Positions 1 through 48,372 of a DNA stretch of 48,372 nucleotides are shown piece after piece (positions within the stretch are counted from its first letter, which is position 1; each line of letters opens with the position of its first letter). Both the position numbers and the translations under genes were made by a program. This DNA comes from Oscillospiraceae bacterium (GTDB taxonomy: Bacteria; Bacillota; Clostridia; Oscillospirales; Oscillospiraceae). The stretch is from positions 1-48,372 of the forward strand of contig SVLK01000011.1 of assembly GCA_015067975.1 (NCBI GenBank), written 5' to 3'. The notes under the pieces were generated by a model. That model searched no databases and was not told the DNA's origin. It saw only the letters and a program-made list of their open reading frames with translations.

Positions 1-2
1 AT

Positions 3-176
3 CGAAAGAAGGCCGGGTATACGCAGGAAGTATTTGCTGAAAAAATTGGCAAAAGCGTCAACTTCATCGCGCAGGTCGAAGGCACAGGCACCACTCGAGG
101 TGTGTCCCTGGAGACTTTGTTTAAGATAGCCGATATTCTTAATATCCCGCCCTCCAAGCTCTTGGAAGAGGATTAA
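3..176 (+). CDS. XRE-family helix-turn-helix regulator, 5'-truncated by window edge
   Basis: The reading frame is open from base 3 to a TAA at 174-176 and encodes the last 57 residues of a small DNA-binding protein; its start lies outside the window. The visible part has the Xre/Cro HTH_3 pattern: a helix containing GYTQEVFAEKIG, a recognition helix GKSVNFIAQVE, then LETLFKIADILNIPPSKLL, the usual fourth and fifth helices. The family are repressors, common in phages and conjugative elements. It lies about 300 bases from a tRNA-like 3' fragment that looks like an attachment site, so it is probably carried by an integrated element whose body lies to the left. No partner gene is visible. Confidence 0.8.
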   Translation, partial: RKKAGYTQEVFAEKIGKSVNFIAQVEGTGTTRGVSLETLFKIADILNIPPSKLLEED

Positions 177-286
177 GGTTACTGGGTTTATCTTTGTTTA
201 TGGCATCGCACGCCTTGCGTTACCTTGACGAAGAAAACTGTTGACTAACCTTGAAACCAGAGTTACTATCAACACGCAGACAGCAG

Positions 287-323
287 TCGAGCCTCGTTGG
301 TGCATTCCAACGAGGCTCGATTT
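287..323 (+). terminator. Hairpin, possible terminator
   Basis: A perfect 14-bp inverted repeat (287-300 with 307-320, loop TGCATT) is followed by a short TTTA. It is the first strong hairpin downstream of the XRE gene. The poor T tract makes termination less certain than the fold. Confidence 0.5.
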
Positions 324-466
324 ATGACCACAACAAGCACCACAGACACCGCCGGGATACGCTCGAACAATGGACAAAAGAGGTCACAAGACCATTCGAT
401 TATTAGACGAAAGGGTTAGAAATGGCTGAAAATCGGTATAAATCATAGCTCTCTATTCATTCGCAT

Positions 467-504
467 CCGTAAGGTCGTCGGTTCGATCCCGATTAGGTCC
501 ACCA
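467..504 (+). other. tRNA 3' fragment, probable attachment site (att) of an integrated element
   Basis: Bases 477-493 form a T arm (GTCGG, loop TTCGATC, CCGAT with one G-U pair). They are followed by a seven-base acceptor strand TAGGTCC (494-500), discriminator A501 and CCA 502-504. The expected 5' partner GGACCTA, the D arm and an anticodon stem are absent upstream, so this is not a functional tRNA. Integrases of many ICEs and prophages recombine within the 3' half of tRNA genes and leave such a partial copy at one end. The exact crossover point and the tRNA identity cannot be set from this window. Confidence 0.6.
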
Positions 505-510
505 AAAAAA

Positions 511-541
511 GAACACCATCCGATGGATGGTGTTCTTTTTT
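511..541. terminator. Bidirectional intrinsic terminator
   Basis: An 11-bp perfect stem (511-521 with 525-535, loop GAT) is flanked by an A run at 504-510 and a T run from 536, so it can act on both strands. It follows the tRNA fragment on the plus strand and the AAA+ ATPase gene on the minus strand. It may be the original terminator of the target tRNA. Confidence 0.85.
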
Positions 542-553
542 TGCTTAAACAGT

Positions 554-2167
554 TTACACGTCCGCTTTTCTTCTGTGCATATACTCGAACCAAGCCAGAT
601 ATTCGCCGCCCAAGCGGTTCATCAGCGCTATTGCCTCATCCTTGCGGGTCGAAGACAACTGCAGACACTGCTGCGCCAGCTGATACTTGCGCGCCACACT
701 CATCTTAGCCAGTTCCTCGTCAGTATAGCTGCCGAGACTTTCCAGTTGGCAACGGGTCTTAAAGAACCGAACAAAGGCCTCTGCCGTTTCCTGTCCCACA
801 ATAGGCCCCAGCAGAGCAAAATCGTTGCCGGAACTATCCAGCACGCGGGAGGCCATCTCCCAGCGGCGGGGATCGGCATTTCCTTCCGTTCCGGTATAGG
901 GCGTACGCAGATAGAGGTCATTATTGGCCAGAAACTCCATGACAAAGGGGTTCATTCTGTGTTCTACCGCCCAAGGCATCCAGTTTTCTACCGTGGTGCG
1001 GATGTAAATGTGGGCAAAGCGGCCAAACAGCGGCTCTGCCAAATCGTGGGCAGCACTGGATTCGCTGCGCTCATTGCCGGCAGCAACAATGCGGGCATTG
1101 CTCGGCAGCGGCCAGCGGTTATTGACAAAGCGCTCCAGCACGATTTTAAAAATCACCGATTGGGTCTGCTTGGTGGCATTGGTCAGCTCGTCAAAGAACA
1201 GGATATGGAGCTTTCCGTCCTGACACAGCTCTTCCAGCTTAATGAGCCATACCGGTTTGATATCCACGATCTCGCTGCGCGTTTCATTGTAGACAGCGCG
1301 GCCGTTGATGGTCTCCGGCGTTTCGTTGACCAGTTCAATGTCCAGTGCCTGCGGATCGATCTGCCGGACGCGGTCACTCTTACCGTCACCGGACAAGCCG
1401 TGAAGAAACACCGGGATATTGGCCTCCACATAGGCACGGATCAGCGAAAGTTCATCGTGGCGCCCCATGCGGAAATCGGTAAAATCCGCATCCTCTTCCG
1501 GTACAGCCACATCACTCAGGAATCTCTTTTGCAGATATTCTTCCGCCTCTTCCCGCGTAAGACCGGCAAACAACGCCATACAGCTGATCAGCAATCCCTG
1601 CTCCTCATCATACAACCAGCGCACCGGACGCATCTCCAGAAAAACATCCTCGCCCTCACCGACAACTGTTCCGTCACTCAGGTGCACAAAGCCGGTCTGA
1701 GTAGGTACTGCCGTAATGCAGATGATCTCTTTTGCTCCCAAGCGGTAGACAGGCCGGTCATTGCCCGCAACGTATACCGTGCGCTCCGTGTTGTGCAGCG
1801 CCCCGCGCGCATATTCCCGCTGTGCCAGCGATCGCATACTCTCATCCAGCACCGTATAGGGATACTGTCCGTATTCCACGATCGTCACTTTGCCGTCATT
1901 CTGCCGACGGCCCAGCAGCGCTTCATCGCCTTCATCCAGCCGCAGCACCGGACGCGCCGCACAGACGCTGCAGGGGTCTGCCGTGCCAAAGCGGCTGACA
2001 ACACCTTTGCTCAAAAAGTAGTTAATGCAGCGGCCATCAACGAGAAAGCCGTCATCCTCCGCTGTCAGCAGCGCAAGGTCTGCCGCCGGCGCAGCCGCAC
2101 CTACCGTTTCCAGCACAGGCAGCCCCTGTCCAAACACCTGTTCAGGTGATAAGAAAATCGACTTCAT
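554..2167 (-). CDS. MoxR-type AAA+ ATPase (AAA_5) with large N-terminal extension
   Basis: A 537-residue cytoplasmic AAA+ ATPase. The C-terminal part carries Walker A GLSGDGKS (about 257-264), Walker B ILFFDE (about 322-327), a sensor-1 Asn in VAAGNERS and an arginine-finger-like Arg in LFGRFAHI. The first 230 residues resemble no domain I can name and hold a CSVC pair (C66, C69). MoxR-family ATPases usually work as chaperones with a VWA protein, often loading metals or assembling complexes. Here the VWA gene lies directly upstream and overlaps it by 26 bases, so the two are translationally coupled. The start has AAGGA upstream. The substrate is unknown. Confidence 0.85.
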   Translation of the reverse strand: MKSIFLSPEQVFGQGLPVLETVGAAAPAADLALLTAEDDGFLVDGRCINYFLSKGVVSRFGTADPCSVCAARPVLRLDEGDEALLGRRQNDGKVTIVEYGQYPYTVLDESMRSLAQREYARGALHNTERTVYVAGNDRPVYRLGAKEIICITAVPTQTGFVHLSDGTVVGEGEDVFLEMRPVRWLYDEEQGLLISCMALFAGLTREEAEEYLQKRFLSDVAVPEEDADFTDFRMGRHDELSLIRAYVEANIPVFLHGLSGDGKSDRVRQIDPQALDIELVNETPETINGRAVYNETRSEIVDIKPVWLIKLEELCQDGKLHILFFDELTNATKQTQSVIFKIVLERFVNNRWPLPSNARIVAAGNERSESSAAHDLAEPLFGRFAHIYIRTTVENWMPWAVEHRMNPFVMEFLANNDLYLRTPYTGTEGNADPRRWEMASRVLDSSGNDFALLGPIVGQETAEAFVRFFKTRCQLESLGSYTDEELAKMSVARKYQLAQQCLQLSSTRKDEAIALMNRLGGEYLAWFEYMHRRKADV

Positions 2168-3179
2168 ATTTTTCCTTCTCCTCGCTTGCTTTCACATAGA
2201 TCACACGCCCGCCCTTGGGATGGATGGTCATGTTGCCGTAAACCACCCAGACCGCATCACAGTGCTGTTCCGGCATTTCGGCATAACCGTCAGTGAAAAT
2301 GATTTGGTTTTCCGCATCACCAGTAAAGGCGTTCACTGCTACGGTAAAATCGGTGCCGCCGCTGCCCTGCAGCACCAGCTTTTCAATGTCTTCTTCGGTG
2401 GTTACATCTTGAAATCCGTAAAAACGTGTGTCGAAGCAGCCTACACGCACCACCGCGTCCTGCTGCAGCAACCCTTTGACGGCTCGCACAAACCAGCGCA
2501 GCAATTCGCCGTCTACTGACGCACTGGTATCCAGCAAAATCTCCGCCCGCGCCACAGGATAGGGGCGAAAATCGTAACGCAGCATACCGTCGCGAATGGT
2601 ATTGCCCGCAAACCAGTCAAAGTCCACCTGCATACTGGGCTCCAGCATCTCTGCAAGGCCTGCCACCGCAGCGGCAAGGCCCGGATCGTCAAGGGGAATT
2701 TCTTTCGCTCCGCTCTCCGTTCCCCCGCATTGGCTATGCTCCAAAGAATCTACTTCGACGGTTTCGACTGTGACGCTGCTGCTTTCGTTTTCATCTAATC
2801 CCAGCAGCACATCGTACATTTTCTCTGCGCTCAACTGCTGCGCCCCTCTGCGAAGAAGCACACCTTCAGGCAGTTGAAACCCTTCTTCGCGCAGCATGGC
2901 GTCCACCACAGCGTCACAGGCACGATTCCATGTGCTGCGTGTCCGTTCACCGCGCCGATAAGCGTGTGCCAGTTGGATATGCAGTAATTGGCGAGCCATA
3001 TAATAGGTTCGCTCTTCCCTCTTGCGGCGGCGCAGCGCCGATTCGTTAAAGAAAATCGTGGTGCCGTCGTTGTCCGCCATAGTCACCGCGCCAGAGGGCT
3101 CCATGCGCAGCGTACGGATCCGTTCACTCCATTGAGGAAATCGCTCTGTTAAATCTTCCCGAATTTCCTGCAGATCCAT
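2142..3179 (-). CDS. VWA-like (DUF2201-type) partner of the AAA+ ATPase
   Basis: 345 residues. The C-terminal half has a MIDAS metal site of von Willebrand A type: DTSAS, then GSGGTDF supplying the Thr and FTDG supplying the Asp. The N-terminal half resembles the metallopeptidase-like N domain of DUF2201 proteins, but the expected HExxH is replaced by LLHIQLAHA, so peptidase activity is doubtful. The family normally pairs with a MoxR ATPase, as it does here. The ATG at 3179 is chosen because AAAGGCGG lies just upstream; an ATG ten codons earlier lacks a ribosome binding site. A good promoter sits 40-70 bases upstream. This is the first gene of the two-gene unit. Confidence 0.8.
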   Translation of the reverse strand: MDLQEIREDLTERFPQWSERIRTLRMEPSGAVTMADNDGTTIFFNESALRRRKREERTYYMARQLLHIQLAHAYRRGERTRSTWNRACDAVVDAMLREEGFQLPEGVLLRRGAQQLSAEKMYDVLLGLDENESSSVTVETVEVDSLEHSQCGGTESGAKEIPLDDPGLAAAVAGLAEMLEPSMQVDFDWFAGNTIRDGMLRYDFRPYPVARAEILLDTSASVDGELLRWFVRAVKGLLQQDAVVRVGCFDTRFYGFQDVTTEEDIEKLVLQGSGGTDFTVAVNAFTGDAENQIIFTDGYAEMPEQHCDAVWVVYGNMTIHPKGGRVIYVKASEEKEKYEVDFLIT

Positions 3180-3217
3180 ACGCACACCGCCTTTCATACA
3201 CTTGCACAATTTTATTT

Positions 3218-3246
3218 AGAATATCATCAAAGCAACAGGCGGTCAA
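3218..3246 (-). promoter_or_regulatory. Sigma-A-type promoter for the VWA/ATPase pair
   Basis: On the minus strand, TTGACC (3241-3246) is 17 bases from TATTCT (3218-3223). It lies downstream of the hairpin ending the preceding gene, so the VWA-ATPase pair probably has its own promoter. Confidence 0.6.
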
Positions 3247-3261
3247 GCCGCCGCAAGTCAA

Positions 3262-3291
3262 AGAAATGCCGCCCACCGGGGCGGCATTTCT
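3262..3291 (-). terminator. Hairpin after the 100-residue gene
   Basis: A 13-bp perfect GC-rich stem (3262-3274 with 3279-3291) overlaps the stop codon of the minus-strand gene. The T tract lies partly inside the stem and beyond it is only TTGACTT, so termination may be partial. Confidence 0.55.
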
Positions 3292-3593
3292 CAGATTTTG
3301 ATCCCTTCGCAGCTGAGCGAGGTAAAAATCCACATTTTTTTCAGACCGAATGTGACCTCTTCCTCAATCTGCAAAGGATAGGACGGAAGAAGAACATCGC
3401 CCACGTCGGTTGTTACTTTGCGGTACTTCTTTTCCTGCAGAAACTTTTCTTTCTGCCGCGGATGAGGCAGATAAACATGCAGATCCACCACCTCCAAGTC
3501 GGTGTTTTGGATCTCCACCAGTTCCACCAAAATCGTGTGGTTGTTTTTCTTGTCCATATACTCCAGCAGTTCGGGGGTATAGCGGATGGTCAT
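3291..3593 (-). CDS. Conserved hypothetical protein, 100 residues
   Basis: A soluble 100-residue protein of mixed alpha/beta character, with a strand-rich N-terminal half, a charged middle (HPRQKEKFLQEKKYRK) and a C-terminal strand ending SCEGIKI. There is no signal peptide or membrane segment. GGAGG lies seven bases before the ATG. The overall strand pattern faintly recalls the HesB/IscA-like fold, but the cysteine ligands of that family are missing apart from one near the C-terminus, so I do not assign a function. It follows the 56-residue gene by 18 bases and probably shares its transcript. The hairpin at its stop separates it from the VWA/ATPase pair. Confidence 0.65.
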   Translation of the reverse strand: MTIRYTPELLEYMDKKNNHTILVELVEIQNTDLEVVDLHVYLPHPRQKEKFLQEKKYRKVTTDVGDVLLPSYPLQIEEEVTFGLKKMWIFTSLSCEGIKI

Positions 3594-3611
3594 ATATCGT
3601 TCCTCCGTTAT

Positions 3612-3782
3612 TTATTCTTCCGGCAAGCCATAGGTTTTCAAAATTTCGCGCAGCACCGTCATCGAACGGCGCAGATGCGCCTCTGCTTGCTCCAGCGTTG
3701 GTTTTTTATTTATTATACCTGCTGCGACCGCAATAAGCAAGCGGCAGCTTGGCACAGCATAACCTTTTCTTCTCTCTTCCAT
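3612..3782 (-). CDS. Small hypothetical protein, 56 residues
   Basis: ATG at 3782, TAA at 3612-3614, with AAAGGGAG eight bases before the start. The protein has a basic N-terminus (MEERRKGYAV), a short hydrophobic stretch LLIAVAAGII (about 15-24) and a charged helix after about residue 30 (TLEQAEAHLRRSMTVLREIL). It is too short and hydrophilic at its ends to call a membrane protein with confidence. It is the first gene of the minus-strand run and diverges from purA. No homologue is recognised; the ribosome binding site and tight spacing to the next gene are the reasons for accepting it. Confidence 0.55.
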   Translation of the reverse strand: MEERRKGYAVPSCRLLIAVAAGIINKKPTLEQAEAHLRRSMTVLREILKTYGLPEE

Positions 3783-3795
3783 TACAAATTCTCCC

Positions 3796-3824
3796 TTTAC
3801 TTCTCCTAATTGTTGTTCTATAAT
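3796..3824 (+). promoter_or_regulatory. Probable purA promoter
   Basis: TTTACT (3796-3801), a 17-base spacer, then a perfect TATAAT (3819-3824). The leader to purA would be about 55 bases. No PurR box or purine riboswitch is evident in it. Confidence 0.6.
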
Positions 3825-3886
3825 GTATTATGTTGGATTATGTGTCCACACTAAAAACATTATGACGAAAACCGGAGGGTTTCCAT

Positions 3887-5161
3887 ATGAAGAACTGCGC
3901 TATTGTAGGCATCAACTGGGGCGACGAGGGCAAGGGCCGCATGGTAGACTTGCTGACCCAGGACTATGATGTGGTCGTCCGCTATCAAGGCGGCGGCAAC
4001 GCCGGTCACACGGTGGTCAACGAGCTGGGTAAATTTGCTCTGCATCTGCTGCCTTCCGGCATCTTCCGCAAGGGCGTGGTCAACATTCTGGGCAACGGTG
4101 TTGCTATGGACTGCGAAAACCTGTGGATCGAGATGCAGGATGTGATGAGCCAGGGTGTTTCTCTGACTCCCGAAAACCTGAAGATCAGCGACCGCGCTTC
4201 CCTGCTGTTGCCCTGGCACCGCGATTTGGACTCTCTGGAGGAAGCCCGTCTGGCAGATAAAAAGTACGGCTCCACCAAGCAGGGTATCGCCCCCTTCTAT
4301 TCTGATAAGTACCAGAAGAAAACCGTCATGGCCGGCGAGCTGCTGTATCCCGAATATTTGAAGGCTCATCTGGCTGACATTCTGGAGTGGAAGAATCTGA
4401 CGCTGGACCGCGTGTACGGTGCCAAGACCTACACGTTGGACGAGGTCATGGACTGGATCAATGACTTCGGCGAGAAGATCAAGCCTTATGTGTGCGATAC
4501 CGGTGCTTTCCTGCGCAACGCACAGGCTGAGGGCAAGAGCATCCTGTTTGAGGCTCAGCTGGGTGCACTGCGCGATCTGGACTACGGTATTTACCCCTAT
4601 ACCACCTCTTCCAATACCATCGCCGCCTTTGCCGGTGTGGGCAGCGGCCTGCCCTCCGCCCGCATTGAAGAAGTCGTCGGCGTGGTGAAGGCCTACTCCT
4701 CCTGCGTGGGCGAAGGTCCCTTCCCCTGCGAGTGGTTTGGTGAGGAGGCCGAGAAGCTGCGTGAAGCCGGTGCCGAGTACGGTGCCAAGACCGGCCGTCC
4801 CCGCCGCGTCGGCCCGATCGACATCGTTGCCACCCGCTACGGCGTACGGCTGCAGGGTGCTACCAATATTGCACTGACCAAGCTGGATGTGCTCAGCTAC
4901 ATGGATAAGATTCCCGTCTGCACCCGCTATGAAGTGGAAGGTCAGCTGACCGATGAGTTCCCCTTCCCCGTGCTGCAGAGCAAGGCCAAGCCCGTCATCG
5001 AGTATCTGGACGGCTGGCAGTGCGACATCTCCAAAATCACCGAGTGGGACAAGCTGCCCGCCGCAGCACAGCGCTACGTGGAATATGTGGAACAGGCCAT
5101 CGGCTGCCACATCGGCTACGTTTCCGTGGGTCCCGAGCGCGACAGCATCATTCTGCGCTAA
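3887..5161 (+). CDS. purA: Adenylosuccinate synthetase
   Basis: 424 residues, normal family length. PurA joins IMP and aspartate using GTP to make adenylosuccinate, the first committed step to AMP. The N-terminal GTP-binding/catalytic loop WGDEGKGR, with the catalytic Asp, is near residue 13; GNAGHTVV follows with the catalytic His. TTSSN and the C-terminal TKLDVL (base-recognition) motif are also present. GGAGG precedes the ATG. It is followed 28 bases later by purB, which uses its product, so the two form a short AMP-branch operon. Confidence 0.97.
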   Translation: MKNCAIVGINWGDEGKGRMVDLLTQDYDVVVRYQGGGNAGHTVVNELGKFALHLLPSGIFRKGVVNILGNGVAMDCENLWIEMQDVMSQGVSLTPENLKISDRASLLLPWHRDLDSLEEARLADKKYGSTKQGIAPFYSDKYQKKTVMAGELLYPEYLKAHLADILEWKNLTLDRVYGAKTYTLDEVMDWINDFGEKIKPYVCDTGAFLRNAQAEGKSILFEAQLGALRDLDYGIYPYTTSSNTIAAFAGVGSGLPSARIEEVVGVVKAYSSCVGEGPFPCEWFGEEAEKLREAGAEYGAKTGRPRRVGPIDIVATRYGVRLQGATNIALTKLDVLSYMDKIPVCTRYEVEGQLTDEFPFPVLQSKAKPVIEYLDGWQCDISKITEWDKLPAAAQRYVEYVEQAIGCHIGYVSVGPERDSIILR

Positions 5162-5189
5162 AGTTTGATTGGAAAGGACGGCTCTCCCT

Positions 5190-6608
5190 ATGGCAAGAGA
5201 CCGCTATGAATCTCCCCTGTCCTCCCGCTACGCTTCCAGCTATATGCTGCAGCTGTTCTCCGCGTATGAGCGAATTCGCACATGGCGCAAGCTGTGGGTG
5301 GAGCTGGCTCGTGCCGAACACGAGCTGGGCCTTCCCATTACCGCCGAGCAGGTAGCCGAACTGGAGGCTCACACCGACGATATTGACTTCGACATGGCCG
5401 CCGCTCGCGAAAAAGAAGTGCGCCACGATGTGATGGCTCATGTCTATACTTACGGCAAGGCTGCCCCCTCCGCTGCCGGCATTATTCATCTGGGCGCCAC
5501 CAGCTGCTATGTCACCGACAATGCAGATCTGGTGATCTATCGCAAGGGTCTGCAGTATCTGCGCGGTGAACTGCTGGCCGTGATGAGCAATCTGGCCAGA
5601 TTTGCCGACACTTACAAAGACATGCCCACGTTAGGTTACACGCACTATCAGCCGGCACAGCCTGTCACTGTAGGCAAGCGTGCCACCCTTTGGCTGCAGG
5701 ATTTCCTGGCAGATCTGGAGGAGCTGGACTTTGTCATCGACAGCATGCGATTCCTTGGCTGCCGCGGTACCACCGGCACCGAGGCCAGCTTTATGGAGCT
5801 GTTTGAGGGCGACGGAGAAAAAATCGACGAGATGAACCGCCGCATCAGTGCTGCCTTCGGTTTTGACAAGCGTTTTGCCGTGTGCGGCCAGACCTATCCG
5901 CGCAAAACCGACAGCCGCATCCTCAATGTGCTCAGCTCTATTGCGCAGAGCTGCTACCGCATGGCCAACGATATTCGTCTTTTGCAACATGACCGACAGG
6001 TAGAAGAACCTTTCGAAAAGGATCAGATCGGCTCGTCCGCTATGGCTTATAAGCGCAACCCCATGCGCTGCGAGCGTATCTGTTCACTGAGCCGCTATCT
6101 GATGGCCGATGCGCTGAATGCCCCCATGACCGCCTCTACCCAGTGGATGGAACGCACGCTGGACGACTCGGCCAACCGTCGCATCTCTATGCCGGAAGGG
6201 TTCCTGTGCGCTGACGCTGTGCTGCGTCTGGCCCGCAATGTCACAGACGGACTGCATGTTAATGAAAAAATCGTGGATCGTACCTGCCGTGAATACATGC
6301 CCTTCATCGCCACGGAAAACCTGATGATGGAAGGCGTCAAGCGCGGCGGCGACCGACAGGAGCTGCACGAGATTGTGCGCAAGTGCTCTATGGAGGCCAC
6401 TGCCCGCATGAAAGAGGGCGAAAACTGTGATTTGCTCAGCCGTTTGGCTGCCACCGGCGCTTTCTCCATGACGGAGGAAGAAATGGCCGCGGTTCTGGAT
6501 CCCAAGCTGTACATCGGTCGCTGCGCCGATCAGGTCACGGAGTTCCTGCATCAAATCACGCCGATGCTCTCCGAGGCCAGCGAAAAGGGCGAAGATATCA
6601 GCCTTTGA
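5190..6608 (+). CDS. purB: Adenylosuccinate lyase
   Basis: 472 residues. PurB cleaves adenylosuccinate to AMP plus fumarate, and SAICAR to AICAR plus fumarate. It belongs to the fumarase/aspartase superfamily; the signature loop appears as SSAMAYKRNPMRCE, and TSCYVTDNADL and TLGYTHYQPAQPVTVGKR carry other active-site residues, including the catalytic His. The frame is open further upstream to a TTG, but the ATG at 5190 follows AAGGACGG and gives a family-like N-terminus (MARDRYESPLSSRY). It sits directly after purA and ends at a strong terminator. Confidence 0.96.
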   Translation: MARDRYESPLSSRYASSYMLQLFSAYERIRTWRKLWVELARAEHELGLPITAEQVAELEAHTDDIDFDMAAAREKEVRHDVMAHVYTYGKAAPSAAGIIHLGATSCYVTDNADLVIYRKGLQYLRGELLAVMSNLARFADTYKDMPTLGYTHYQPAQPVTVGKRATLWLQDFLADLEELDFVIDSMRFLGCRGTTGTEASFMELFEGDGEKIDEMNRRISAAFGFDKRFAVCGQTYPRKTDSRILNVLSSIAQSCYRMANDIRLLQHDRQVEEPFEKDQIGSSAMAYKRNPMRCERICSLSRYLMADALNAPMTASTQWMERTLDDSANRRISMPEGFLCADAVLRLARNVTDGLHVNEKIVDRTCREYMPFIATENLMMEGVKRGGDRQELHEIVRKCSMEATARMKEGENCDLLSRLAATGAFSMTEEEMAAVLDPKLYIGRCADQVTEFLHQITPMLSEASEKGEDISL

Positions 6609-6617
6609 CAGTTAGTA

Positions 6618-6645
6618 AAGCCTGACACCGAAGTGTCAGGCTTTT
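6618..6645. terminator. Terminator between purB and the convergent zinc-ribbon gene
   Basis: An 11-bp perfect stem (6618-6628 with 6633-6643, loop CGAA) is followed by TTC on the plus strand. It lies between convergent genes and probably serves both. Confidence 0.8.
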
Positions 6646-6646
6646 C

Positions 6647-6850
6647 TTATTTCTCAGGCAAATCCATCAGCATATTCATGGTTCGGAAAATTTCTCCGCA
6701 GACAGGGCATTTCCAATCATTGTTGCTTTTCTTTGCCTTCTTATGGAGATAAGTCAGTTCACTTTTCCCACAGTGAGGACACAGCGTCGGCGTTTCTGTC
6801 CACAACCGTTTCAAAAAGCGCAGCTCTTCTTCCCTTGTTCTGTGAATCAC
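6647..6850 (-). CDS. Small zinc-ribbon protein, 67 residues
   Basis: Two CPxCG knuckles (C24/C27 and C48/C51) separated by a basic linker (KKAKKSNN) form a classic zinc ribbon. The protein is short, cytoplasmic and basic. The start is a GTG three bases after the rpoN stop codon, with the ribosome binding site inside the end of rpoN, so translation is coupled to sigma-54. The ribbon could bind nucleic acid or RNA polymerase; that role is inference from position only. No named family is recognised. Confidence 0.7.
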   Translation of the reverse strand: MIHRTREEELRFLKRLWTETPTLCPHCGKSELTYLHKKAKKSNNDWKCPVCGEIFRTMNMLMDLPEK

Positions 6851-6853
6851 TGC

Positions 6854-8194
6854 TTATTTCTCCCTTCGTCTCCGTCTGGTTGCTGAGGGGATATGCATTT
6901 CTTCTCTGTATTTAGCTACCGTCCGCCGAGCGATCTCCACGCCTTGCTGCGCCAGTAATGCGCTCAGCTTCTCGTCACTGTAAGGGTGCGCTCCGTCTTC
7001 CTCACGAAGCAGCGCCAGCAACTTCTGCTGTACTGCTTGCCGTGACACACCACCGGTTACTCCGGAGAAGAAATAGCGCAGCGGATAAGTGCCCTGCCGG
7101 CACTGCAGATATTTGCCTCGCAAAGCGCGCGTCGCCGTTGACGGGTGCATCTCCAGCTCCTGGGCCAGCTGCCGCAGCGTCATCGGTTCCAGTTCCGTCG
7201 TCCGCCCTGTGAAAAAGGCTTTCTGCCGCACTACCAGTAAGTCCGCACAGCGCTGCAGCGTATTGCCGCGACGTTCCAGATTCTGTATCAGCCACCGGGC
7301 CTGCCGCAATTTTTCACGCAAATATTCCTTCGTTTCTTCATCCCGGGCTTGCCGCAGCAGTGTTTCGTAGTAGGCGTTAATTGACAGATTTGGCATATAA
7401 TACTCGTTGCGTACCGCCTGCCACGCGCCCTCGTGTTCCAGCACAAAAATATCCGGGCGCACATACAGCGTTTTTTCTGCACCGCCAAATCCGCTGCCCG
7501 GCCGAGGGTGCAGCTGCGCGATCTTTTCCGCAGCCGCACGCACTTGCTTTTCACTGCACTGCAGCGCGCGGGCAATCGCCCCGTAATGTCCGCGGCCAAG
7601 AGTCTGCAGGTGCTTCTGTACGATCGCCAGCGCCACCGGATCTTTCTCTCCGTTACGCTGCAGCTGCAAGGTCAGACATTCTTCCAGATTCCTCGCAGCT
7701 ACACCGGCCGGCTCCAGGCTCTGCAGAATCTCCAATGCTTCCTCTACCATCGCTTGCGGTATCCGCAGCTGTGACACACTGTCCAGATCCTCCTGCGGCA
7801 GGTAGCCGTCCTCGTCCACCAGCCGCGCCATATACCGGCACAACGCCAGCATTGCTTTATCTTTCACCCTCCGGTCCAGCTGCTCGCACAAAAATCCACT
7901 CAGTTCTTCTGTATCCTGCGCCGGATCACCCCAGTCGGCTGCCGGTTCCGCCAGACGCATCCCATCGGCATCCAGCCACACAGCACAGCTCCGCAGCGCA
8001 GCATATTCCCTCTGCTTTGCTGTGTCTTCCCCTCGCTCCAACACAGGGTTTTCCTCCAGCGCTGCGTTCACATGATCCAACAGTTCCTGGGCGTTCATTT
8101 GCAGCACTTCCATCGATTGCAGCAGCTGCGGCGTCAGCAGCAATTCCTGCCGCAACTGTTGCTTTTGCTGCATTTTCATCTTCTCCGGAGCCAT
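6854..8194 (-). CDS. rpoN: RNA polymerase sigma-54 factor
   Basis: 446 residues, typical length. The N-terminal activator-interacting region is Gln- and Leu-rich (MQQKQQLRQELLLTPQLLQSMEVLQM in pieces of the family pattern), followed by the core-binding region. The C-terminal RpoN box appears as ARRTVAKYRE, the element that reads the -24 promoter element. Sigma-54 directs transcription only with an AAA+ enhancer-binding protein; none is encoded in this window. GGAGG lies just upstream of the ATG. It is followed immediately by the coupled zinc-ribbon gene. Confidence 0.95.
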   Translation of the reverse strand: MAPEKMKMQQKQQLRQELLLTPQLLQSMEVLQMNAQELLDHVNAALEENPVLERGEDTAKQREYAALRSCAVWLDADGMRLAEPAADWGDPAQDTEELSGFLCEQLDRRVKDKAMLALCRYMARLVDEDGYLPQEDLDSVSQLRIPQAMVEEALEILQSLEPAGVAARNLEECLTLQLQRNGEKDPVALAIVQKHLQTLGRGHYGAIARALQCSEKQVRAAAEKIAQLHPRPGSGFGGAEKTLYVRPDIFVLEHEGAWQAVRNEYYMPNLSINAYYETLLRQARDEETKEYLREKLRQARWLIQNLERRGNTLQRCADLLVVRQKAFFTGRTTELEPMTLRQLAQELEMHPSTATRALRGKYLQCRQGTYPLRYFFSGVTGGVSRQAVQQKLLALLREEDGAHPYSDEKLSALLAQQGVEIARRTVAKYREEMHIPSATRRRRREK

Positions 8195-8273
8195 CCGAAC
8201 GCCTCCTTTGTGCGGAATTTTTTCTCAGTATATCATATATCCGTAAGAAAACCCATACTTTTTGTCAAAAAGG

Positions 8274-8302
8274 TTGCCGCTGGGGACACTTTGTGCTAAG
8301 AT
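8274..8302 (+). promoter_or_regulatory. Probable trkH promoter (extended -10)
   Basis: TTGCCG (8274-8279), a 17-base spacer, then TAAGAT (8297-8302) preceded by TGC, an extended -10. Transcription would begin near 8309, which argues against the GTG at 8303 as the trkH start. Confidence 0.6.
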
Positions 8303-8371
8303 GTGGTTGATTTCCAAGTCGGCCGCTCTGTTTTGCGACCGTCATTTGATGCAAAAGAGGGTATTTGCTCT

Positions 8372-9814
8372 ATGAATTATAAAATGGTCATTCACACCAT
8401 CGGTCAGGTGGTTTTGCTGGAAGCCGCCATGCTGGTGCTTCCGTTGTTGGTAGGTTTTTATTACCACGAAAATGCAGTCGGGTCCTATTTCATTGCGATT
8501 GCCGTAGCTGTTGTACTGGGCGGCGGCATGACAGTTTTGTGCCGCCCCAAAAAGCACGACATTTTTGCCCGAGAGGGGTTTACCATCGTTTCTATCAGCT
8601 GGTTGCTGCTCTCTGCCATCGGTGCACTGCCTTTTGTGATCAGCGGCGATATCGCCTCTTACGTGGACGCCTTTTTTGAAACTGTCAGCGGCTTCACCAC
8701 CACCGGCGCCTCCATTCTTACTGACGTGGAGGCTATGAGCCGCTCCAATCTGTTCTGGCGCAGTTTCACCCACTGGGTGGGCGGCATGGGCGTTCTGGTT
8801 CTTGTCACCATGATCGCCAGTAAGATGCCGGATCGTTCTATGAACATCCTGCGCGCCGAGATGCCCGGCCCCATCGTGGGCAAGCTGGTGCCCCGGGCTA
8901 AGGACACCTCCCGCATCCTCTATCTCATTTATCTGGCTATTACTGCCATTGTCATTGTTTTGTTGGTGGCAGGCGGTATGCCTCTGTTTGACAGCGTAGT
9001 TCACGCTTTCGGTACCGCCGGCACCGGCGGCTTCGGCATTAAAGCCGACAGTATTGCCGGCTACAGTCCTTATTTGCAGTGGGTCATTACGTTCGGCATG
9101 TTGGCGTTCGGCGTCAATTTCAACATCTACTTTTTGTTGCTGCTGCGCCGCTTCGGCGAGGCCCTGCGCAGTACCGAACTGTGGACCTATCTGGGCATTG
9201 TAGCTGCCAGCATCGCCGCCATTACGTGGAACATCTCTTCTATGTATGACTCTCTCAGCGACAGCCTGCGCTATGCTGCTTTTCAGGTCTCCTCCATTGT
9301 GACCACTACCGGCTATGCCACTACCGACTTTAACCTTTGGCCCAGCTTCTCCAAGGCTATCTTACTGCTGCTGATGTTTATGGGTGCCTGCGCCGGCTCC
9401 ACCGGCGGCGGTTTAAAAGTCTCCCGTGTGGTAATCCTTGGCCAGATGATCTGGTCCGAGATCCGTCGCATGGTCCATCCCCGCGCCGTATCCGTGGTAC
9501 GTTATGAGGGCAAAGTCGTAGACAAGGACACCCTGCACGGCACCGCCAGTTACTTCGCCCTTTACTCTTTGTGCATCATTGTTCCGTTCCTGCTGGTGTC
9601 GCTGGAGCCGTTCAGTTTTGAAACCAACTTTTCCGCCGTGGTGGCCTGCTTTAACAACATCGGCCCCGGCTTTGACATGGTGGGTGCCACCGGAAACTAT
9701 GCCGCCTACTCCGATTTCTCCAAGATCGTGCTCTCCCTCGCCATGCTGTTGGGCCGTTTGGAAATTTTCCCGCTGCTGCTGACCTTTATCCCCGCCGCGT
9801 GGTACCGCAGATAA
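8372..9814 (+). CDS. trkH: Potassium uptake protein, TrkH/KtrB family
   Basis: 480 residues with about ten hydrophobic segments arranged as repeated membrane-pore-membrane units, each with a filter-like Gly-containing loop (TVSGFTTTGAS, GTAGTGGFGIK, IVTTTGYATTDF, NIGPGFDMVGATG). It forms the K+-conducting membrane dimer; gating needs a cytoplasmic TrkA/KtrA ring, whose gene is not nearby. The ATG at 8372 is chosen because GAGGG lies ten bases upstream and the predicted transcription start lies after the earlier GTG. It is transcribed alone and ends at a perfect palindromic terminator. Confidence 0.92.
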   Translation: MNYKMVIHTIGQVVLLEAAMLVLPLLVGFYYHENAVGSYFIAIAVAVVLGGGMTVLCRPKKHDIFAREGFTIVSISWLLLSAIGALPFVISGDIASYVDAFFETVSGFTTTGASILTDVEAMSRSNLFWRSFTHWVGGMGVLVLVTMIASKMPDRSMNILRAEMPGPIVGKLVPRAKDTSRILYLIYLAITAIVIVLLVAGGMPLFDSVVHAFGTAGTGGFGIKADSIAGYSPYLQWVITFGMLAFGVNFNIYFLLLLRRFGEALRSTELWTYLGIVAASIAAITWNISSMYDSLSDSLRYAAFQVSSIVTTTGYATTDFNLWPSFSKAILLLLMFMGACAGSTGGGLKVSRVVILGQMIWSEIRRMVHPRAVSVVRYEGKVVDKDTLHGTASYFALYSLCIIVPFLLVSLEPFSFETNFSAVVACFNNIGPGFDMVGATGNYAAYSDFSKIVLSLAMLLGRLEIFPLLLTFIPAAWYRR

Positions 9815-9824
9815 TAACAAAACG

Positions 9825-9856
9825 AAAAGAGGACGTCCTGCAGGACGTCCTCTTTT
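9825..9856. terminator. Perfect palindromic bidirectional terminator
   Basis: A 32-base perfect palindrome (each arm 16 bases, A4 at one end and T4 at the other) lies between convergent trkH and the lipoprotein gene. It should terminate both strands. Confidence 0.9.
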
Positions 9857-9859
9857 TGC

Positions 9860-10270
9860 TTATCCGTAGCCGTGGTCAACGTGGTTCCATGCACCACTCT
9901 CATTGCGGACCAGAATCCACTTCCAGTTCTCATAGGTAGCGTTGGGATTCAGAGACCCGTCGCCGCCGGAGCGCCCGGTGGTAAAGGTGGAAGTCAAAAC
10001 AATCGCATCTTCTGCATCGTATTGCGCAGCCCACGCATCATATTCCTTCTGTTTCTCGTCGCCCGCATACTGCAGTTCCAGCAGTTCACAGCCCTTGAAG
10101 TTCTTCTGGAAATAGCTGAGCACCACCGTCACCGCATCGTCGATCTCTTCAAAGGTGTAGAGATTCGACGGCACCTCCAATATGCCCACGTTGGACACCT
10201 TTCCGCCACAACCGGCCAGACAAAGCATGGATACCGCCGCCAGCAGCGCAGCCAACCATCGTTTCATCAT
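9860..10270 (-). CDS. Small secreted lipoprotein
   Basis: 136 residues. A signal peptide (MMKRWLAALLAAVSMLC) ends in the lipobox LAGC at about residue 21, so the mature protein should be lipid-anchored on the outer face of the membrane. The mature part is mixed alpha/beta, with Tyr/Trp-rich strands near the C-terminus (YENWKWILVR). It lies 22 bases after the ABC permease gene and has GAGGAGG before its ATG, so it is probably the last gene of the GntR-ABC operon and may be an accessory or sensor for that transporter. The family is not recognised. Confidence 0.75.
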   Translation of the reverse strand: MMKRWLAALLAAVSMLCLAGCGGKVSNVGILEVPSNLYTFEEIDDAVTVVLSYFQKNFKGCELLELQYAGDEKQKEYDAWAAQYDAEDAIVLTSTFTTGRSGGDGSLNPNATYENWKWILVRNESGAWNHVDHGYG

Positions 10271-10292
10271 ATAGCCTCCTCTTTATCGCGAC

Positions 10293-12092
10293 TCAACCTT
10301 CGGCCCAGGTAACGTACTTGCCGTAGTGATCGGTAAATATCTGTTCCGGCTTCACACCCAGCTCCACCAATACGGCAATGGTTCTGGTAAAATCGGGATA
10401 GAAGTTATCGATCCACGCACCATGTGGTTCAACGTCCACATCAATATAGACGGTGCTCTGCACTCCTTCTTTCTGCAGAGGCTGGCGGACTCCGGCACCG
10501 GCGTTCAAATCGTCCAGAATGGCTTGATACAGTTTCTGGGCTTCTGCCGCCGTCAGCTGCCGCTCCATCTCGAACGCCTTTCCGCTCAGATATCCGCCAC
10601 GGATCTGGCTGATGCTGACAGCGCTATTCTCGTTCAATATCGTATAATAACGAACTTCCTTGGCAGCAATTACCGCTTTGGCCGCATCGTAGATCAGCTC
10701 GCTCTCCGCCGCATCATCCCACGCCAGTGTATAGCGGCGGCTGAAGATCGCGCCGTTTTTCAGTTCATAGGTAATGTTGACCCGGTAGCCCTCTTCCGTC
10801 CCTTCCGGCACCCGGCCGTCTGCCACGATAGCCTCGTGCAGATCCAGCACAGCGGCGATGCTCTCCGGTGTCGTCGCGTCATAGACACGCACGTCTTCAT
10901 GAGACATGTTGATATCCACACTCACCACATCGGCCATATCGGGAACGCGGGTTTCGTAGCCGGTGATATCCATCCGCACTGCCACGCACACCGCCACCAG
11001 CGCTGCGCTCAGGATCACAGCACTCTTCCAACCGGTGCGGAACACACGGAAGGACTTACGGATCAGCATTTCCGCGGCAAAGCTCCACAGTACGCCCATC
11101 AGCACCACACAAAACAGCAACAGCACGGTATGAACACTGTCGTTGCTGTTCATCACCAGCAGGCTGTAAAGACCGAAGCCAAAGGAAATGCCGCCGTAGA
11201 CGGCGATACCGTAGCGGAAGATGGGCTTTGCCCAGCTGAAAGCCACAGGGTCAGCCGCGGATTCACTGGCACGCTTTTGATAGAGCAGGTATGCCAATGC
11301 CAAAAATACGAGAGCCAGCACCGTATAAACGGTCAGCGCCGGCCATGCATCGGAGTTCATCACGCGCGGTCCCGTTTCCCAATCATAATATACACCATTA
11401 ACATACTCGTAGGTTTCCGTTGTGTAGACGGAATCTCCTAACACGTCACCCAGCATATACACCGGTGTCAGCCAACGGGTGATGGCAGGCATGGAACCGG
11501 AGTGATAGCCGAAATAGAACAGCTCACCCAGCGCCTGCAGCAGCACCGTCATGATGATGGCAAAACTGTTGGCGGCAGCATAGATCACCGGCACGGCCAG
11601 CAGCCAGCCGGTAAGCATGCAGCACAGAATGCCCAGCGAGAAGAAGAACAGTTCCAACAGCGTTGTTACCACGAACCACAGCAGCGTTGCTTTCACGTCC
11701 GCATTGTGGTGCAGCATCTGCACTGCCAGCGAGAGCAGCACCACCAGCGCCTTACCCGCCGTCAGCATACCCATACCGGCAAAGAAGTGGGAGAAGAACT
11801 GGGTGTGCCGCGTCACCGGCAGGCTATGCATCAAGCCGACAGAGCGGGCGTTCATCAAATAGGAATATAGGCTCATGGCCATCAGCAGGCCAAAAGCCAC
11901 CGACATGGCAAGACTGCCCACCATCATCTGATAAATATAGTCGCCGGCATAGTTGCGATAGGACAAGTCACTCCACTGGATCACCGGCAGAAGAATGGTC
12001 CAGATGCCGGTATAGACAAACAGCAAGGGCCAGTAGCGCCGCACATCGGTGCGGACGAGGGTCTTGTCAAAGAATGATGTCGCGGACCGCAT
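10293..12092 (-). CDS. ABC transporter permease with large extracytoplasmic domain
   Basis: 599 residues. The N-terminal two thirds contain about eight or nine membrane segments (for example YWPLLFVYTGIWTILLPVI near 20-38). From about residue 370, after a final segment (SAVILSAALVAVCVAV), a soluble domain of about 220 residues should face outward. This is the ABC-2-like permease type found with GntR (YtrA-type) regulators, normally exporting or sensing cell-envelope-active compounds. The ATG at 12092 is preferred because GGGAGG lies eight bases upstream; a GTG three codons earlier is less well placed. It overlaps the ATPase gene by 26 bases. Confidence 0.85.
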   Translation of the reverse strand: MRSATSFFDKTLVRTDVRRYWPLLFVYTGIWTILLPVIQWSDLSYRNYAGDYIYQMMVGSLAMSVAFGLLMAMSLYSYLMNARSVGLMHSLPVTRHTQFFSHFFAGMGMLTAGKALVVLLSLAVQMLHHNADVKATLLWFVVTTLLELFFFSLGILCCMLTGWLLAVPVIYAAANSFAIIMTVLLQALGELFYFGYHSGSMPAITRWLTPVYMLGDVLGDSVYTTETYEYVNGVYYDWETGPRVMNSDAWPALTVYTVLALVFLALAYLLYQKRASESAADPVAFSWAKPIFRYGIAVYGGISFGFGLYSLLVMNSNDSVHTVLLLFCVVLMGVLWSFAAEMLIRKSFRVFRTGWKSAVILSAALVAVCVAVRMDITGYETRVPDMADVVSVDINMSHEDVRVYDATTPESIAAVLDLHEAIVADGRVPEGTEEGYRVNITYELKNGAIFSRRYTLAWDDAAESELIYDAAKAVIAAKEVRYYTILNENSAVSISQIRGGYLSGKAFEMERQLTAAEAQKLYQAILDDLNAGAGVRQPLQKEGVQSTVYIDVDVEPHGAWIDNFYPDFTRTIAVLVELGVKPEQIFTDHYGKYVTWAEG

Positions 12093-12966
12093 AGTCAGCA
12101 CCTCCCATCTCGTAAATAAAGATCTCTTCCAGCGTCAGGGGGATGGCCTCCAGCAGCAAGGGATCCGTGATCTGCATGCGCCGGCGGATCGTTTCGGCGT
12201 TACCGCGGATAATATAAGTATGCACGCGGCCCACCTGCGAGCGGTGCAGGATCTGCAGCTCGGCAGGCAGCGTAGGCTCTTCTTCCGTTTTGTAGGCCAC
12301 CTGCAGCTTCACCGTATTGTCCTGCAGGTCGGAAAGCGAGCGTTCCAGCAGCACTTTACCCTTGTTCATGATGCCCACATGGTCACATACATCTTCCAGT
12401 TCGCGCAGATTATGGCTGGATACCAGCACCGTGGTGCCGCGCTCGGCCACATCGGCCAGCAGCAGCGACCACACCTGGCGGCGCATCACCGGGTCAAGAC
12501 CATCCACCGGTTCGTCCAGAATCAGATATTCCGGCAGGCAGCACATGGTCAGCCAGAAAGCCGCTTGCTTCTGCATACCCTTGGACATGCGGCGGATCAT
12601 CTGCTTGTCATTCAGGGGGAACACCTGCTTCATCTTTTCATAGCGTTCCCAGCTAAAGGTGGGATACATGCCGGCATAGAGCTTTGCCATTTCGGCAATG
12701 GACGCCTGCGTAAAATAGTACCAGTCGTCACCGATCACCGTCAGGCGCTGCTTTACCACCGGATTCTCGTAAATAGGCTGACCGTCCAGCAGTACTTCGC
12801 CGCTGTCGGGACGGTATACGCCGGTCAAATGGCGGATCACCGTAGATTTTCCGGCGCCGTTGGGGCCTACCAAGCCGTAAACCGTGCCCTTGGGCACTGT
12901 CAGTGTGGCCTCATCCAACGCCCGAAAACCTTCAAAGGTTTTCACAAGGTTTTTTACTCCCAGCAT
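12067..12966 (-). CDS. ABC transporter ATP-binding protein
   Basis: 299 residues. Walker A GPNGAGKST, a signature region MSKGMQKQ (a variant of LSGGQ), Walker B YLILDEPVDGLD and the switch His in SSHNL are all visible; a C-terminal extension of about 80 residues follows the nucleotide-binding domain. It supplies ATP hydrolysis for the permease encoded next. The ATG overlaps the GntR stop codon (TGATG); a GTG one codon earlier is an alternative. GntR, ATPase, permease and lipoprotein genes form a tight minus-strand operon. Confidence 0.92.
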   Translation of the reverse strand: MLGVKNLVKTFEGFRALDEATLTVPKGTVYGLVGPNGAGKSTVIRHLTGVYRPDSGEVLLDGQPIYENPVVKQRLTVIGDDWYYFTQASIAEMAKLYAGMYPTFSWERYEKMKQVFPLNDKQMIRRMSKGMQKQAAFWLTMCCLPEYLILDEPVDGLDPVMRRQVWSLLLADVAERGTTVLVSSHNLRELEDVCDHVGIMNKGKVLLERSLSDLQDNTVKLQVAYKTEEEPTLPAELQILHRSQVGRVHTYIIRGNAETIRRRMQITDPLLLEAIPLTLEEIFIYEMGGADYAVRDIIL

Positions 12967-13325
12967 CACTCGTTACCTCCTTCCCAAAGCTGCGTCCATT
13001 CCTGCGCTGTCATACCAAGACTGCGCAGCTCATCACGCAGCGGCCGCAGTTTTGCCTCCACTTCCGCGCGACGCACTTCATTTTGGTTCTCCATCTGCGC
13101 CACAAATGTTCCCTTGCCGGAAACGGATACAATGTACCCCTCTGCCTCCAGCTGAGAATAGGCACGCTGGATGGTATTGGGATTGATGGCCAAATCCACC
13201 GCCAGTGTCCGCACTGACGGCAGCTTGTCGCCGGCACGCAGCATGCCGGTGACCATCAGCTTGCGCAGTCCATCCTTTACCTGCTCATAGATCGGGCGTG
13301 TATCCCGATAATCTAAATGGATCAT
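12966..13325 (-). CDS. GntR-family regulator, YtrA type
   Basis: 119 residues: an N-terminal winged helix (PIYEQVKDGLRKLMV, then LPSVRTLAVDLAINPNTIQRAYSQLEAEGYI) followed by a short helical tail instead of a ligand-binding domain, the YtrA subfamily layout. These proteins repress their own operon with an adjacent ABC transporter, often responding to cell-wall antibiotics. The operator is visible: a 10-bp perfect inverted repeat directly downstream of its -10 element. The start has a purine-rich ribosome binding site (GGAGAGAGG). Confidence 0.92.
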   Translation of the reverse strand: MIHLDYRDTRPIYEQVKDGLRKLMVTGMLRAGDKLPSVRTLAVDLAINPNTIQRAYSQLEAEGYIVSVSGKGTFVAQMENQNEVRRAEVEAKLRPLRDELRSLGMTAQEWTQLWEGGNE

Positions 13326-13344
13326 ACGTCCTCTCTCCTCTCCA

Positions 13345-13369
13345 AGTGTACTAACTGTATTAGTACACT
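13345..13369. promoter_or_regulatory. Inverted-repeat operator for the YtrA-type regulator
   Basis: AGTGTACTAA (13345-13354), five bases, then its perfect complement TTAGTACACT (13360-13369). It lies just downstream of the -10 box and covers the expected transcription start, so bound regulator would block initiation. Confidence 0.75.
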
Positions 13370-13370
13370 C

Positions 13371-13399
13371 AAAATAACATACCTGCTCCTGCCTGTCAA
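13371..13399 (-). promoter_or_regulatory. Promoter of the GntR-ABC-lipoprotein operon
   Basis: On the minus strand, a perfect TTGACA (13394-13399) is 17 bases from TATTTT (13371-13376), which has an upstream TG. The operator follows immediately. Confidence 0.75.
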
Positions 13400-13427
13400 G
13401 TATTTCGCTGCCAATGTATCAAACTTT

Positions 13428-13455
13428 TTGAATCGGCGCATACTGTACGTATTCT
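13428..13455 (+). promoter_or_regulatory. Probable ferredoxin promoter
   Basis: TTGAAT (13428-13433), a 16-base spacer and TATTCT (13450-13455), about 20 bases before the ferredoxin start. Confidence 0.5.
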
Positions 13456-13476
13456 TAATAGGAGTGTGATCATTTC

Positions 13477-13665
13477 ATGCATGCTTTGGTAGAGCAAAAA
13501 ACATGTATTCGCTGCGGTCTTTGTCCTCAGCTCTGCCCTCAGGTGTTTTCCATGGAGGACGGCGAAAGCGCGATAGCCATCACCGATCCGGTGCCGGAGG
13601 AATGCCTTGTGGCGGCACAAACAGCTGCTAACAGCTGTCCTGTAGACGCAATTCGCACCTATTGA
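13477..13665 (+). CDS. Small [4Fe-4S] ferredoxin
   Basis: 62 residues. C10-x2-C13-x2-C16-x3-C20-P followed by a distal NSCPVDAI (C54) fits a single-cluster [4Fe-4S] ferredoxin; an additional Cys (C43) lies between. A second full CxxCxxCxxxCP motif is absent, so this is not the common two-cluster clostridial ferredoxin. It carries single electrons in the cytoplasm; its partner enzyme cannot be read from context, since neighbours are an ABC operon and rpsO. GGAG precedes the ATG and the gene stands alone with its own promoter. Confidence 0.88.
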   Translation: MHALVEQKTCIRCGLCPQLCPQVFSMEDGESAIAITDPVPEECLVAAQTAANSCPVDAIRTY

Positions 13666-13691
13666 TGCCATTCATGCCTGTTTCACCTGCT

Positions 13692-13716
13692 TTTTTGCGC
13701 AGAAAATGCGCAAAAA
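13692..13716. terminator. Hairpin after ferredoxin
   Basis: A 10-bp stem (13692-13701 with 13707-13716, loop GAAAA) is half A-T pairs. The flanks are T- and A-rich but no clean T tract follows directly. It is a plausible weak terminator before the rpsO promoter. Confidence 0.4.
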
Positions 13717-13739
13717 TTTCGCATTTTTTAAAATTTTTC

Positions 13740-13768
13740 TTTACAAGCGGCATTTCATGTGTTATTCT
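13740..13768 (+). promoter_or_regulatory. rpsO promoter
   Basis: TTTACA (13740-13745), a 17-base spacer and TATTCT (13763-13768). It leaves a leader of about 105 bases before rpsO, long enough for the S15 autoregulatory fold known in other bacteria. The fold itself could not be verified by eye. Confidence 0.6.
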
Positions 13769-13879
13769 CATTGAGTACGCGAATCTGCGTAATATTCGCC
13801 CCTGTGCTTAGTCTCGCGGATCTTCACCGTCCCGGCACTCAGCCTGCGGGCAACATTTTGAGAAAGGTGGAAACACACT

Positions 13880-14146
13880 ATGATGCTGAAAGATCAGAAG
13901 ACCTCTATCATCGAGGCCAACCGCACTCACGAGACCGATACCGGTTCCCCCGAGGTCCAGGTCGCTATCCTGACCGAGCGTATCAGCCAGCTGACCGCTC
14001 ACCTGAAGGTTCATCCCCACGACTTCCATAGCCGTCGCGGCATGCAGATGATGATCGGTAAGCGCCGTCGTCTGCTGGACTATCTGGCCAAGAAGGACAT
14101 CGAGCGTTATCGTGCCCTGATCGCCAAGCTGGGTCTGCGTAAGTAA
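13880..14146 (+). CDS. rpsO: 30S ribosomal protein S15
   Basis: 88 residues, the standard length. S15 binds the central domain of 16S rRNA early in small-subunit assembly. The conserved [20 protein letters not shown] and [20 protein letters not shown] segments are present. AAAGGTGG lies upstream; the first of two adjacent ATG codons is taken as the start. The rpsO-pnp order is conserved in many bacteria, with pnp transcribed partly by readthrough. A strong hairpin follows directly. Confidence 0.97.
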
Positions 14147-14155
14147 GCGAAAACA

Positions 14156-14184
14156 GGGTGGTGTGCTGCGCGCACCACCCTTCT
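14156..14184 (+). terminator. rpsO terminator/attenuator
   Basis: A GC-rich stem (14156-14165 with 14171-14180) is followed by TTCTTT. It lies between rpsO and pnp, where partial readthrough is usual. Confidence 0.75.
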
Positions 14185-14204
14185 TTCACATTTTCACACA
14201 CCCC

Positions 14205-14300
14205 GTATGTGGAGCCACGCAAAGCCTTTAGCAGTTGAAAGTGGGCCAAAAAACGTGTTTTTGACCTGATTTCAAGTGCTAAATGGTGGGCTCCTCATAC
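14205..14300 (+). repeat. Long imperfect inverted repeat in the pnp leader
   Basis: The 5' arm (14205-14216) pairs with 14289-14300 with one mismatch, and an inner arm (14227-14240) pairs with 14270-14283 with one mismatch. Further pairing with G-U and some mismatches continues toward a loop near 14255. The RNA would form a hairpin of about 96 bases ending about 30 bases before the pnp start. In E. coli a long hairpin in the pnp leader is cut by RNase III and then used by PNPase for autoregulation; this placement suggests the same here. A small inverted-repeat element is the alternative. Confidence 0.7.
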
Positions 14301-14331
14301 ACAGAAAAATAACAAGAAAAGGAGTTTTACC

Positions 14332-16482
14332 ATGTCTACCATTATTACCAAAAGACAATTCAACCAGTACCGCAAGTACGAGATGGAACTGGCTGGCCGT
14401 CCCCTGAGTCTGGAATTAGGCAAGCTGGCTGAGCTGGCCAACGCCTCCGTTATGGTCACCTACGGCGAGACCAGCGTGCTGTGCTGCGTCACCGCCGCTC
14501 CCCGTCCCCGCGACGGTATCGATTTCTTCCCTCTGAGCGTTGACTTCGAGGAAAAGATGTATGCTGTGGGCCGTATTCCCGGCAGCTTCAACCGCCGCGA
14601 AGGTCGTCCCGGCGAGAAGGGCATTCTGACCGCCCGCGTCATCGACCGCCCCATCCGTCCTCTGTTCCCCGGTGACTTCCGCAATGACGTGTCCGTGATG
14701 TGCACCGTCATGAGCGTTGACCACGACTGCTCCCCCGAGATCGCTGCCCTGATCGGCACCAGCGCCGCTCTGGCCATTTCCGACATTCCCTGGAACGGTC
14801 CCGTGGGCGCACTGAAGGTGGGTCTGGTGGACGGCCAGCTGGTGTTCAACCCCACCGCTGCGCAGCGCACCATCAGCGATCTGGACGTGACCGTGGTCTC
14901 CACCGCCAACAAGGTGGTTATGATCGAAGCCGGCGCCAACGAAGTGCCCAATGACGTCATGTTCGACGCCATCCAGAAGGCACACGAGGAAAACCAGAAA
15001 CAGATCGCTTTGATCAACCAGATGGTTTCCGAGATTGGCAAGGCTAAGTTCGACTATCCCCACGCCGACTTCAATCAGGAGCTGTTCGACAAGATCGTTG
15101 CTGAATTCATGGAAGAAGCCAAGACTGCCATGGATACCGACGACAAGAACATCCGCGAGAGCCGCTGGAATGCCATGATCGAGAAGTGGCATGAGAAGTA
15201 TCTGGAAGAGTATCCCGAGATGGATCAGTATCTGGAAGAGTTCACCTACAAGTTCCAGAAGAAAATCGTCAAGGCTTGGCTGCTGGAAGGCCACCGCGTA
15301 GACGGCCGCGCCAAGAACGAGATCCGTCCTCTGGACGCCGAAGTGGGCGTGCTGCCCCGCGTGCACGGCTCCGGCCTGTTCACCCGCGGCCAGACCCAGG
15401 TGCTCAGCGTTGCCACGCTGGATACCCTGAGCGCCAACCAGAAGCTGGACACCATCTGGGAAGAGACCGAGAAGCGCTACATGCACCACTACAACTTCCC
15501 CGGCTACAGCGTCGGTGAGGCCAAGCCCGCCCGCAGCCCCGGCCGCCGCGAGATCGGCCACGGTGCTCTGGCTGAGCGTGCTCTGCTGCCCGTGATCCCC
15601 TCCGCCGAGGAGTTCCCCTATGCCATCCGCGTTGTGTCTGAAGTGGTTTCCTCCAACGGTTCCACCTCTCAGGGTTCCATCTGCGGCAGCACTCTGGCTC
15701 TGATGGACGCTGGCGTGCCCATCAAGGCTCCCGTTGCCGGTATCTCCTGCGGCCTCATCCAGGATGACGACGGCAGCTTCACCACCTTCATCGACATTCA
15801 GGGCGTGGAAGACTTCCACGGCGAGATGGACTTCAAAGTGGCCGGTACCAAGAAGGGTATCACCGCCATCCAGATGGACCTGAAGAACGACGGTCTGACC
15901 ATGGCCATCATCAAGGAAGCTTTGGACACCACCTACGATGCCCGCGTGCAGATCCTGGATCAGATCATGCTGCCTGTGATCGCCGAGCCTCGTGCCGAGG
16001 TGAGCAAGTACGCTCCCAAGATGATCACCATGCACATTGATCCCGACAAGATCCGCGACGTCATCGGCAAGGGCGGCAGCGTGATCCAGAAGATCGTTGC
16101 TGAGTCCGGTGCCAAGATCGACATCGATGACGATGGCACCATTCACATCGCCTCCCCCGATGCCCAAAGCTGCGCTATCGCTAAGAAGTGCATTGATGAC
16201 ATCGTGTTCGTGCCCGAGGTGGGTGCTCTGTACTATGGCCGCGTCGTACGCCTGATGACCTTCGGCGCTTTCGTGGAACTGGCTCCCGGCAAGGACGGTC
16301 TGGTTCACATCTCCAAGCTGGCTGAAAAGCGCATCGAGAAGGTGGAAGACGCCTGCAAGATCGGCGACATGATGTGGGTCAAAGTGACTGAGATCGATGA
16401 AAAGGGTCGTGTGAACTTGAGCCACAAGGACGCCGTCCGCGAAATCAAGGCCAAGGAAGCCGCCGGCGAAACCGTGAAGTAA
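14332..16482 (+). CDS. pnp: Polyribonucleotide nucleotidyltransferase (PNPase)
   Basis: 716 residues. It degrades RNA 3' to 5' phosphorolytically and can add 3' tails. Domains in order: first RNase PH-like core (about 10-230), an all-helical linker, the second catalytic core (about 310-545, with GSICGSTLALMDAGVPI), a KH domain (IRDVIGKGGSVIQKI, about 570) and a C-terminal S1 domain (GALYYGRVVRLMTFGAFVEL, about 630). AAAGGAG precedes the ATG. It is preceded by rpsO and by a long leader hairpin that may mediate autoregulation, and ends at a strong terminator. Confidence 0.98.
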   Translation: MSTIITKRQFNQYRKYEMELAGRPLSLELGKLAELANASVMVTYGETSVLCCVTAAPRPRDGIDFFPLSVDFEEKMYAVGRIPGSFNRREGRPGEKGILTARVIDRPIRPLFPGDFRNDVSVMCTVMSVDHDCSPEIAALIGTSAALAISDIPWNGPVGALKVGLVDGQLVFNPTAAQRTISDLDVTVVSTANKVVMIEAGANEVPNDVMFDAIQKAHEENQKQIALINQMVSEIGKAKFDYPHADFNQELFDKIVAEFMEEAKTAMDTDDKNIRESRWNAMIEKWHEKYLEEYPEMDQYLEEFTYKFQKKIVKAWLLEGHRVDGRAKNEIRPLDAEVGVLPRVHGSGLFTRGQTQVLSVATLDTLSANQKLDTIWEETEKRYMHHYNFPGYSVGEAKPARSPGRREIGHGALAERALLPVIPSAEEFPYAIRVVSEVVSSNGSTSQGSICGSTLALMDAGVPIKAPVAGISCGLIQDDDGSFTTFIDIQGVEDFHGEMDFKVAGTKKGITAIQMDLKNDGLTMAIIKEALDTTYDARVQILDQIMLPVIAEPRAEVSKYAPKMITMHIDPDKIRDVIGKGGSVIQKIVAESGAKIDIDDDGTIHIASPDAQSCAIAKKCIDDIVFVPEVGALYYGRVVRLMTFGAFVELAPGKDGLVHISKLAEKRIEKVEDACKIGDMMWVKVTEIDEKGRVNLSHKDAVREIKAKEAAGETVK

Positions 16483-16498
16483 GTATCCATTTTAAACG

Positions 16499-16535
16499 AA
16501 AAACACCCGAAATGCTGAGCATTTCGGGTGTTTTT
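16499..16535. terminator. Strong bidirectional terminator between pnp and prmA
   Basis: A 17-bp perfect stem (16499-16515 with 16519-16535, loop TGA) has an A5 start and a T5 end, lying between convergent genes. Confidence 0.92.
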
Positions 16536-16546
16536 ATTTCTTTTGT

Positions 16547-17500
16547 TTACTTACAGAGGAAAGAGAACCAGCCTTCGCTCTGCCGCTCCTCCACGATCTC
16601 CCAGCCGTTTTGACGCAGCTTTTCTGCCACTTCGGCAGCACGGGTATCGATGATACCAGAGGTAAGGAAGTATCCGCCTTCTTTCAGGAAGGGACGTACC
16701 TGCGGCGCAAGGCCGATAATCACATCGGAAACGATATTGGCCACAATGATATCATACTGGCCACCCATCTCCTTTTGCAGCTGCCGATCCGACAGCACAT
16801 CGCCCCAGCGGACGGTATAGCGATCGCGGCCAATGCCGTTAAGCGCTGCGTTTTCATAAGCCACATCCACGCACTTCTCGTCGATGTCGCAGGCGAAAGC
16901 GTGATCAGCACCCAACAGCAGCGCGGCGATGGACAAAATGCCGCTGCCGCAGCCCAGATCCAGCACACGCTGGCCGGGTGCCACATGTTTTTCCAGTGCC
17001 GTCAGGCACAAGCGGGTGGTAGCGTGGCTGCCGGTGCCGAAGGTCAGACCGGGGTTAAGGATCAGCGCGATGCGGCCGTGCGTCTTGGCACTTTCCCACT
17101 CCGGCACTACGATCAATCGATCACCGATCTCCATTGGTTTATAGAATTGCTTCCAGTTATTCTCCCAATCCGCATCATCCATGTTGGCCATGGTCAGCAG
17201 CAGCGTACCGCAGTCGCTGCGCTGTTTTTTCAGCTCACTGAGCGCCAGTCGGGTTTTTGCCACCAGATCCCAGCCCTCGTCATCGGCGCTGACATAGAAG
17301 GTGATCCGGCACACGCCGCGTTTCTCGGCCAGCAATTCCTCGTCAACATAGTCCCAGTATTGGCGGTTATTCTCCAGAAAGTCGTGGAAATCCCCCTCAT
17401 CTTCAATGACAAGGCCGGTAATGCCCAGACTTTCTACCAGCTGGCTCACAGGATCAATGCCTGCCGGCGTCGTATCTACTTTTAATTCCAACCACTGCAT
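16547..17500 (-). CDS. prmA: Ribosomal protein L11 methyltransferase
   Basis: 317 residues. PrmA trimethylates ribosomal protein L11 with S-adenosylmethionine. The N-terminal substrate-recognition domain occupies about residues 1-120; the methyltransferase domain follows with the SAM loop LDLGCGSGILSIAA (about 185) and DIDEKCV, and the catalytic motif IVANIVSDVI (the NxxY/NPP-like position). GGGAGATGA precedes the ATG. It is transcribed in the same direction as degV, separated by a hairpin, so the two may or may not be cotranscribed. Confidence 0.93.
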   Translation of the reverse strand: MQWLELKVDTTPAGIDPVSQLVESLGITGLVIEDEGDFHDFLENNRQYWDYVDEELLAEKRGVCRITFYVSADDEGWDLVAKTRLALSELKKQRSDCGTLLLTMANMDDADWENNWKQFYKPMEIGDRLIVVPEWESAKTHGRIALILNPGLTFGTGSHATTRLCLTALEKHVAPGQRVLDLGCGSGILSIAALLLGADHAFACDIDEKCVDVAYENAALNGIGRDRYTVRWGDVLSDRQLQKEMGGQYDIIVANIVSDVIIGLAPQVRPFLKEGGYFLTSGIIDTRAAEVAEKLRQNGWEIVEERQSEGWFSFLCK

Positions 17501-17525
17501 ACATTCATCTCCCTGTTACGTAAGT

Positions 17526-17549
17526 AAAGGGGGAGCACACTCCCCCTTT
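17526..17549 (-). terminator. Hairpin between degV and prmA
   Basis: AAAGGGGGAG and its complement CTCCCCCTTT flank a short loop just after the degV stop on the minus strand. The tail TTTACTT is weak, so partial readthrough into prmA is possible. Confidence 0.55.
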
Positions 17550-17555
17550 GACAGC

Positions 17556-18431
17556 TTATCGATGCTCGCCGATGAAGAACAGACCCAGCGTACCCAAGCC
17601 GGTGTGGCTACCGATCACAGGGCCGATATACTCGGCGCGAATATCTGTGACGCCAAAGCGCTCGCGCAGCAACTTGCTGACAAAATCCACATAATCTTCG
17701 CAGTCGGCATGGCAGATCAGCACCGTCTGGTCCGCCAGAGGTTTTCTGCCGGTCTTCTCCATCTGATTCACCAGCTCCGTCAAGGCCGCCTTGATGCCGC
17801 GGCTTTTAGAGACGCTCTCCAGATGGCCAGTTTCATTGACGCGCAGCACGGGCTTGATGTTCAGCATGGTGCCCACCAGCGCCGTAGCAGCGCTGATACG
17901 ACCACCGCGTTTGAGCTGATTCAAGTCAGCCACGGTAAACCAATGAATGTTGTGAGGGATCAGCTCGCGGGTGAACTGCGCCACTTCCTGCAGTGTCTTA
18001 CCCTTATTCTTTTCCTGCACGGCATAATACACCAGCAGACCCTGTCCGCGGGAGGCTGACAGAGAGTCAATTACCTCGATGGTTGCATCGGGGAACTCAG
18101 CACGCAGATCATCAGCAGCAATACAGGCAGACTGATAGGTGGTGGACAGAGCACCGGAGAACGCAATGTAGAGGATGTCCTTTCCTTCCGCCAGAATCGG
18201 GCGCATTGCATCGGCAAATGCACCTACACTGACCGCAGAGGTAGAGCACATGGCGCCATCGCCTACACGGCGGAAAAATTCCTTGGGATCCAGCTCAGAA
18301 TGGTCGGGATTATTGACATAGGTAATATCGTCCATCACATAGCTCAGAGGGACTACGCACAAGTTAAGATCGGCAACCTCTGCAGCCGTCAGGTCGGCGC
18401 AGCTATCGGTCATGATGACATATTCACGCAT
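17556..18431 (-). CDS. DegV family fatty-acid-binding protein
   Basis: 291 residues. DegV proteins (FakB-like) bind a fatty acid and present it to the FakA kinase in the phospholipid pathway. The N-terminal EYVIMTDSCADLT motif, the central AFSGALSTTYQSA lipid/phosphate loop and the C-terminal GPVIGSHTGLGTLGLFFIG motif are all present, covering the whole family length. No FakA kinase gene is in the window. Its own extended -10 promoter and a following hairpin suggest a single-gene unit, possibly reading into prmA. Confidence 0.92.
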   Translation of the reverse strand: MREYVIMTDSCADLTAAEVADLNLCVVPLSYVMDDITYVNNPDHSELDPKEFFRRVGDGAMCSTSAVSVGAFADAMRPILAEGKDILYIAFSGALSTTYQSACIAADDLRAEFPDATIEVIDSLSASRGQGLLVYYAVQEKNKGKTLQEVAQFTRELIPHNIHWFTVADLNQLKRGGRISAATALVGTMLNIKPVLRVNETGHLESVSKSRGIKAALTELVNQMEKTGRKPLADQTVLICHADCEDYVDFVSKLLRERFGVTDIRAEYIGPVIGSHTGLGTLGLFFIGEHR

Positions 18432-18463
18432 TTAGTATTTCCTCCTTCGGGAATAGATGCTTT

Positions 18464-18492
18464 AGTATAGCATATTTTGTCAGCACAAGGAA
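18464..18492 (-). promoter_or_regulatory. Probable degV promoter
   Basis: On the minus strand TTCCTT (18487-18492) is 17 bases from TATACT (18464-18469), which has an upstream TGC (extended -10). The -35 is weak. Confidence 0.45.
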
Positions 18493-18529
18493 GAGTTATA
18501 AAAAACTTTTCTTCCTAATATTGTATATT

Positions 18530-19894
18530 TTATTTTCCAACGCAGAACCGTGAAAAAATGGTAGCCACCAGATCTTCGCGAACGCTTTTGCCGTTCAGTT
18601 CACCCAGTGCCTCCAGCGCATCTTCGGTATCTGTCAGCACAGCATCAGGGGTCAACTCCTGCTCCAGCGCAAAGCGCGCTGCAGATACGGCACGCAGCGC
18701 ACGCTGCACAGCATCCGCCTGACGTGCATTGGTCAGCAGCTCGCCCGACGCTGTCTGGCCGGCAGGATACAGCGCTTCAATCGCCGAGGCCAGTTCCGTA
18801 ATGCCCGACATGGCCTTGGCAGAAACGGAAAGAACGGTATCAAAGCGGGCGGCCAGTGCGCTCAGGTCCGCCGCACAGGGAAGGTCCGCCTTATTCAGTA
18901 CGACAATACAGCGCTGCACCTTCTCTGCCAGATCCGCCGCAGCGTAGTCCTCTTCGTTCAGTTCGCGGGAACCATCCAGTACCAGCAGTGCCAGTTCCGC
19001 GCCTTGGGCAGCAGCACGGCTGCGCTCCACGCCGATACGCTCTACCGTATCCTGCGTGTCGCGGATGCCCGCCGTATCGCAAAGGCGCAGCAGCACGTGG
19101 CCCACGCGCACCTTTTCCTCTACCGTGTCGCGGGTCGTACCCGCTACATCTGTAACAATGGCACGGTCATAACCCAGCAGCGCATTGAGGAGTGAGGATT
19201 TACCTACATTAGGTTTGCCAAGGATCACCGCAGGCACACCCTGCCGCAGTACACGGCCGCGATCAAAGGTGGCCAGCAGCGCCGTCAACTTCTCTTCAGC
19301 GCAGGCAAGTGTATCAACCATGGTTTGGCGCTGCAGATCTTCAATATCTTCGTCAGGGTAGTCCACCACGGCATAAAAGCGGGACGTAATATCCATCAAG
19401 CTGTCGTAAATCACATCGATCCCACGGCTGATGGCGCCCCCCAGCTGGCCGGCTGCATTGCGGGCAGCTTCTGCGGTTTCAGCATCGATGAGATCCGCCA
19501 CCGACTCTGCCTGAATAAGATCCATTCGTCCGTTCAAAAAGGCACGCTGGGTAAACTCACCGCCTTTGGCCTGTCTTGCACCGGCGGCAAACAGGGCGAG
19601 CAGCACTTCTTGCAGCACGACAGGCGCGCCGTGACAATGGATCTCGGCACAATCTTCACCGGTATAGCTGTTGGGGCCGCGGAAAAGCACCGCAAGACCG
19701 TTATCGATTGCCGCACCGGTGCGATCCAACACATCGCCCAGCACCATTTGCCGTTCCGTTCGCTGTGAAACGGAGCGTCCCTTGGGGCGAAATACGCGGT
19801 CAAGAATAGCAACCGTATCAGGACCACTCAGGCGCAAAATGCCAATCGCGCTGGGAGCACGAGCTGTGGAAATAGCAGCAATGGTATCACTCAT
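18530..19894 (-). CDS. mnmE: tRNA modification GTPase MnmE
   Basis: 454 residues. With MnmG, MnmE installs the aminomethyl-type modification at C5 of wobble uridine in tRNAs. An N-terminal folate-binding domain (about 1-120) is followed by a helical domain, an inserted Ras-like G domain with GKPNVGKSS (about 225), DTAGI and NKAD, and a C-terminal end FSRFCVGK whose Cys is the conserved catalytic residue of the CxGK motif. Its usual partner genes mnmG and rsmG are not adjacent: rsmG lies near 35.5 kb and mnmG is not in the window. It follows noc on the same strand after a terminator. Confidence 0.96.
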   Translation of the reverse strand: MSDTIAAISTARAPSAIGILRLSGPDTVAILDRVFRPKGRSVSQRTERQMVLGDVLDRTGAAIDNGLAVLFRGPNSYTGEDCAEIHCHGAPVVLQEVLLALFAAGARQAKGGEFTQRAFLNGRMDLIQAESVADLIDAETAEAARNAAGQLGGAISRGIDVIYDSLMDITSRFYAVVDYPDEDIEDLQRQTMVDTLACAEEKLTALLATFDRGRVLRQGVPAVILGKPNVGKSSLLNALLGYDRAIVTDVAGTTRDTVEEKVRVGHVLLRLCDTAGIRDTQDTVERIGVERSRAAAQGAELALLVLDGSRELNEEDYAAADLAEKVQRCIVVLNKADLPCAADLSALAARFDTVLSVSAKAMSGITELASAIEALYPAGQTASGELLTNARQADAVQRALRAVSAARFALEQELTPDAVLTDTEDALEALGELNGKSVREDLVATIFSRFCVGK

Positions 19895-19954
19895 GATTTT
19901 ACCTCATGTTCATCTGTTTTGCTTCATTTTATCACACAAATAAAGCAAATGCTA

Positions 19955-19990
19955 TAGAAAAGAAGACCGCCGTTGCGGTCTTCTTTTCTA
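19955..19990 (-). terminator. noc terminator overlapping the stop codon
   Basis: A 15-bp perfect stem (19955-19969 with 19976-19990) has a T-rich 3' arm on the minus strand and includes the noc stop codon. Confidence 0.75.
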
Positions 19991-20806
19991 TGCGCCCATT
20001 TTCCCCCGCTTAGGAATGCGGATGGTCAGCAAAATCTCCTCGTCGGTGTCTTCTCTCCCCAGCGCCGCATCAACACCGGCACTGCGCATCAAGTGCATAC
20101 CACGGTTGATGCTGTTGAGAAACAAGCGCACATCTTTGATCACATAAGTACTCCGACCTTTGGGCGGCGTAGTATGTAGCTGCTGCAGACGCTGCTCAAT
20201 ATACTCTTCCGTGCGGGCCACATTATAACCGTGCGCTACGATTTGCCGCAGCGCTTGCAGCTGTTCCTCTTCATCACACAGCCGTAGCAGCGCACGGGCG
20301 TGACGCTCGGACAAACCATTTTTCTGCAGCTCAGTACGCACCGGTTGGCTCAGACGCAGTAAGCGCAGCTTGTTGGCCACCGCAGATTGAGATTTACCTA
20401 CCTTCTCCGCCGCCTCTTCTTGTGTTAAGCCGTAGTCTGTGATCAATCGGGCAATGGCTTCTGCTTCTTCCCAACAGTCCAAATCACGGCGCTGAAGATT
20501 TTCCATCAGCGCCAGCAGCGCAGAATCCTCCTCGCCCACTTGTGCCAACAGACAAGGAACTTGGTGCAGTCCCGCCATCGTGGCCGCTCGTAAACGCCGC
20601 TCTCCGGCTACCAGCTCATAGCCTTTCCCTTTACGGCGCACGGTTAGCGGCTGTAAAATCCCATAAGCGCGAATGCTCTCCGATAATTCGTGCAGCGCGT
20701 GCTCATCAAATGTTTTTCGTGGTTGTCGGGGATTGGGCACGATCTCATCAATAGCTAAATATCGAACACGGGAGGACAAAAAATCACCTTTCTGTGCGAT
20801 TTTCAC
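19988..20806 (-). CDS. noc: Nucleoid occlusion protein (ParB paralogue)
   Basis: 272 residues from a GTG at 20806, chosen because AAAGGAGGG lies just upstream; a longer frame would run back through the preceding terminator. It has a ParB N-terminal nucleotide-binding domain (IVPNPRQPRKTF; GERRLRAA; ENLQRRDL), a helix-turn-helix domain and a short C-terminal dimerisation domain ending LLTIRIPK as in B. subtilis Noc. Residues that set DNA specificity are Noc-like: Gln in GKSQSAVANK, Lys in ANKL and Arg in SERHARALL, where ParB has Arg, another residue and Gly. Noc inhibits Z-ring assembly over the nucleoid. The N-terminal tail is shorter than that of B. subtilis. Confidence 0.85.
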   Translation of the reverse strand: MKIAQKGDFLSSRVRYLAIDEIVPNPRQPRKTFDEHALHELSESIRAYGILQPLTVRRKGKGYELVAGERRLRAATMAGLHQVPCLLAQVGEEDSALLALMENLQRRDLDCWEEAEAIARLITDYGLTQEEAAEKVGKSQSAVANKLRLLRLSQPVRTELQKNGLSERHARALLRLCDEEEQLQALRQIVAHGYNVARTEEYIEQRLQQLHTTPPKGRSTYVIKDVRLFLNSINRGMHLMRSAGVDAALGREDTDEEILLTIRIPKRGKMGA

Positions 20807-20897
20807 GACGCATCCCTCCTTTCCCCTATCATAGCCGTTTTTCTGTGCAGATACGGTTGGATTGTGTCGGGAAATTGAAATTTTTTTGCCACACGTA

Positions 20898-20926
20898 AAA
20901 AAGCTGCCCTTGAAGGGCAGCTTTTT
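20898..20926 (-). terminator. Terminator after the DnaI-like gene
   Basis: A GC stem (20903-20909 with 20915-20921) is flanked by A5 and T5 runs, two bases from the dnaI-like stop on the minus strand. It works in either direction and separates the helicase-loader genes from noc. Confidence 0.85.
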
Positions 20927-20927
20927 C

Positions 20928-21920
20928 TTATTTTTTATTCTTTTTCTGCACGCGGATATCCTCGCCGATAAAGGGCAGCAAATCAAACTCACCTTCTATA
21001 CGGGAGCGAACCTGTGCACCGTAGCGCTGAGAAATCTCGTCCAGTTTCAAGTTTGTATTGATGATGGTCTTCTTCCTCGACCGCAAGCGGGTGTTGAGAA
21101 TCTGATAAAGCGTACTTTGCACAAAAGAGGTCAGCATCTCTGTGCCCAGATCGTCAATGATCAGCAAGTCGCAACGGAGATAGCGCTGCACATCTTCTTC
21201 GCTTTCCTCTTCATTATCGCGGTGAAATTTTGCCGTTTCAAACTGTCCAAACAGGTGGCTGGCCGTATCATAAACTACACTATGCCCGCTTTCACTGACC
21301 ACGCGGGCAATGCAGGTGGACAAAAAGGTCTTTCCAAGACCGGGAGGGCCAAACAACAACAGGTTTCCGCTGCGCTCGGAAAAGTGGCGGGCATAGTCGC
21401 TGCAGGTATCGAAGTTTCGCTCAGCCACCTCACGGGGAGAGCGGCTGCGGCTGCCGCGGTCGGTGGTATACCAATCAAAACTGAACGTATCAAAGGTCTC
21501 CTCACCCATATGCAGCAGCTGGGACAACTCGGCAATTTGCTCGCGGGCATAGTACTCCTGCAGGCAGCGACATACATCGTTGCCGCGGTAACCGCTGTCG
21601 CGGCACAACGGACAGTTGGGCTGCTCATCCAGATAATCAGCTTCATAGCCGTAAGACACCAACAGTTCGGCGCGCTCACGCTGCAGCTGCAAATTTTCAT
21701 CACGGATCACGCGAATGGCAGGCAACGGATCTGTTCCGCGCTGCAGTGCAGAGGCAATGATCTGGGACATCGTGCCGCTGAGCTCTTTTTCAATTTCACC
21801 CAAACGAGGGATGCGGCTGTACAGCTGATCCCGACGCTGCTGATACATCTGCTCCCGACGCTGCTTATCTTCCTCATAACGCTGCAGCGCACGACGCATG
21901 ATCTTCCCATCGTAAGACAT
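20928..21920 (-). CDS. DnaI/DnaC-type AAA+ helicase loader
   Basis: 330 residues. The N-terminal part has a four-Cys cluster (CPLC then CRC, about residues 105-120) like the zinc domain of DnaI, preceded by a charged helical region. The AAA+ domain has Walker A GPPGLGKT (about 200), Walker B LLIIDDLG (about 260) and sensor-1 NTN. It loads the replicative DnaB-type helicase at the origin or at stalled forks. The ATG at 21920 has GGAGGG upstream; earlier codons lie inside the preceding gene. It follows the DnaD-like gene by 11 bases, the usual primosome pair in Firmicutes. Confidence 0.9.
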   Translation of the reverse strand: MSYDGKIMRRALQRYEEDKQRREQMYQQRRDQLYSRIPRLGEIEKELSGTMSQIIASALQRGTDPLPAIRVIRDENLQLQRERAELLVSYGYEADYLDEQPNCPLCRDSGYRGNDVCRCLQEYYAREQIAELSQLLHMGEETFDTFSFDWYTTDRGSRSRSPREVAERNFDTCSDYARHFSERSGNLLLFGPPGLGKTFLSTCIARVVSESGHSVVYDTASHLFGQFETAKFHRDNEEESEEDVQRYLRCDLLIIDDLGTEMLTSFVQSTLYQILNTRLRSRKKTIINTNLKLDEISQRYGAQVRSRIEGEFDLLPFIGEDIRVQKKNKK

Positions 21921-21931
21921 GTACACCCTCC

Positions 21932-22822
21932 TTACCAATTGAGATACTGGTCCATCCCGTCATCGGCAGTCTTTACTGCCTTTTTCACATCACCGCGGCG
22001 AATTTCCTCGGCAGTATGCCAACCCTGTTCATTCCAGCGGCGCAAGATACCGTTGAGATAGCGCCAGTTCAGTTCTTTTTTATAAAACACGGTCTTATCA
22101 TAGGCCAGCGCCACCGCCTCGGGAGAAAATCCCTGATCCATCCAGCTGCGGATATAGCGCTCTTCACTTTCTACGGCAGGACGGTTGCCCAGGCCCAAAA
22201 CATACATATATGCGCCGATCTGTTCATCACGTTGGGCACAGGTTTTTAAATAGGCCGCGGCACTTTCCTGATCAAAAAGACCCAGCCGCGCCCAGTAGTA
22301 GCCCTCTTTCTCTACCTGACGCATAGTAGGACGGCGGCCCAGACCATGGCGGCGCTCGGCACGGGAGACGCAATGGCTCACCAACAGATACAGCACATCT
22401 GCGCTCAGGCCAAGGTCGTCATACAAGCCTGCCAGAATCTGCAGGTCGGCCGTTTTCAGCTTTTTGCCCAGTTTTTCCTCCGTCTGCGGTACCAGCATAC
22501 GGAAATCACCGTCTGTCTGCAGCATTTCGGTGACATCGGCAGTGGTATAGACCGCCCGCTCCTCCGCAGGTTCGGGAGGCGTGCGGACAGCGCTCTGCTG
22601 CAAAAGGCCCATTTGCTGCAGTGCTCGCTCGGCACTGTCCAAACGCAGCTCACTCCAGCGCAGACGCTGCTGCAGCTGCTGCGGCGTTACGGCAGAGGAT
22701 ACGCGCATCAGTTCCAGATACAAAAGCGCCGCATCGCCATTGCCCGAAAGCACCAGACGCTCTACTGCATCAGCAGCGATGACCACGGTTTTTTCTTCAC
22801 TGCGCAGGATATATCCGCTCAC
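21932..22822 (-). CDS. DnaD-domain primosome protein (DnaB/DnaD family)
   Basis: 296 residues from a GTG at 22822, six bases after GGAGG; an earlier ATG abuts that ribosome binding site and a still earlier one has no good site. The N-terminal half has a winged-helix-like layout; the C-terminal half carries two DnaD-like segments, the second with YIRSWMDQGFSPEAVALAYD and YLNGILRRWNEQG, which matches the DnaD YxxxIxxxW signature. The family remodels origin DNA and recruits the helicase-loader complex. It is encoded directly before the DnaI-like loader and diverges from zapA. Confidence 0.85.
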   Translation of the reverse strand: MSGYILRSEEKTVVIAADAVERLVLSGNGDAALLYLELMRVSSAVTPQQLQQRLRWSELRLDSAERALQQMGLLQQSAVRTPPEPAEERAVYTTADVTEMLQTDGDFRMLVPQTEEKLGKKLKTADLQILAGLYDDLGLSADVLYLLVSHCVSRAERRHGLGRRPTMRQVEKEGYYWARLGLFDQESAAAYLKTCAQRDEQIGAYMYVLGLGNRPAVESEERYIRSWMDQGFSPEAVALAYDKTVFYKKELNWRYLNGILRRWNEQGWHTAEEIRRGDVKKAVKTADDGMDQYLNW

Positions 22823-22942
22823 ACGCATCCTCCTTCCCATCACAAACCTCAAAAAGTATAGTTCATTTTACACGATAACCCACTTTTCGTAAAGGGCGGG
22901 GATGACTTTTTCACAAATTTCTTCTTTTAGATGTAAAATGGC

Positions 22943-22970
22943 TTTCACAACAGGAAATTTGTGTTATAAT
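22943..22970 (+). promoter_or_regulatory. zapA promoter
   Basis: TTTCAC (22943-22948), a 16-base spacer and a perfect TATAAT (22965-22970), followed by a leader of about 40 bases. Confidence 0.65.
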
Positions 22971-23017
22971 AAATTCTGTATTACTATCGATACCCATACA
23001 TATGACAGGAGGTCGCT

Positions 23018-23332
23018 ATGGCAAATCGTGTGACGATGAACATCTGCTCTCAGGAATATATCCTGGTAGCAGAAGAGAGCGCCGCTTACATGGAAAAAGT
23101 AGGGGCGCTGGTGGATAAGAAAATGACCGAGATAATGGACAGCGCCCACATCGGCCGCAGCGATGCCGCCGTTCTGGCTGCCGTGAATATTGCCGATGAA
23201 CTGTTCAAGGCACAGGAAGCGGCAGAGAATCTGCGCCGTCAGCTCAAGGGTTATCTGGACGAGGCCACGCAGGCCAAGAACGAGATCTCCGAATTGAAAC
23301 GCCAGCTGTTTAAGCAGCAGAATCGCCGCTGA
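23018..23332 (+). CDS. zapA: Cell division protein ZapA
   Basis: 104 residues. ZapA bundles FtsZ filaments at midcell. The N-terminal globular part begins NRVTMNICSQEYILVAEES, the family pattern, and the C-terminal half (about 55-100) is a coiled coil rich in Ala, Glu and Lys (ADELFKAQEAAENLRRQLK). GGAGG precedes the ATG. Its stop overlaps the ATG of the U32 gene (TGATG context), an arrangement seen in many Clostridia, so both are made from one transcript. Confidence 0.9.
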   Translation: MANRVTMNICSQEYILVAEESAAYMEKVGALVDKKMTEIMDSAHIGRSDAAVLAAVNIADELFKAQEAAENLRRQLKGYLDEATQAKNEISELKRQLFKQQNRR

Positions 23333-25404
23333 TGGCCGAGATCCTTTCCCCCGCCGGATCGTGGGAGTCCATGGTCGCGGCGGTGCAGAACGGTGCAGAC
23401 GCCGTCTATATGGGCGTGGGCGCTTTTAACGCCCGCCGCAACGCCAAAAACTTCTCCGATGAAGATTTTTTGGCGGCGATTCGTTATTGCCATTTGCGGG
23501 GCGTAAAAGTTTACCTGACACTGAACACTTTGCTGACCGACCGCGAACTGGATGAGGCCGCCCATGTGCTGCGTATGGCCTCCGACTACGGAGCCGATGC
23601 TGTACTGGTACAGGATTGGGGAGCTTTGACGCTGGCACGGGAAGTGGCTCCGGATCTGCCGGTGCACGCCAGCACGCAGATGAGCCTGATGAGTCTGGGC
23701 GGCGCCAACTACGCTGCCGGACTCGGTATGGAGCGGGTCGTTTTGGCTCGCGAGCTGTCTGCCGGGGAAATCGGCGAGATCTGCCGCGGGTGCAGCATAG
23801 AAGTAGAGACTTTCGCTCACGGTGCATTGTGCATGTGCTACTCCGGACAGTGTGCCATGAGCGCACTGATCGGTCAGCGTAGCGGTAACCGTGGCCGCTG
23901 TGCCCAGCCCTGCCGCCTGCCTTACGGCGTAAATGCCCCGGCCAAGAACACCTATCCGCTGAGCTTGAAAGACGCCAATCTCTCTGCCTATCTGCAGGAG
24001 ATGGAAGAGATGGGCGTAGCCTGTCTGAAGCTGGAAGGGCGCATGAAGCGGCCGGAATATGTGGCTATAGTGACCGGCATCTATCGCCGGTTGCTGGATG
24101 AAAGACGTGCACCTTCCCAGCAGGAAGCGCAGCAGCTCTATGATGCTTTTTCCCGCAGCGGCTTTACGCAGGGATACTATCTGGGCAAAAAGGGCAAGAG
24201 TATGTTTGGAACAAGGCCGGAAAACACACCTGAGCCAAAAGAATTGTTTGCCGCAGCCAGAGAAACCTACGAAAAGGGTGAGCGCCGCGAGGTGGGCGTA
24301 ACGATGCATTGTATTGTACGCTCGGATGCTCCTTCTGTGCTAACTGTACGCACAGAAGATATGGAAATCTGCATAGAGGGCACCGTTCCGGAAGCGGCTC
24401 GGAACCGCGCATTGACCGCCGAAGAACTGGAAACACGGCTGCGCAAAACCGGCGGCACTGTCTTTTCCGTTGAGCACGTTGACGTGGAACTGGACGATGG
24501 GCTGATGCTCAGCGCCGGCGCCATCAACGCCATGCGCCGCGATGCATTGGAGCAGCTGCAGCAGCTGCTGGAACAGCGCGGCACGCAGCACCGACGCACC
24601 TTTGACGCAGCGCCGCTGCCCGCAGTGCTGCCGCAGCAGCAGGAGCTGCGTTTTACCTGCTCGATCGCCAAGGCAGAACAGCTGACCGACGCACTGGTCA
24701 ACTGCGCACCGGAGATGATCTACATTCCGTTGGAACTGCTGGAGCAGATAGACTTAGCACCTTATGCCGGTCGCACCCGGTTTTGTGCCGTACTGCCTCG
24801 AGTCTTCCGCACGGCTGACGAGGAGAAGTTCCGCCGTATTTTGCAAAATACCCCTCACATTTCAGCGGTGGCCATCAACAATCTGGGACATCTGCCCATT
24901 GTTGACGGACTGGCTCTGGAAGTGCGCGGCGATTTTGGCATGAACGTATTCAACTCCCGCTCGCTGCTGTTCCTGAAAGAACAAGGGCTGCATACCGCCA
25001 CCGTTTCCTTTGAGTTGCGGCAGGCGCAGATCCGGGATCTGACAAAATATCTCCCCTGTGAGGCTATCGTTTATGGGCGTCTGCCGCTGATGATCATGGA
25101 AAACTGCGTGATCACCAACAACGTGGGATGCAACTGCCAAAACGAGAATTATTTGTCCGACCGTACCGGCGAGCGGTTTCCGCTGCTGCGCGCTTACGGC
25201 TGCCGTAACGAAATTCAGAATAGCCACACGCTGTTCCTGGCCGATAAGCCGGATTATCGCAAGGCCGGTCTTTCGTTGGCGCGGCTGCGCTTTACCACCG
25301 AGTCGCCGAAGGAGTGCGTGCAGGTATTCCGCCGCTATCTGGGAGAAAATGACTACACCCCCAGCGACATCACTCGCGGTCTTTTCTACCGCGGTGTGGA
25401 ATAG
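23332..25404 (+). CDS. U32 family protein, probable RNA hydroxylation enzyme
   Basis: 690 residues. The N-terminal TIM-barrel-like U32 domain includes LSPAGSWESMVAAVQNGADAVY-type start (split across residues 4-26), STQMSLMS and the signature VETFAHGALCMCYSGQC. Further Cys residues (GRCAQPCR, then CNC near 600) fit an iron-sulfur cluster. A C-terminal extension of about 300 residues matches the U32 proteins with a DUF3656-like region. U32 proteins were named peptidases, but RlhA and TrhP members hydroxylate rRNA or wobble uridine; this length resembles RlhA more than TrhP. Which RNA it acts on is inference. Translationally coupled to zapA. Confidence 0.85.
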   Translation: MAEILSPAGSWESMVAAVQNGADAVYMGVGAFNARRNAKNFSDEDFLAAIRYCHLRGVKVYLTLNTLLTDRELDEAAHVLRMASDYGADAVLVQDWGALTLAREVAPDLPVHASTQMSLMSLGGANYAAGLGMERVVLARELSAGEIGEICRGCSIEVETFAHGALCMCYSGQCAMSALIGQRSGNRGRCAQPCRLPYGVNAPAKNTYPLSLKDANLSAYLQEMEEMGVACLKLEGRMKRPEYVAIVTGIYRRLLDERRAPSQQEAQQLYDAFSRSGFTQGYYLGKKGKSMFGTRPENTPEPKELFAAARETYEKGERREVGVTMHCIVRSDAPSVLTVRTEDMEICIEGTVPEAARNRALTAEELETRLRKTGGTVFSVEHVDVELDDGLMLSAGAINAMRRDALEQLQQLLEQRGTQHRRTFDAAPLPAVLPQQQELRFTCSIAKAEQLTDALVNCAPEMIYIPLELLEQIDLAPYAGRTRFCAVLPRVFRTADEEKFRRILQNTPHISAVAINNLGHLPIVDGLALEVRGDFGMNVFNSRSLLFLKEQGLHTATVSFELRQAQIRDLTKYLPCEAIVYGRLPLMIMENCVITNNVGCNCQNENYLSDRTGERFPLLRAYGCRNEIQNSHTLFLADKPDYRKAGLSLARLRFTTESPKECVQVFRRYLGENDYTPSDITRGLFYRGVE

Positions 25405-25480
25405 TTGATTTCGATTTGTATATTTCTGTTTGAATTATCCTATTTGTTTTATTTTAAGAGTGATTAAAGGATTGATTGTC

Positions 25481-25933
25481 ATGATGGAACTGAAAATCAA
25501 AGCCGTTTCTCCCCGCATCGGCAAAGACATTCCCGCCCCCCGCTACGCTACCGATGGCGCTGCCGCCATGGATCTGTGCGCCTGCATTGACGAGCCGGTG
25601 GTGATACCCGCCGGCGGACGGAAGGTCGTCCCCTCCGGCATTGCCATCGCCTTGCCCAGCCGGGACTATGTGGCGCTGTTGTTTGCCCGCAGCGGTCTTG
25701 GCATCAAAAAGGGTATTTGCCTGGCCAACGGGGTAGGTGTGATCGACAGCGACTACCGCGGTGAAATTGCCGTGGGACTTGCCAATCTTTCCGGCGAAGA
25801 CTATACCGTGATGCCCGGCGACCGCATTGCGCAGATGATGATCGCACCCGTAGTCTGCCCCACCTTGTCTTTTGTGAACACACTGGACGAAACGGAGCGC
25901 GGAGCAGGCGGTCTTGGCTCTACGGGGCGGTGA
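25481..25933 (+). CDS. dut: dUTP diphosphatase, trimeric type
   Basis: 150 residues. It hydrolyses dUTP to dUMP and pyrophosphate, limiting uracil in DNA and feeding dTMP synthesis. All five trimeric-dUTPase motifs can be seen: AAAMDLCA, ARSGLG, GVGVIDSDYRGEI with the catalytic Asp, RIAQMM, and the C-terminal P-loop-like RGAGGLGSTGR, in which the usual stacking Phe is Leu. The ATG at 25481 follows AAAGGA; the frame continues upstream without a ribosome binding site. It starts a plus-strand run leading into maf and mreC. Confidence 0.92.
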   Translation: MMELKIKAVSPRIGKDIPAPRYATDGAAAMDLCACIDEPVVIPAGGRKVVPSGIAIALPSRDYVALLFARSGLGIKKGICLANGVGVIDSDYRGEIAVGLANLSGEDYTVMPGDRIAQMMIAPVVCPTLSFVNTLDETERGAGGLGSTGR

Positions 25934-25938
25934 CAGAC

Positions 25939-26511
25939 ATGGCGAAAATCATTTTGGCATCCGGTTCGCCGCGGCGGCAGGAGCTGCTGCAGCGCATCGG
26001 CATTACAGATTTTGAGGTGCGTGTCCCTTGCGCAGACGAATCTTACCCGGAAACAATGACGCCGCAGCAGATTGTAGAGCACATTAGCCGAAAAAAGTCC
26101 ATGGCTCTGCGCAGCGCCGAAGACGAAATCGTTATTACCGCTGACACCATGGTGTTTCTGGATGACCAACGGTTAGGGAAACCGGCAGACAAAGCTGACG
26201 CTTTGGCGATTCTGACTGCATTACAGGGACGGCATCACACCGTCTGTACCGGGGTGACTGTACGGCAGGGCGATACTGTCCTTACCCGCAGCGCATCCAC
26301 CCAGGTCTATTTTCGAGAGGCGACACGCTCCGAACTATTGGCTTATATCCGCGGTGGCGAACCCATGGATAAAGCAGGCGCATACGGCGTACAGGGGCAA
26401 GGAGCACTGTTGGTGGAGCGAATCGACGGCGACTTTTTCAATGTAATGGGCCTGCCGGTACTTCTTTTAAGCCAGATGCTGCGGCAGTTTGGCGTAAATC
26501 TTTTGGACTGA
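25939..26511 (+). CDS. maf: Maf-type nucleoside triphosphate pyrophosphatase
   Basis: 190 residues. Maf proteins hydrolyse non-canonical or modified nucleoside triphosphates and can arrest septation when overproduced. LASGSPRRQELL at the N-terminus, ADTMVF (catalytic Asp region) and GAYGVQGQGALLVERIDGDFFNVMGLP are conserved. Either the GTG at 25930, overlapping the dut stop, or the ATG at 25939 could start it; the ATG gives the family N-terminus MAKIILASGSP. It stands just upstream of mreC as in many Firmicutes. Confidence 0.92.
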   Translation: MAKIILASGSPRRQELLQRIGITDFEVRVPCADESYPETMTPQQIVEHISRKKSMALRSAEDEIVITADTMVFLDDQRLGKPADKADALAILTALQGRHHTVCTGVTVRQGDTVLTRSASTQVYFREATRSELLAYIRGGEPMDKAGAYGVQGQGALLVERIDGDFFNVMGLPVLLLSQMLRQFGVNLLD

Positions 26512-26520
26512 GGAGTCTGC

Positions 26521-27360
26521 ATGAAAAACTTTTTCACCAAAAACGGAATCATTCTTCTTACGGTGATCACGGTACTGGCTGTGGCGCTGTGCATTGTTTC
26601 TGCTGCCAGCCGCGGCACGGGCTTTGTGCACAATGCGCTGGGCGTGATCGCCTCGCCGTTCCGCGCAGCCGGTGGTGCAGTTACCGGCTGGGTCAGCAGT
26701 ATTTCCGAACATTTTGAATCCGTAGAATCGCTGCAGCTGGAAAATGACGAGCTGCGCAAGCAGGTAGCCGAACTGGAGCGTCAGCTGCGGCAAGCGCAGG
26801 AAGACAGCGAGGAGAACCGCCGTCTGCGGACGCTGCTGAACTTGCGGCAGCAACGGCAGGATTTTGTTTTCGAGTCTGCCAAAATCGTCGCGCAAAGCAG
26901 CTCCAACTGGGCCTCTACCCTGACTTTGAATAAGGGCACTTCTGCGCAGGTTGCTGTGGGCGACTGCGTAGTAAATGAAGAAGGTTTTCTAGTAGGTGTG
27001 ATCACTGACGCAGGACTGAACTGGAGTACGGTGACTACGATTCTGGACACAAGCTCTCAGCTGGGGTCCAAGGTGTTCCGTACCGGCGAAACGACGGTGG
27101 CCCAAGGCGATCTGAGTTTAATGAACAGCGGGTTTTTGAAGCTTTCCTATCTGGCTGATGAATCCAGCGCCATTAACGGCGATCTGGTCGTTACCTCCGG
27201 TCTGGGTGGCTTCTATCCCTCCGATTTGGTCATCGGTTCTGTGGATGCCATTTACACCGATGACAACGGTCTGACCAAATATGCCGTGCTGCAGCCGAAA
27301 GTTTCTCTGGCGGATCTGACACAGGTCTTCGTCATTGTGGACTTTCAAGTGATAGACTGA
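26521..27360 (+). CDS. mreC: Rod-shape-determining protein MreC
   Basis: 279 residues. One N-terminal membrane segment (about 9-28) is followed by a coiled coil (about 65-105, LQLENDELRKQVAELERQL) and a periplasm-facing beta domain with SSNWASTLTLNKG and the closing VTSGLGGFYPSDLVIGSV, both family hallmarks. MreC links the MreB elongation machinery to PBP2. It is followed by mreD and PBP2; no mreB gene lies beside it. Confidence 0.95.
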   Translation: MKNFFTKNGIILLTVITVLAVALCIVSAASRGTGFVHNALGVIASPFRAAGGAVTGWVSSISEHFESVESLQLENDELRKQVAELERQLRQAQEDSEENRRLRTLLNLRQQRQDFVFESAKIVAQSSSNWASTLTLNKGTSAQVAVGDCVVNEEGFLVGVITDAGLNWSTVTTILDTSSQLGSKVFRTGETTVAQGDLSLMNSGFLKLSYLADESSAINGDLVVTSGLGGFYPSDLVIGSVDAIYTDDNGLTKYAVLQPKVSLADLTQVFVIVDFQVID

Positions 27361-27369
27361 GAGGCATCT

Positions 27370-27876
27370 ATGACGCAACGGGATTTGACGATCAAGTGGG
27401 CCTTTTTCAGCTGCGCCGCTCTTTTCTTTATTGCGCTGCAGCAGCTGGTGCTCAATCATCTGGAAATTGGGGGAGTACACCCCTATCTTTTGCCTATGCT
27501 ACCGGCGATGGCCGTGATTCTGGAGGGGCAAAAAGAAAGTGCCTTTTTTGCAGTAGGTATGGGGTTATTCTGTGACCTCCTTTCTCCGGCAGTAATTCCC
27601 TGTTTTTATACCATCGCCTTTCTGGTCTGTTCTCTGCTCTGCGGCCTGCTGGCCGGACGCGTGATCATGCCGGGCTTTCTATGCTCGTTTGTCTGTGGAG
27701 CGCTGGCCATGGTGATGACCGATCTTTTGCAAATGCTGTTTTTTACCTTTTATGGCAGTTTTTCTTTTACCGATGCCCTTTTGCTGATGGGTAAGGAACT
27801 GCTGTTGTCCATTGCTGCCGCACCGCTGATTTTTTTGGTTTTTCGCAGAATCAGCCGGCGGCTGCACAACGAATAA
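27370..27876 (+). CDS. mreD: Rod-shape-determining protein MreD
   Basis: 168 residues, almost entirely hydrophobic with five or six predicted membrane segments (for example WAFFSCAALFFIALQQLVL near 12-30), the normal MreD profile. It belongs to the elongation complex with MreC, PBP2 and RodA. Sequence conservation of MreD is low, so the call rests on topology, length and position between mreC and PBP2. It begins nine bases after mreC. Confidence 0.85.
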   Translation: MTQRDLTIKWAFFSCAALFFIALQQLVLNHLEIGGVHPYLLPMLPAMAVILEGQKESAFFAVGMGLFCDLLSPAVIPCFYTIAFLVCSLLCGLLAGRVIMPGFLCSFVCGALAMVMTDLLQMLFFTFYGSFSFTDALLLMGKELLLSIAAAPLIFLVFRRISRRLHNE

Positions 27877-27897
27877 CCCAAAGAAAGGAGGCTCTTT

Positions 27898-29964
27898 GTG
27901 AAGACTTCTCACCCATTTATCCGGCGTTTGATCATGCTGGGTCTTTTCTGGGGCGCGATCTCGCTGCTGTTTGCACTTGTGATGTACAACACCCAGATCC
28001 TGCACGGAGAAGAATATCGCGCAAAATCTCTGTCCAGCAATGCCGCCAGTGAGGTGGTGGAAGCTTCCCGCGGTATTGTTACTGACCGCAACGGCAAAGA
28101 GCTGATCTCCAACCGCCTGACCTACACTTTGCGCTTTTCTGCCGACTCCTTTGACGACGATGCCGCGCTCAATGCCGCTATCTGGCGCCTGATGGAACTG
28201 TGCCAGAAAAATGGGGTGTCGTGGAACGATTCTCTCCCTTTAACGCAAACTCTTCCTGTCGCTTTGCAGAACAAAACGTTTGATGAGCGTTTTGTGATGT
28301 GGGCCGAAGATGAAGAACTGCCCGGCAGCGAGAAAAAAGTCTTTTCTCTGGACATGACGGCGCAGGAGCTGATGGATCATCTGACTACCCTGTATGGACT
28401 TGACAACGGCTATACGCCGCAGCAGGCCCGGCTGATTGCCGGTGTGCGCTATGAACTGGCTGTACACGAGCTGTTGGGCAATTACTATACTTTTGCCGAC
28501 GATGTTTCGGTGGAGCTGATCAGTCAGGTAACTGACGGACGCTTTGAGGGCGTCAGCACCGGTACTGCCTCCGCCCGCGTATATAACACCACCTATGCTG
28601 CCCACATTCTCGGCCGTATCGGCCCCATTTATCACGAGGAATGGGCCGGCGATGAGGAGGCCGGGATTGTCGGTTACGAAGATCTTGGCTACGCCATGAA
28701 CGCTCTGGTCGGCAAAGACGGCGTGGAACAGGCCTTTGAATCCTATTTGCACGGTACCGACGGAACAAAGCTGGTAACCACCAGCAGCGACGGCAAAATT
28801 ACGGGCGAAATCTACATGGTGGAGCCACAGCCGGGAAACACAGTAGCGCTGACTCTTGACATTGATCTGCAAGCTGCTACCGAAAACTCTTTGGCACAGG
28901 TCATCGGCGCTATGGAACGAAGCGACGGACGCCGCCGCGGCGGCGCAGCTGCCGTCATCGGCATCGGCAACGGCGAAGTTCTGGCGTTGGCGTCCTATCC
29001 CACCTATGACCTGTCCCGTTTCGACGAGCTGTACGACTCGCTGGTTAATGATACAGTAGGGACTCCGCTTTATAACCGCGCCACCTACGGCACGTATGCA
29101 CCGGGTTCTACCTTTAAGCCCATGACATCGGTGGCCGCTTTAGAGAGCGGTATTATTACTCCCCATACAGAAATCCGCGACCGCGGCAGATACACTTATT
29201 ATGCCTTTCCGCAGCCTCAATGCTGGATTTACGACCAGTACGGCGGTACCCACGGATATGTGAATGTTACGGACGCTATCACCGTATCCTGCAACTACTT
29301 TTTCTATGAAGTAGGTCGGCTGACCGGCATTGACACGCTGGCAAGCTATGCCCGTCAGTTTGGTTTCGGCCAATCTACCGGCATCGAAATCGGTGACAGC
29401 GCCGGTGCACTGGCCTCACCGGAATACGCCGAGGCAAATGAATTGGAATGGACTGACGGTCAAACTTTGACCGCTGCCATTGGCCAGAGCTACAACCTGT
29501 TTACGCCTTTACAGTTGGCCAACTATACTGCCACTTTGGCCGGCGGTGGTGAGCACTATCAGGCACATCTTTTGAAGAATGTTAAGTCCTACGACAACAC
29601 TTCACTGATTTACGCCTATGATGCCGAGCCATTAAATACCGTAGAGATCAGCGATAGCACGCTCAATGCGGTGCTCAGCGGTATGCACAACCTGACCACA
29701 GGCAGTCTATACTACAACTTTAAAGACTGCGTTGTATCCGCCGGAGCTAAAACCGGCACCGCCGAAGTGGGCGGTGATGACCTCAATGGCGTATTCATCG
29801 CCTTTGCCCCGTACGAAGATCCTCAGATCGCTGTGGCTATCGCTATCGAAAAGGCCGAGGCCGGCGGTGATCTGGCTCCCATTGCTGTAGATATCATCAA
29901 TGCGTATTTCTCCCGCAGTGAAATCGGCACTACCATCATCGGAGAAAATACACTGATTCAATAA
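27898..29964 (+). CDS. mrdA: Penicillin-binding protein 2, elongation transpeptidase
   Basis: 688 residues from a GTG preceded by AAAGGAGG. One N-terminal membrane anchor (about 8-28) is followed by a pedestal/dimerisation domain and a C-terminal transpeptidase domain: SxxK is S404-TF-K407, SxN is S464-C-N466 and KTG is at 618-620 (KTGT). It cross-links peptidoglycan for lateral wall growth together with a RodA glycosyltransferase, not encoded here. The mreC-mreD-PBP2 order supports the elongation-specific assignment over a division PBP. A beta-lactam target. Confidence 0.92.
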   Translation: MKTSHPFIRRLIMLGLFWGAISLLFALVMYNTQILHGEEYRAKSLSSNAASEVVEASRGIVTDRNGKELISNRLTYTLRFSADSFDDDAALNAAIWRLMELCQKNGVSWNDSLPLTQTLPVALQNKTFDERFVMWAEDEELPGSEKKVFSLDMTAQELMDHLTTLYGLDNGYTPQQARLIAGVRYELAVHELLGNYYTFADDVSVELISQVTDGRFEGVSTGTASARVYNTTYAAHILGRIGPIYHEEWAGDEEAGIVGYEDLGYAMNALVGKDGVEQAFESYLHGTDGTKLVTTSSDGKITGEIYMVEPQPGNTVALTLDIDLQAATENSLAQVIGAMERSDGRRRGGAAAVIGIGNGEVLALASYPTYDLSRFDELYDSLVNDTVGTPLYNRATYGTYAPGSTFKPMTSVAALESGIITPHTEIRDRGRYTYYAFPQPQCWIYDQYGGTHGYVNVTDAITVSCNYFFYEVGRLTGIDTLASYARQFGFGQSTGIEIGDSAGALASPEYAEANELEWTDGQTLTAAIGQSYNLFTPLQLANYTATLAGGGEHYQAHLLKNVKSYDNTSLIYAYDAEPLNTVEISDSTLNAVLSGMHNLTTGSLYYNFKDCVVSAGAKTGTAEVGGDDLNGVFIAFAPYEDPQIAVAIAIEKAEAGGDLAPIAVDIINAYFSRSEIGTTIIGENTLIQ

Positions 29965-29978
29965 GGAGACCCTCGCAT

Positions 29979-31844
29979 ATGTCTGAACGCTATGTATTCG
30001 ATCCCCGCGACATCCGATACAAATCACCTTTCGGCGCCGTATCCTGCGGCACAACTGTTTCTTTTACCTTGCGCCCGTTGGTGCGTGAGCAGTTTATCAG
30101 CTGCACGCTGCTGATCTGGCAGGAATTTGCTTTCCATGCACAGGAAATCGATCTTCCTTCCCCTGGCGAAGGCGTCTTTTCCGGCACGTTCGCTGCACCG
30201 GAGTTGCCGGAGCTGATCTGGTACGGTTTCCGTTTCACCCGTGCCAACGGAGAGAAAGTCTGGCTGGGTAAAAACGGCTATTGCAAACAACAGGAAATGC
30301 TCAGCTGGCAATTGACGGTCTATGACGGAACAACTACTACACCTGAATGGTTTGGCAACGGCGTAACTTACCAAATTTTTCCAGATAGATTCTGCCGCTT
30401 GTCCGTCCCGGATGTCAGTAATATGGTTGGAAACCGCGTCGTACACGAGGACTGGAACGAGCAGATGGTCTATCAACCCAGCGAAAAGGGTGAGATTCTC
30501 AACAACGACTACTTTGCAGGAAGTCTGCAAGGTATTCGCTCCAAGTTGGATTATCTGCAAAGTCTTGGCGTGACTACGTTATATCTTTGTCCTATTTTCG
30601 AGGCAGCCAGCAACCATCGCTACAATACGGCAGACTACATGGTGATAGACCCCATGTTGGGCACGGAAGAGGATTTTCGCCAGCTGTGTGCTGATGCTAA
30701 GGAGCGCGGGATCCGCATTATGCTGGACGGTGTCTTTAATCACACCGGCAGCAACAGCCGTTATTTTAATGCGGACGGTTTTTATGACGAAGTCGGAGCT
30801 GCACAGAGCAAGGATTCCCCTTATGCTAAATGGTTCAATTTCTCCCGCTGGCCTACCCATTACGATTCCTGGTGGGGCATTCATACGTTGCCGGCGGTTA
30901 ACGAGAACGACGAGGCATACCGCAAATTTATTATTACCGGTGAAGATAGCGTGGTACGGCATTGGCTGCGCGCCGGAGCCTCCGGCTGGCGCTTGGATGT
31001 GGCAGATGAGCTGCCCGATGACTTTATTGCCGATATCCGCCGCGTGATGGAAGAAGAGAACCCCGACAGCTTCCTGTTAGGCGAGGTTTGGGAAGACGGT
31101 ACCACCAAAATTGCATACAGTCGCCGCCGCCGCTATTTGCTGGGCAATGAGACCCATGGCTTGATGAATTATCCTTTCCGCACCGCCGCGCTGGCGTGGC
31201 TGACCGGCGGTGACGCCGCAGACTTTTATGAAAGCATGGAAACGTTGCGTGAGAACTATCCTCCGCAGGCGTTCTATTCCAGCCTCAATATTTTAGGCAC
31301 GCACGACACACCTCGTATTTTAACGCTGTTGGGTGTCGACCCCGAAGTAAAGCTTGACAGCAAGGAGCATAGGGCCAACTACCGTCTCAGCGCGCAAGAG
31401 CTGCTGCGCGGTACGGCGCGGCTACGACTGGCAGCTATGCTGGCCTTCTCCTTCCCCGGCTCGCCCACAGTTTTTTACGGCGATGAGGTCGGCATGCAGG
31501 GCTTTGAGGATCCGCTGAACCGTGGTACCTACCCTTGGGGTGGTGAGGATCAATCTATGTTGGCCTTCTATCGCAAGTTAGGTGCTCTGCGAAAAGAACG
31601 TCCGTCCATGCAAAGCGGCGACATCTCTTATTTGTATGCCCGTGGCGGTGGACTGGTGTTCCGCCGCACTAAGGGTGACGAAGTTACCGTAACGGCCTTG
31701 AACGCCGGCGACGAGCCTTTGGAACTGACGTTGCCCTGGGACGGTGCTTTTGCCACTGACGCTCTGACCGGACAGAAGTTCTGCGTGCGCGACGAGTTGC
31801 TACACCTGTATCTACCAGCCAGCAGCGGAACGATTTTGATTTGA
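29979..31844 (+). CDS. GH13 alpha-glucan hydrolase, neopullulanase/cyclomaltodextrinase type
   Basis: 621 residues without a signal peptide, so cytoplasmic. An N-terminal beta-sandwich domain (about 1-110, as in the GH13 neopullulanase group) precedes the barrel, with conserved regions DGVFNHTG, GWRLDVADE (nucleophile D340), LLGEVWED (acid/base E369) and GTHDTPR (D443). A C-terminal beta domain closes it. It should cut alpha-1,4 and possibly alpha-1,6 links in imported maltodextrins or pullulan fragments. It sits between cell-shape and chromosome-segregation genes with no sugar transporter near, an unusual setting. GGAG precedes the ATG. Its terminator contains a parS site. Confidence 0.9.
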   Translation: MSERYVFDPRDIRYKSPFGAVSCGTTVSFTLRPLVREQFISCTLLIWQEFAFHAQEIDLPSPGEGVFSGTFAAPELPELIWYGFRFTRANGEKVWLGKNGYCKQQEMLSWQLTVYDGTTTTPEWFGNGVTYQIFPDRFCRLSVPDVSNMVGNRVVHEDWNEQMVYQPSEKGEILNNDYFAGSLQGIRSKLDYLQSLGVTTLYLCPIFEAASNHRYNTADYMVIDPMLGTEEDFRQLCADAKERGIRIMLDGVFNHTGSNSRYFNADGFYDEVGAAQSKDSPYAKWFNFSRWPTHYDSWWGIHTLPAVNENDEAYRKFIITGEDSVVRHWLRAGASGWRLDVADELPDDFIADIRRVMEEENPDSFLLGEVWEDGTTKIAYSRRRRYLLGNETHGLMNYPFRTAALAWLTGGDAADFYESMETLRENYPPQAFYSSLNILGTHDTPRILTLLGVDPEVKLDSKEHRANYRLSAQELLRGTARLRLAAMLAFSFPGSPTVFYGDEVGMQGFEDPLNRGTYPWGGEDQSMLAFYRKLGALRKERPSMQSGDISYLYARGGGLVFRRTKGDEVTVTALNAGDEPLELTLPWDGAFATDALTGQKFCVRDELLHLYLPASSGTILI

Positions 31845-31849
31845 CCTTT

Positions 31850-31883
31850 GAGGAGATGTTTCACGTGAAACATCTCCTCTTTT
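31850..31883 (+). terminator. Terminator whose stem contains a parS site
   Basis: Bases 31850-31879 form a perfect 30-base palindrome followed by TTTT. It starts six bases after the GH13 stop codon, where a terminator is expected. Its central 16 bases are an exact parS. Confidence 0.7.
31857..31872. promoter_or_regulatory. parS site 1
   Basis: Exact match to the ParB centromere TGTTTCACGTGAAACA, a perfect palindrome. ParB loads here and spreads; this copy is embedded in the GH13 terminator. Confidence 0.95.
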
Positions 31884-31889
31884 CATCTT

Positions 31890-31905
31890 TGTTTCACGTG
31901 AAACA
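31890..31905. promoter_or_regulatory. parS site 2
   Basis: A second exact TGTTTCACGTGAAACA, 33 bases (about three helical turns) from site 1 and about 20 bases upstream of the parA promoter, so bound ParB could also affect parA transcription. Confidence 0.95.
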
Positions 31906-31925
31906 CTGTTTTTTAAAAATTTAGG

Positions 31926-31953
31926 TTGAATCCTCGTTTCTTTATGATATACT
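31926..31953 (+). promoter_or_regulatory. parA-parB promoter
   Basis: TTGAAT (31926-31931), a 16-base spacer and TATACT (31948-31953) with an upstream TG. It lies just downstream of two parS sites. Confidence 0.7.
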
Positions 31954-31994
31954 TAATTTGTTATATTATTGCTTAGAGAAAGCGAGTGCATATT

Positions 31995-32750
31995 GTGGCT
32001 AAAATTGTTGCAATTGTAAATCAAAAAGGCGGTGTGGGAAAAACAACCACTTGCGTCAACTTGACCGCGGCACTAAAGCTGGCAGGTAAGCGTGTGTTGC
32101 TCTGCGACTTCGATCCGCAAGCCAACGCCACTTCCGGCATGGGTGTAGATAAGTCTGTTTCCAACGGCGTTTACGACGCGCTGATCAATGGCGTGGATGT
32201 CCGTCGGGTCATCAGCTCCACCCCCTACGGCGACGTTTTGCCCAGCAGCAAGGCTTTGGCCGGCGCCGGCATTGAAATGATTGAAATGGACAATCGTCAA
32301 TTTTTGCTGAAGAATGCGCTGGAAACGGTAGCAGGCGATTATGATTTTATTCTGATTGATTGTCCACCCTCGCTGGAACTGCTGACACTTAACGGACTTT
32401 GCGCCGCCGACTCTTTGCTTGTGCCGCTGCAGGGCGAATACTTCGCCTTGGAAGGCTTGAGCGACTTGATGAATACCGTGCGCATTGTGCGTCGCAGCAT
32501 GAATCCGCAGCTGGAAATCGAGGGTGTTTTATTGACTATGTTCGACGGACGCACCAATTTGGCTATTCAGGTTGCGCAAGAAGTAAAGCGCTTCTTCCCC
32601 GGCAAAGTGTATGCAACCGTTATCCCTCGCAACGTGCGCTTGTCTGAGGCTCCTAGCCACGGCAAACCCATTACCGCTTACGACCGCGCCTGCCGCGGCG
32701 CAGAAGCCTACATGCAGTTAGCGCAGGAATTTCTGCGTAAGAATTCGTGA
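31995..32750 (+). CDS. parA: Chromosome-partitioning ATPase ParA/Soj
   Basis: 251 residues. Deviant Walker A KGGVGKTT near the N-terminus, followed by CDFDPQANATSG (Walker A' region) and ILIDCPPSL (Walker B), places it in the ParA/Soj family. It binds DNA as an ATP dimer, is stimulated by ParB, and in Firmicutes also acts on DnaA. The start is taken as the GTG at 31995 (MAKIVAIVNQKGG); an earlier GTG at 31986 is less well spaced from the purine-rich leader. parB follows after 14 bases. Confidence 0.95.
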   Translation: MAKIVAIVNQKGGVGKTTTCVNLTAALKLAGKRVLLCDFDPQANATSGMGVDKSVSNGVYDALINGVDVRRVISSTPYGDVLPSSKALAGAGIEMIEMDNRQFLLKNALETVAGDYDFILIDCPPSLELLTLNGLCAADSLLVPLQGEYFALEGLSDLMNTVRIVRRSMNPQLEIEGVLLTMFDGRTNLAIQVAQEVKRFFPGKVYATVIPRNVRLSEAPSHGKPITAYDRACRGAEAYMQLAQEFLRKNS

Positions 32751-32764
32751 AAGGAGTATCTCCT

Positions 32765-33634
32765 ATGGCGAGTACATCCAAAGGACTGGGAAAAGGCCTT
32801 GCCGCCCTGTTGGGCGATGATGTGATGGACAACCACGAGGAAAAAAGCAGTTTATATCTGCCTATCTCTCAAGTGGAAAGCTGCTCTACCCAACCCAGAA
32901 AGCAATTTGACCCCGATGCTTTGGCCGACTTGGCCGATTCAATCCGCGAGCACGGCATCATTCAGCCGCTGACGGTGCGCAAGCTCCAGTCCGGCTACTA
33001 CCAAATTATCGCAGGCGAACGTCGTTGGCGCGCCGCCCGGATGGCCGGTTTGACACAGGTCCCCGCCATTGTTATTGAAGCAGATGACCGCAAGGCTATG
33101 GAATTGGCCATGATTGAGAATCTGCAACGCGAGGATCTGAACCCCATCGAAGAAGCCGAAGGCTTCCAGACATTGATGGACCACTACAACATGACGCAGG
33201 AAGAAGCCGCCAGTCGCGTAGGCAAGTCCCGCAGCACCGTGGCTAACGCACTGCGCCTGCTGAAGCTAACCCCCGCTGTCCGCGCCATGGTAGAAGATGG
33301 ACGTCTATCCGGAGGCCACGCGCGCACACTGCTCCCCCTCTCTGCCGAAGTGCAGGAGAAGGCAGCAGAAACGATTTTGAAAAACGACCTCTCCGTGCGA
33401 CAGACTGAGCTTTTGGTCAAAAAACTGACCGCCGAGAAAAAACCTGCACCGGCAAAAGAAATCGGTATCACCGTTAATTACGCCGAAGAAGCAGCCAAGG
33501 AACTGGGCAGCAAGCTGGGGCGCGGCTGCAAAATCGTCACCGGCCGCAAAAAGGGCCGCATCGAGCTGGAATACTACGGCGTGGATGATCTAAACGATTT
33601 GTTGGACGCCCTGCATAAACTAAAAACAGAATAA
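32765..33634 (+). CDS. parB: Chromosome-partitioning protein ParB/Spo0J
   Basis: 289 residues. The N-terminal segment STSKGLGKGLAALLGDD contains the motif that stimulates the ParA ATPase. The CTPase/clamp domain has QPRKQF, GERRWRAARMAG and ENLQREDLNPIEEA. The helix-turn-helix has GKSRSTVANALRLL and SGGHARTLL, the Arg and Gly pattern for parS recognition, unlike the Noc-like paralogue at 20 kb. The ATG at 32765 follows AAAGGAG; a GTG overlapping the parA stop is the alternative. Three parS sites flank the operon. Confidence 0.95.
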   Translation: MASTSKGLGKGLAALLGDDVMDNHEEKSSLYLPISQVESCSTQPRKQFDPDALADLADSIREHGIIQPLTVRKLQSGYYQIIAGERRWRAARMAGLTQVPAIVIEADDRKAMELAMIENLQREDLNPIEEAEGFQTLMDHYNMTQEEAASRVGKSRSTVANALRLLKLTPAVRAMVEDGRLSGGHARTLLPLSAEVQEKAAETILKNDLSVRQTELLVKKLTAEKKPAPAKEIGITVNYAEEAAKELGSKLGRGCKIVTGRKKGRIELEYYGVDDLNDLLDALHKLKTE

Positions 33635-33635
33635 T

Positions 33636-33651
33636 TGTTTCACGTGAAACA
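33636..33651. promoter_or_regulatory. parS site 3
   Basis: A third exact TGTTTCACGTGAAACA starts one base after the parB stop codon and lies 35 bases before serS. Confidence 0.95.
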
Positions 33652-33686
33652 TTACAAAAGATACTATCTCAAAGGAGTTAATTATC

Positions 33687-34991
33687 ATGCTTGATATTCG
33701 TTTCGTTCGGGAAAACCCTGAAGTCGTTAAGGAAAACCTGCGTAAAAAGTTCCAGACTGCCAAGCTCCCTCTGGTAGATGAAGCCATCGCTTTGGATGCC
33801 GCAAAGCGCGCCGCAGAATCCGAAGCCAACGAGCTGCGCGCCAGCCGCAATACCCTGTCCAAAAAGATCGGTATGCTGATGGGGCAAGCTAAGAAGGATC
33901 CCAGCAAGCTGGCTGAGGCTGAGGACGTCAAGGCACAGGTGAAGGCCAACGCCGACCGTCTGGCACAGTTGGAGCAGATGGAAGAGAAGCTGGCCGATCA
34001 GTTGATGCAGATCATGAAGGTCATTCCTCAGATCATCGATCCCTCCGTGCCCATCGGCCCCGATGACAGCTACAACGTAGAAGTGGAGCGCTTTGGCGAG
34101 TGCAAAGTGGCCGAATTCCCCATCCCCTATCACACTGACATCATGGAGTCCTTTGACGGCATTGATTTGGAAGCCGCCGGCCGCGTTTCCGGCTCCGGTT
34201 TCTACTATTTGCTGGGCGACATCGCGCGCCTGCACGAAGCCGTGCTGGCTTACGGCCGCGACTTTATGATCGACAAGGGCTTCACCTACTGCATCCCCCC
34301 CTTCATGATCCACGGCAACGTGGTGGAGGGCGTTATGTCCCAGACCGATATGGACGGCATGATGTACAAGATCGAGGGTGAAGACCTGTATCTGATCGGC
34401 ACCTCTGAGCACTCCATGATCGGCCGTTTTATCGACCAGATCGTCCCCAACGAGAAGCTGCCCCAGACCCTTACCTCCTACTCTCCCTGCTTCCGCAAGG
34501 AAAAGGGCTCCCACGGCATCGAAGAGCGCGGTGTGTACCGCATCCACCAGTTCGAAAAGCAGGAGATGATCGTGGTCTGCAAGCCCGAGGACTCTAAGGA
34601 ATGGTACGAAAAACTGTGGCGCTACAGCGTGGAGCTGTTCCGCAATCTGGATATCCCTGTCCGCCAGCTGGAATGCTGCTCCGGTGACCTGGCCGACCTG
34701 AAGGTCAAGTCCTGTGATATCGAGGCGTGGTCTCCCCGCCAGCAGAAGTTCTTTGAGGTCTGCTCCTGCACCAACATGGGTGACGCACAGGCTCGCCGCC
34801 TGAAGATCCGCTACAAGGACGAAAACGGCAAACCTCAGCTGTGCCATACCCTGAACAACACCTGCGTAGCTCCTCCCCGCATGCTGATCGCCTTCTTGGA
34901 GAACAACCTGCAGGCCGACGGCACCGTGCTGATTCCCGAGGTTCTGCGTCCTTACATGGGCGGCACCGAGAAGCTGGTTCCCAAGAAATAA
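33687..34991 (+). CDS. serS: Seryl-tRNA synthetase
   Basis: 434 residues. It charges tRNA-Ser (and tRNA-Sec) with serine. The N-terminal long antiparallel coiled coil (about 30-105) that grips the variable arm is evident from the Lys/Ala/Glu-rich stretch, followed by the class II core with GTSEHSMIG, CFRKEKGSHGIEERGVYRIHQF (split; motif 2) and LNNTCVAPPRMLIAFLEN (motif 3). AAAGGAG lies before the ATG. No T-box is present, unlike the hisS and glyS units. No terminator is seen between it and mscL. Confidence 0.96.
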   Translation: MLDIRFVRENPEVVKENLRKKFQTAKLPLVDEAIALDAAKRAAESEANELRASRNTLSKKIGMLMGQAKKDPSKLAEAEDVKAQVKANADRLAQLEQMEEKLADQLMQIMKVIPQIIDPSVPIGPDDSYNVEVERFGECKVAEFPIPYHTDIMESFDGIDLEAAGRVSGSGFYYLLGDIARLHEAVLAYGRDFMIDKGFTYCIPPFMIHGNVVEGVMSQTDMDGMMYKIEGEDLYLIGTSEHSMIGRFIDQIVPNEKLPQTLTSYSPCFRKEKGSHGIEERGVYRIHQFEKQEMIVVCKPEDSKEWYEKLWRYSVELFRNLDIPVRQLECCSGDLADLKVKSCDIEAWSPRQQKFFEVCSCTNMGDAQARRLKIRYKDENGKPQLCHTLNNTCVAPPRMLIAFLENNLQADGTVLIPEVLRPYMGGTEKLVPKK

Positions 34992-35047
34992 TTCCCATTC
35001 GTATTAATCTTCACAATTTATACCATTCGTAATCGGAGTTGTTGCAT

Positions 35048-35488
35048 ATGAAGAAGTTTTTTGAAGAATTTAAGGCTTTTGCCATGCGCGGTAATGTGGT
35101 GGATCTGGCAGTCGGCGTTGTGATTGGCGGCGCATTCGGCAAAATCACCACTTCTCTGGTCAACGATATCATCATGCCCCTGATCTCCATGATCATCGGC
35201 GGCATTGATTTCAGCGAGTGGAAGTGGGTGCTGAAAGAAGCAGTCCTCAACGCAGCCGGTGAAGTAGAGGCAGCGGAAGTCGCTGTCAAATTCGGCAACA
35301 CGATTGCCATTATACTGGACTTTATCATCATCGCTTTTGCCGTATTCTGCATGGTCAAAGCGCTCAACGCCCTGCACCGCAAGAAGGAAGAAGAAGTTGT
35401 GGAAGCTCCCGCAGAAGAAGTCCCCGCCGCTCCCACCAGCGAAGAGCTGCTGGCCGAGATCCGCGATCTGCTGAAGGAGCGCCAGTGA
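35048..35488 (+). CDS. mscL: Large-conductance mechanosensitive channel
   Basis: 146 residues. It opens on membrane tension and releases solutes during osmotic downshock. The N-terminal amphipathic helix and first membrane segment carry the family signature [21 protein letters not shown]; the second segment is [20 protein letters not shown] and a charged C-terminal helix follows ([15 protein letters not shown]). The ATG at 35048 is chosen because CGGAG lies nine bases upstream; two TTG codons earlier in frame are possible but unlikely. Its stop overlaps the rsmG start. Confidence 0.95.
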
Positions 35489-36192
35489 AAAACACACTAC
35501 CGCTACTGCAGCAAGGCCTGCAGCAATACGGACTGGATGTCAGCCGCGCAGCACAGCTGATTACTTTTGCCGAACTTCTGCTGGAAAAGAATCAGGTAAT
35601 GAACCTGACAGCGATCACCGATCCCATTGATGTGGCGCAGCTGCATCTGTTGGATTGTGCCGCCGTACTGACATTCGCAGATCTGGCTGGCAAATCTGTC
35701 GTGGATGTAGGCACCGGTGCAGGCTTTCCCGGCATGCCGCTGCAGATCCTGCAACCTCAGGCAAAATTAACGCTGTTGGACAGCCTGGGCAAGCGCATCA
35801 ACTTTTTGCAGGAAGTGTGCGATGTGCTGGGCCTGCAGAAAACGAAGTGCATCCATGCACGGGCAGAAGAATTCGCCCGCGAGCACCGGCAAAGCTTTGA
35901 CTTCGCCACATCCCGCGCTGTAGCCGCCTTGAATGTTCTGTGTGAATTGGCGTTGCCATTGGTAAAAGTAGGCGGCGCATTTCTGGCCATGAAATCCGTA
36001 GACAGCGACGAAGAGCTGCGACAGGCCAAAAGCGCCATCGCACAACTGGGCGGCGCCGTGGAGTCCGTGCACGACTACACAATTCCCGGCACAGATGTAA
36101 GCCATCGACTGGTAGTTATTCGTAAGGTAAAGCCGACACCGGCCACTTTCCCCCGAACTTTTGCGAAAATCAAAAAAAGTCCGTTGATTTAA
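35485..36192 (+). CDS. rsmG: 16S rRNA (guanine-N7) methyltransferase RsmG
   Basis: 235 residues from a GTG overlapping the mscL stop. RsmG methylates G527 (E. coli numbering) of 16S rRNA; its loss gives low-level streptomycin resistance. NLTAITDP, the SAM-binding [27 protein letters not shown] and the basic C-terminal end [14 protein letters not shown] are conserved. In many Firmicutes rsmG lies with mnmE-mnmG-noc; here it sits with mscL near parAB while mnmE and noc are 15 kb away. Confidence 0.95.
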
Positions 36193-36239
36193 TTGAGTTT
36201 TGGAAAATTTGGCAGATTCTCTTGCAAAGAGGTGATGTT

Positions 36240-36977
36240 ATGGGTAAAATCATCGCAGTAGTATCCGGCAAAGGCGGAACAGGAAAAACCTCCTTTACCG
36301 CCAACGTCGGTCTGGCACTGGCACATATGGGAAAGCGCGTGTTGTGCGTGGACTGTGACATCACACTGCGCAATCTGGACCTAGTATTGGGCCTCAGCGA
36401 CAGCGCCATAATGGATTTTTGCGATGTGGCCCGCAGCCGCTGCGCTCTGAGTGAGGCCGTAGTGCCGCACCGGAAATATCCAATGCTCCATTTACTGACA
36501 GCACCTCAAACCACCGAAGCACTGGAAGTCACACAAGGACAAATGCGTCATTTGGTGGAGCAGATCCATCAGGACTATGATATTTGTCTTATTGACGCTC
36601 CCGCAGGACTGGGGCTGGGTTTCCGCCTTGCCACCTTTTGCGCCGACAACGTGGTGGTCGTCACCACCACCGACAACTCCGCACTGCGGGACGCACAGCG
36701 CACCGTCATGGAGCTGCACCGTTTCCCCAAGGGATGCGTTCATCTGGCAGTGGGCCGCGTACAGAAAAAGATGCTGCGGTCTCTGCACTCCACCATTGAC
36801 GACGCCATTGATGCGGCTGGCTTGCCGCTGATCGGTGTAATCCCCGAAGACAACGAAGTCCCCGCCGCGTTGAATCGCGGCATTGCTTTGCGAGACTTTA
36901 ATTTCTATGCCGCGCACGCTTATGAAAATATTGCAAGGCGTCTCACCGGCGAAAAGGTTCCCCTGATGCGCATTTAA
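36240..36977 (+). CDS. minD: MinD/ParA-family septum-site ATPase
   Basis: 245 residues. Deviant Walker A SGKGGTGKTS near the N-terminus, then VDCDITLRNLDLVLGL and ICLIDAPAGLG match MinD, as does NAL-like TTTDNSALRDAQRT. MinD binds membrane as an ATP dimer and recruits the MinC inhibitor away from midcell. The C-terminal ARRLTGEKVPLMRI is short and only weakly amphipathic compared with the usual membrane-targeting helix. Neither minC nor minE is adjacent. The ATG at 36240 follows AGAGGTGAT. It could alternatively be a MinD-like ATPase with another partner. Confidence 0.8.
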   Translation: MGKIIAVVSGKGGTGKTSFTANVGLALAHMGKRVLCVDCDITLRNLDLVLGLSDSAIMDFCDVARSRCALSEAVVPHRKYPMLHLLTAPQTTEALEVTQGQMRHLVEQIHQDYDICLIDAPAGLGLGFRLATFCADNVVVVTTTDNSALRDAQRTVMELHRFPKGCVHLAVGRVQKKMLRSLHSTIDDAIDAAGLPLIGVIPEDNEVPAALNRGIALRDFNFYAAHAYENIARRLTGEKVPLMRI

Positions 36978-37009
36978 CACAACATCCAAGAGAGAGGAGA
37001 ACTCCCCCC

Positions 37010-37426
37010 ATGAATATTGCTTTGGTCGCACACGACAACAAAAAAGAACTGATGACCCAATTCTGCACTGCCTACTGCGGTATTCTGGCGCAGCACACGC
37101 TGTGCGCCACATCTACCACCGGGCAGATGATCAGTGAAGCTACCGGCTTAAATGTTCATCGTTTCCTGGCCTTTGCACACGGCGGCGGACAGCAGATCGG
37201 CGCACGTATCGCCTATAACGAGATCGACATGGTACTTTGCTTTGACGATCCCAATACGAAGACATTTAACGAAGATGTCGCCTACATCTTCCGTCTGTGC
37301 GACCAGAACAACATCCCCTATGCCAGCAATCTGGCAACTGCCGAGATGCTGGTACTGGGTTTGGCTCGCGGCGATCTGGATTGGCGCAGCATTGTCAACC
37401 CCAAGCCCCGGCCCTTCACTGCTTGA
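37010..37426 (+). CDS. Methylglyoxal-synthase-like protein with degraded active site
   Basis: 138 residues with the MGS fold pattern: MNIALVAHDNKK (His8, matching E. coli His19), STTGQMISEATGLNVHRFL and LATAEMLV. MgsA turns dihydroxyacetone phosphate into methylglyoxal. However, the conserved GGDQQ is GGGQQ here (Gly60), removing the catalytic base Asp71 of E. coli; the Ser65 position is Ala, and the catalytic His98 falls in FDDPNTKTFNEDV without a His. Asp101 may be kept as Asp89. It therefore probably lacks normal activity or does something else. It follows minD by 32 bases, a position mgsA often holds in Clostridia. Confidence 0.8.
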   Translation: MNIALVAHDNKKELMTQFCTAYCGILAQHTLCATSTTGQMISEATGLNVHRFLAFAHGGGQQIGARIAYNEIDMVLCFDDPNTKTFNEDVAYIFRLCDQNNIPYASNLATAEMLVLGLARGDLDWRSIVNPKPRPFTA

Positions 37427-37451
37427 CTTTTTCTGAATTTCTATATACAAT
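37423..37451 (+). promoter_or_regulatory. hisS-aspS T-box promoter
   Basis: TTGACT (37423-37428), overlapping the stop of the preceding gene, a 17-base spacer and TACAAT (37446-37451). Transcription would start near 37458, at the foot of the T-box leader. Confidence 0.75.
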
Positions 37452-37457
37452 GCAACA

Positions 37458-37690
37458 GGATGTTTTGCAATGACGTCGCAGGAGTATCTGTTCCTCTCCG
37501 CCACAGAGAGGCGCGCCTTTGGCTGGAAGCGCGCCGCGGCAGAAGCAGAGAAGACAGCGACTGAGCGAAACGCGGGCGCGCCGCCGTTTTGGCGCACGAA
37601 AGGGCATCTTTTGAGATGCTGAATTTGGGTGGCACCACGAAGCATTACGCTCTCGTCCCAATGCAGGGGACGAGAGCGTTTTTTTGTCCC
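37458..37690 (+). ncRNA. T-box leader of hisS-aspS, aspartate-type specifier
   Basis: Stem I is closed by 37475-37479 with 37557-37561; its 5' side has the AGTA motif (37483-37486) and its 3' side carries GAC (37553-37555) followed by A, the specifier position, reading Asp. The T-box GGGTGGCACCACG is at 37627-37639. Its TGGC pairs with a tRNA end GCCA; G is the discriminator of tRNA-Asp, whereas tRNA-His has C. The terminator competing with the antiterminator is at 37647-37685. Uncharged tRNA-Asp should permit transcription of both synthetase genes. The fold was read by eye. This leader fills the 310-base gap before hisS. Confidence 0.88.
37647..37686 (+). terminator. T-box terminator hairpin
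   Basis: ACGCTCTCGTCCC (37647-37659) pairs with the GGGACGAGAGCGT arm (37667-37679), followed by a T run. This is the off state of the leader. Confidence 0.9.
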
Positions 37691-37737
37691 TTTCCAACGA
37701 AAATCCAAGAATCTTCACATAAAGGAGCGAATTTCTT

Positions 37738-39096
37738 ATGGCTAAAATGACTCCGCGCACCCTCTCCGGCTTCATGGAGCTGCTTCCTGCACCGCAGCAG
37801 CAGATGGAACGGATGATGGACATCCTGCGCACCACCTATTCCCGCTACGGCTTTACTCCGTTGGATACCCCCGTCATCGAATCCAGCGAGGTGCTGTTGG
37901 CCAAAGGCGGCGGCGAAACCGAAAAACAGATCTACCGTTTCTCCAAAGGTGATGCCGATCTGAGCCTGCGCTTTGACCTGACGGTGCCTCTGGCCAAGTA
38001 TGTGGCATTGCACTACAACGATCTGGCTTTTCCCTTCCGCCGTTATCAGATCGGCAAGGTCTACCGCGGCGAGCGCGCACAGCGCGGCCGTTTCCGCGAA
38101 TTCTATCAAGCCGACATTGATGTGATCGGCGACGGCAAGCTGGACATTACCAACGAGGCGGAGATCCCCGCCATTATCTACCAAACCTTTTCCGCCCTGG
38201 GTCTGAAGCGTTTCCAGATCCGCGTGAACAACCGTAAGATCCTCAACGGCTTCTATGCCATGCAGGAACTGGCCGAAAAGTCTGGCGACATCATGCGCAC
38301 CGTGGACAAGCTGGACAAAATCGGTCCTCAGAAGGTTCGTGACCTGCTGATCAGCGAAATCGCTTTGAGCGAAACACAGGCCGATGAAATCTTGAAGTTC
38401 ATTGCCATTACAGGCAGCAATTGTGAGGTTCTGAACGCACTGCAGGGTTATGCAGGGAAAAACGAAGTGTTTGACACCGGTCTTTCCGAGTTGAACACTG
38501 TGGTGAAGTATCTGGCCGCTTTCGGTATACCCGAGGAAAACTTTGCCGTGGATCTGACCATTGCCCGCGGCCTTGACTACTATACCGGAACGGTATACGA
38601 AACCACTTTGCTGGACTATCCCGAAATCGGCTCCGTGTGCTCCGGCGGCCGTTACGACAATCTGGCCGAATATTACACCGACCGCCAGCTGCCCGGCGTA
38701 GGCATTTCTATCGGCCTGACCCGCCTGTTCTACGTGTTGGGCGAGCAGGGTCTGCTGAATCCCTCGCTGCCCACCGCCCCGGCCGACGTGCTGATTCTGC
38801 CCATGACCGAAGATCTTGCTCCCGCCATTGCGTTGGCCACTCAGCTACGTCAGAACGGCATTCGCACCCAACTGTACACCGAGCAGAAGAAGTTCAAGGC
38901 CAAGATGAGCTATGCCGATAAACTGGCTATCCCCTATGTGGTATTCCTTGGCGAAGACGAGATCAACGCCGGTGTCGTTGCCTGCAAAGACATGGTCAGT
39001 GGCGAACAAACCAAATTCGGCTTTGACGAAACGCTGCAGCGCATCCGCGTCGGTTTGGCTGAAAAGAATGCCGGCTGCGTGATTCTGGAAAAGTAG
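37738..39096 (+). CDS. hisS: Histidyl-tRNA synthetase
   Basis: 452 residues. A class II synthetase that charges tRNA-His. Motif 2 region YRGERAQRGRFREFYQADID, the histidine-binding ARGLDYYTGTVYE and the motif 3 region PGVGISIGLTRL are visible; the C-terminal anticodon-binding domain begins near residue 345 (ADVLILPMTEDL). AAAGGAG precedes the ATG. It is the first gene after an aspartate-reading T-box and is followed by aspS after 72 bases with no terminator, so both respond to tRNA-Asp charging. Confidence 0.96.
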   Translation: MAKMTPRTLSGFMELLPAPQQQMERMMDILRTTYSRYGFTPLDTPVIESSEVLLAKGGGETEKQIYRFSKGDADLSLRFDLTVPLAKYVALHYNDLAFPFRRYQIGKVYRGERAQRGRFREFYQADIDVIGDGKLDITNEAEIPAIIYQTFSALGLKRFQIRVNNRKILNGFYAMQELAEKSGDIMRTVDKLDKIGPQKVRDLLISEIALSETQADEILKFIAITGSNCEVLNALQGYAGKNEVFDTGLSELNTVVKYLAAFGIPEENFAVDLTIARGLDYYTGTVYETTLLDYPEIGSVCSGGRYDNLAEYYTDRQLPGVGISIGLTRLFYVLGEQGLLNPSLPTAPADVLILPMTEDLAPAIALATQLRQNGIRTQLYTEQKKFKAKMSYADKLAIPYVVFLGEDEINAGVVACKDMVSGEQTKFGFDETLQRIRVGLAEKNAGCVILEK

Positions 39097-39168
39097 AGTC
39101 CGCTCTGTATTATCCACTTTATTTACTACGACCTGTAATCAATTTAATCCTAAAAGGAGACTTATATT

Positions 39169-40944
39169 ATGATGCAATCCCGTACCCATACCTGTGGCGA
39201 GCTGCGTTTAAGCGATGCCGGCAAGCAGGTCAAGATCGTCGGCTGGATGGAAAATGTCCGCGAGGTTGGCAACAACTTTGCCTTCGTCGTACTGCGCGAT
39301 TTTTACGGCACCACCCAGGTGGTTATCGAAAGCGAAGACATGATGGCCGCCATTCACGGTCTGAACAAGGAATCCACCATTTCCGTGGAAGGCGTCGTAC
39401 GCGAGCGTTCCAGCAAGAATGCGAAACTGGCCACCGGTGAGATCGAAGTCGTCCCCACCAAGATTGAAGTGTTGGGCCGCTGCCGTCACAACAGCCTACC
39501 CTTTGAAATCAACCGCTCCCGCGAAGCAGACGAGATGGCACGATTGAAGTACCGCTATCTGGATTTGCGCAATCCCGCCGTGAAGAACAACATCATTCTG
39601 CGCTGCAACGTGGTGGCTGCTCTGCGTCAGGCCATGGCCGAACATGGTTTTTTGGAGATCACCACCCCCATCCTGACCGCCTCTTCTCCCGAGGGTGCCC
39701 GCGACTACCTGGTTCCCGCCCGCAAGCATCCCGGCAAATTCTACGCTCTGCCTCAGGCTCCCCAGCAGTTCAAGCAGTTGCTGATGACCTCCGGCTTCGA
39801 CCGCTATTTCCAGATTGCTCCCTGCTTCCGCGACGAGGACGCCCGCGGCGACCGCAGCCCCGGCGAGTTCTATCAGCTGGATATGGAGATGGCTTTTGCC
39901 ACACAGGATGACGTCTTCGCCGTGCTGGAAGATGTGCTGCCCCCCATCTTCGCCAAGTACGGTACCTATGACATTGCTTCCTCCGCTCCCTTCCGCCGCA
40001 TTCCCTTCAACGAGGCCATGGAAGTTTACGGTTCCGATAAGCCCGACCTGCGCATCGACCTGACGGTACAGGATATCAGTGCCGAAGTGGACGGCTGCGG
40101 CTTTGAACCTTTCGCCGGTCAGACCGTCAAGGCCATCGTTGTCAACAACTGCAAACTGGCACGCAAGGCCATCGATAAGCTGTGCGCCGATGTGGAGATC
40201 CAGTCCGGCAACAAAGCCTACTGGTTCAAGGTAGACGAAAACGGCGAGATCGCCGGCGGCATTGCCAAGTTTATGGCCCCCCTTAAGGATGTGCTGACCG
40301 CCAAGCTGGGTCTGACGCCCGGTTGCTTTGTGGGTGTCACTGCCGGCAAGAAGCTGGCCGCCCAAAAGACCGCCGGCGTGCTGCGCAGCAAGCTGGGTGT
40401 TGCCTGCCCCGAACATATGGATACCGAGCGCTACGAGTTCTGCTGGATCGTGGACTTCCCCATGTACGAGATCGGCGAGGAATCCGGCGAGCTGGAATTC
40501 TGCCACAATCCCTTCTCCATGCCCAGCGGCGGTATGGAAACACTGCTCAAGGCTGAGCGCGGCGAAATCGATCCTCTGGACATTACCGCCGATCAGTACG
40601 ACCTGGTGTGCAACGGTGTCGAACTCAGCTCCGGCGCTGTGCGTAACCACGATCCCGACATCATGATCAAGGCATTTGAGATGGTTCGTCTGGGCGAGGA
40701 AGACGTAAAGGCCAAGTTCCCCGCCATGTACAACGCCTTTACCTACGGCGCACCTCCCCACGCAGGCATCGCTCCCGGCGTAGACCGCATGGTCATGCTG
40801 CTGGCAGGCGAAGCCTCCATCCGCGAGATCATCCCCTTCCCCATGAACAAGAACGCTCAGGACGTGATGATGGACGCTCCCTCTGCCGTAACACAGGCAC
40901 AGCTGGACGAACTGCACATCGCCATCGTGGGCGTGGAGGAATAA
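39169..40944 (+). CDS. aspS: Aspartyl-tRNA synthetase, bacterial type
   Basis: 591 residues. It has an N-terminal OB-fold anticodon-binding domain (about 1-105, VKIVGWMENVREVGNNFAFV), a class II core (YRYLDLRNP; SSPEGARDYLVP; FRDEDARGDRSPGEFYQLDMEM in parts), the bacterial insertion domain (about 290-420) and the motif 3 region APGVDRMVMLLAG. The proper name by family is AspRS; whether it also charges tRNA-Asn cannot be decided here. AAAGGAG lies before the first of two adjacent ATG codons. A strong terminator follows. Confidence 0.96.
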   Translation: MMQSRTHTCGELRLSDAGKQVKIVGWMENVREVGNNFAFVVLRDFYGTTQVVIESEDMMAAIHGLNKESTISVEGVVRERSSKNAKLATGEIEVVPTKIEVLGRCRHNSLPFEINRSREADEMARLKYRYLDLRNPAVKNNIILRCNVVAALRQAMAEHGFLEITTPILTASSPEGARDYLVPARKHPGKFYALPQAPQQFKQLLMTSGFDRYFQIAPCFRDEDARGDRSPGEFYQLDMEMAFATQDDVFAVLEDVLPPIFAKYGTYDIASSAPFRRIPFNEAMEVYGSDKPDLRIDLTVQDISAEVDGCGFEPFAGQTVKAIVVNNCKLARKAIDKLCADVEIQSGNKAYWFKVDENGEIAGGIAKFMAPLKDVLTAKLGLTPGCFVGVTAGKKLAAQKTAGVLRSKLGVACPEHMDTERYEFCWIVDFPMYEIGEESGELEFCHNPFSMPSGGMETLLKAERGEIDPLDITADQYDLVCNGVELSSGAVRNHDPDIMIKAFEMVRLGEEDVKAKFPAMYNAFTYGAPPHAGIAPGVDRMVMLLAGEASIREIIPFPMNKNAQDVMMDAPSAVTQAQLDELHIAIVGVEE

Positions 40945-40959
40945 CGCCTTTCCTTATCC

Positions 40960-40996
40960 AGCGGCGGACGAAATTTTCGTCCGCCGCTTGTGTTTT
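40960..40996 (+). terminator. aspS terminator
   Basis: A 13-bp perfect GC-rich stem (40960-40972 with 40976-40988) is followed by TGTGTTTT. Confidence 0.8.
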
Positions 40997-41039
40997 CTCT
41001 GCGTTTATGGCACACTATGGCTAAAGGAGCGATCAAACT

Positions 41040-42188
41040 ATGGAAACAGTGAAACTCTACTATAACGACGCATATCTGCGCGAATTTGATGCCGCTGTTC
41101 TCTCCTGCGAAGCAGGAAAACAGGGTTGGTTGGTTACTTTGGATCAAACCGCGTTTTACCCCGAAGGCGGCGGACAGCCCGCCGACCACGGTCTTTTGGA
41201 CGGCGTTGCGGTAAGCGATGTGCATGAGAAAAACGGGGTTCTCCTACACACATGCGATGCCCCGTTGGAAGTTGGCACAACGGTGCACGGCGTCATCGAC
41301 TGGCAGCGGCGCTTCGATCACATGCAGCAACACTCCGGCGAGCATATCGTCAGCGGAATGCTGTGCAGCACCTTTCATTGTGACAACGTGGGTTTTCACA
41401 TGGGCGCCGAAACAGTAGTGATTGATTACAACACGGAAATCTCTTGGGAAGACGTACTGCGCATCGAAGCTCAGGCCAACCGCTATCTGTGGGAGAATCA
41501 CCCCTTTGAGGTCACTTATCCTTCTGCCGAAGAGCTGCAGGTGCTGGAGTACCGCAGCAAGAAAGAACTGACCGGCAGCGTCCGCATCGCGAGCTTTCCC
41601 GGAGCGGACACCTGTGCCTGCTGCGGCACACATGTAGCGCACAGCGGCGAGGTTGGGCTGGTGAAATTCCTCTCCTGCCAGAAGTTCCGCAGCGGTGTGC
41701 GATTGGAACTGCTCTGCGGCCAACGGGCGTTGGACTATTTGAGCCGCCATTGGGAGCAGAACCATGCTATTGGCCAGACACTCTCGGTCAAGGGTAATAC
41801 CACATTTGCTGCTGTACAGCGCTTGCAGGCAGAGCTTGCCGAAACAAAGCTGCGTGCCGCTGCGTTGGAAGAAGCGTCTTTCCGCCATACGGCTGCAAAA
41901 TATGCCGACTACGGCGACGTTTTACTGGTCGTGCCGCCGCTGCAAGGTGACGGTGTGCGCCGCCTTTGTGATACGGTCAGTCAGGTATGCGGCGGCCGCT
42001 GTGCCGTCTTTTCCGGTGAAGAGGGCAGCTACAAGTACGCTGTGATCCACACCGGACAGGACATCCGCCACCTGATCAAAGATATGAACGCTGCCCTCAA
42101 CGGCCGCGGCGGTGGCCGTGACGGCTTTGCACAGGGAAGTGTGCAGGCAACGGATACTCAAATACATGCATTTTTTGAAAACCTGTAA
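41040..42188 (+). CDS. AlaX-type tRNA editing protein (long form)
   Basis: 382 residues. It resembles the editing and C-terminal parts of alanyl-tRNA synthetase: QTAFYPEGGGQPADHG, then zinc ligands HSGEH (H98, H102) and C194-CGT-H198, and a C-terminal DHHA1 domain with GRGGGRDGFAQGSV. There is no aminoacylation core. Free-standing AlaX proteins hydrolyse Ser- or Gly-mischarged tRNA-Ala in trans; the DHHA1 domain marks the AlaX-L type. It follows aspS after a terminator and is followed by a DUF1292 gene 13 bases later. GGAG precedes the ATG. Confidence 0.92.
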   Translation: METVKLYYNDAYLREFDAAVLSCEAGKQGWLVTLDQTAFYPEGGGQPADHGLLDGVAVSDVHEKNGVLLHTCDAPLEVGTTVHGVIDWQRRFDHMQQHSGEHIVSGMLCSTFHCDNVGFHMGAETVVIDYNTEISWEDVLRIEAQANRYLWENHPFEVTYPSAEELQVLEYRSKKELTGSVRIASFPGADTCACCGTHVAHSGEVGLVKFLSCQKFRSGVRLELLCGQRALDYLSRHWEQNHAIGQTLSVKGNTTFAAVQRLQAELAETKLRAAALEEASFRHTAAKYADYGDVLLVVPPLQGDGVRRLCDTVSQVCGGRCAVFSGEEGSYKYAVIHTGQDIRHLIKDMNAALNGRGGGRDGFAQGSVQATDTQIHAFFENL

Positions 42189-42201
42189 GGAGGAACTATA
42201 T

Positions 42202-42492
42202 ATGAGCGATTTTGAACTGGAACTGACGACCCCCGACGAGGAGACTGTCCCCACCATCATGCTGATCGATGACGACGGCAACGAAGAAGCCCATCAGGTA
42301 CTGGCCTGGCAGGAACTGGATGGCCGCGAATTTGCCGTTCTTTGCCCCGTAGACATCGAAGAAGGCGCTGAAGTTGGTCTTGTGATCATGGAGAGCGTGA
42401 ACGGCGAATCTCTGGAATTTGTGGCTGACGAAGACATCACGCAGGCCGTATTCGATGCTTTTATGGAGGCCATGGGCGCCGAAGAAGAATAA
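42202..42492 (+). CDS. DUF1292 family protein
   Basis: 96 residues, very acidic, without Cys. The segment TIMLIDDDGNEEAHQVLAWQELDGREFAVL fits the DUF1292/YrzB family (split: TIMLIDDDGNEE, then EFAVLCPV), small acidic Firmicutes proteins of unknown function usually encoded near alaS/AlaX, yrrK (ruvX) and related genes. Here the neighbour is an AlaX protein, consistent with that habit. The ATG at 42202 follows GGAGG; the longer open frame overlaps the AlaX gene and was not used. A strong terminator follows. Confidence 0.88.
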   Translation: MSDFELELTTPDEETVPTIMLIDDDGNEEAHQVLAWQELDGREFAVLCPVDIEEGAEVGLVIMESVNGESLEFVADEDITQAVFDAFMEAMGAEEE

Positions 42493-42501
42493 GGCATTTT
42501 T

Positions 42502-42547
42502 CACAAAGAGAGGGACTGCGTTTTAGCGCCCTCTCTTTGTGACTTTT
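42502..42547 (+). terminator. Terminator after the DUF1292 gene
   Basis: A 13-bp perfect stem (42502-42514 with 42529-42541) with a 14-base loop, followed by ACTTTTTG. Confidence 0.85.
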
Positions 42548-42549
42548 TG

Positions 42550-42577
42550 TTGCAAATTCACAGGGATAAGATATAAT
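42550..42577 (+). promoter_or_regulatory. Promoter of the unknown membrane-protein gene
   Basis: TTGCAA (42550-42555), a 16-base spacer and a perfect TATAAT (42572-42577), just after the preceding terminator. Confidence 0.65.
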
Positions 42578-42612
42578 AAACCTTGTAGTAAAAGAAACGC
42601 AGGAGCTTCACC

Positions 42613-43509
42613 ATGAAAAAAATCCTTTATATCCTTATCACCTTTGGTGTCATCGGCGGCGGTTTCTTCGGAGGCGTGCTTTCCGACATGGTCTCCGAAA
42701 GCACCTATAACGTGTTGTCCTTTGGCTATCTTGCCATCATTATTGTGGGGTATATCAAGCTTTTCGGGAAGAAAAAGGCAAAAAGCTCTTCCAGCCAAGC
42801 TTCCGCTCCGCAAAAAGCCGCGCCTACCGCAAGCCCTGCCGCGCAAGCTGCCCGTCCGGTACATACCGCTACACAACAGCGGCCCCAGCAGGCGACGGCC
42901 AAGACCGCACCCAAAGCTGCCGCAAAAAACACCAAGGCCGATGGCAAGCTCATTTTTCAGGACTTTTTTACCTGCATTCCCGGAGCCCTGTACGGATTGC
43001 TGATCGGCTTTGTTCTCTTCGTTGTTTTTGGACTGGTCGCTTCCTTGACCAGTGCACACTCCATTACCAACACCTTCGGTAAAATTGCCATTCTGTGCCT
43101 GTTTGGCTGCACTATTGTGGGCTATATCAAATCGCTGAAGCAACAGCCTAAAATCCGCAAAGAAAAAGCCGATCGGCAGGCGGCTGCTCAGCAGCTCGAG
43201 CGGCAAATTCTTGACGCCTTCCACACGCTCGACACCGTTTCTCCTTCCACAGCAGCGGGCGCAGAGCGCTACGGCAAAGCCTGCGATTTTCTGGTCTATG
43301 CTTTTTCGACCTATTACAGTATTCCCGAGTGCACCGAAATCGCAAAGAAGCTTCGCCACAAGTGCTATGCCCGCACCTATCCCTATTACGCGTGGAGTAG
43401 CCGCTCCTTCCAATACGAATATGTTCCCGGAACCGAGTTGGCGGAGGAGATCCAAAAAGCGTTCCGACGCGCCACAGAAGAACACGAAGCGTTTTATAAC
43501 AAAAAATAA
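42613..43509 (+). CDS. Unknown membrane protein with low-complexity linker
   Basis: 298 residues, not recognised. Two N-terminal hydrophobic segments (about 4-22 and 33-50) are followed by a basic turn (FGKKKAKSSSS), a linker of about 55 residues rich in Ala, Pro, Gln and Lys (about 58-112), two more hydrophobic segments (about 124-146 and 155-172) and a soluble C-terminal domain of about 125 residues rich in charged and aromatic residues (YARTYPYYAWSSRSF). Four membrane passes would place both termini and the linker on the same side, probably cytoplasmic. AGGAG precedes the ATG. It shares a transcript with the 46-residue Cys-rich gene. Confidence 0.75.
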   Translation: MKKILYILITFGVIGGGFFGGVLSDMVSESTYNVLSFGYLAIIIVGYIKLFGKKKAKSSSSQASAPQKAAPTASPAAQAARPVHTATQQRPQQATAKTAPKAAAKNTKADGKLIFQDFFTCIPGALYGLLIGFVLFVVFGLVASLTSAHSITNTFGKIAILCLFGCTIVGYIKSLKQQPKIRKEKADRQAAAQQLERQILDAFHTLDTVSPSTAAGAERYGKACDFLVYAFSTYYSIPECTEIAKKLRHKCYARTYPYYAWSSRSFQYEYVPGTELAEEIQKAFRRATEEHEAFYNKK

Positions 43510-43534
43510 AGCATTTTAACAAGGAGGCAAAACA

Positions 43535-43675
43535 ATGGACTACTACTGCAAGTGCAAAGATTGCGAAAACAGCGACCCCACCGAGCGCAGCGGCCACAAA
43601 TGGCACTGCGAGGCCTATGGTACTTACGAAGATCCCGACGTGGTCAGAGAATGTAAAAAGTATCGCGAACGCTAA
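43535..43675 (+). CDS. 46-residue Cys-rich protein
   Basis: ATG at 43535 after an ideal AAGGAGG, TAA at 43673-43675. The protein has five Cys (C5, C7, C10, C25, C40) and two His (H21, H24) in 46 residues, beginning MDYYCKCKDCEN. The spacing (CxCxxC, HxxHC, then C) suggests a metal site, most likely zinc, rather than disulfides, since there is no signal peptide. It is 25 bases after the unknown membrane protein and is followed by a terminator. No family is recognised. Confidence 0.75.
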   Translation: MDYYCKCKDCENSDPTERSGHKWHCEAYGTYEDPDVVRECKKYRER

Positions 43676-43684
43676 AGAACGCTA

Positions 43685-43713
43685 AAAAGCGGCAGGTTTA
43701 ACCTGTCGCTTTT
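43685..43713 (+). terminator. Terminator after the Cys-rich gene
   Basis: A 13-bp stem with one G-U/mismatch pair (43685-43697 with 43701-43713, loop TTA), ending in a T run. Confidence 0.75.
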
Positions 43714-43743
43714 ATTTCGGGGTTTTCTTTTCCCCTTCATTAT

Positions 43744-43751
43744 GATATACT
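43744..43751 (+). promoter_or_regulatory. Possible extended -10 promoter for the MATE gene
   Basis: TGATATACT, an extended -10 (TATACT at 43746-43751), lies about 40 bases before the start; no good -35 is seen. The same element occurs in the parA promoter. Confidence 0.4.
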
Positions 43752-43790
43752 TACTCAGTTGTTTATTCTGTCAAAAGGAAGTTTTATCTG

Positions 43791-45170
43791 ATGAATACCG
43801 AAAACAAACTGGGTGTCATGCCCATTAACAAGTTGATCTGGAACATGTCGCTGCCCATCATCGCCTCCATGCTGGTACAGGCACTTTACAACATTGTAGA
43901 CAGCATCTTCGTTTCACAGATTGGCGAACAAGCGTTAACCGCTGTATCGCTGGCCTTTCCCGCCCAACAACTGATGATCTCGCTGGCTTCCGGCACCGCT
44001 GTTGGTATCAATGCGCTGACCGGCCGCGCTTTGGGCGCCGGTAATCGCAAACGGGCCAACGATGTCGCCTGCAACGGTTTATTTTTGGCGGTAGTCAGTT
44101 CCTTGGTCTGCTGTGTATTGTGCGCTCTTTTCTCTAATACCTTTTTCTCTGCCCAGACCAAAGTACAGGCCATCATTGACATGGGTAACGAATACCTGTG
44201 GATCGTCGGCTGCTGCTCCGTCGGTGTCTTCGTACAAATCACCTTTGAGCGGCTGCTGCAGTCTACCGGTCGCAGCGTTCTTTCTATGCTTACGCAGGGT
44301 ACCGGCGCCGTGATCAATATTATCCTTGATCCCATTTGCATTTTTGTTCTGGACATGGGCGTAGCAGGAGCCGCATTGGCAACCGTTATCGGCCAGCTTT
44401 GCGGTGCAGCTTTGGCCATTTTCCTCAACCACAAATACAACCAGGATATTCAATTAAATTTCCGGGGCTTCCGGCCTAATCCGCACATCATCGGCGGTAT
44501 TTATGCCATCGGACTTCCTTCGGTAGTTATGATGGCCATTGGCTCGGTGATGACTTTCTTGATGAATAAGATTCTTATCTCCTACCACGAAGCTAAAGAA
44601 ACGGCAGCTACTGCTTTCGGTATCTACTTTAAACTCAACAGCTTCATCTTTATGCCGGTCTTTGGCTTGAACAACGGCTCAGTTTCCATTTTGGCCTATA
44701 ACTATGGCGCCCGCAAACGCCTGCGCATGGAAGAAACGATTAAACGAACTGCACTGTACGCCCTGTGCATCATGACCTTCGGCACGCTGCTGTTTCAGAC
44801 CATACCCCATCTGCTGCTGAAGCTGTTTAATGCCACGGACACATTGTTGACGGTCGGTGTTCCGGCGCTGCGAATTATTTCTCTCAGTTTTCCCTTTGCC
44901 GCCATCTGCATTGCCATGGGCGGATCTTTCCAAGCCACCGGAAAGTCGGTCTACTCCATGATCGTTTCTTTTGTCCGCCAGCTGATTTTCCTGATTCCCG
45001 CCGCCTTTGTACTGGCGCTGATTGGCCGCGAGGCGGGCAACAGCCATCTGGTCTGGTGGTCCTATCCTTTGGCAGAAATCGTTTCGTTGATCATTTCTCT
45101 CATATTCTTTTCCCGCTTGCGAAAAAAAGTTCTCAGCGCCTTACCGGCTAATGGCGAAGATTTTATGTAA
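43791..45170 (+). CDS. MATE family multidrug efflux transporter
   Basis: 459 residues with twelve hydrophobic segments in two repeats, the MATE layout. The N-terminal MPINKLIWNMSLPIIASMLVQALYNIVDSIFV pattern (in pieces) and the loop QSTGRSVLSML, repeated in the second half as QATGKSVYSMI, are typical. It should export cationic compounds using Na+ or H+. AAAGGAAG precedes the ATG. A PHP-domain phosphoesterase gene follows after 15 bases and is probably cotranscribed. The substrate is unknown. Confidence 0.92.
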   Translation: MNTENKLGVMPINKLIWNMSLPIIASMLVQALYNIVDSIFVSQIGEQALTAVSLAFPAQQLMISLASGTAVGINALTGRALGAGNRKRANDVACNGLFLAVVSSLVCCVLCALFSNTFFSAQTKVQAIIDMGNEYLWIVGCCSVGVFVQITFERLLQSTGRSVLSMLTQGTGAVINIILDPICIFVLDMGVAGAALATVIGQLCGAALAIFLNHKYNQDIQLNFRGFRPNPHIIGGIYAIGLPSVVMMAIGSVMTFLMNKILISYHEAKETAATAFGIYFKLNSFIFMPVFGLNNGSVSILAYNYGARKRLRMEETIKRTALYALCIMTFGTLLFQTIPHLLLKLFNATDTLLTVGVPALRIISLSFPFAAICIAMGGSFQATGKSVYSMIVSFVRQLIFLIPAAFVLALIGREAGNSHLVWWSYPLAEIVSLIISLIFFSRLRKKVLSALPANGEDFM

Positions 45171-45185
45171 AGAAGGTTTTTTATA

Positions 45186-46022
45186 ATGATACATTCCGAC
45201 TGGCATATCCACAGCGAGTTTTCCTATGATGCCACGCTTTCTTTGGAAAAAATCGCACTCGATGCCAAATCACACGGTTTTTGTAAAATCGGCATTACCG
45301 ATCACCTGAACTACAATGACGGCCCGTTTTTAAGTGATTTACAAAATTCTGCCACAGCAGTAAAGGCGTTCCAAAAAGAGCATCCTCACGTGGTATTGGG
45401 CGTTGAACTCACCCCTATCGAGCGGCCGGAGTTTGAATATATCGCCAAAACAGGTACCCGCGAAGGTTATATCCCTCCCATCTCTTCCCATCCTTATGGC
45501 ATTGAATTTGCACTGACCAAAGAAGAGCTGATATTCTACGGCGTTAAATTTGCGATCGGAGCCTCTCATTGGCGTGTCGATGTTCCCGACGCACGGCATC
45601 TTCCGGCAGATTTGGACGAGTGCATTGAAGAGTGGTATCGTCAGCAGCTGTGGATGGCCTGCGACGAGCGCGTCACCGTTCTCGGTCACCCTTGGTATCA
45701 CGGTAAGGGCATCTGGTACGAGGACTTTTCCGTTATCCCTCACTCCATGAATATGGATATTGCCGCCGCATTGAAAGAAAACAGAAAATACGCAGAATGC
45801 AATGCTCATTTTTTCTGCACGCAAAGAGCCAGCGAAAAATTCCGGCACCAATATGCCGAATTTTTGAGAGAACTGCATGAGATGGGAATTCCCATCACCT
45901 ACGGCTCCGATGCCCACTCTTCTTACGGCGCCGTTCATCTGAAGGCCGAAGCTTATTTGGCCGCTGCAGGGTTTAAAGACGGAGATATTGTAGAAATCCG
46001 CGAAGAAGATTTTTGGAAATAA
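45186..46022 (+). CDS. PHP-domain phosphoesterase (histidinol-phosphatase-like)
   Basis: 278 residues. The metal-binding residues of the PHP fold appear in order: DWHIHSEFS, ITDHLNY, GVELTP, SSHPYG, GASHW, LGHPWYH and YGSDAHSS. The PHP superfamily includes histidinol phosphatase HisK and other phosphoesterases; there are no histidine genes nearby, so the substrate is open. It lies directly after the MATE gene, an association of unknown meaning. GAAGG precedes the ATG with a T-rich spacer. A bidirectional terminator follows. Confidence 0.88.
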   Translation: MIHSDWHIHSEFSYDATLSLEKIALDAKSHGFCKIGITDHLNYNDGPFLSDLQNSATAVKAFQKEHPHVVLGVELTPIERPEFEYIAKTGTREGYIPPISSHPYGIEFALTKEELIFYGVKFAIGASHWRVDVPDARHLPADLDECIEEWYRQQLWMACDERVTVLGHPWYHGKGIWYEDFSVIPHSMNMDIAAALKENRKYAECNAHFFCTQRASEKFRHQYAEFLRELHEMGIPITYGSDAHSSYGAVHLKAEAYLAAAGFKDGDIVEIREEDFWK

Positions 46023-46032
46023 GATTTTACAT

Positions 46033-46064
46033 AAAAAAGAGAAGCCTTGCGGCTTCTCTTTTTT
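46033..46064. terminator. Bidirectional terminator between PHP gene and glyS
   Basis: A 14-bp perfect stem (46033-46046 with 46051-46064, loop TTGC) with A6 and T6 ends lies between convergent genes. Confidence 0.92.
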
Positions 46065-46075
46065 ATTCACAAAGC

Positions 46076-47500
46076 TTAGTAGGCCAGTTTCTCGCGCAGG
46101 TAATCCTTCAGCTCGCTGATGGGGATACGTACCTGTTCCATCGTGTCGCGCTCACGAACGGTAACGCAGTTGTCGCCTTCCTTCTCCGCATCACCCACGG
46201 TATCGAAGTCTACCGTAATGCAGTAAGGCGTGCCGATTTCATCTTCACGGCGGTAACGCTTACCGATAGAGCCGGTCTCATCAAAGTCGATCATCCATTC
46301 CTTGGCCAAATCGGCATAGACTTCGCGGGCTTTTTCGCTCAGCTTCTTGCTCAGGGGCAATACGGCAGCCTTGAAAGGAGCCAGCGCAGGATGGAAATGC
46401 ATCACCACGCGGGTGTCGCCCTTGGCCTCGTCCACCACTTCCTCATCGTAAGCTTCCACCAGGAAGGCCAACACCACGCGGTCAGCACCCAGAGAAGGCT
46501 CCACTACGTAGGGGATGTAGTGCTCGTTGGTCTCGGGATCAAAGTAGGTCATGTCCACGCCCGAGGTATTCTGGTGCTGGGTCAAGTCGTAATCAGTACG
46601 GTCTGCGACGCCCCACAATTCACCCCAGCCGAAGGGGAACATAAACTCAAAGTCCGTGGTGGCCTTGGAGTAGAAGCACAGCTCCTCGGGATCATGGTCA
46701 CGCAGACGCAGGTTCTCGTCGGCCATGTTCAGGCCCAGCAGCCACTGATGGCAGAAGTTGCGCCAATACTGGAACCACTCCAGATCTGTGCCGGGCTTGC
46801 AGAAGAACTCCAGTTCCATCTGCTCGAACTCGCGAGTGCGGAAAGTGAAGTTACCGGGGGTAATTTCGTTGCGGAAAGACTTACCGATCTGGCACACGCC
46901 GAAAGGCAGCTTGCGGCGTGTGGTACGCTGGACATTGTTGAAGTTGACAAAGATGCCCTGTGCTGTTTCGGGGCGCAGATACACCGTGTTCTTGGCATCT
47001 TCCGTAACGCCCTGGAAGGTCTTGAACATCAGGTTAAACTGACGGATATCGGTCCAGTTGTGCTTGCCGCAGCTGGGGCAGGCAATCTGGTGCTCAGCCA
47101 CAAACGCCGCCATTTCCTCCTGAGAGAAGGCATCGATGGGCTTGGGCAGCTCAAAGCCGTTCTCGCCGCACCAGTCTTCGATCACCTTATCGGCACGGAA
47201 GCGCTCTTTGCACTCCTTGCAGTCCATCAGAGGATCGCTGAAGCCGCCCAAATGGCCGGACGCCACCCATGTCTGGGGATTCATAAGGATCGCGCTGTCC
47301 TGACCCACGTTATAGGGGTTCTCCTGCACAAACTTCTTCCACCAAGCCTTCTTCACGTTGTTCTTCAGCTCCACACCCAGAGGGCCGTAGTCCCAGGTGT
47401 TGGCCAGACCACCGTAAATCTCACTGCCGGCGAAGATAAAGCCGCGGTTTTTGCACAGAGCGACGATCTTTTCCATCGTCTTTTCAGTGTTTTTCATCAT
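46076..47500 (-). CDS. glyS: Glycyl-tRNA synthetase, dimeric (class II alpha2) type
   Basis: 474 residues. It charges tRNA-Gly. [17 protein letters not shown] at the N-terminus, a zinc-binding knuckle pair (CKEC and CPSC), FRNEITP and [14 protein letters not shown] (motif 2), and [15 protein letters not shown] (motif 3) are all present, with a C-terminal anticodon-binding domain. It is the single-chain type, not the alpha-beta glyQ/glyS tetramer. AGGAG precedes the first of two ATG codons. It lies 24 bases downstream of a small nucleotidyltransferase gene, and both follow a glycine T-box leader. Confidence 0.95.
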
Positions 47501-47524
47501 GTTGGTTTCTCCTTTTATCTGAAT

Positions 47525-47992
47525 TTATTTGATCTCAAAATAATCCTCAATGGTTTTCACGCGGTCCGCGCGGCCCATCCAGGTATAATACTGATACCAT
47601 GTCTGCACCGAGTGAAGCGAAACCGCCTGATCAAAGACATCCACGCAGCCGTCCACTTCTTCCATCTGCAGGGGGCAAATGTGCTGCTGCCCATCTTCGG
47701 AATTGACTACAAAGCCGGCGATCAAATCGATCTCTACACCATCGACTTCAAACTTTCGATAATGGCGGCTGCCAAACCGGCAATCATCGCCGACCGGCAG
47801 CTGCTTTCCGTGGCGCTGCAGAATCTCCTGCGCTGTGGAAATATCTTCCTCGCATACCAGCAGGTCGATATCCCGGAACTCTCGCACAATGCCACCCAGA
47901 AACAGCATGGCTGATGCGCCTACTGCCCAGAGAATATCGCTCTCGTTCAAATCAGCTGCCAGTACCGAAAGAACCTTCAGTTTCTTTTCCAT
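47525..47992 (-). CDS. Minimal nucleotidyltransferase in the glyS transcript
   Basis: 155 residues, cytoplasmic. The core matches small nucleotidyltransferases: helix with GASAM (G25, S27), acidic pair REFRDIDLLV (D41, D43) and the third acidic residue in DGVEIDLIAG (D89), so the catalytic triad is complete. Relatives include Lnu/ANT-type antibiotic-modifying enzymes and MenT/AbiEii-like enzymes that add nucleotides to tRNA; I cannot choose by eye. GGAGGG lies five bases before the ATG. It is the first gene after the glycine T-box, so its expression should rise when tRNA-Gly is uncharged. That suggests, without proving, a role tied to tRNA-Gly or glycine status. A tryptophan/tyrosine-rich C-terminal tail (TWYQYYTWMGRADR) follows the fold. 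Confidence 0.75.
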   Translation of the reverse strand: MEKKLKVLSVLAADLNESDILWAVGASAMLFLGGIVREFRDIDLLVCEEDISTAQEILQRHGKQLPVGDDCRFGSRHYRKFEVDGVEIDLIAGFVVNSEDGQQHICPLQMEEVDGCVDVFDQAVSLHSVQTWYQYYTWMGRADRVKTIEDYFEIK

Positions 47993-48000
47993 TTTCCCTC

Positions 48001-48180
48001 CAAAAACAAAAACACCCCAAGCTGCCTTGCAGCTCAGGGCGAATCATACGATCCGTGGTTCCACCTGAATTTGGACATTTGTCCACACTCTTGCGCCTTA
48101 ACGCGGCATACGGCGGGCATTTCCTCCCGCGGCTCACGGGGCGCCACCCCCGGTCACAGCCTTTGCTCTTTTGCAAGAAT
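48001..48180 (-). ncRNA. Glycine-type T-box leader
   Basis: On the minus strand, the T-box AGGTGGAACCACGG is at 48053-48066. Its TGGA pairs with a tRNA end UCCA, and U is the discriminator of bacterial tRNA-Gly. A stem I base helix can form between 48173-48180 and 48087-48094, directly beside GGC (48095-48097), the expected Gly specifier in AAGGC context. The antiterminator TCAGG/CCTGA and the terminator at 48015-48039 are mutually exclusive. The leader precedes the nucleotidyltransferase and glyS. The promoter and exact 5' end are unclear. Confidence 0.88.
48003..48039 (-). terminator. T-box terminator hairpin
   Basis: An 11-bp stem (48015-48025 with 48029-48039, including two G-U pairs) is followed on the minus strand by TGTTTTTGTTTTT. 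Confidence 0.85.
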
Positions 48181-48372
48181 AGCATCTTTTCCCCCCTTCG
48201 TCAAGGGGGATTTCCTACAAAACAACGGAAAAAGGACACCCAAATGGGTAATATCACTTAGTTAGTGGCATTACCTGTAGGGTGGCATCCAAAAAAGAAT
48301 GAGTGCATCCGTCGACGGATGCACTCATTCTGCAATTTGGGCATGACAAGTAAGCGGATTGGAAAATCCGCT
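48181..48372. other. Gene-free right end with hairpins
   Basis: No gene is seen. Besides the upstream flank of the T-box, it holds a CCCCC/GGGGG hairpin at 48191-48209, an imperfect composite hairpin at 48234-48290 (outer arms GGACACCC and GGGTGGCATCC; inner arms around GGTAAT and ATTACC) and the palindrome at 48297-48330. Whether the composite hairpin belongs to the leader or is a repeat cannot be told from one copy. Confidence 0.5.
48291..48330 (-). terminator. Perfect palindromic terminator, minus strand
   Basis: A 34-base perfect palindrome (48297-48330) is followed on the minus strand by a T6 run (48291-48296). It should end transcription of a minus-strand gene beyond the right edge. 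Confidence 0.8.

Follow-up and report, generated by a model that had tools for sequence, protein, structure and literature searches.

A candidate ultrashort glycine T-box ahead of a nucleotidyltransferase gene and glyS in a genus of Oscillospiraceae

The 48,372-nt stretch of Oscillospiraceae DNA analysed here (the window) carries an ultrashort glycine T-box leader that probably switches the transcription of a two-gene unit, in which a small nucleotidyltransferase (NTase) gene would be an accessory element inserted between the terminator and glyS. This explanation takes gene order, motifs, covariation, distribution and terminator hairpins directly from the sequence; from these we infer the start site, the switching, the compensation for a lost tRNA contact, the operon read-through, the direction of evolutionary change and the role of the NTase.

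The leader and its two-gene unit

On the minus strand of the window the order is T-box leader, intrinsic terminator, NTase and glyS. The leader extends from Stem I to the antiterminator over positions 48036-48162, and the sequence upstream reads as a promoter, with a -35 box TTGACG (48199-48204) and a -10 box TATTCT (48176-48181). Immediately behind the T run of the terminator lies the ribosome-binding site GGAGG (47997-48001) of the NTase gene, which encodes 155 amino acids (47525-47992). A spacer of 24 nt (47501-47524), with a ribosome-binding site AGGAG inside it, leads to glyS (46076-47500), coding for a glycine--tRNA ligase of 474 amino acids that matches NCBIfam NF003211 with 684 bits against a cut-off of 312 and also exceeds the cut-off of TIGR00389 (glyS_dimeric). 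The initial annotation had located the unit correctly at 47525-48180, and its description of a glycine T-box with a GGC specifier and a TGGA bulge matching U73 of tRNA-Gly, followed by a 155-residue NTase with an intact catalytic set and then by glyS, is borne out in each of these parts; the ultrashort Stem I is a feature absent from it.

Rfam family RF00230 matches the leader at 48032-48166 (minus strand) with 55.7 bits, at E 1.2e-11 when a 393-base stretch is searched and 1.3e-11 in a search of the window's own genome. This score lies below the gathering score of 93 bits, a threshold belonging to a model derived from long T-boxes and not a structural feature, and for this reason a default Rfam scan of the window listed no T-box; the cut-off can miss such ultrashort leaders. 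The same genome-wide search returned 13 matches, six of them above the cut-off. Besides the glyS leader we count 11 credible T-boxes, five of them below the cut-off, a count that drops C14 (26.8 bits, without a proper T-box core) and keeps C38:112971 and C17 (84.1 and 82.6 bits), though a text pattern found no core in these two. All 11 span 203-250 nt, and so large a number of T-boxes points to a Gram-positive host, probably of the Clostridia kind. Our own model R1 gives the window leader 125 bits, the window sequence being one of its training rows.

Stem I occupies about 31 nt (48131-48161) and consists of a basal helix, a K-turn-like UGU bulge with tandem GA, an apical helix of 5 bp and the hexaloop GUGGCG, whose positions 3-5 form the specifier GGC (48143-48145). 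It is followed by a compact Stem II (48113-48130), placed by the alignment and a structure check, with an A-GGAAAU-G apical loop at 48119-48124, and by Stem III (48070-48090), placed by the alignment and flanked by the purines GAGUG ... AA. The antiterminator (48036-48066), delimited by RF00230 and by the covariation alignment, contains the T-box bulge UGGAACC (48057-48063), with UGGA at 48060-48063. Its 3' arm overlaps an intrinsic terminator (48002-48041; -18.0 kcal/mol fold) ending in a T run of 5, so that on sequence both the overlap of the two hairpins and the T run are present.

The cognate tRNA is found in the same genome. An anticodon-arm pattern occurs at seven places, two of which (L069 and L072) were called as tRNA-Gly by ARAGORN; these two are identical in sequence and have a UCCA end. 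The GGC specifier is complementary to the anticodon of this tRNA-Gly(GCC), and the UGGA bulge to its UCCA end, which carries U73.

Conservation and distribution of the ultrashort form

R1 has matches of some kind in all 32 genomes of the genus that were examined, and in 24 of them a match of at least 98 bits at one place per genome. These 24 comprise the 16 R1 training rows, two near-duplicates and six new leaders (G001, G007, G010, G017, G019 and G025). Each precedes glyS, except in G000 and G028, where NTase-glyS follows. In two further genomes (G020 and G030) the leader preceding glyS is long; in the remaining six no glyS was found (G016, G021, G027, G029) or its 3' part only (G005, G023).

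The same elements recur throughout the 24 ultrashort leaders. A promoter-like TTGAC-N-TAnnnT ends 9-16 nt upstream of Stem I in all of them, and Stem I keeps the layout GC-[3 nt]-GA, a helix of 3-6 bp, the hexaloop NYGGCR and GA-GC. The GGC within the hexaloop, the purine 3' of it, the GA on both strands adjoining the 3-nt bulge, the UGG of the bulge and the A-GG[A/C]AAU-G loop of Stem II (for which the alignment displays no internal loop) are each found in 24/24. So is a terminator, its segment folding at -14 to -30 kcal/mol and its T run measuring 5-7. The purine agrees with the literature, where one is described for the position below the specifier.

The helices themselves vary in a compensated manner. 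R1 was built from 16 rows, the near-duplicates L014 and L015 being left out of 18 leaders, and over these 16 distinct rows a 27-pair structure has 98.6% of its cells paired, compared with at most 52% in slid controls. Ten of the 27 pairs change on both sides, a number reached by none of 500 shuffles, and such changes occur in five of the six helices, the sixth being invariant. A count of further standard pair types did not beat its control: the observed 18 compare with a mean of 16.8 after shuffling, and 163 of 500 shuffles gave at least that many. Fifteen of the 27 pairs, including three A1 pairs, never vary and so lend no support. The 16-row alignment misplaces the Stem I of L010 and shifts others by one column, which leaves its Stem I counts on the low side; a separate analysis of the 18 leaders reads each Stem I hairpin directly. 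There, the pair closing the hexaloop is G-C in 11 leaders, C-G in 4 and A-U in 3 (18/18 paired), pairs two to four of the apical helix form in 18, 18 and 17 of 18, and the fifth in only 12 of 17; in G006 the apical helix has only 3 bp. Taking the first four apical pairs over 13 distinct stems, 98% of cells are paired compared with 79% after reshuffling, and none of 5000 reshuffles, which do not keep relatedness, was as high.

This pattern bears on the idea that the leader is a decayed T-box, unresponsive to tRNA and working as a fixed attenuator. The loss of the distal Stem I, a part described as important for transcriptional T-boxes (accessible text of PMC7583486), is what such decay might look like; however, changes on both sides of pairs in five of six helices, together with GGC, UGG and terminator kept in 24/24, are hardly expected of a decayed element, and we regard this reading as improbable.

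The difference between the short leaders and the long ones lies upstream of the T-box core. From promoter to core the 24 short leaders measure 105-114 nt, versus 174-216 nt in 25 of 26 long leaders, those in which a promoter was found. The 26 are the two long leaders of the genus and 24 (L129-L152) inspected in other genera of the family, called glycine-type from a specifier read by eye. A loose text pattern for the double T-loop motif hits between promoter and T-box in none of the 24 ultrashort leaders and is found in all 26 long ones. Both forms share a GGC-type specifier, a UGGN bulge and, mostly, the compact Stem II loop: GG[A/C]AAU is present in 24 of the 26 long leaders too, although its flanking bases vary there. 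A similar Stem II loop is also seen in L091, another T-box of the window's own genome.

A detail of the antiterminator is likewise common to both forms. The base of helix A2 (48056 and 48039, minus strand, in the window leader) reads A and C in 21 of the 24 short and 24 of the 26 long glycine-type leaders, the remainder having G and C. A G-U wobble at this place is described as the aminoacyl sensor (accessible text of PMC7583486), and the A-C pair could mimic it.

Samples of wider taxonomic scope point to a narrow distribution. In a family sample of 300 genomes, 50 had an R1 match with E no higher than 1e-12, six of them of the genus, under stricter filters that lose weak matches; leader type was read at the 24 loci from other genera, all long, and 20 further matches (62-70 bits) lie outside this count. 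A class sample of 391 genomes gave R1 matches above 60 bits in G000 only; the two weaker matches, which come from G119, are leaders of the long type, and in one of them (L178) a long Stem II containing an AGUA stretch takes the place of the compact hairpin. In an order sample a Stem I pattern occurs in 25 of 394 genomes, at 27 places. The three matches in the genus pair over 5 bp and have a T-box core; none of the 24 places outside the genus has a core within 220 nt downstream, and these pair over 0-3 bp, save one with 4 bp (G389) that we take as chance. Within the samples taken, the ultrashort glycine form thus appears to occur in this genus only, and there only with glyS.

Other genera show the long form, which is probably ancestral in the family; from this we infer that the short form is derived. 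Its history may not be one clean deletion. A tree of 36 GlyRS sequences calls for three changes of leader type, two of which well-supported branches make unavoidable, and G006 (short leader, L013) and G020 (long leader, L017) have nearly identical GlyRS, which suggests that recombination may have been involved; these two genomes also form a natural pair for comparing the leader types. A divergent GlyRS clade (G001, G007, G010, G019 and G025, the last entering the tree with 22% of columns; L114, L115, L117, L118, L122) is under the ultrashort leader as well. Replacement of the synthetase under the leader and recombination of the leader may both have occurred.

Proposed mechanism and class placement

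In the mechanism that we propose, transcription would start about 10 nt upstream of Stem I, and the K-turned Stem I hairpin would present the GGC of its hexaloop to the GCC anticodon of tRNA-Gly. The compact Stem II and a probable pseudoknot would come next. After Stem III, the antiterminator would pair its UGGA bulge with the UCCA end of uncharged tRNA-Gly. Held in this way by uncharged tRNA, the antiterminator would let RNA polymerase read through, and with charged tRNA the terminator would be free to form. Most of the genus lacks the distal Stem I and with it the elbow-binding double T-loop; the strong GGC:GCC pairing and the purines of the Stem II loop would probably compensate for the lost elbow contact. 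The strength of the GGC:GCC duplex has been argued to let glycine T-boxes work without Stem II (accessible text of PMC7583486). Elsewhere it is the S-turn that stabilises the codon-anticodon duplex; that the purine loop of Stem II may take this role here is a guess by analogy.

Four T-box classes are distinguished in the literature, and of these class III, exemplified by Nocardia ileS, has a short Stem I without elbow motif, depends on Stem II and presents its specifier in a loop of five or six nucleotides (accessible text of PMC10482949). The present leader resembles the class III leaders of Nocardia farcinica and Mycobacterium ileS, as far as the consulted parts of PMC10482949 and PMC10651847 describe them, in its short K-turned Stem I without double T-loop, its specifier in a hexanucleotide apical loop, the purine 3' of the specifier, and the presence of Stem II, Stem III and a UGGN antiterminator. 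It differs from them in being specific for glycine and not isoleucine, in ending in an intrinsic terminator and not a Shine-Dalgarno sequestrator, and in not belonging to an actinobacterial ileS. Moreover, the Stem II of class III is long and contains an S-turn, whereas here it is a compact hairpin with a GGAAAU-type loop. Since the S-turn Stem II is missing, we call the leader class III-like in its Stem I and do not file it in class III. The translational ileS control that is usual, though not strict, for class III is not seen either.

The other classes fit less well. Class II, represented by Bacillus subtilis glyQS, shares with our leader the glycine specificity, the transcriptional mode and the position ahead of glycyl-tRNA synthetase genes; its Stem I, however, is long and retains the elbow contact, and Stem II is absent (accessible text of PMC10482949), the opposite of the ultrashort leader with its short Stem I and its Stem II. 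The long Stem I with a specifier in an internal loop that marks class I is absent as well.

The likeness of Stem I to the short-Stem-I ileS class (accessible text of PMC10482949) could also mean that the leader acts on translation, as the actinobacterial ileS T-boxes do. However, all 24 leaders have a stable hairpin with 5 T or more behind it. glyS begins 27-94 nt behind the T run in 17 of 24 (distances from a script that gave a false start in G026 and G022 and misread the start in G002), and at 245 and 423 nt, across repeats, in G024 and G003; the NTase of the two genomes that have it there starts at 15-16 nt. Translational action is thus highly improbable, and we favour transcriptional control, a call made from the terminator sequences only.

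The repeats deserve a separate description. In L012, L014, L015 and L016, 244-423 nt of repeat units (CCCCCTCATCC..., CCTTCCCC...) lie between terminator and glyS, and in these four genomes reading by eye finds no evident gene at the T-box/glyS junction. Read-through must there cross 244-423 nt between the T run and glyS.

Taken together, we consider it fairly probable that the genus turned a long glycine T-box into a terminating ultrashort one, which would read tRNA-Gly by its anticodon and 3' end, without the elbow and with the GGAAAU loop replacing the S-turn. If so, co-transcriptional sensing would not depend on the elbow contact where all pairs between codon and anticodon are G-C. Transcriptional T-boxes have been argued to need this contact for the speed of tRNA capture (accessible text of PMC7583486); the 24 genomes here have a terminator and a glycine specifier but not the elbow motif. 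With near relatives carrying the long form, natural pairs are at hand and the limits of co-transcriptional tRNA sensing become testable.

An ultrashort, transcriptional and glycine-specific T-box looks like a new variant. A search of open-licence literature found no paper on one. TBDB mentions leaders with a truncated Stem I, in a supplement (main text of PMC7778990), and classes III and IV are said to act 'mostly' on translation (accessible text of PMC10482949), a wording under which exceptions may already be known.

The nucleotidyltransferase gene behind the terminator

The NTase is recognisable by fold. It matches PDB entries 4hx0, 2fcl and 2ewr at E ~6e-7 as a single sequence and ~1e-14 with a profile, and its AlphaFold2 model has a mean pLDDT of 92.6. 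These entries correspond to TM1012, which we take to be a Thermotoga protein, a relative over nearly the whole length of the NTase whose own function is labelled putative or hypothetical; a literature search for TM1012 papers found none. Residues G25, S27, D41, D43 and D89, invariant in four of four homologues, supply G-x-S, D-x-D and a third D, presumably the nucleotidyltransferase-fold motif, in the TM1012-like arrangement. In Pfam the protein reaches 27 bits with NTP_transf_5 (PF14907; gathering score 31.2) and 17.2 bits with the aminoglycoside-2''-adenylyltransferase model (PF10706; gathering score 21), below the cut-off in both cases. An identity as an AbiEii toxin was rejected, the match being of E 0.0076 over residues 25-85 only, with three homologues lacking it. 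So was the idea that the gene is common in viruses: none of the 352 stretches of viral_contigs that fit a pattern was confirmed, and one phage record is known.

The gene is sparsely distributed. It is present in four of the 32 genus genomes, in just two of which (G000 and G028) it lies under the T-box; in the order sample it occurs in two of 394 genomes, one being G000 (a sample of the same size lists three genus genomes). Outside the T-box setting there are two more homologues in the genus, one in another family of the order, four on plasmid records and one on a phage record, besides one remote homologue. Six of these loci (the three genome loci, two of the four plasmids and the phage) were examined, and they contain no T-box at E 0.01 and, among ORFs or annotations, no synthetase (L176 lies outside that reading). 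The neighbours include, by eye, a recombinase-like gene (L004) and ribosomal S6-like and QueT-like genes (L003) and, as annotated, GNAT, HAD and CAAX-protease genes on a plasmid and DNA invertases on the phage record.

These observations do not support the proposal of the initial annotation that the enzyme acts on tRNA-Gly or on a glycine-related target. As a dedicated member of the T-box regulon, the NTase would modify tRNA-Gly 3' ends or such a target when uncharged tRNA-Gly accumulates. The same gene order in two species with a conserved catalytic set, purifying selection (Ka/Ks 0.10) and, if the T-box works, induction of the NTase under glycine limitation are all in keeping with this. Conservation of the T-box-NTase-glyS order across genomes had been put forward as a check; the order occurs in 2 of the 32 genus genomes, essentially the outcome that speaks against the idea, and on this count we reject a conserved NTase-glyS regulon. 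The six homologue loci without T-box, with no synthetase seen nearby, point the same way, as do a closest solved relative that is an uncharacterised single-domain protein and weak Pfam matches to NTP_transf_5 and an aminoglycoside adenylyltransferase model. We therefore give dedicated membership very little probability.

A nucleotidyltransferase for small molecules, for example an antibiotic, travelling as mobile cargo and placed behind the T-box by chance, is possible at a little under even chances. Pfam Aminoglyc_resit is matched by four of four members (best E 6.9e-6), there is a very weak match to Lnu(D), and mobile cargo would suit both the patchy distribution and the occurrence of homologues on plasmids (four records) and a phage (one record). 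However, the window protein stays below both Pfam cut-offs and far below that of Lnu(D), the resemblance is at the level of the fold, and no resistance context was seen. This reading concerns the enzyme and does not contradict the T-box explanation.

The junction itself argues for an insertion. In G031, whose GlyRS is the nearest relative (98% identical), the T-box lies directly ahead of glyS with 39 nt from T run to start, and no NTase is found at the junction or, at E 1e-5, in the genome. Four other genomes carry the repeats described above at this junction. The NTase-glyS spacers of G000 and G028 are near-identical and resemble the spacer of G014, which has no NTase, and this likeness makes a single insertion behind the terminator, in an ancestor of the two species, likely. 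Between G000 and G028 the NTase has Ka/Ks 0.10 and Ks 1.7 (near saturation), compared with 0.028 and 0.68 for glyS, so the NTase appears to be kept and to evolve faster; given that faster evolution, two separate insertions are not strictly excluded. We conclude from the sequence comparisons that the NTase is an accessory gene which came to lie under the T-box opportunistically; by virtue of its position it would be induced along with glyS. Beyond this the gene matters little, other than in suggesting that new DNA can enter at the junction that follows a T-box terminator. Hypothetical genes under glycine T-boxes, such as EF2480 and spr1331 (accessible text of PMC2494555), are alike in being uncharacterised genes of a glycine T-box unit, a likeness of T-box setting and not of compared proteins.

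Three further features surround the unit. A strong inverted repeat (GAATGAGTGCATCCGTC/GACGGATGCACTCATTC) at 48282-48349, upstream of the leader and near the contig end, has only weak Rfam matches, far below their cut-offs. Convergent with glyS, positions 43791-46022 (plus strand) code for a MatE-family transporter and a PHP-domain protein. A second T-box of the window (37461-37663, plus strand; 80.9 bits, bulge UGGC) precedes ORFs that read by eye as hisS (37738-39096) and aspS (39169-40944).
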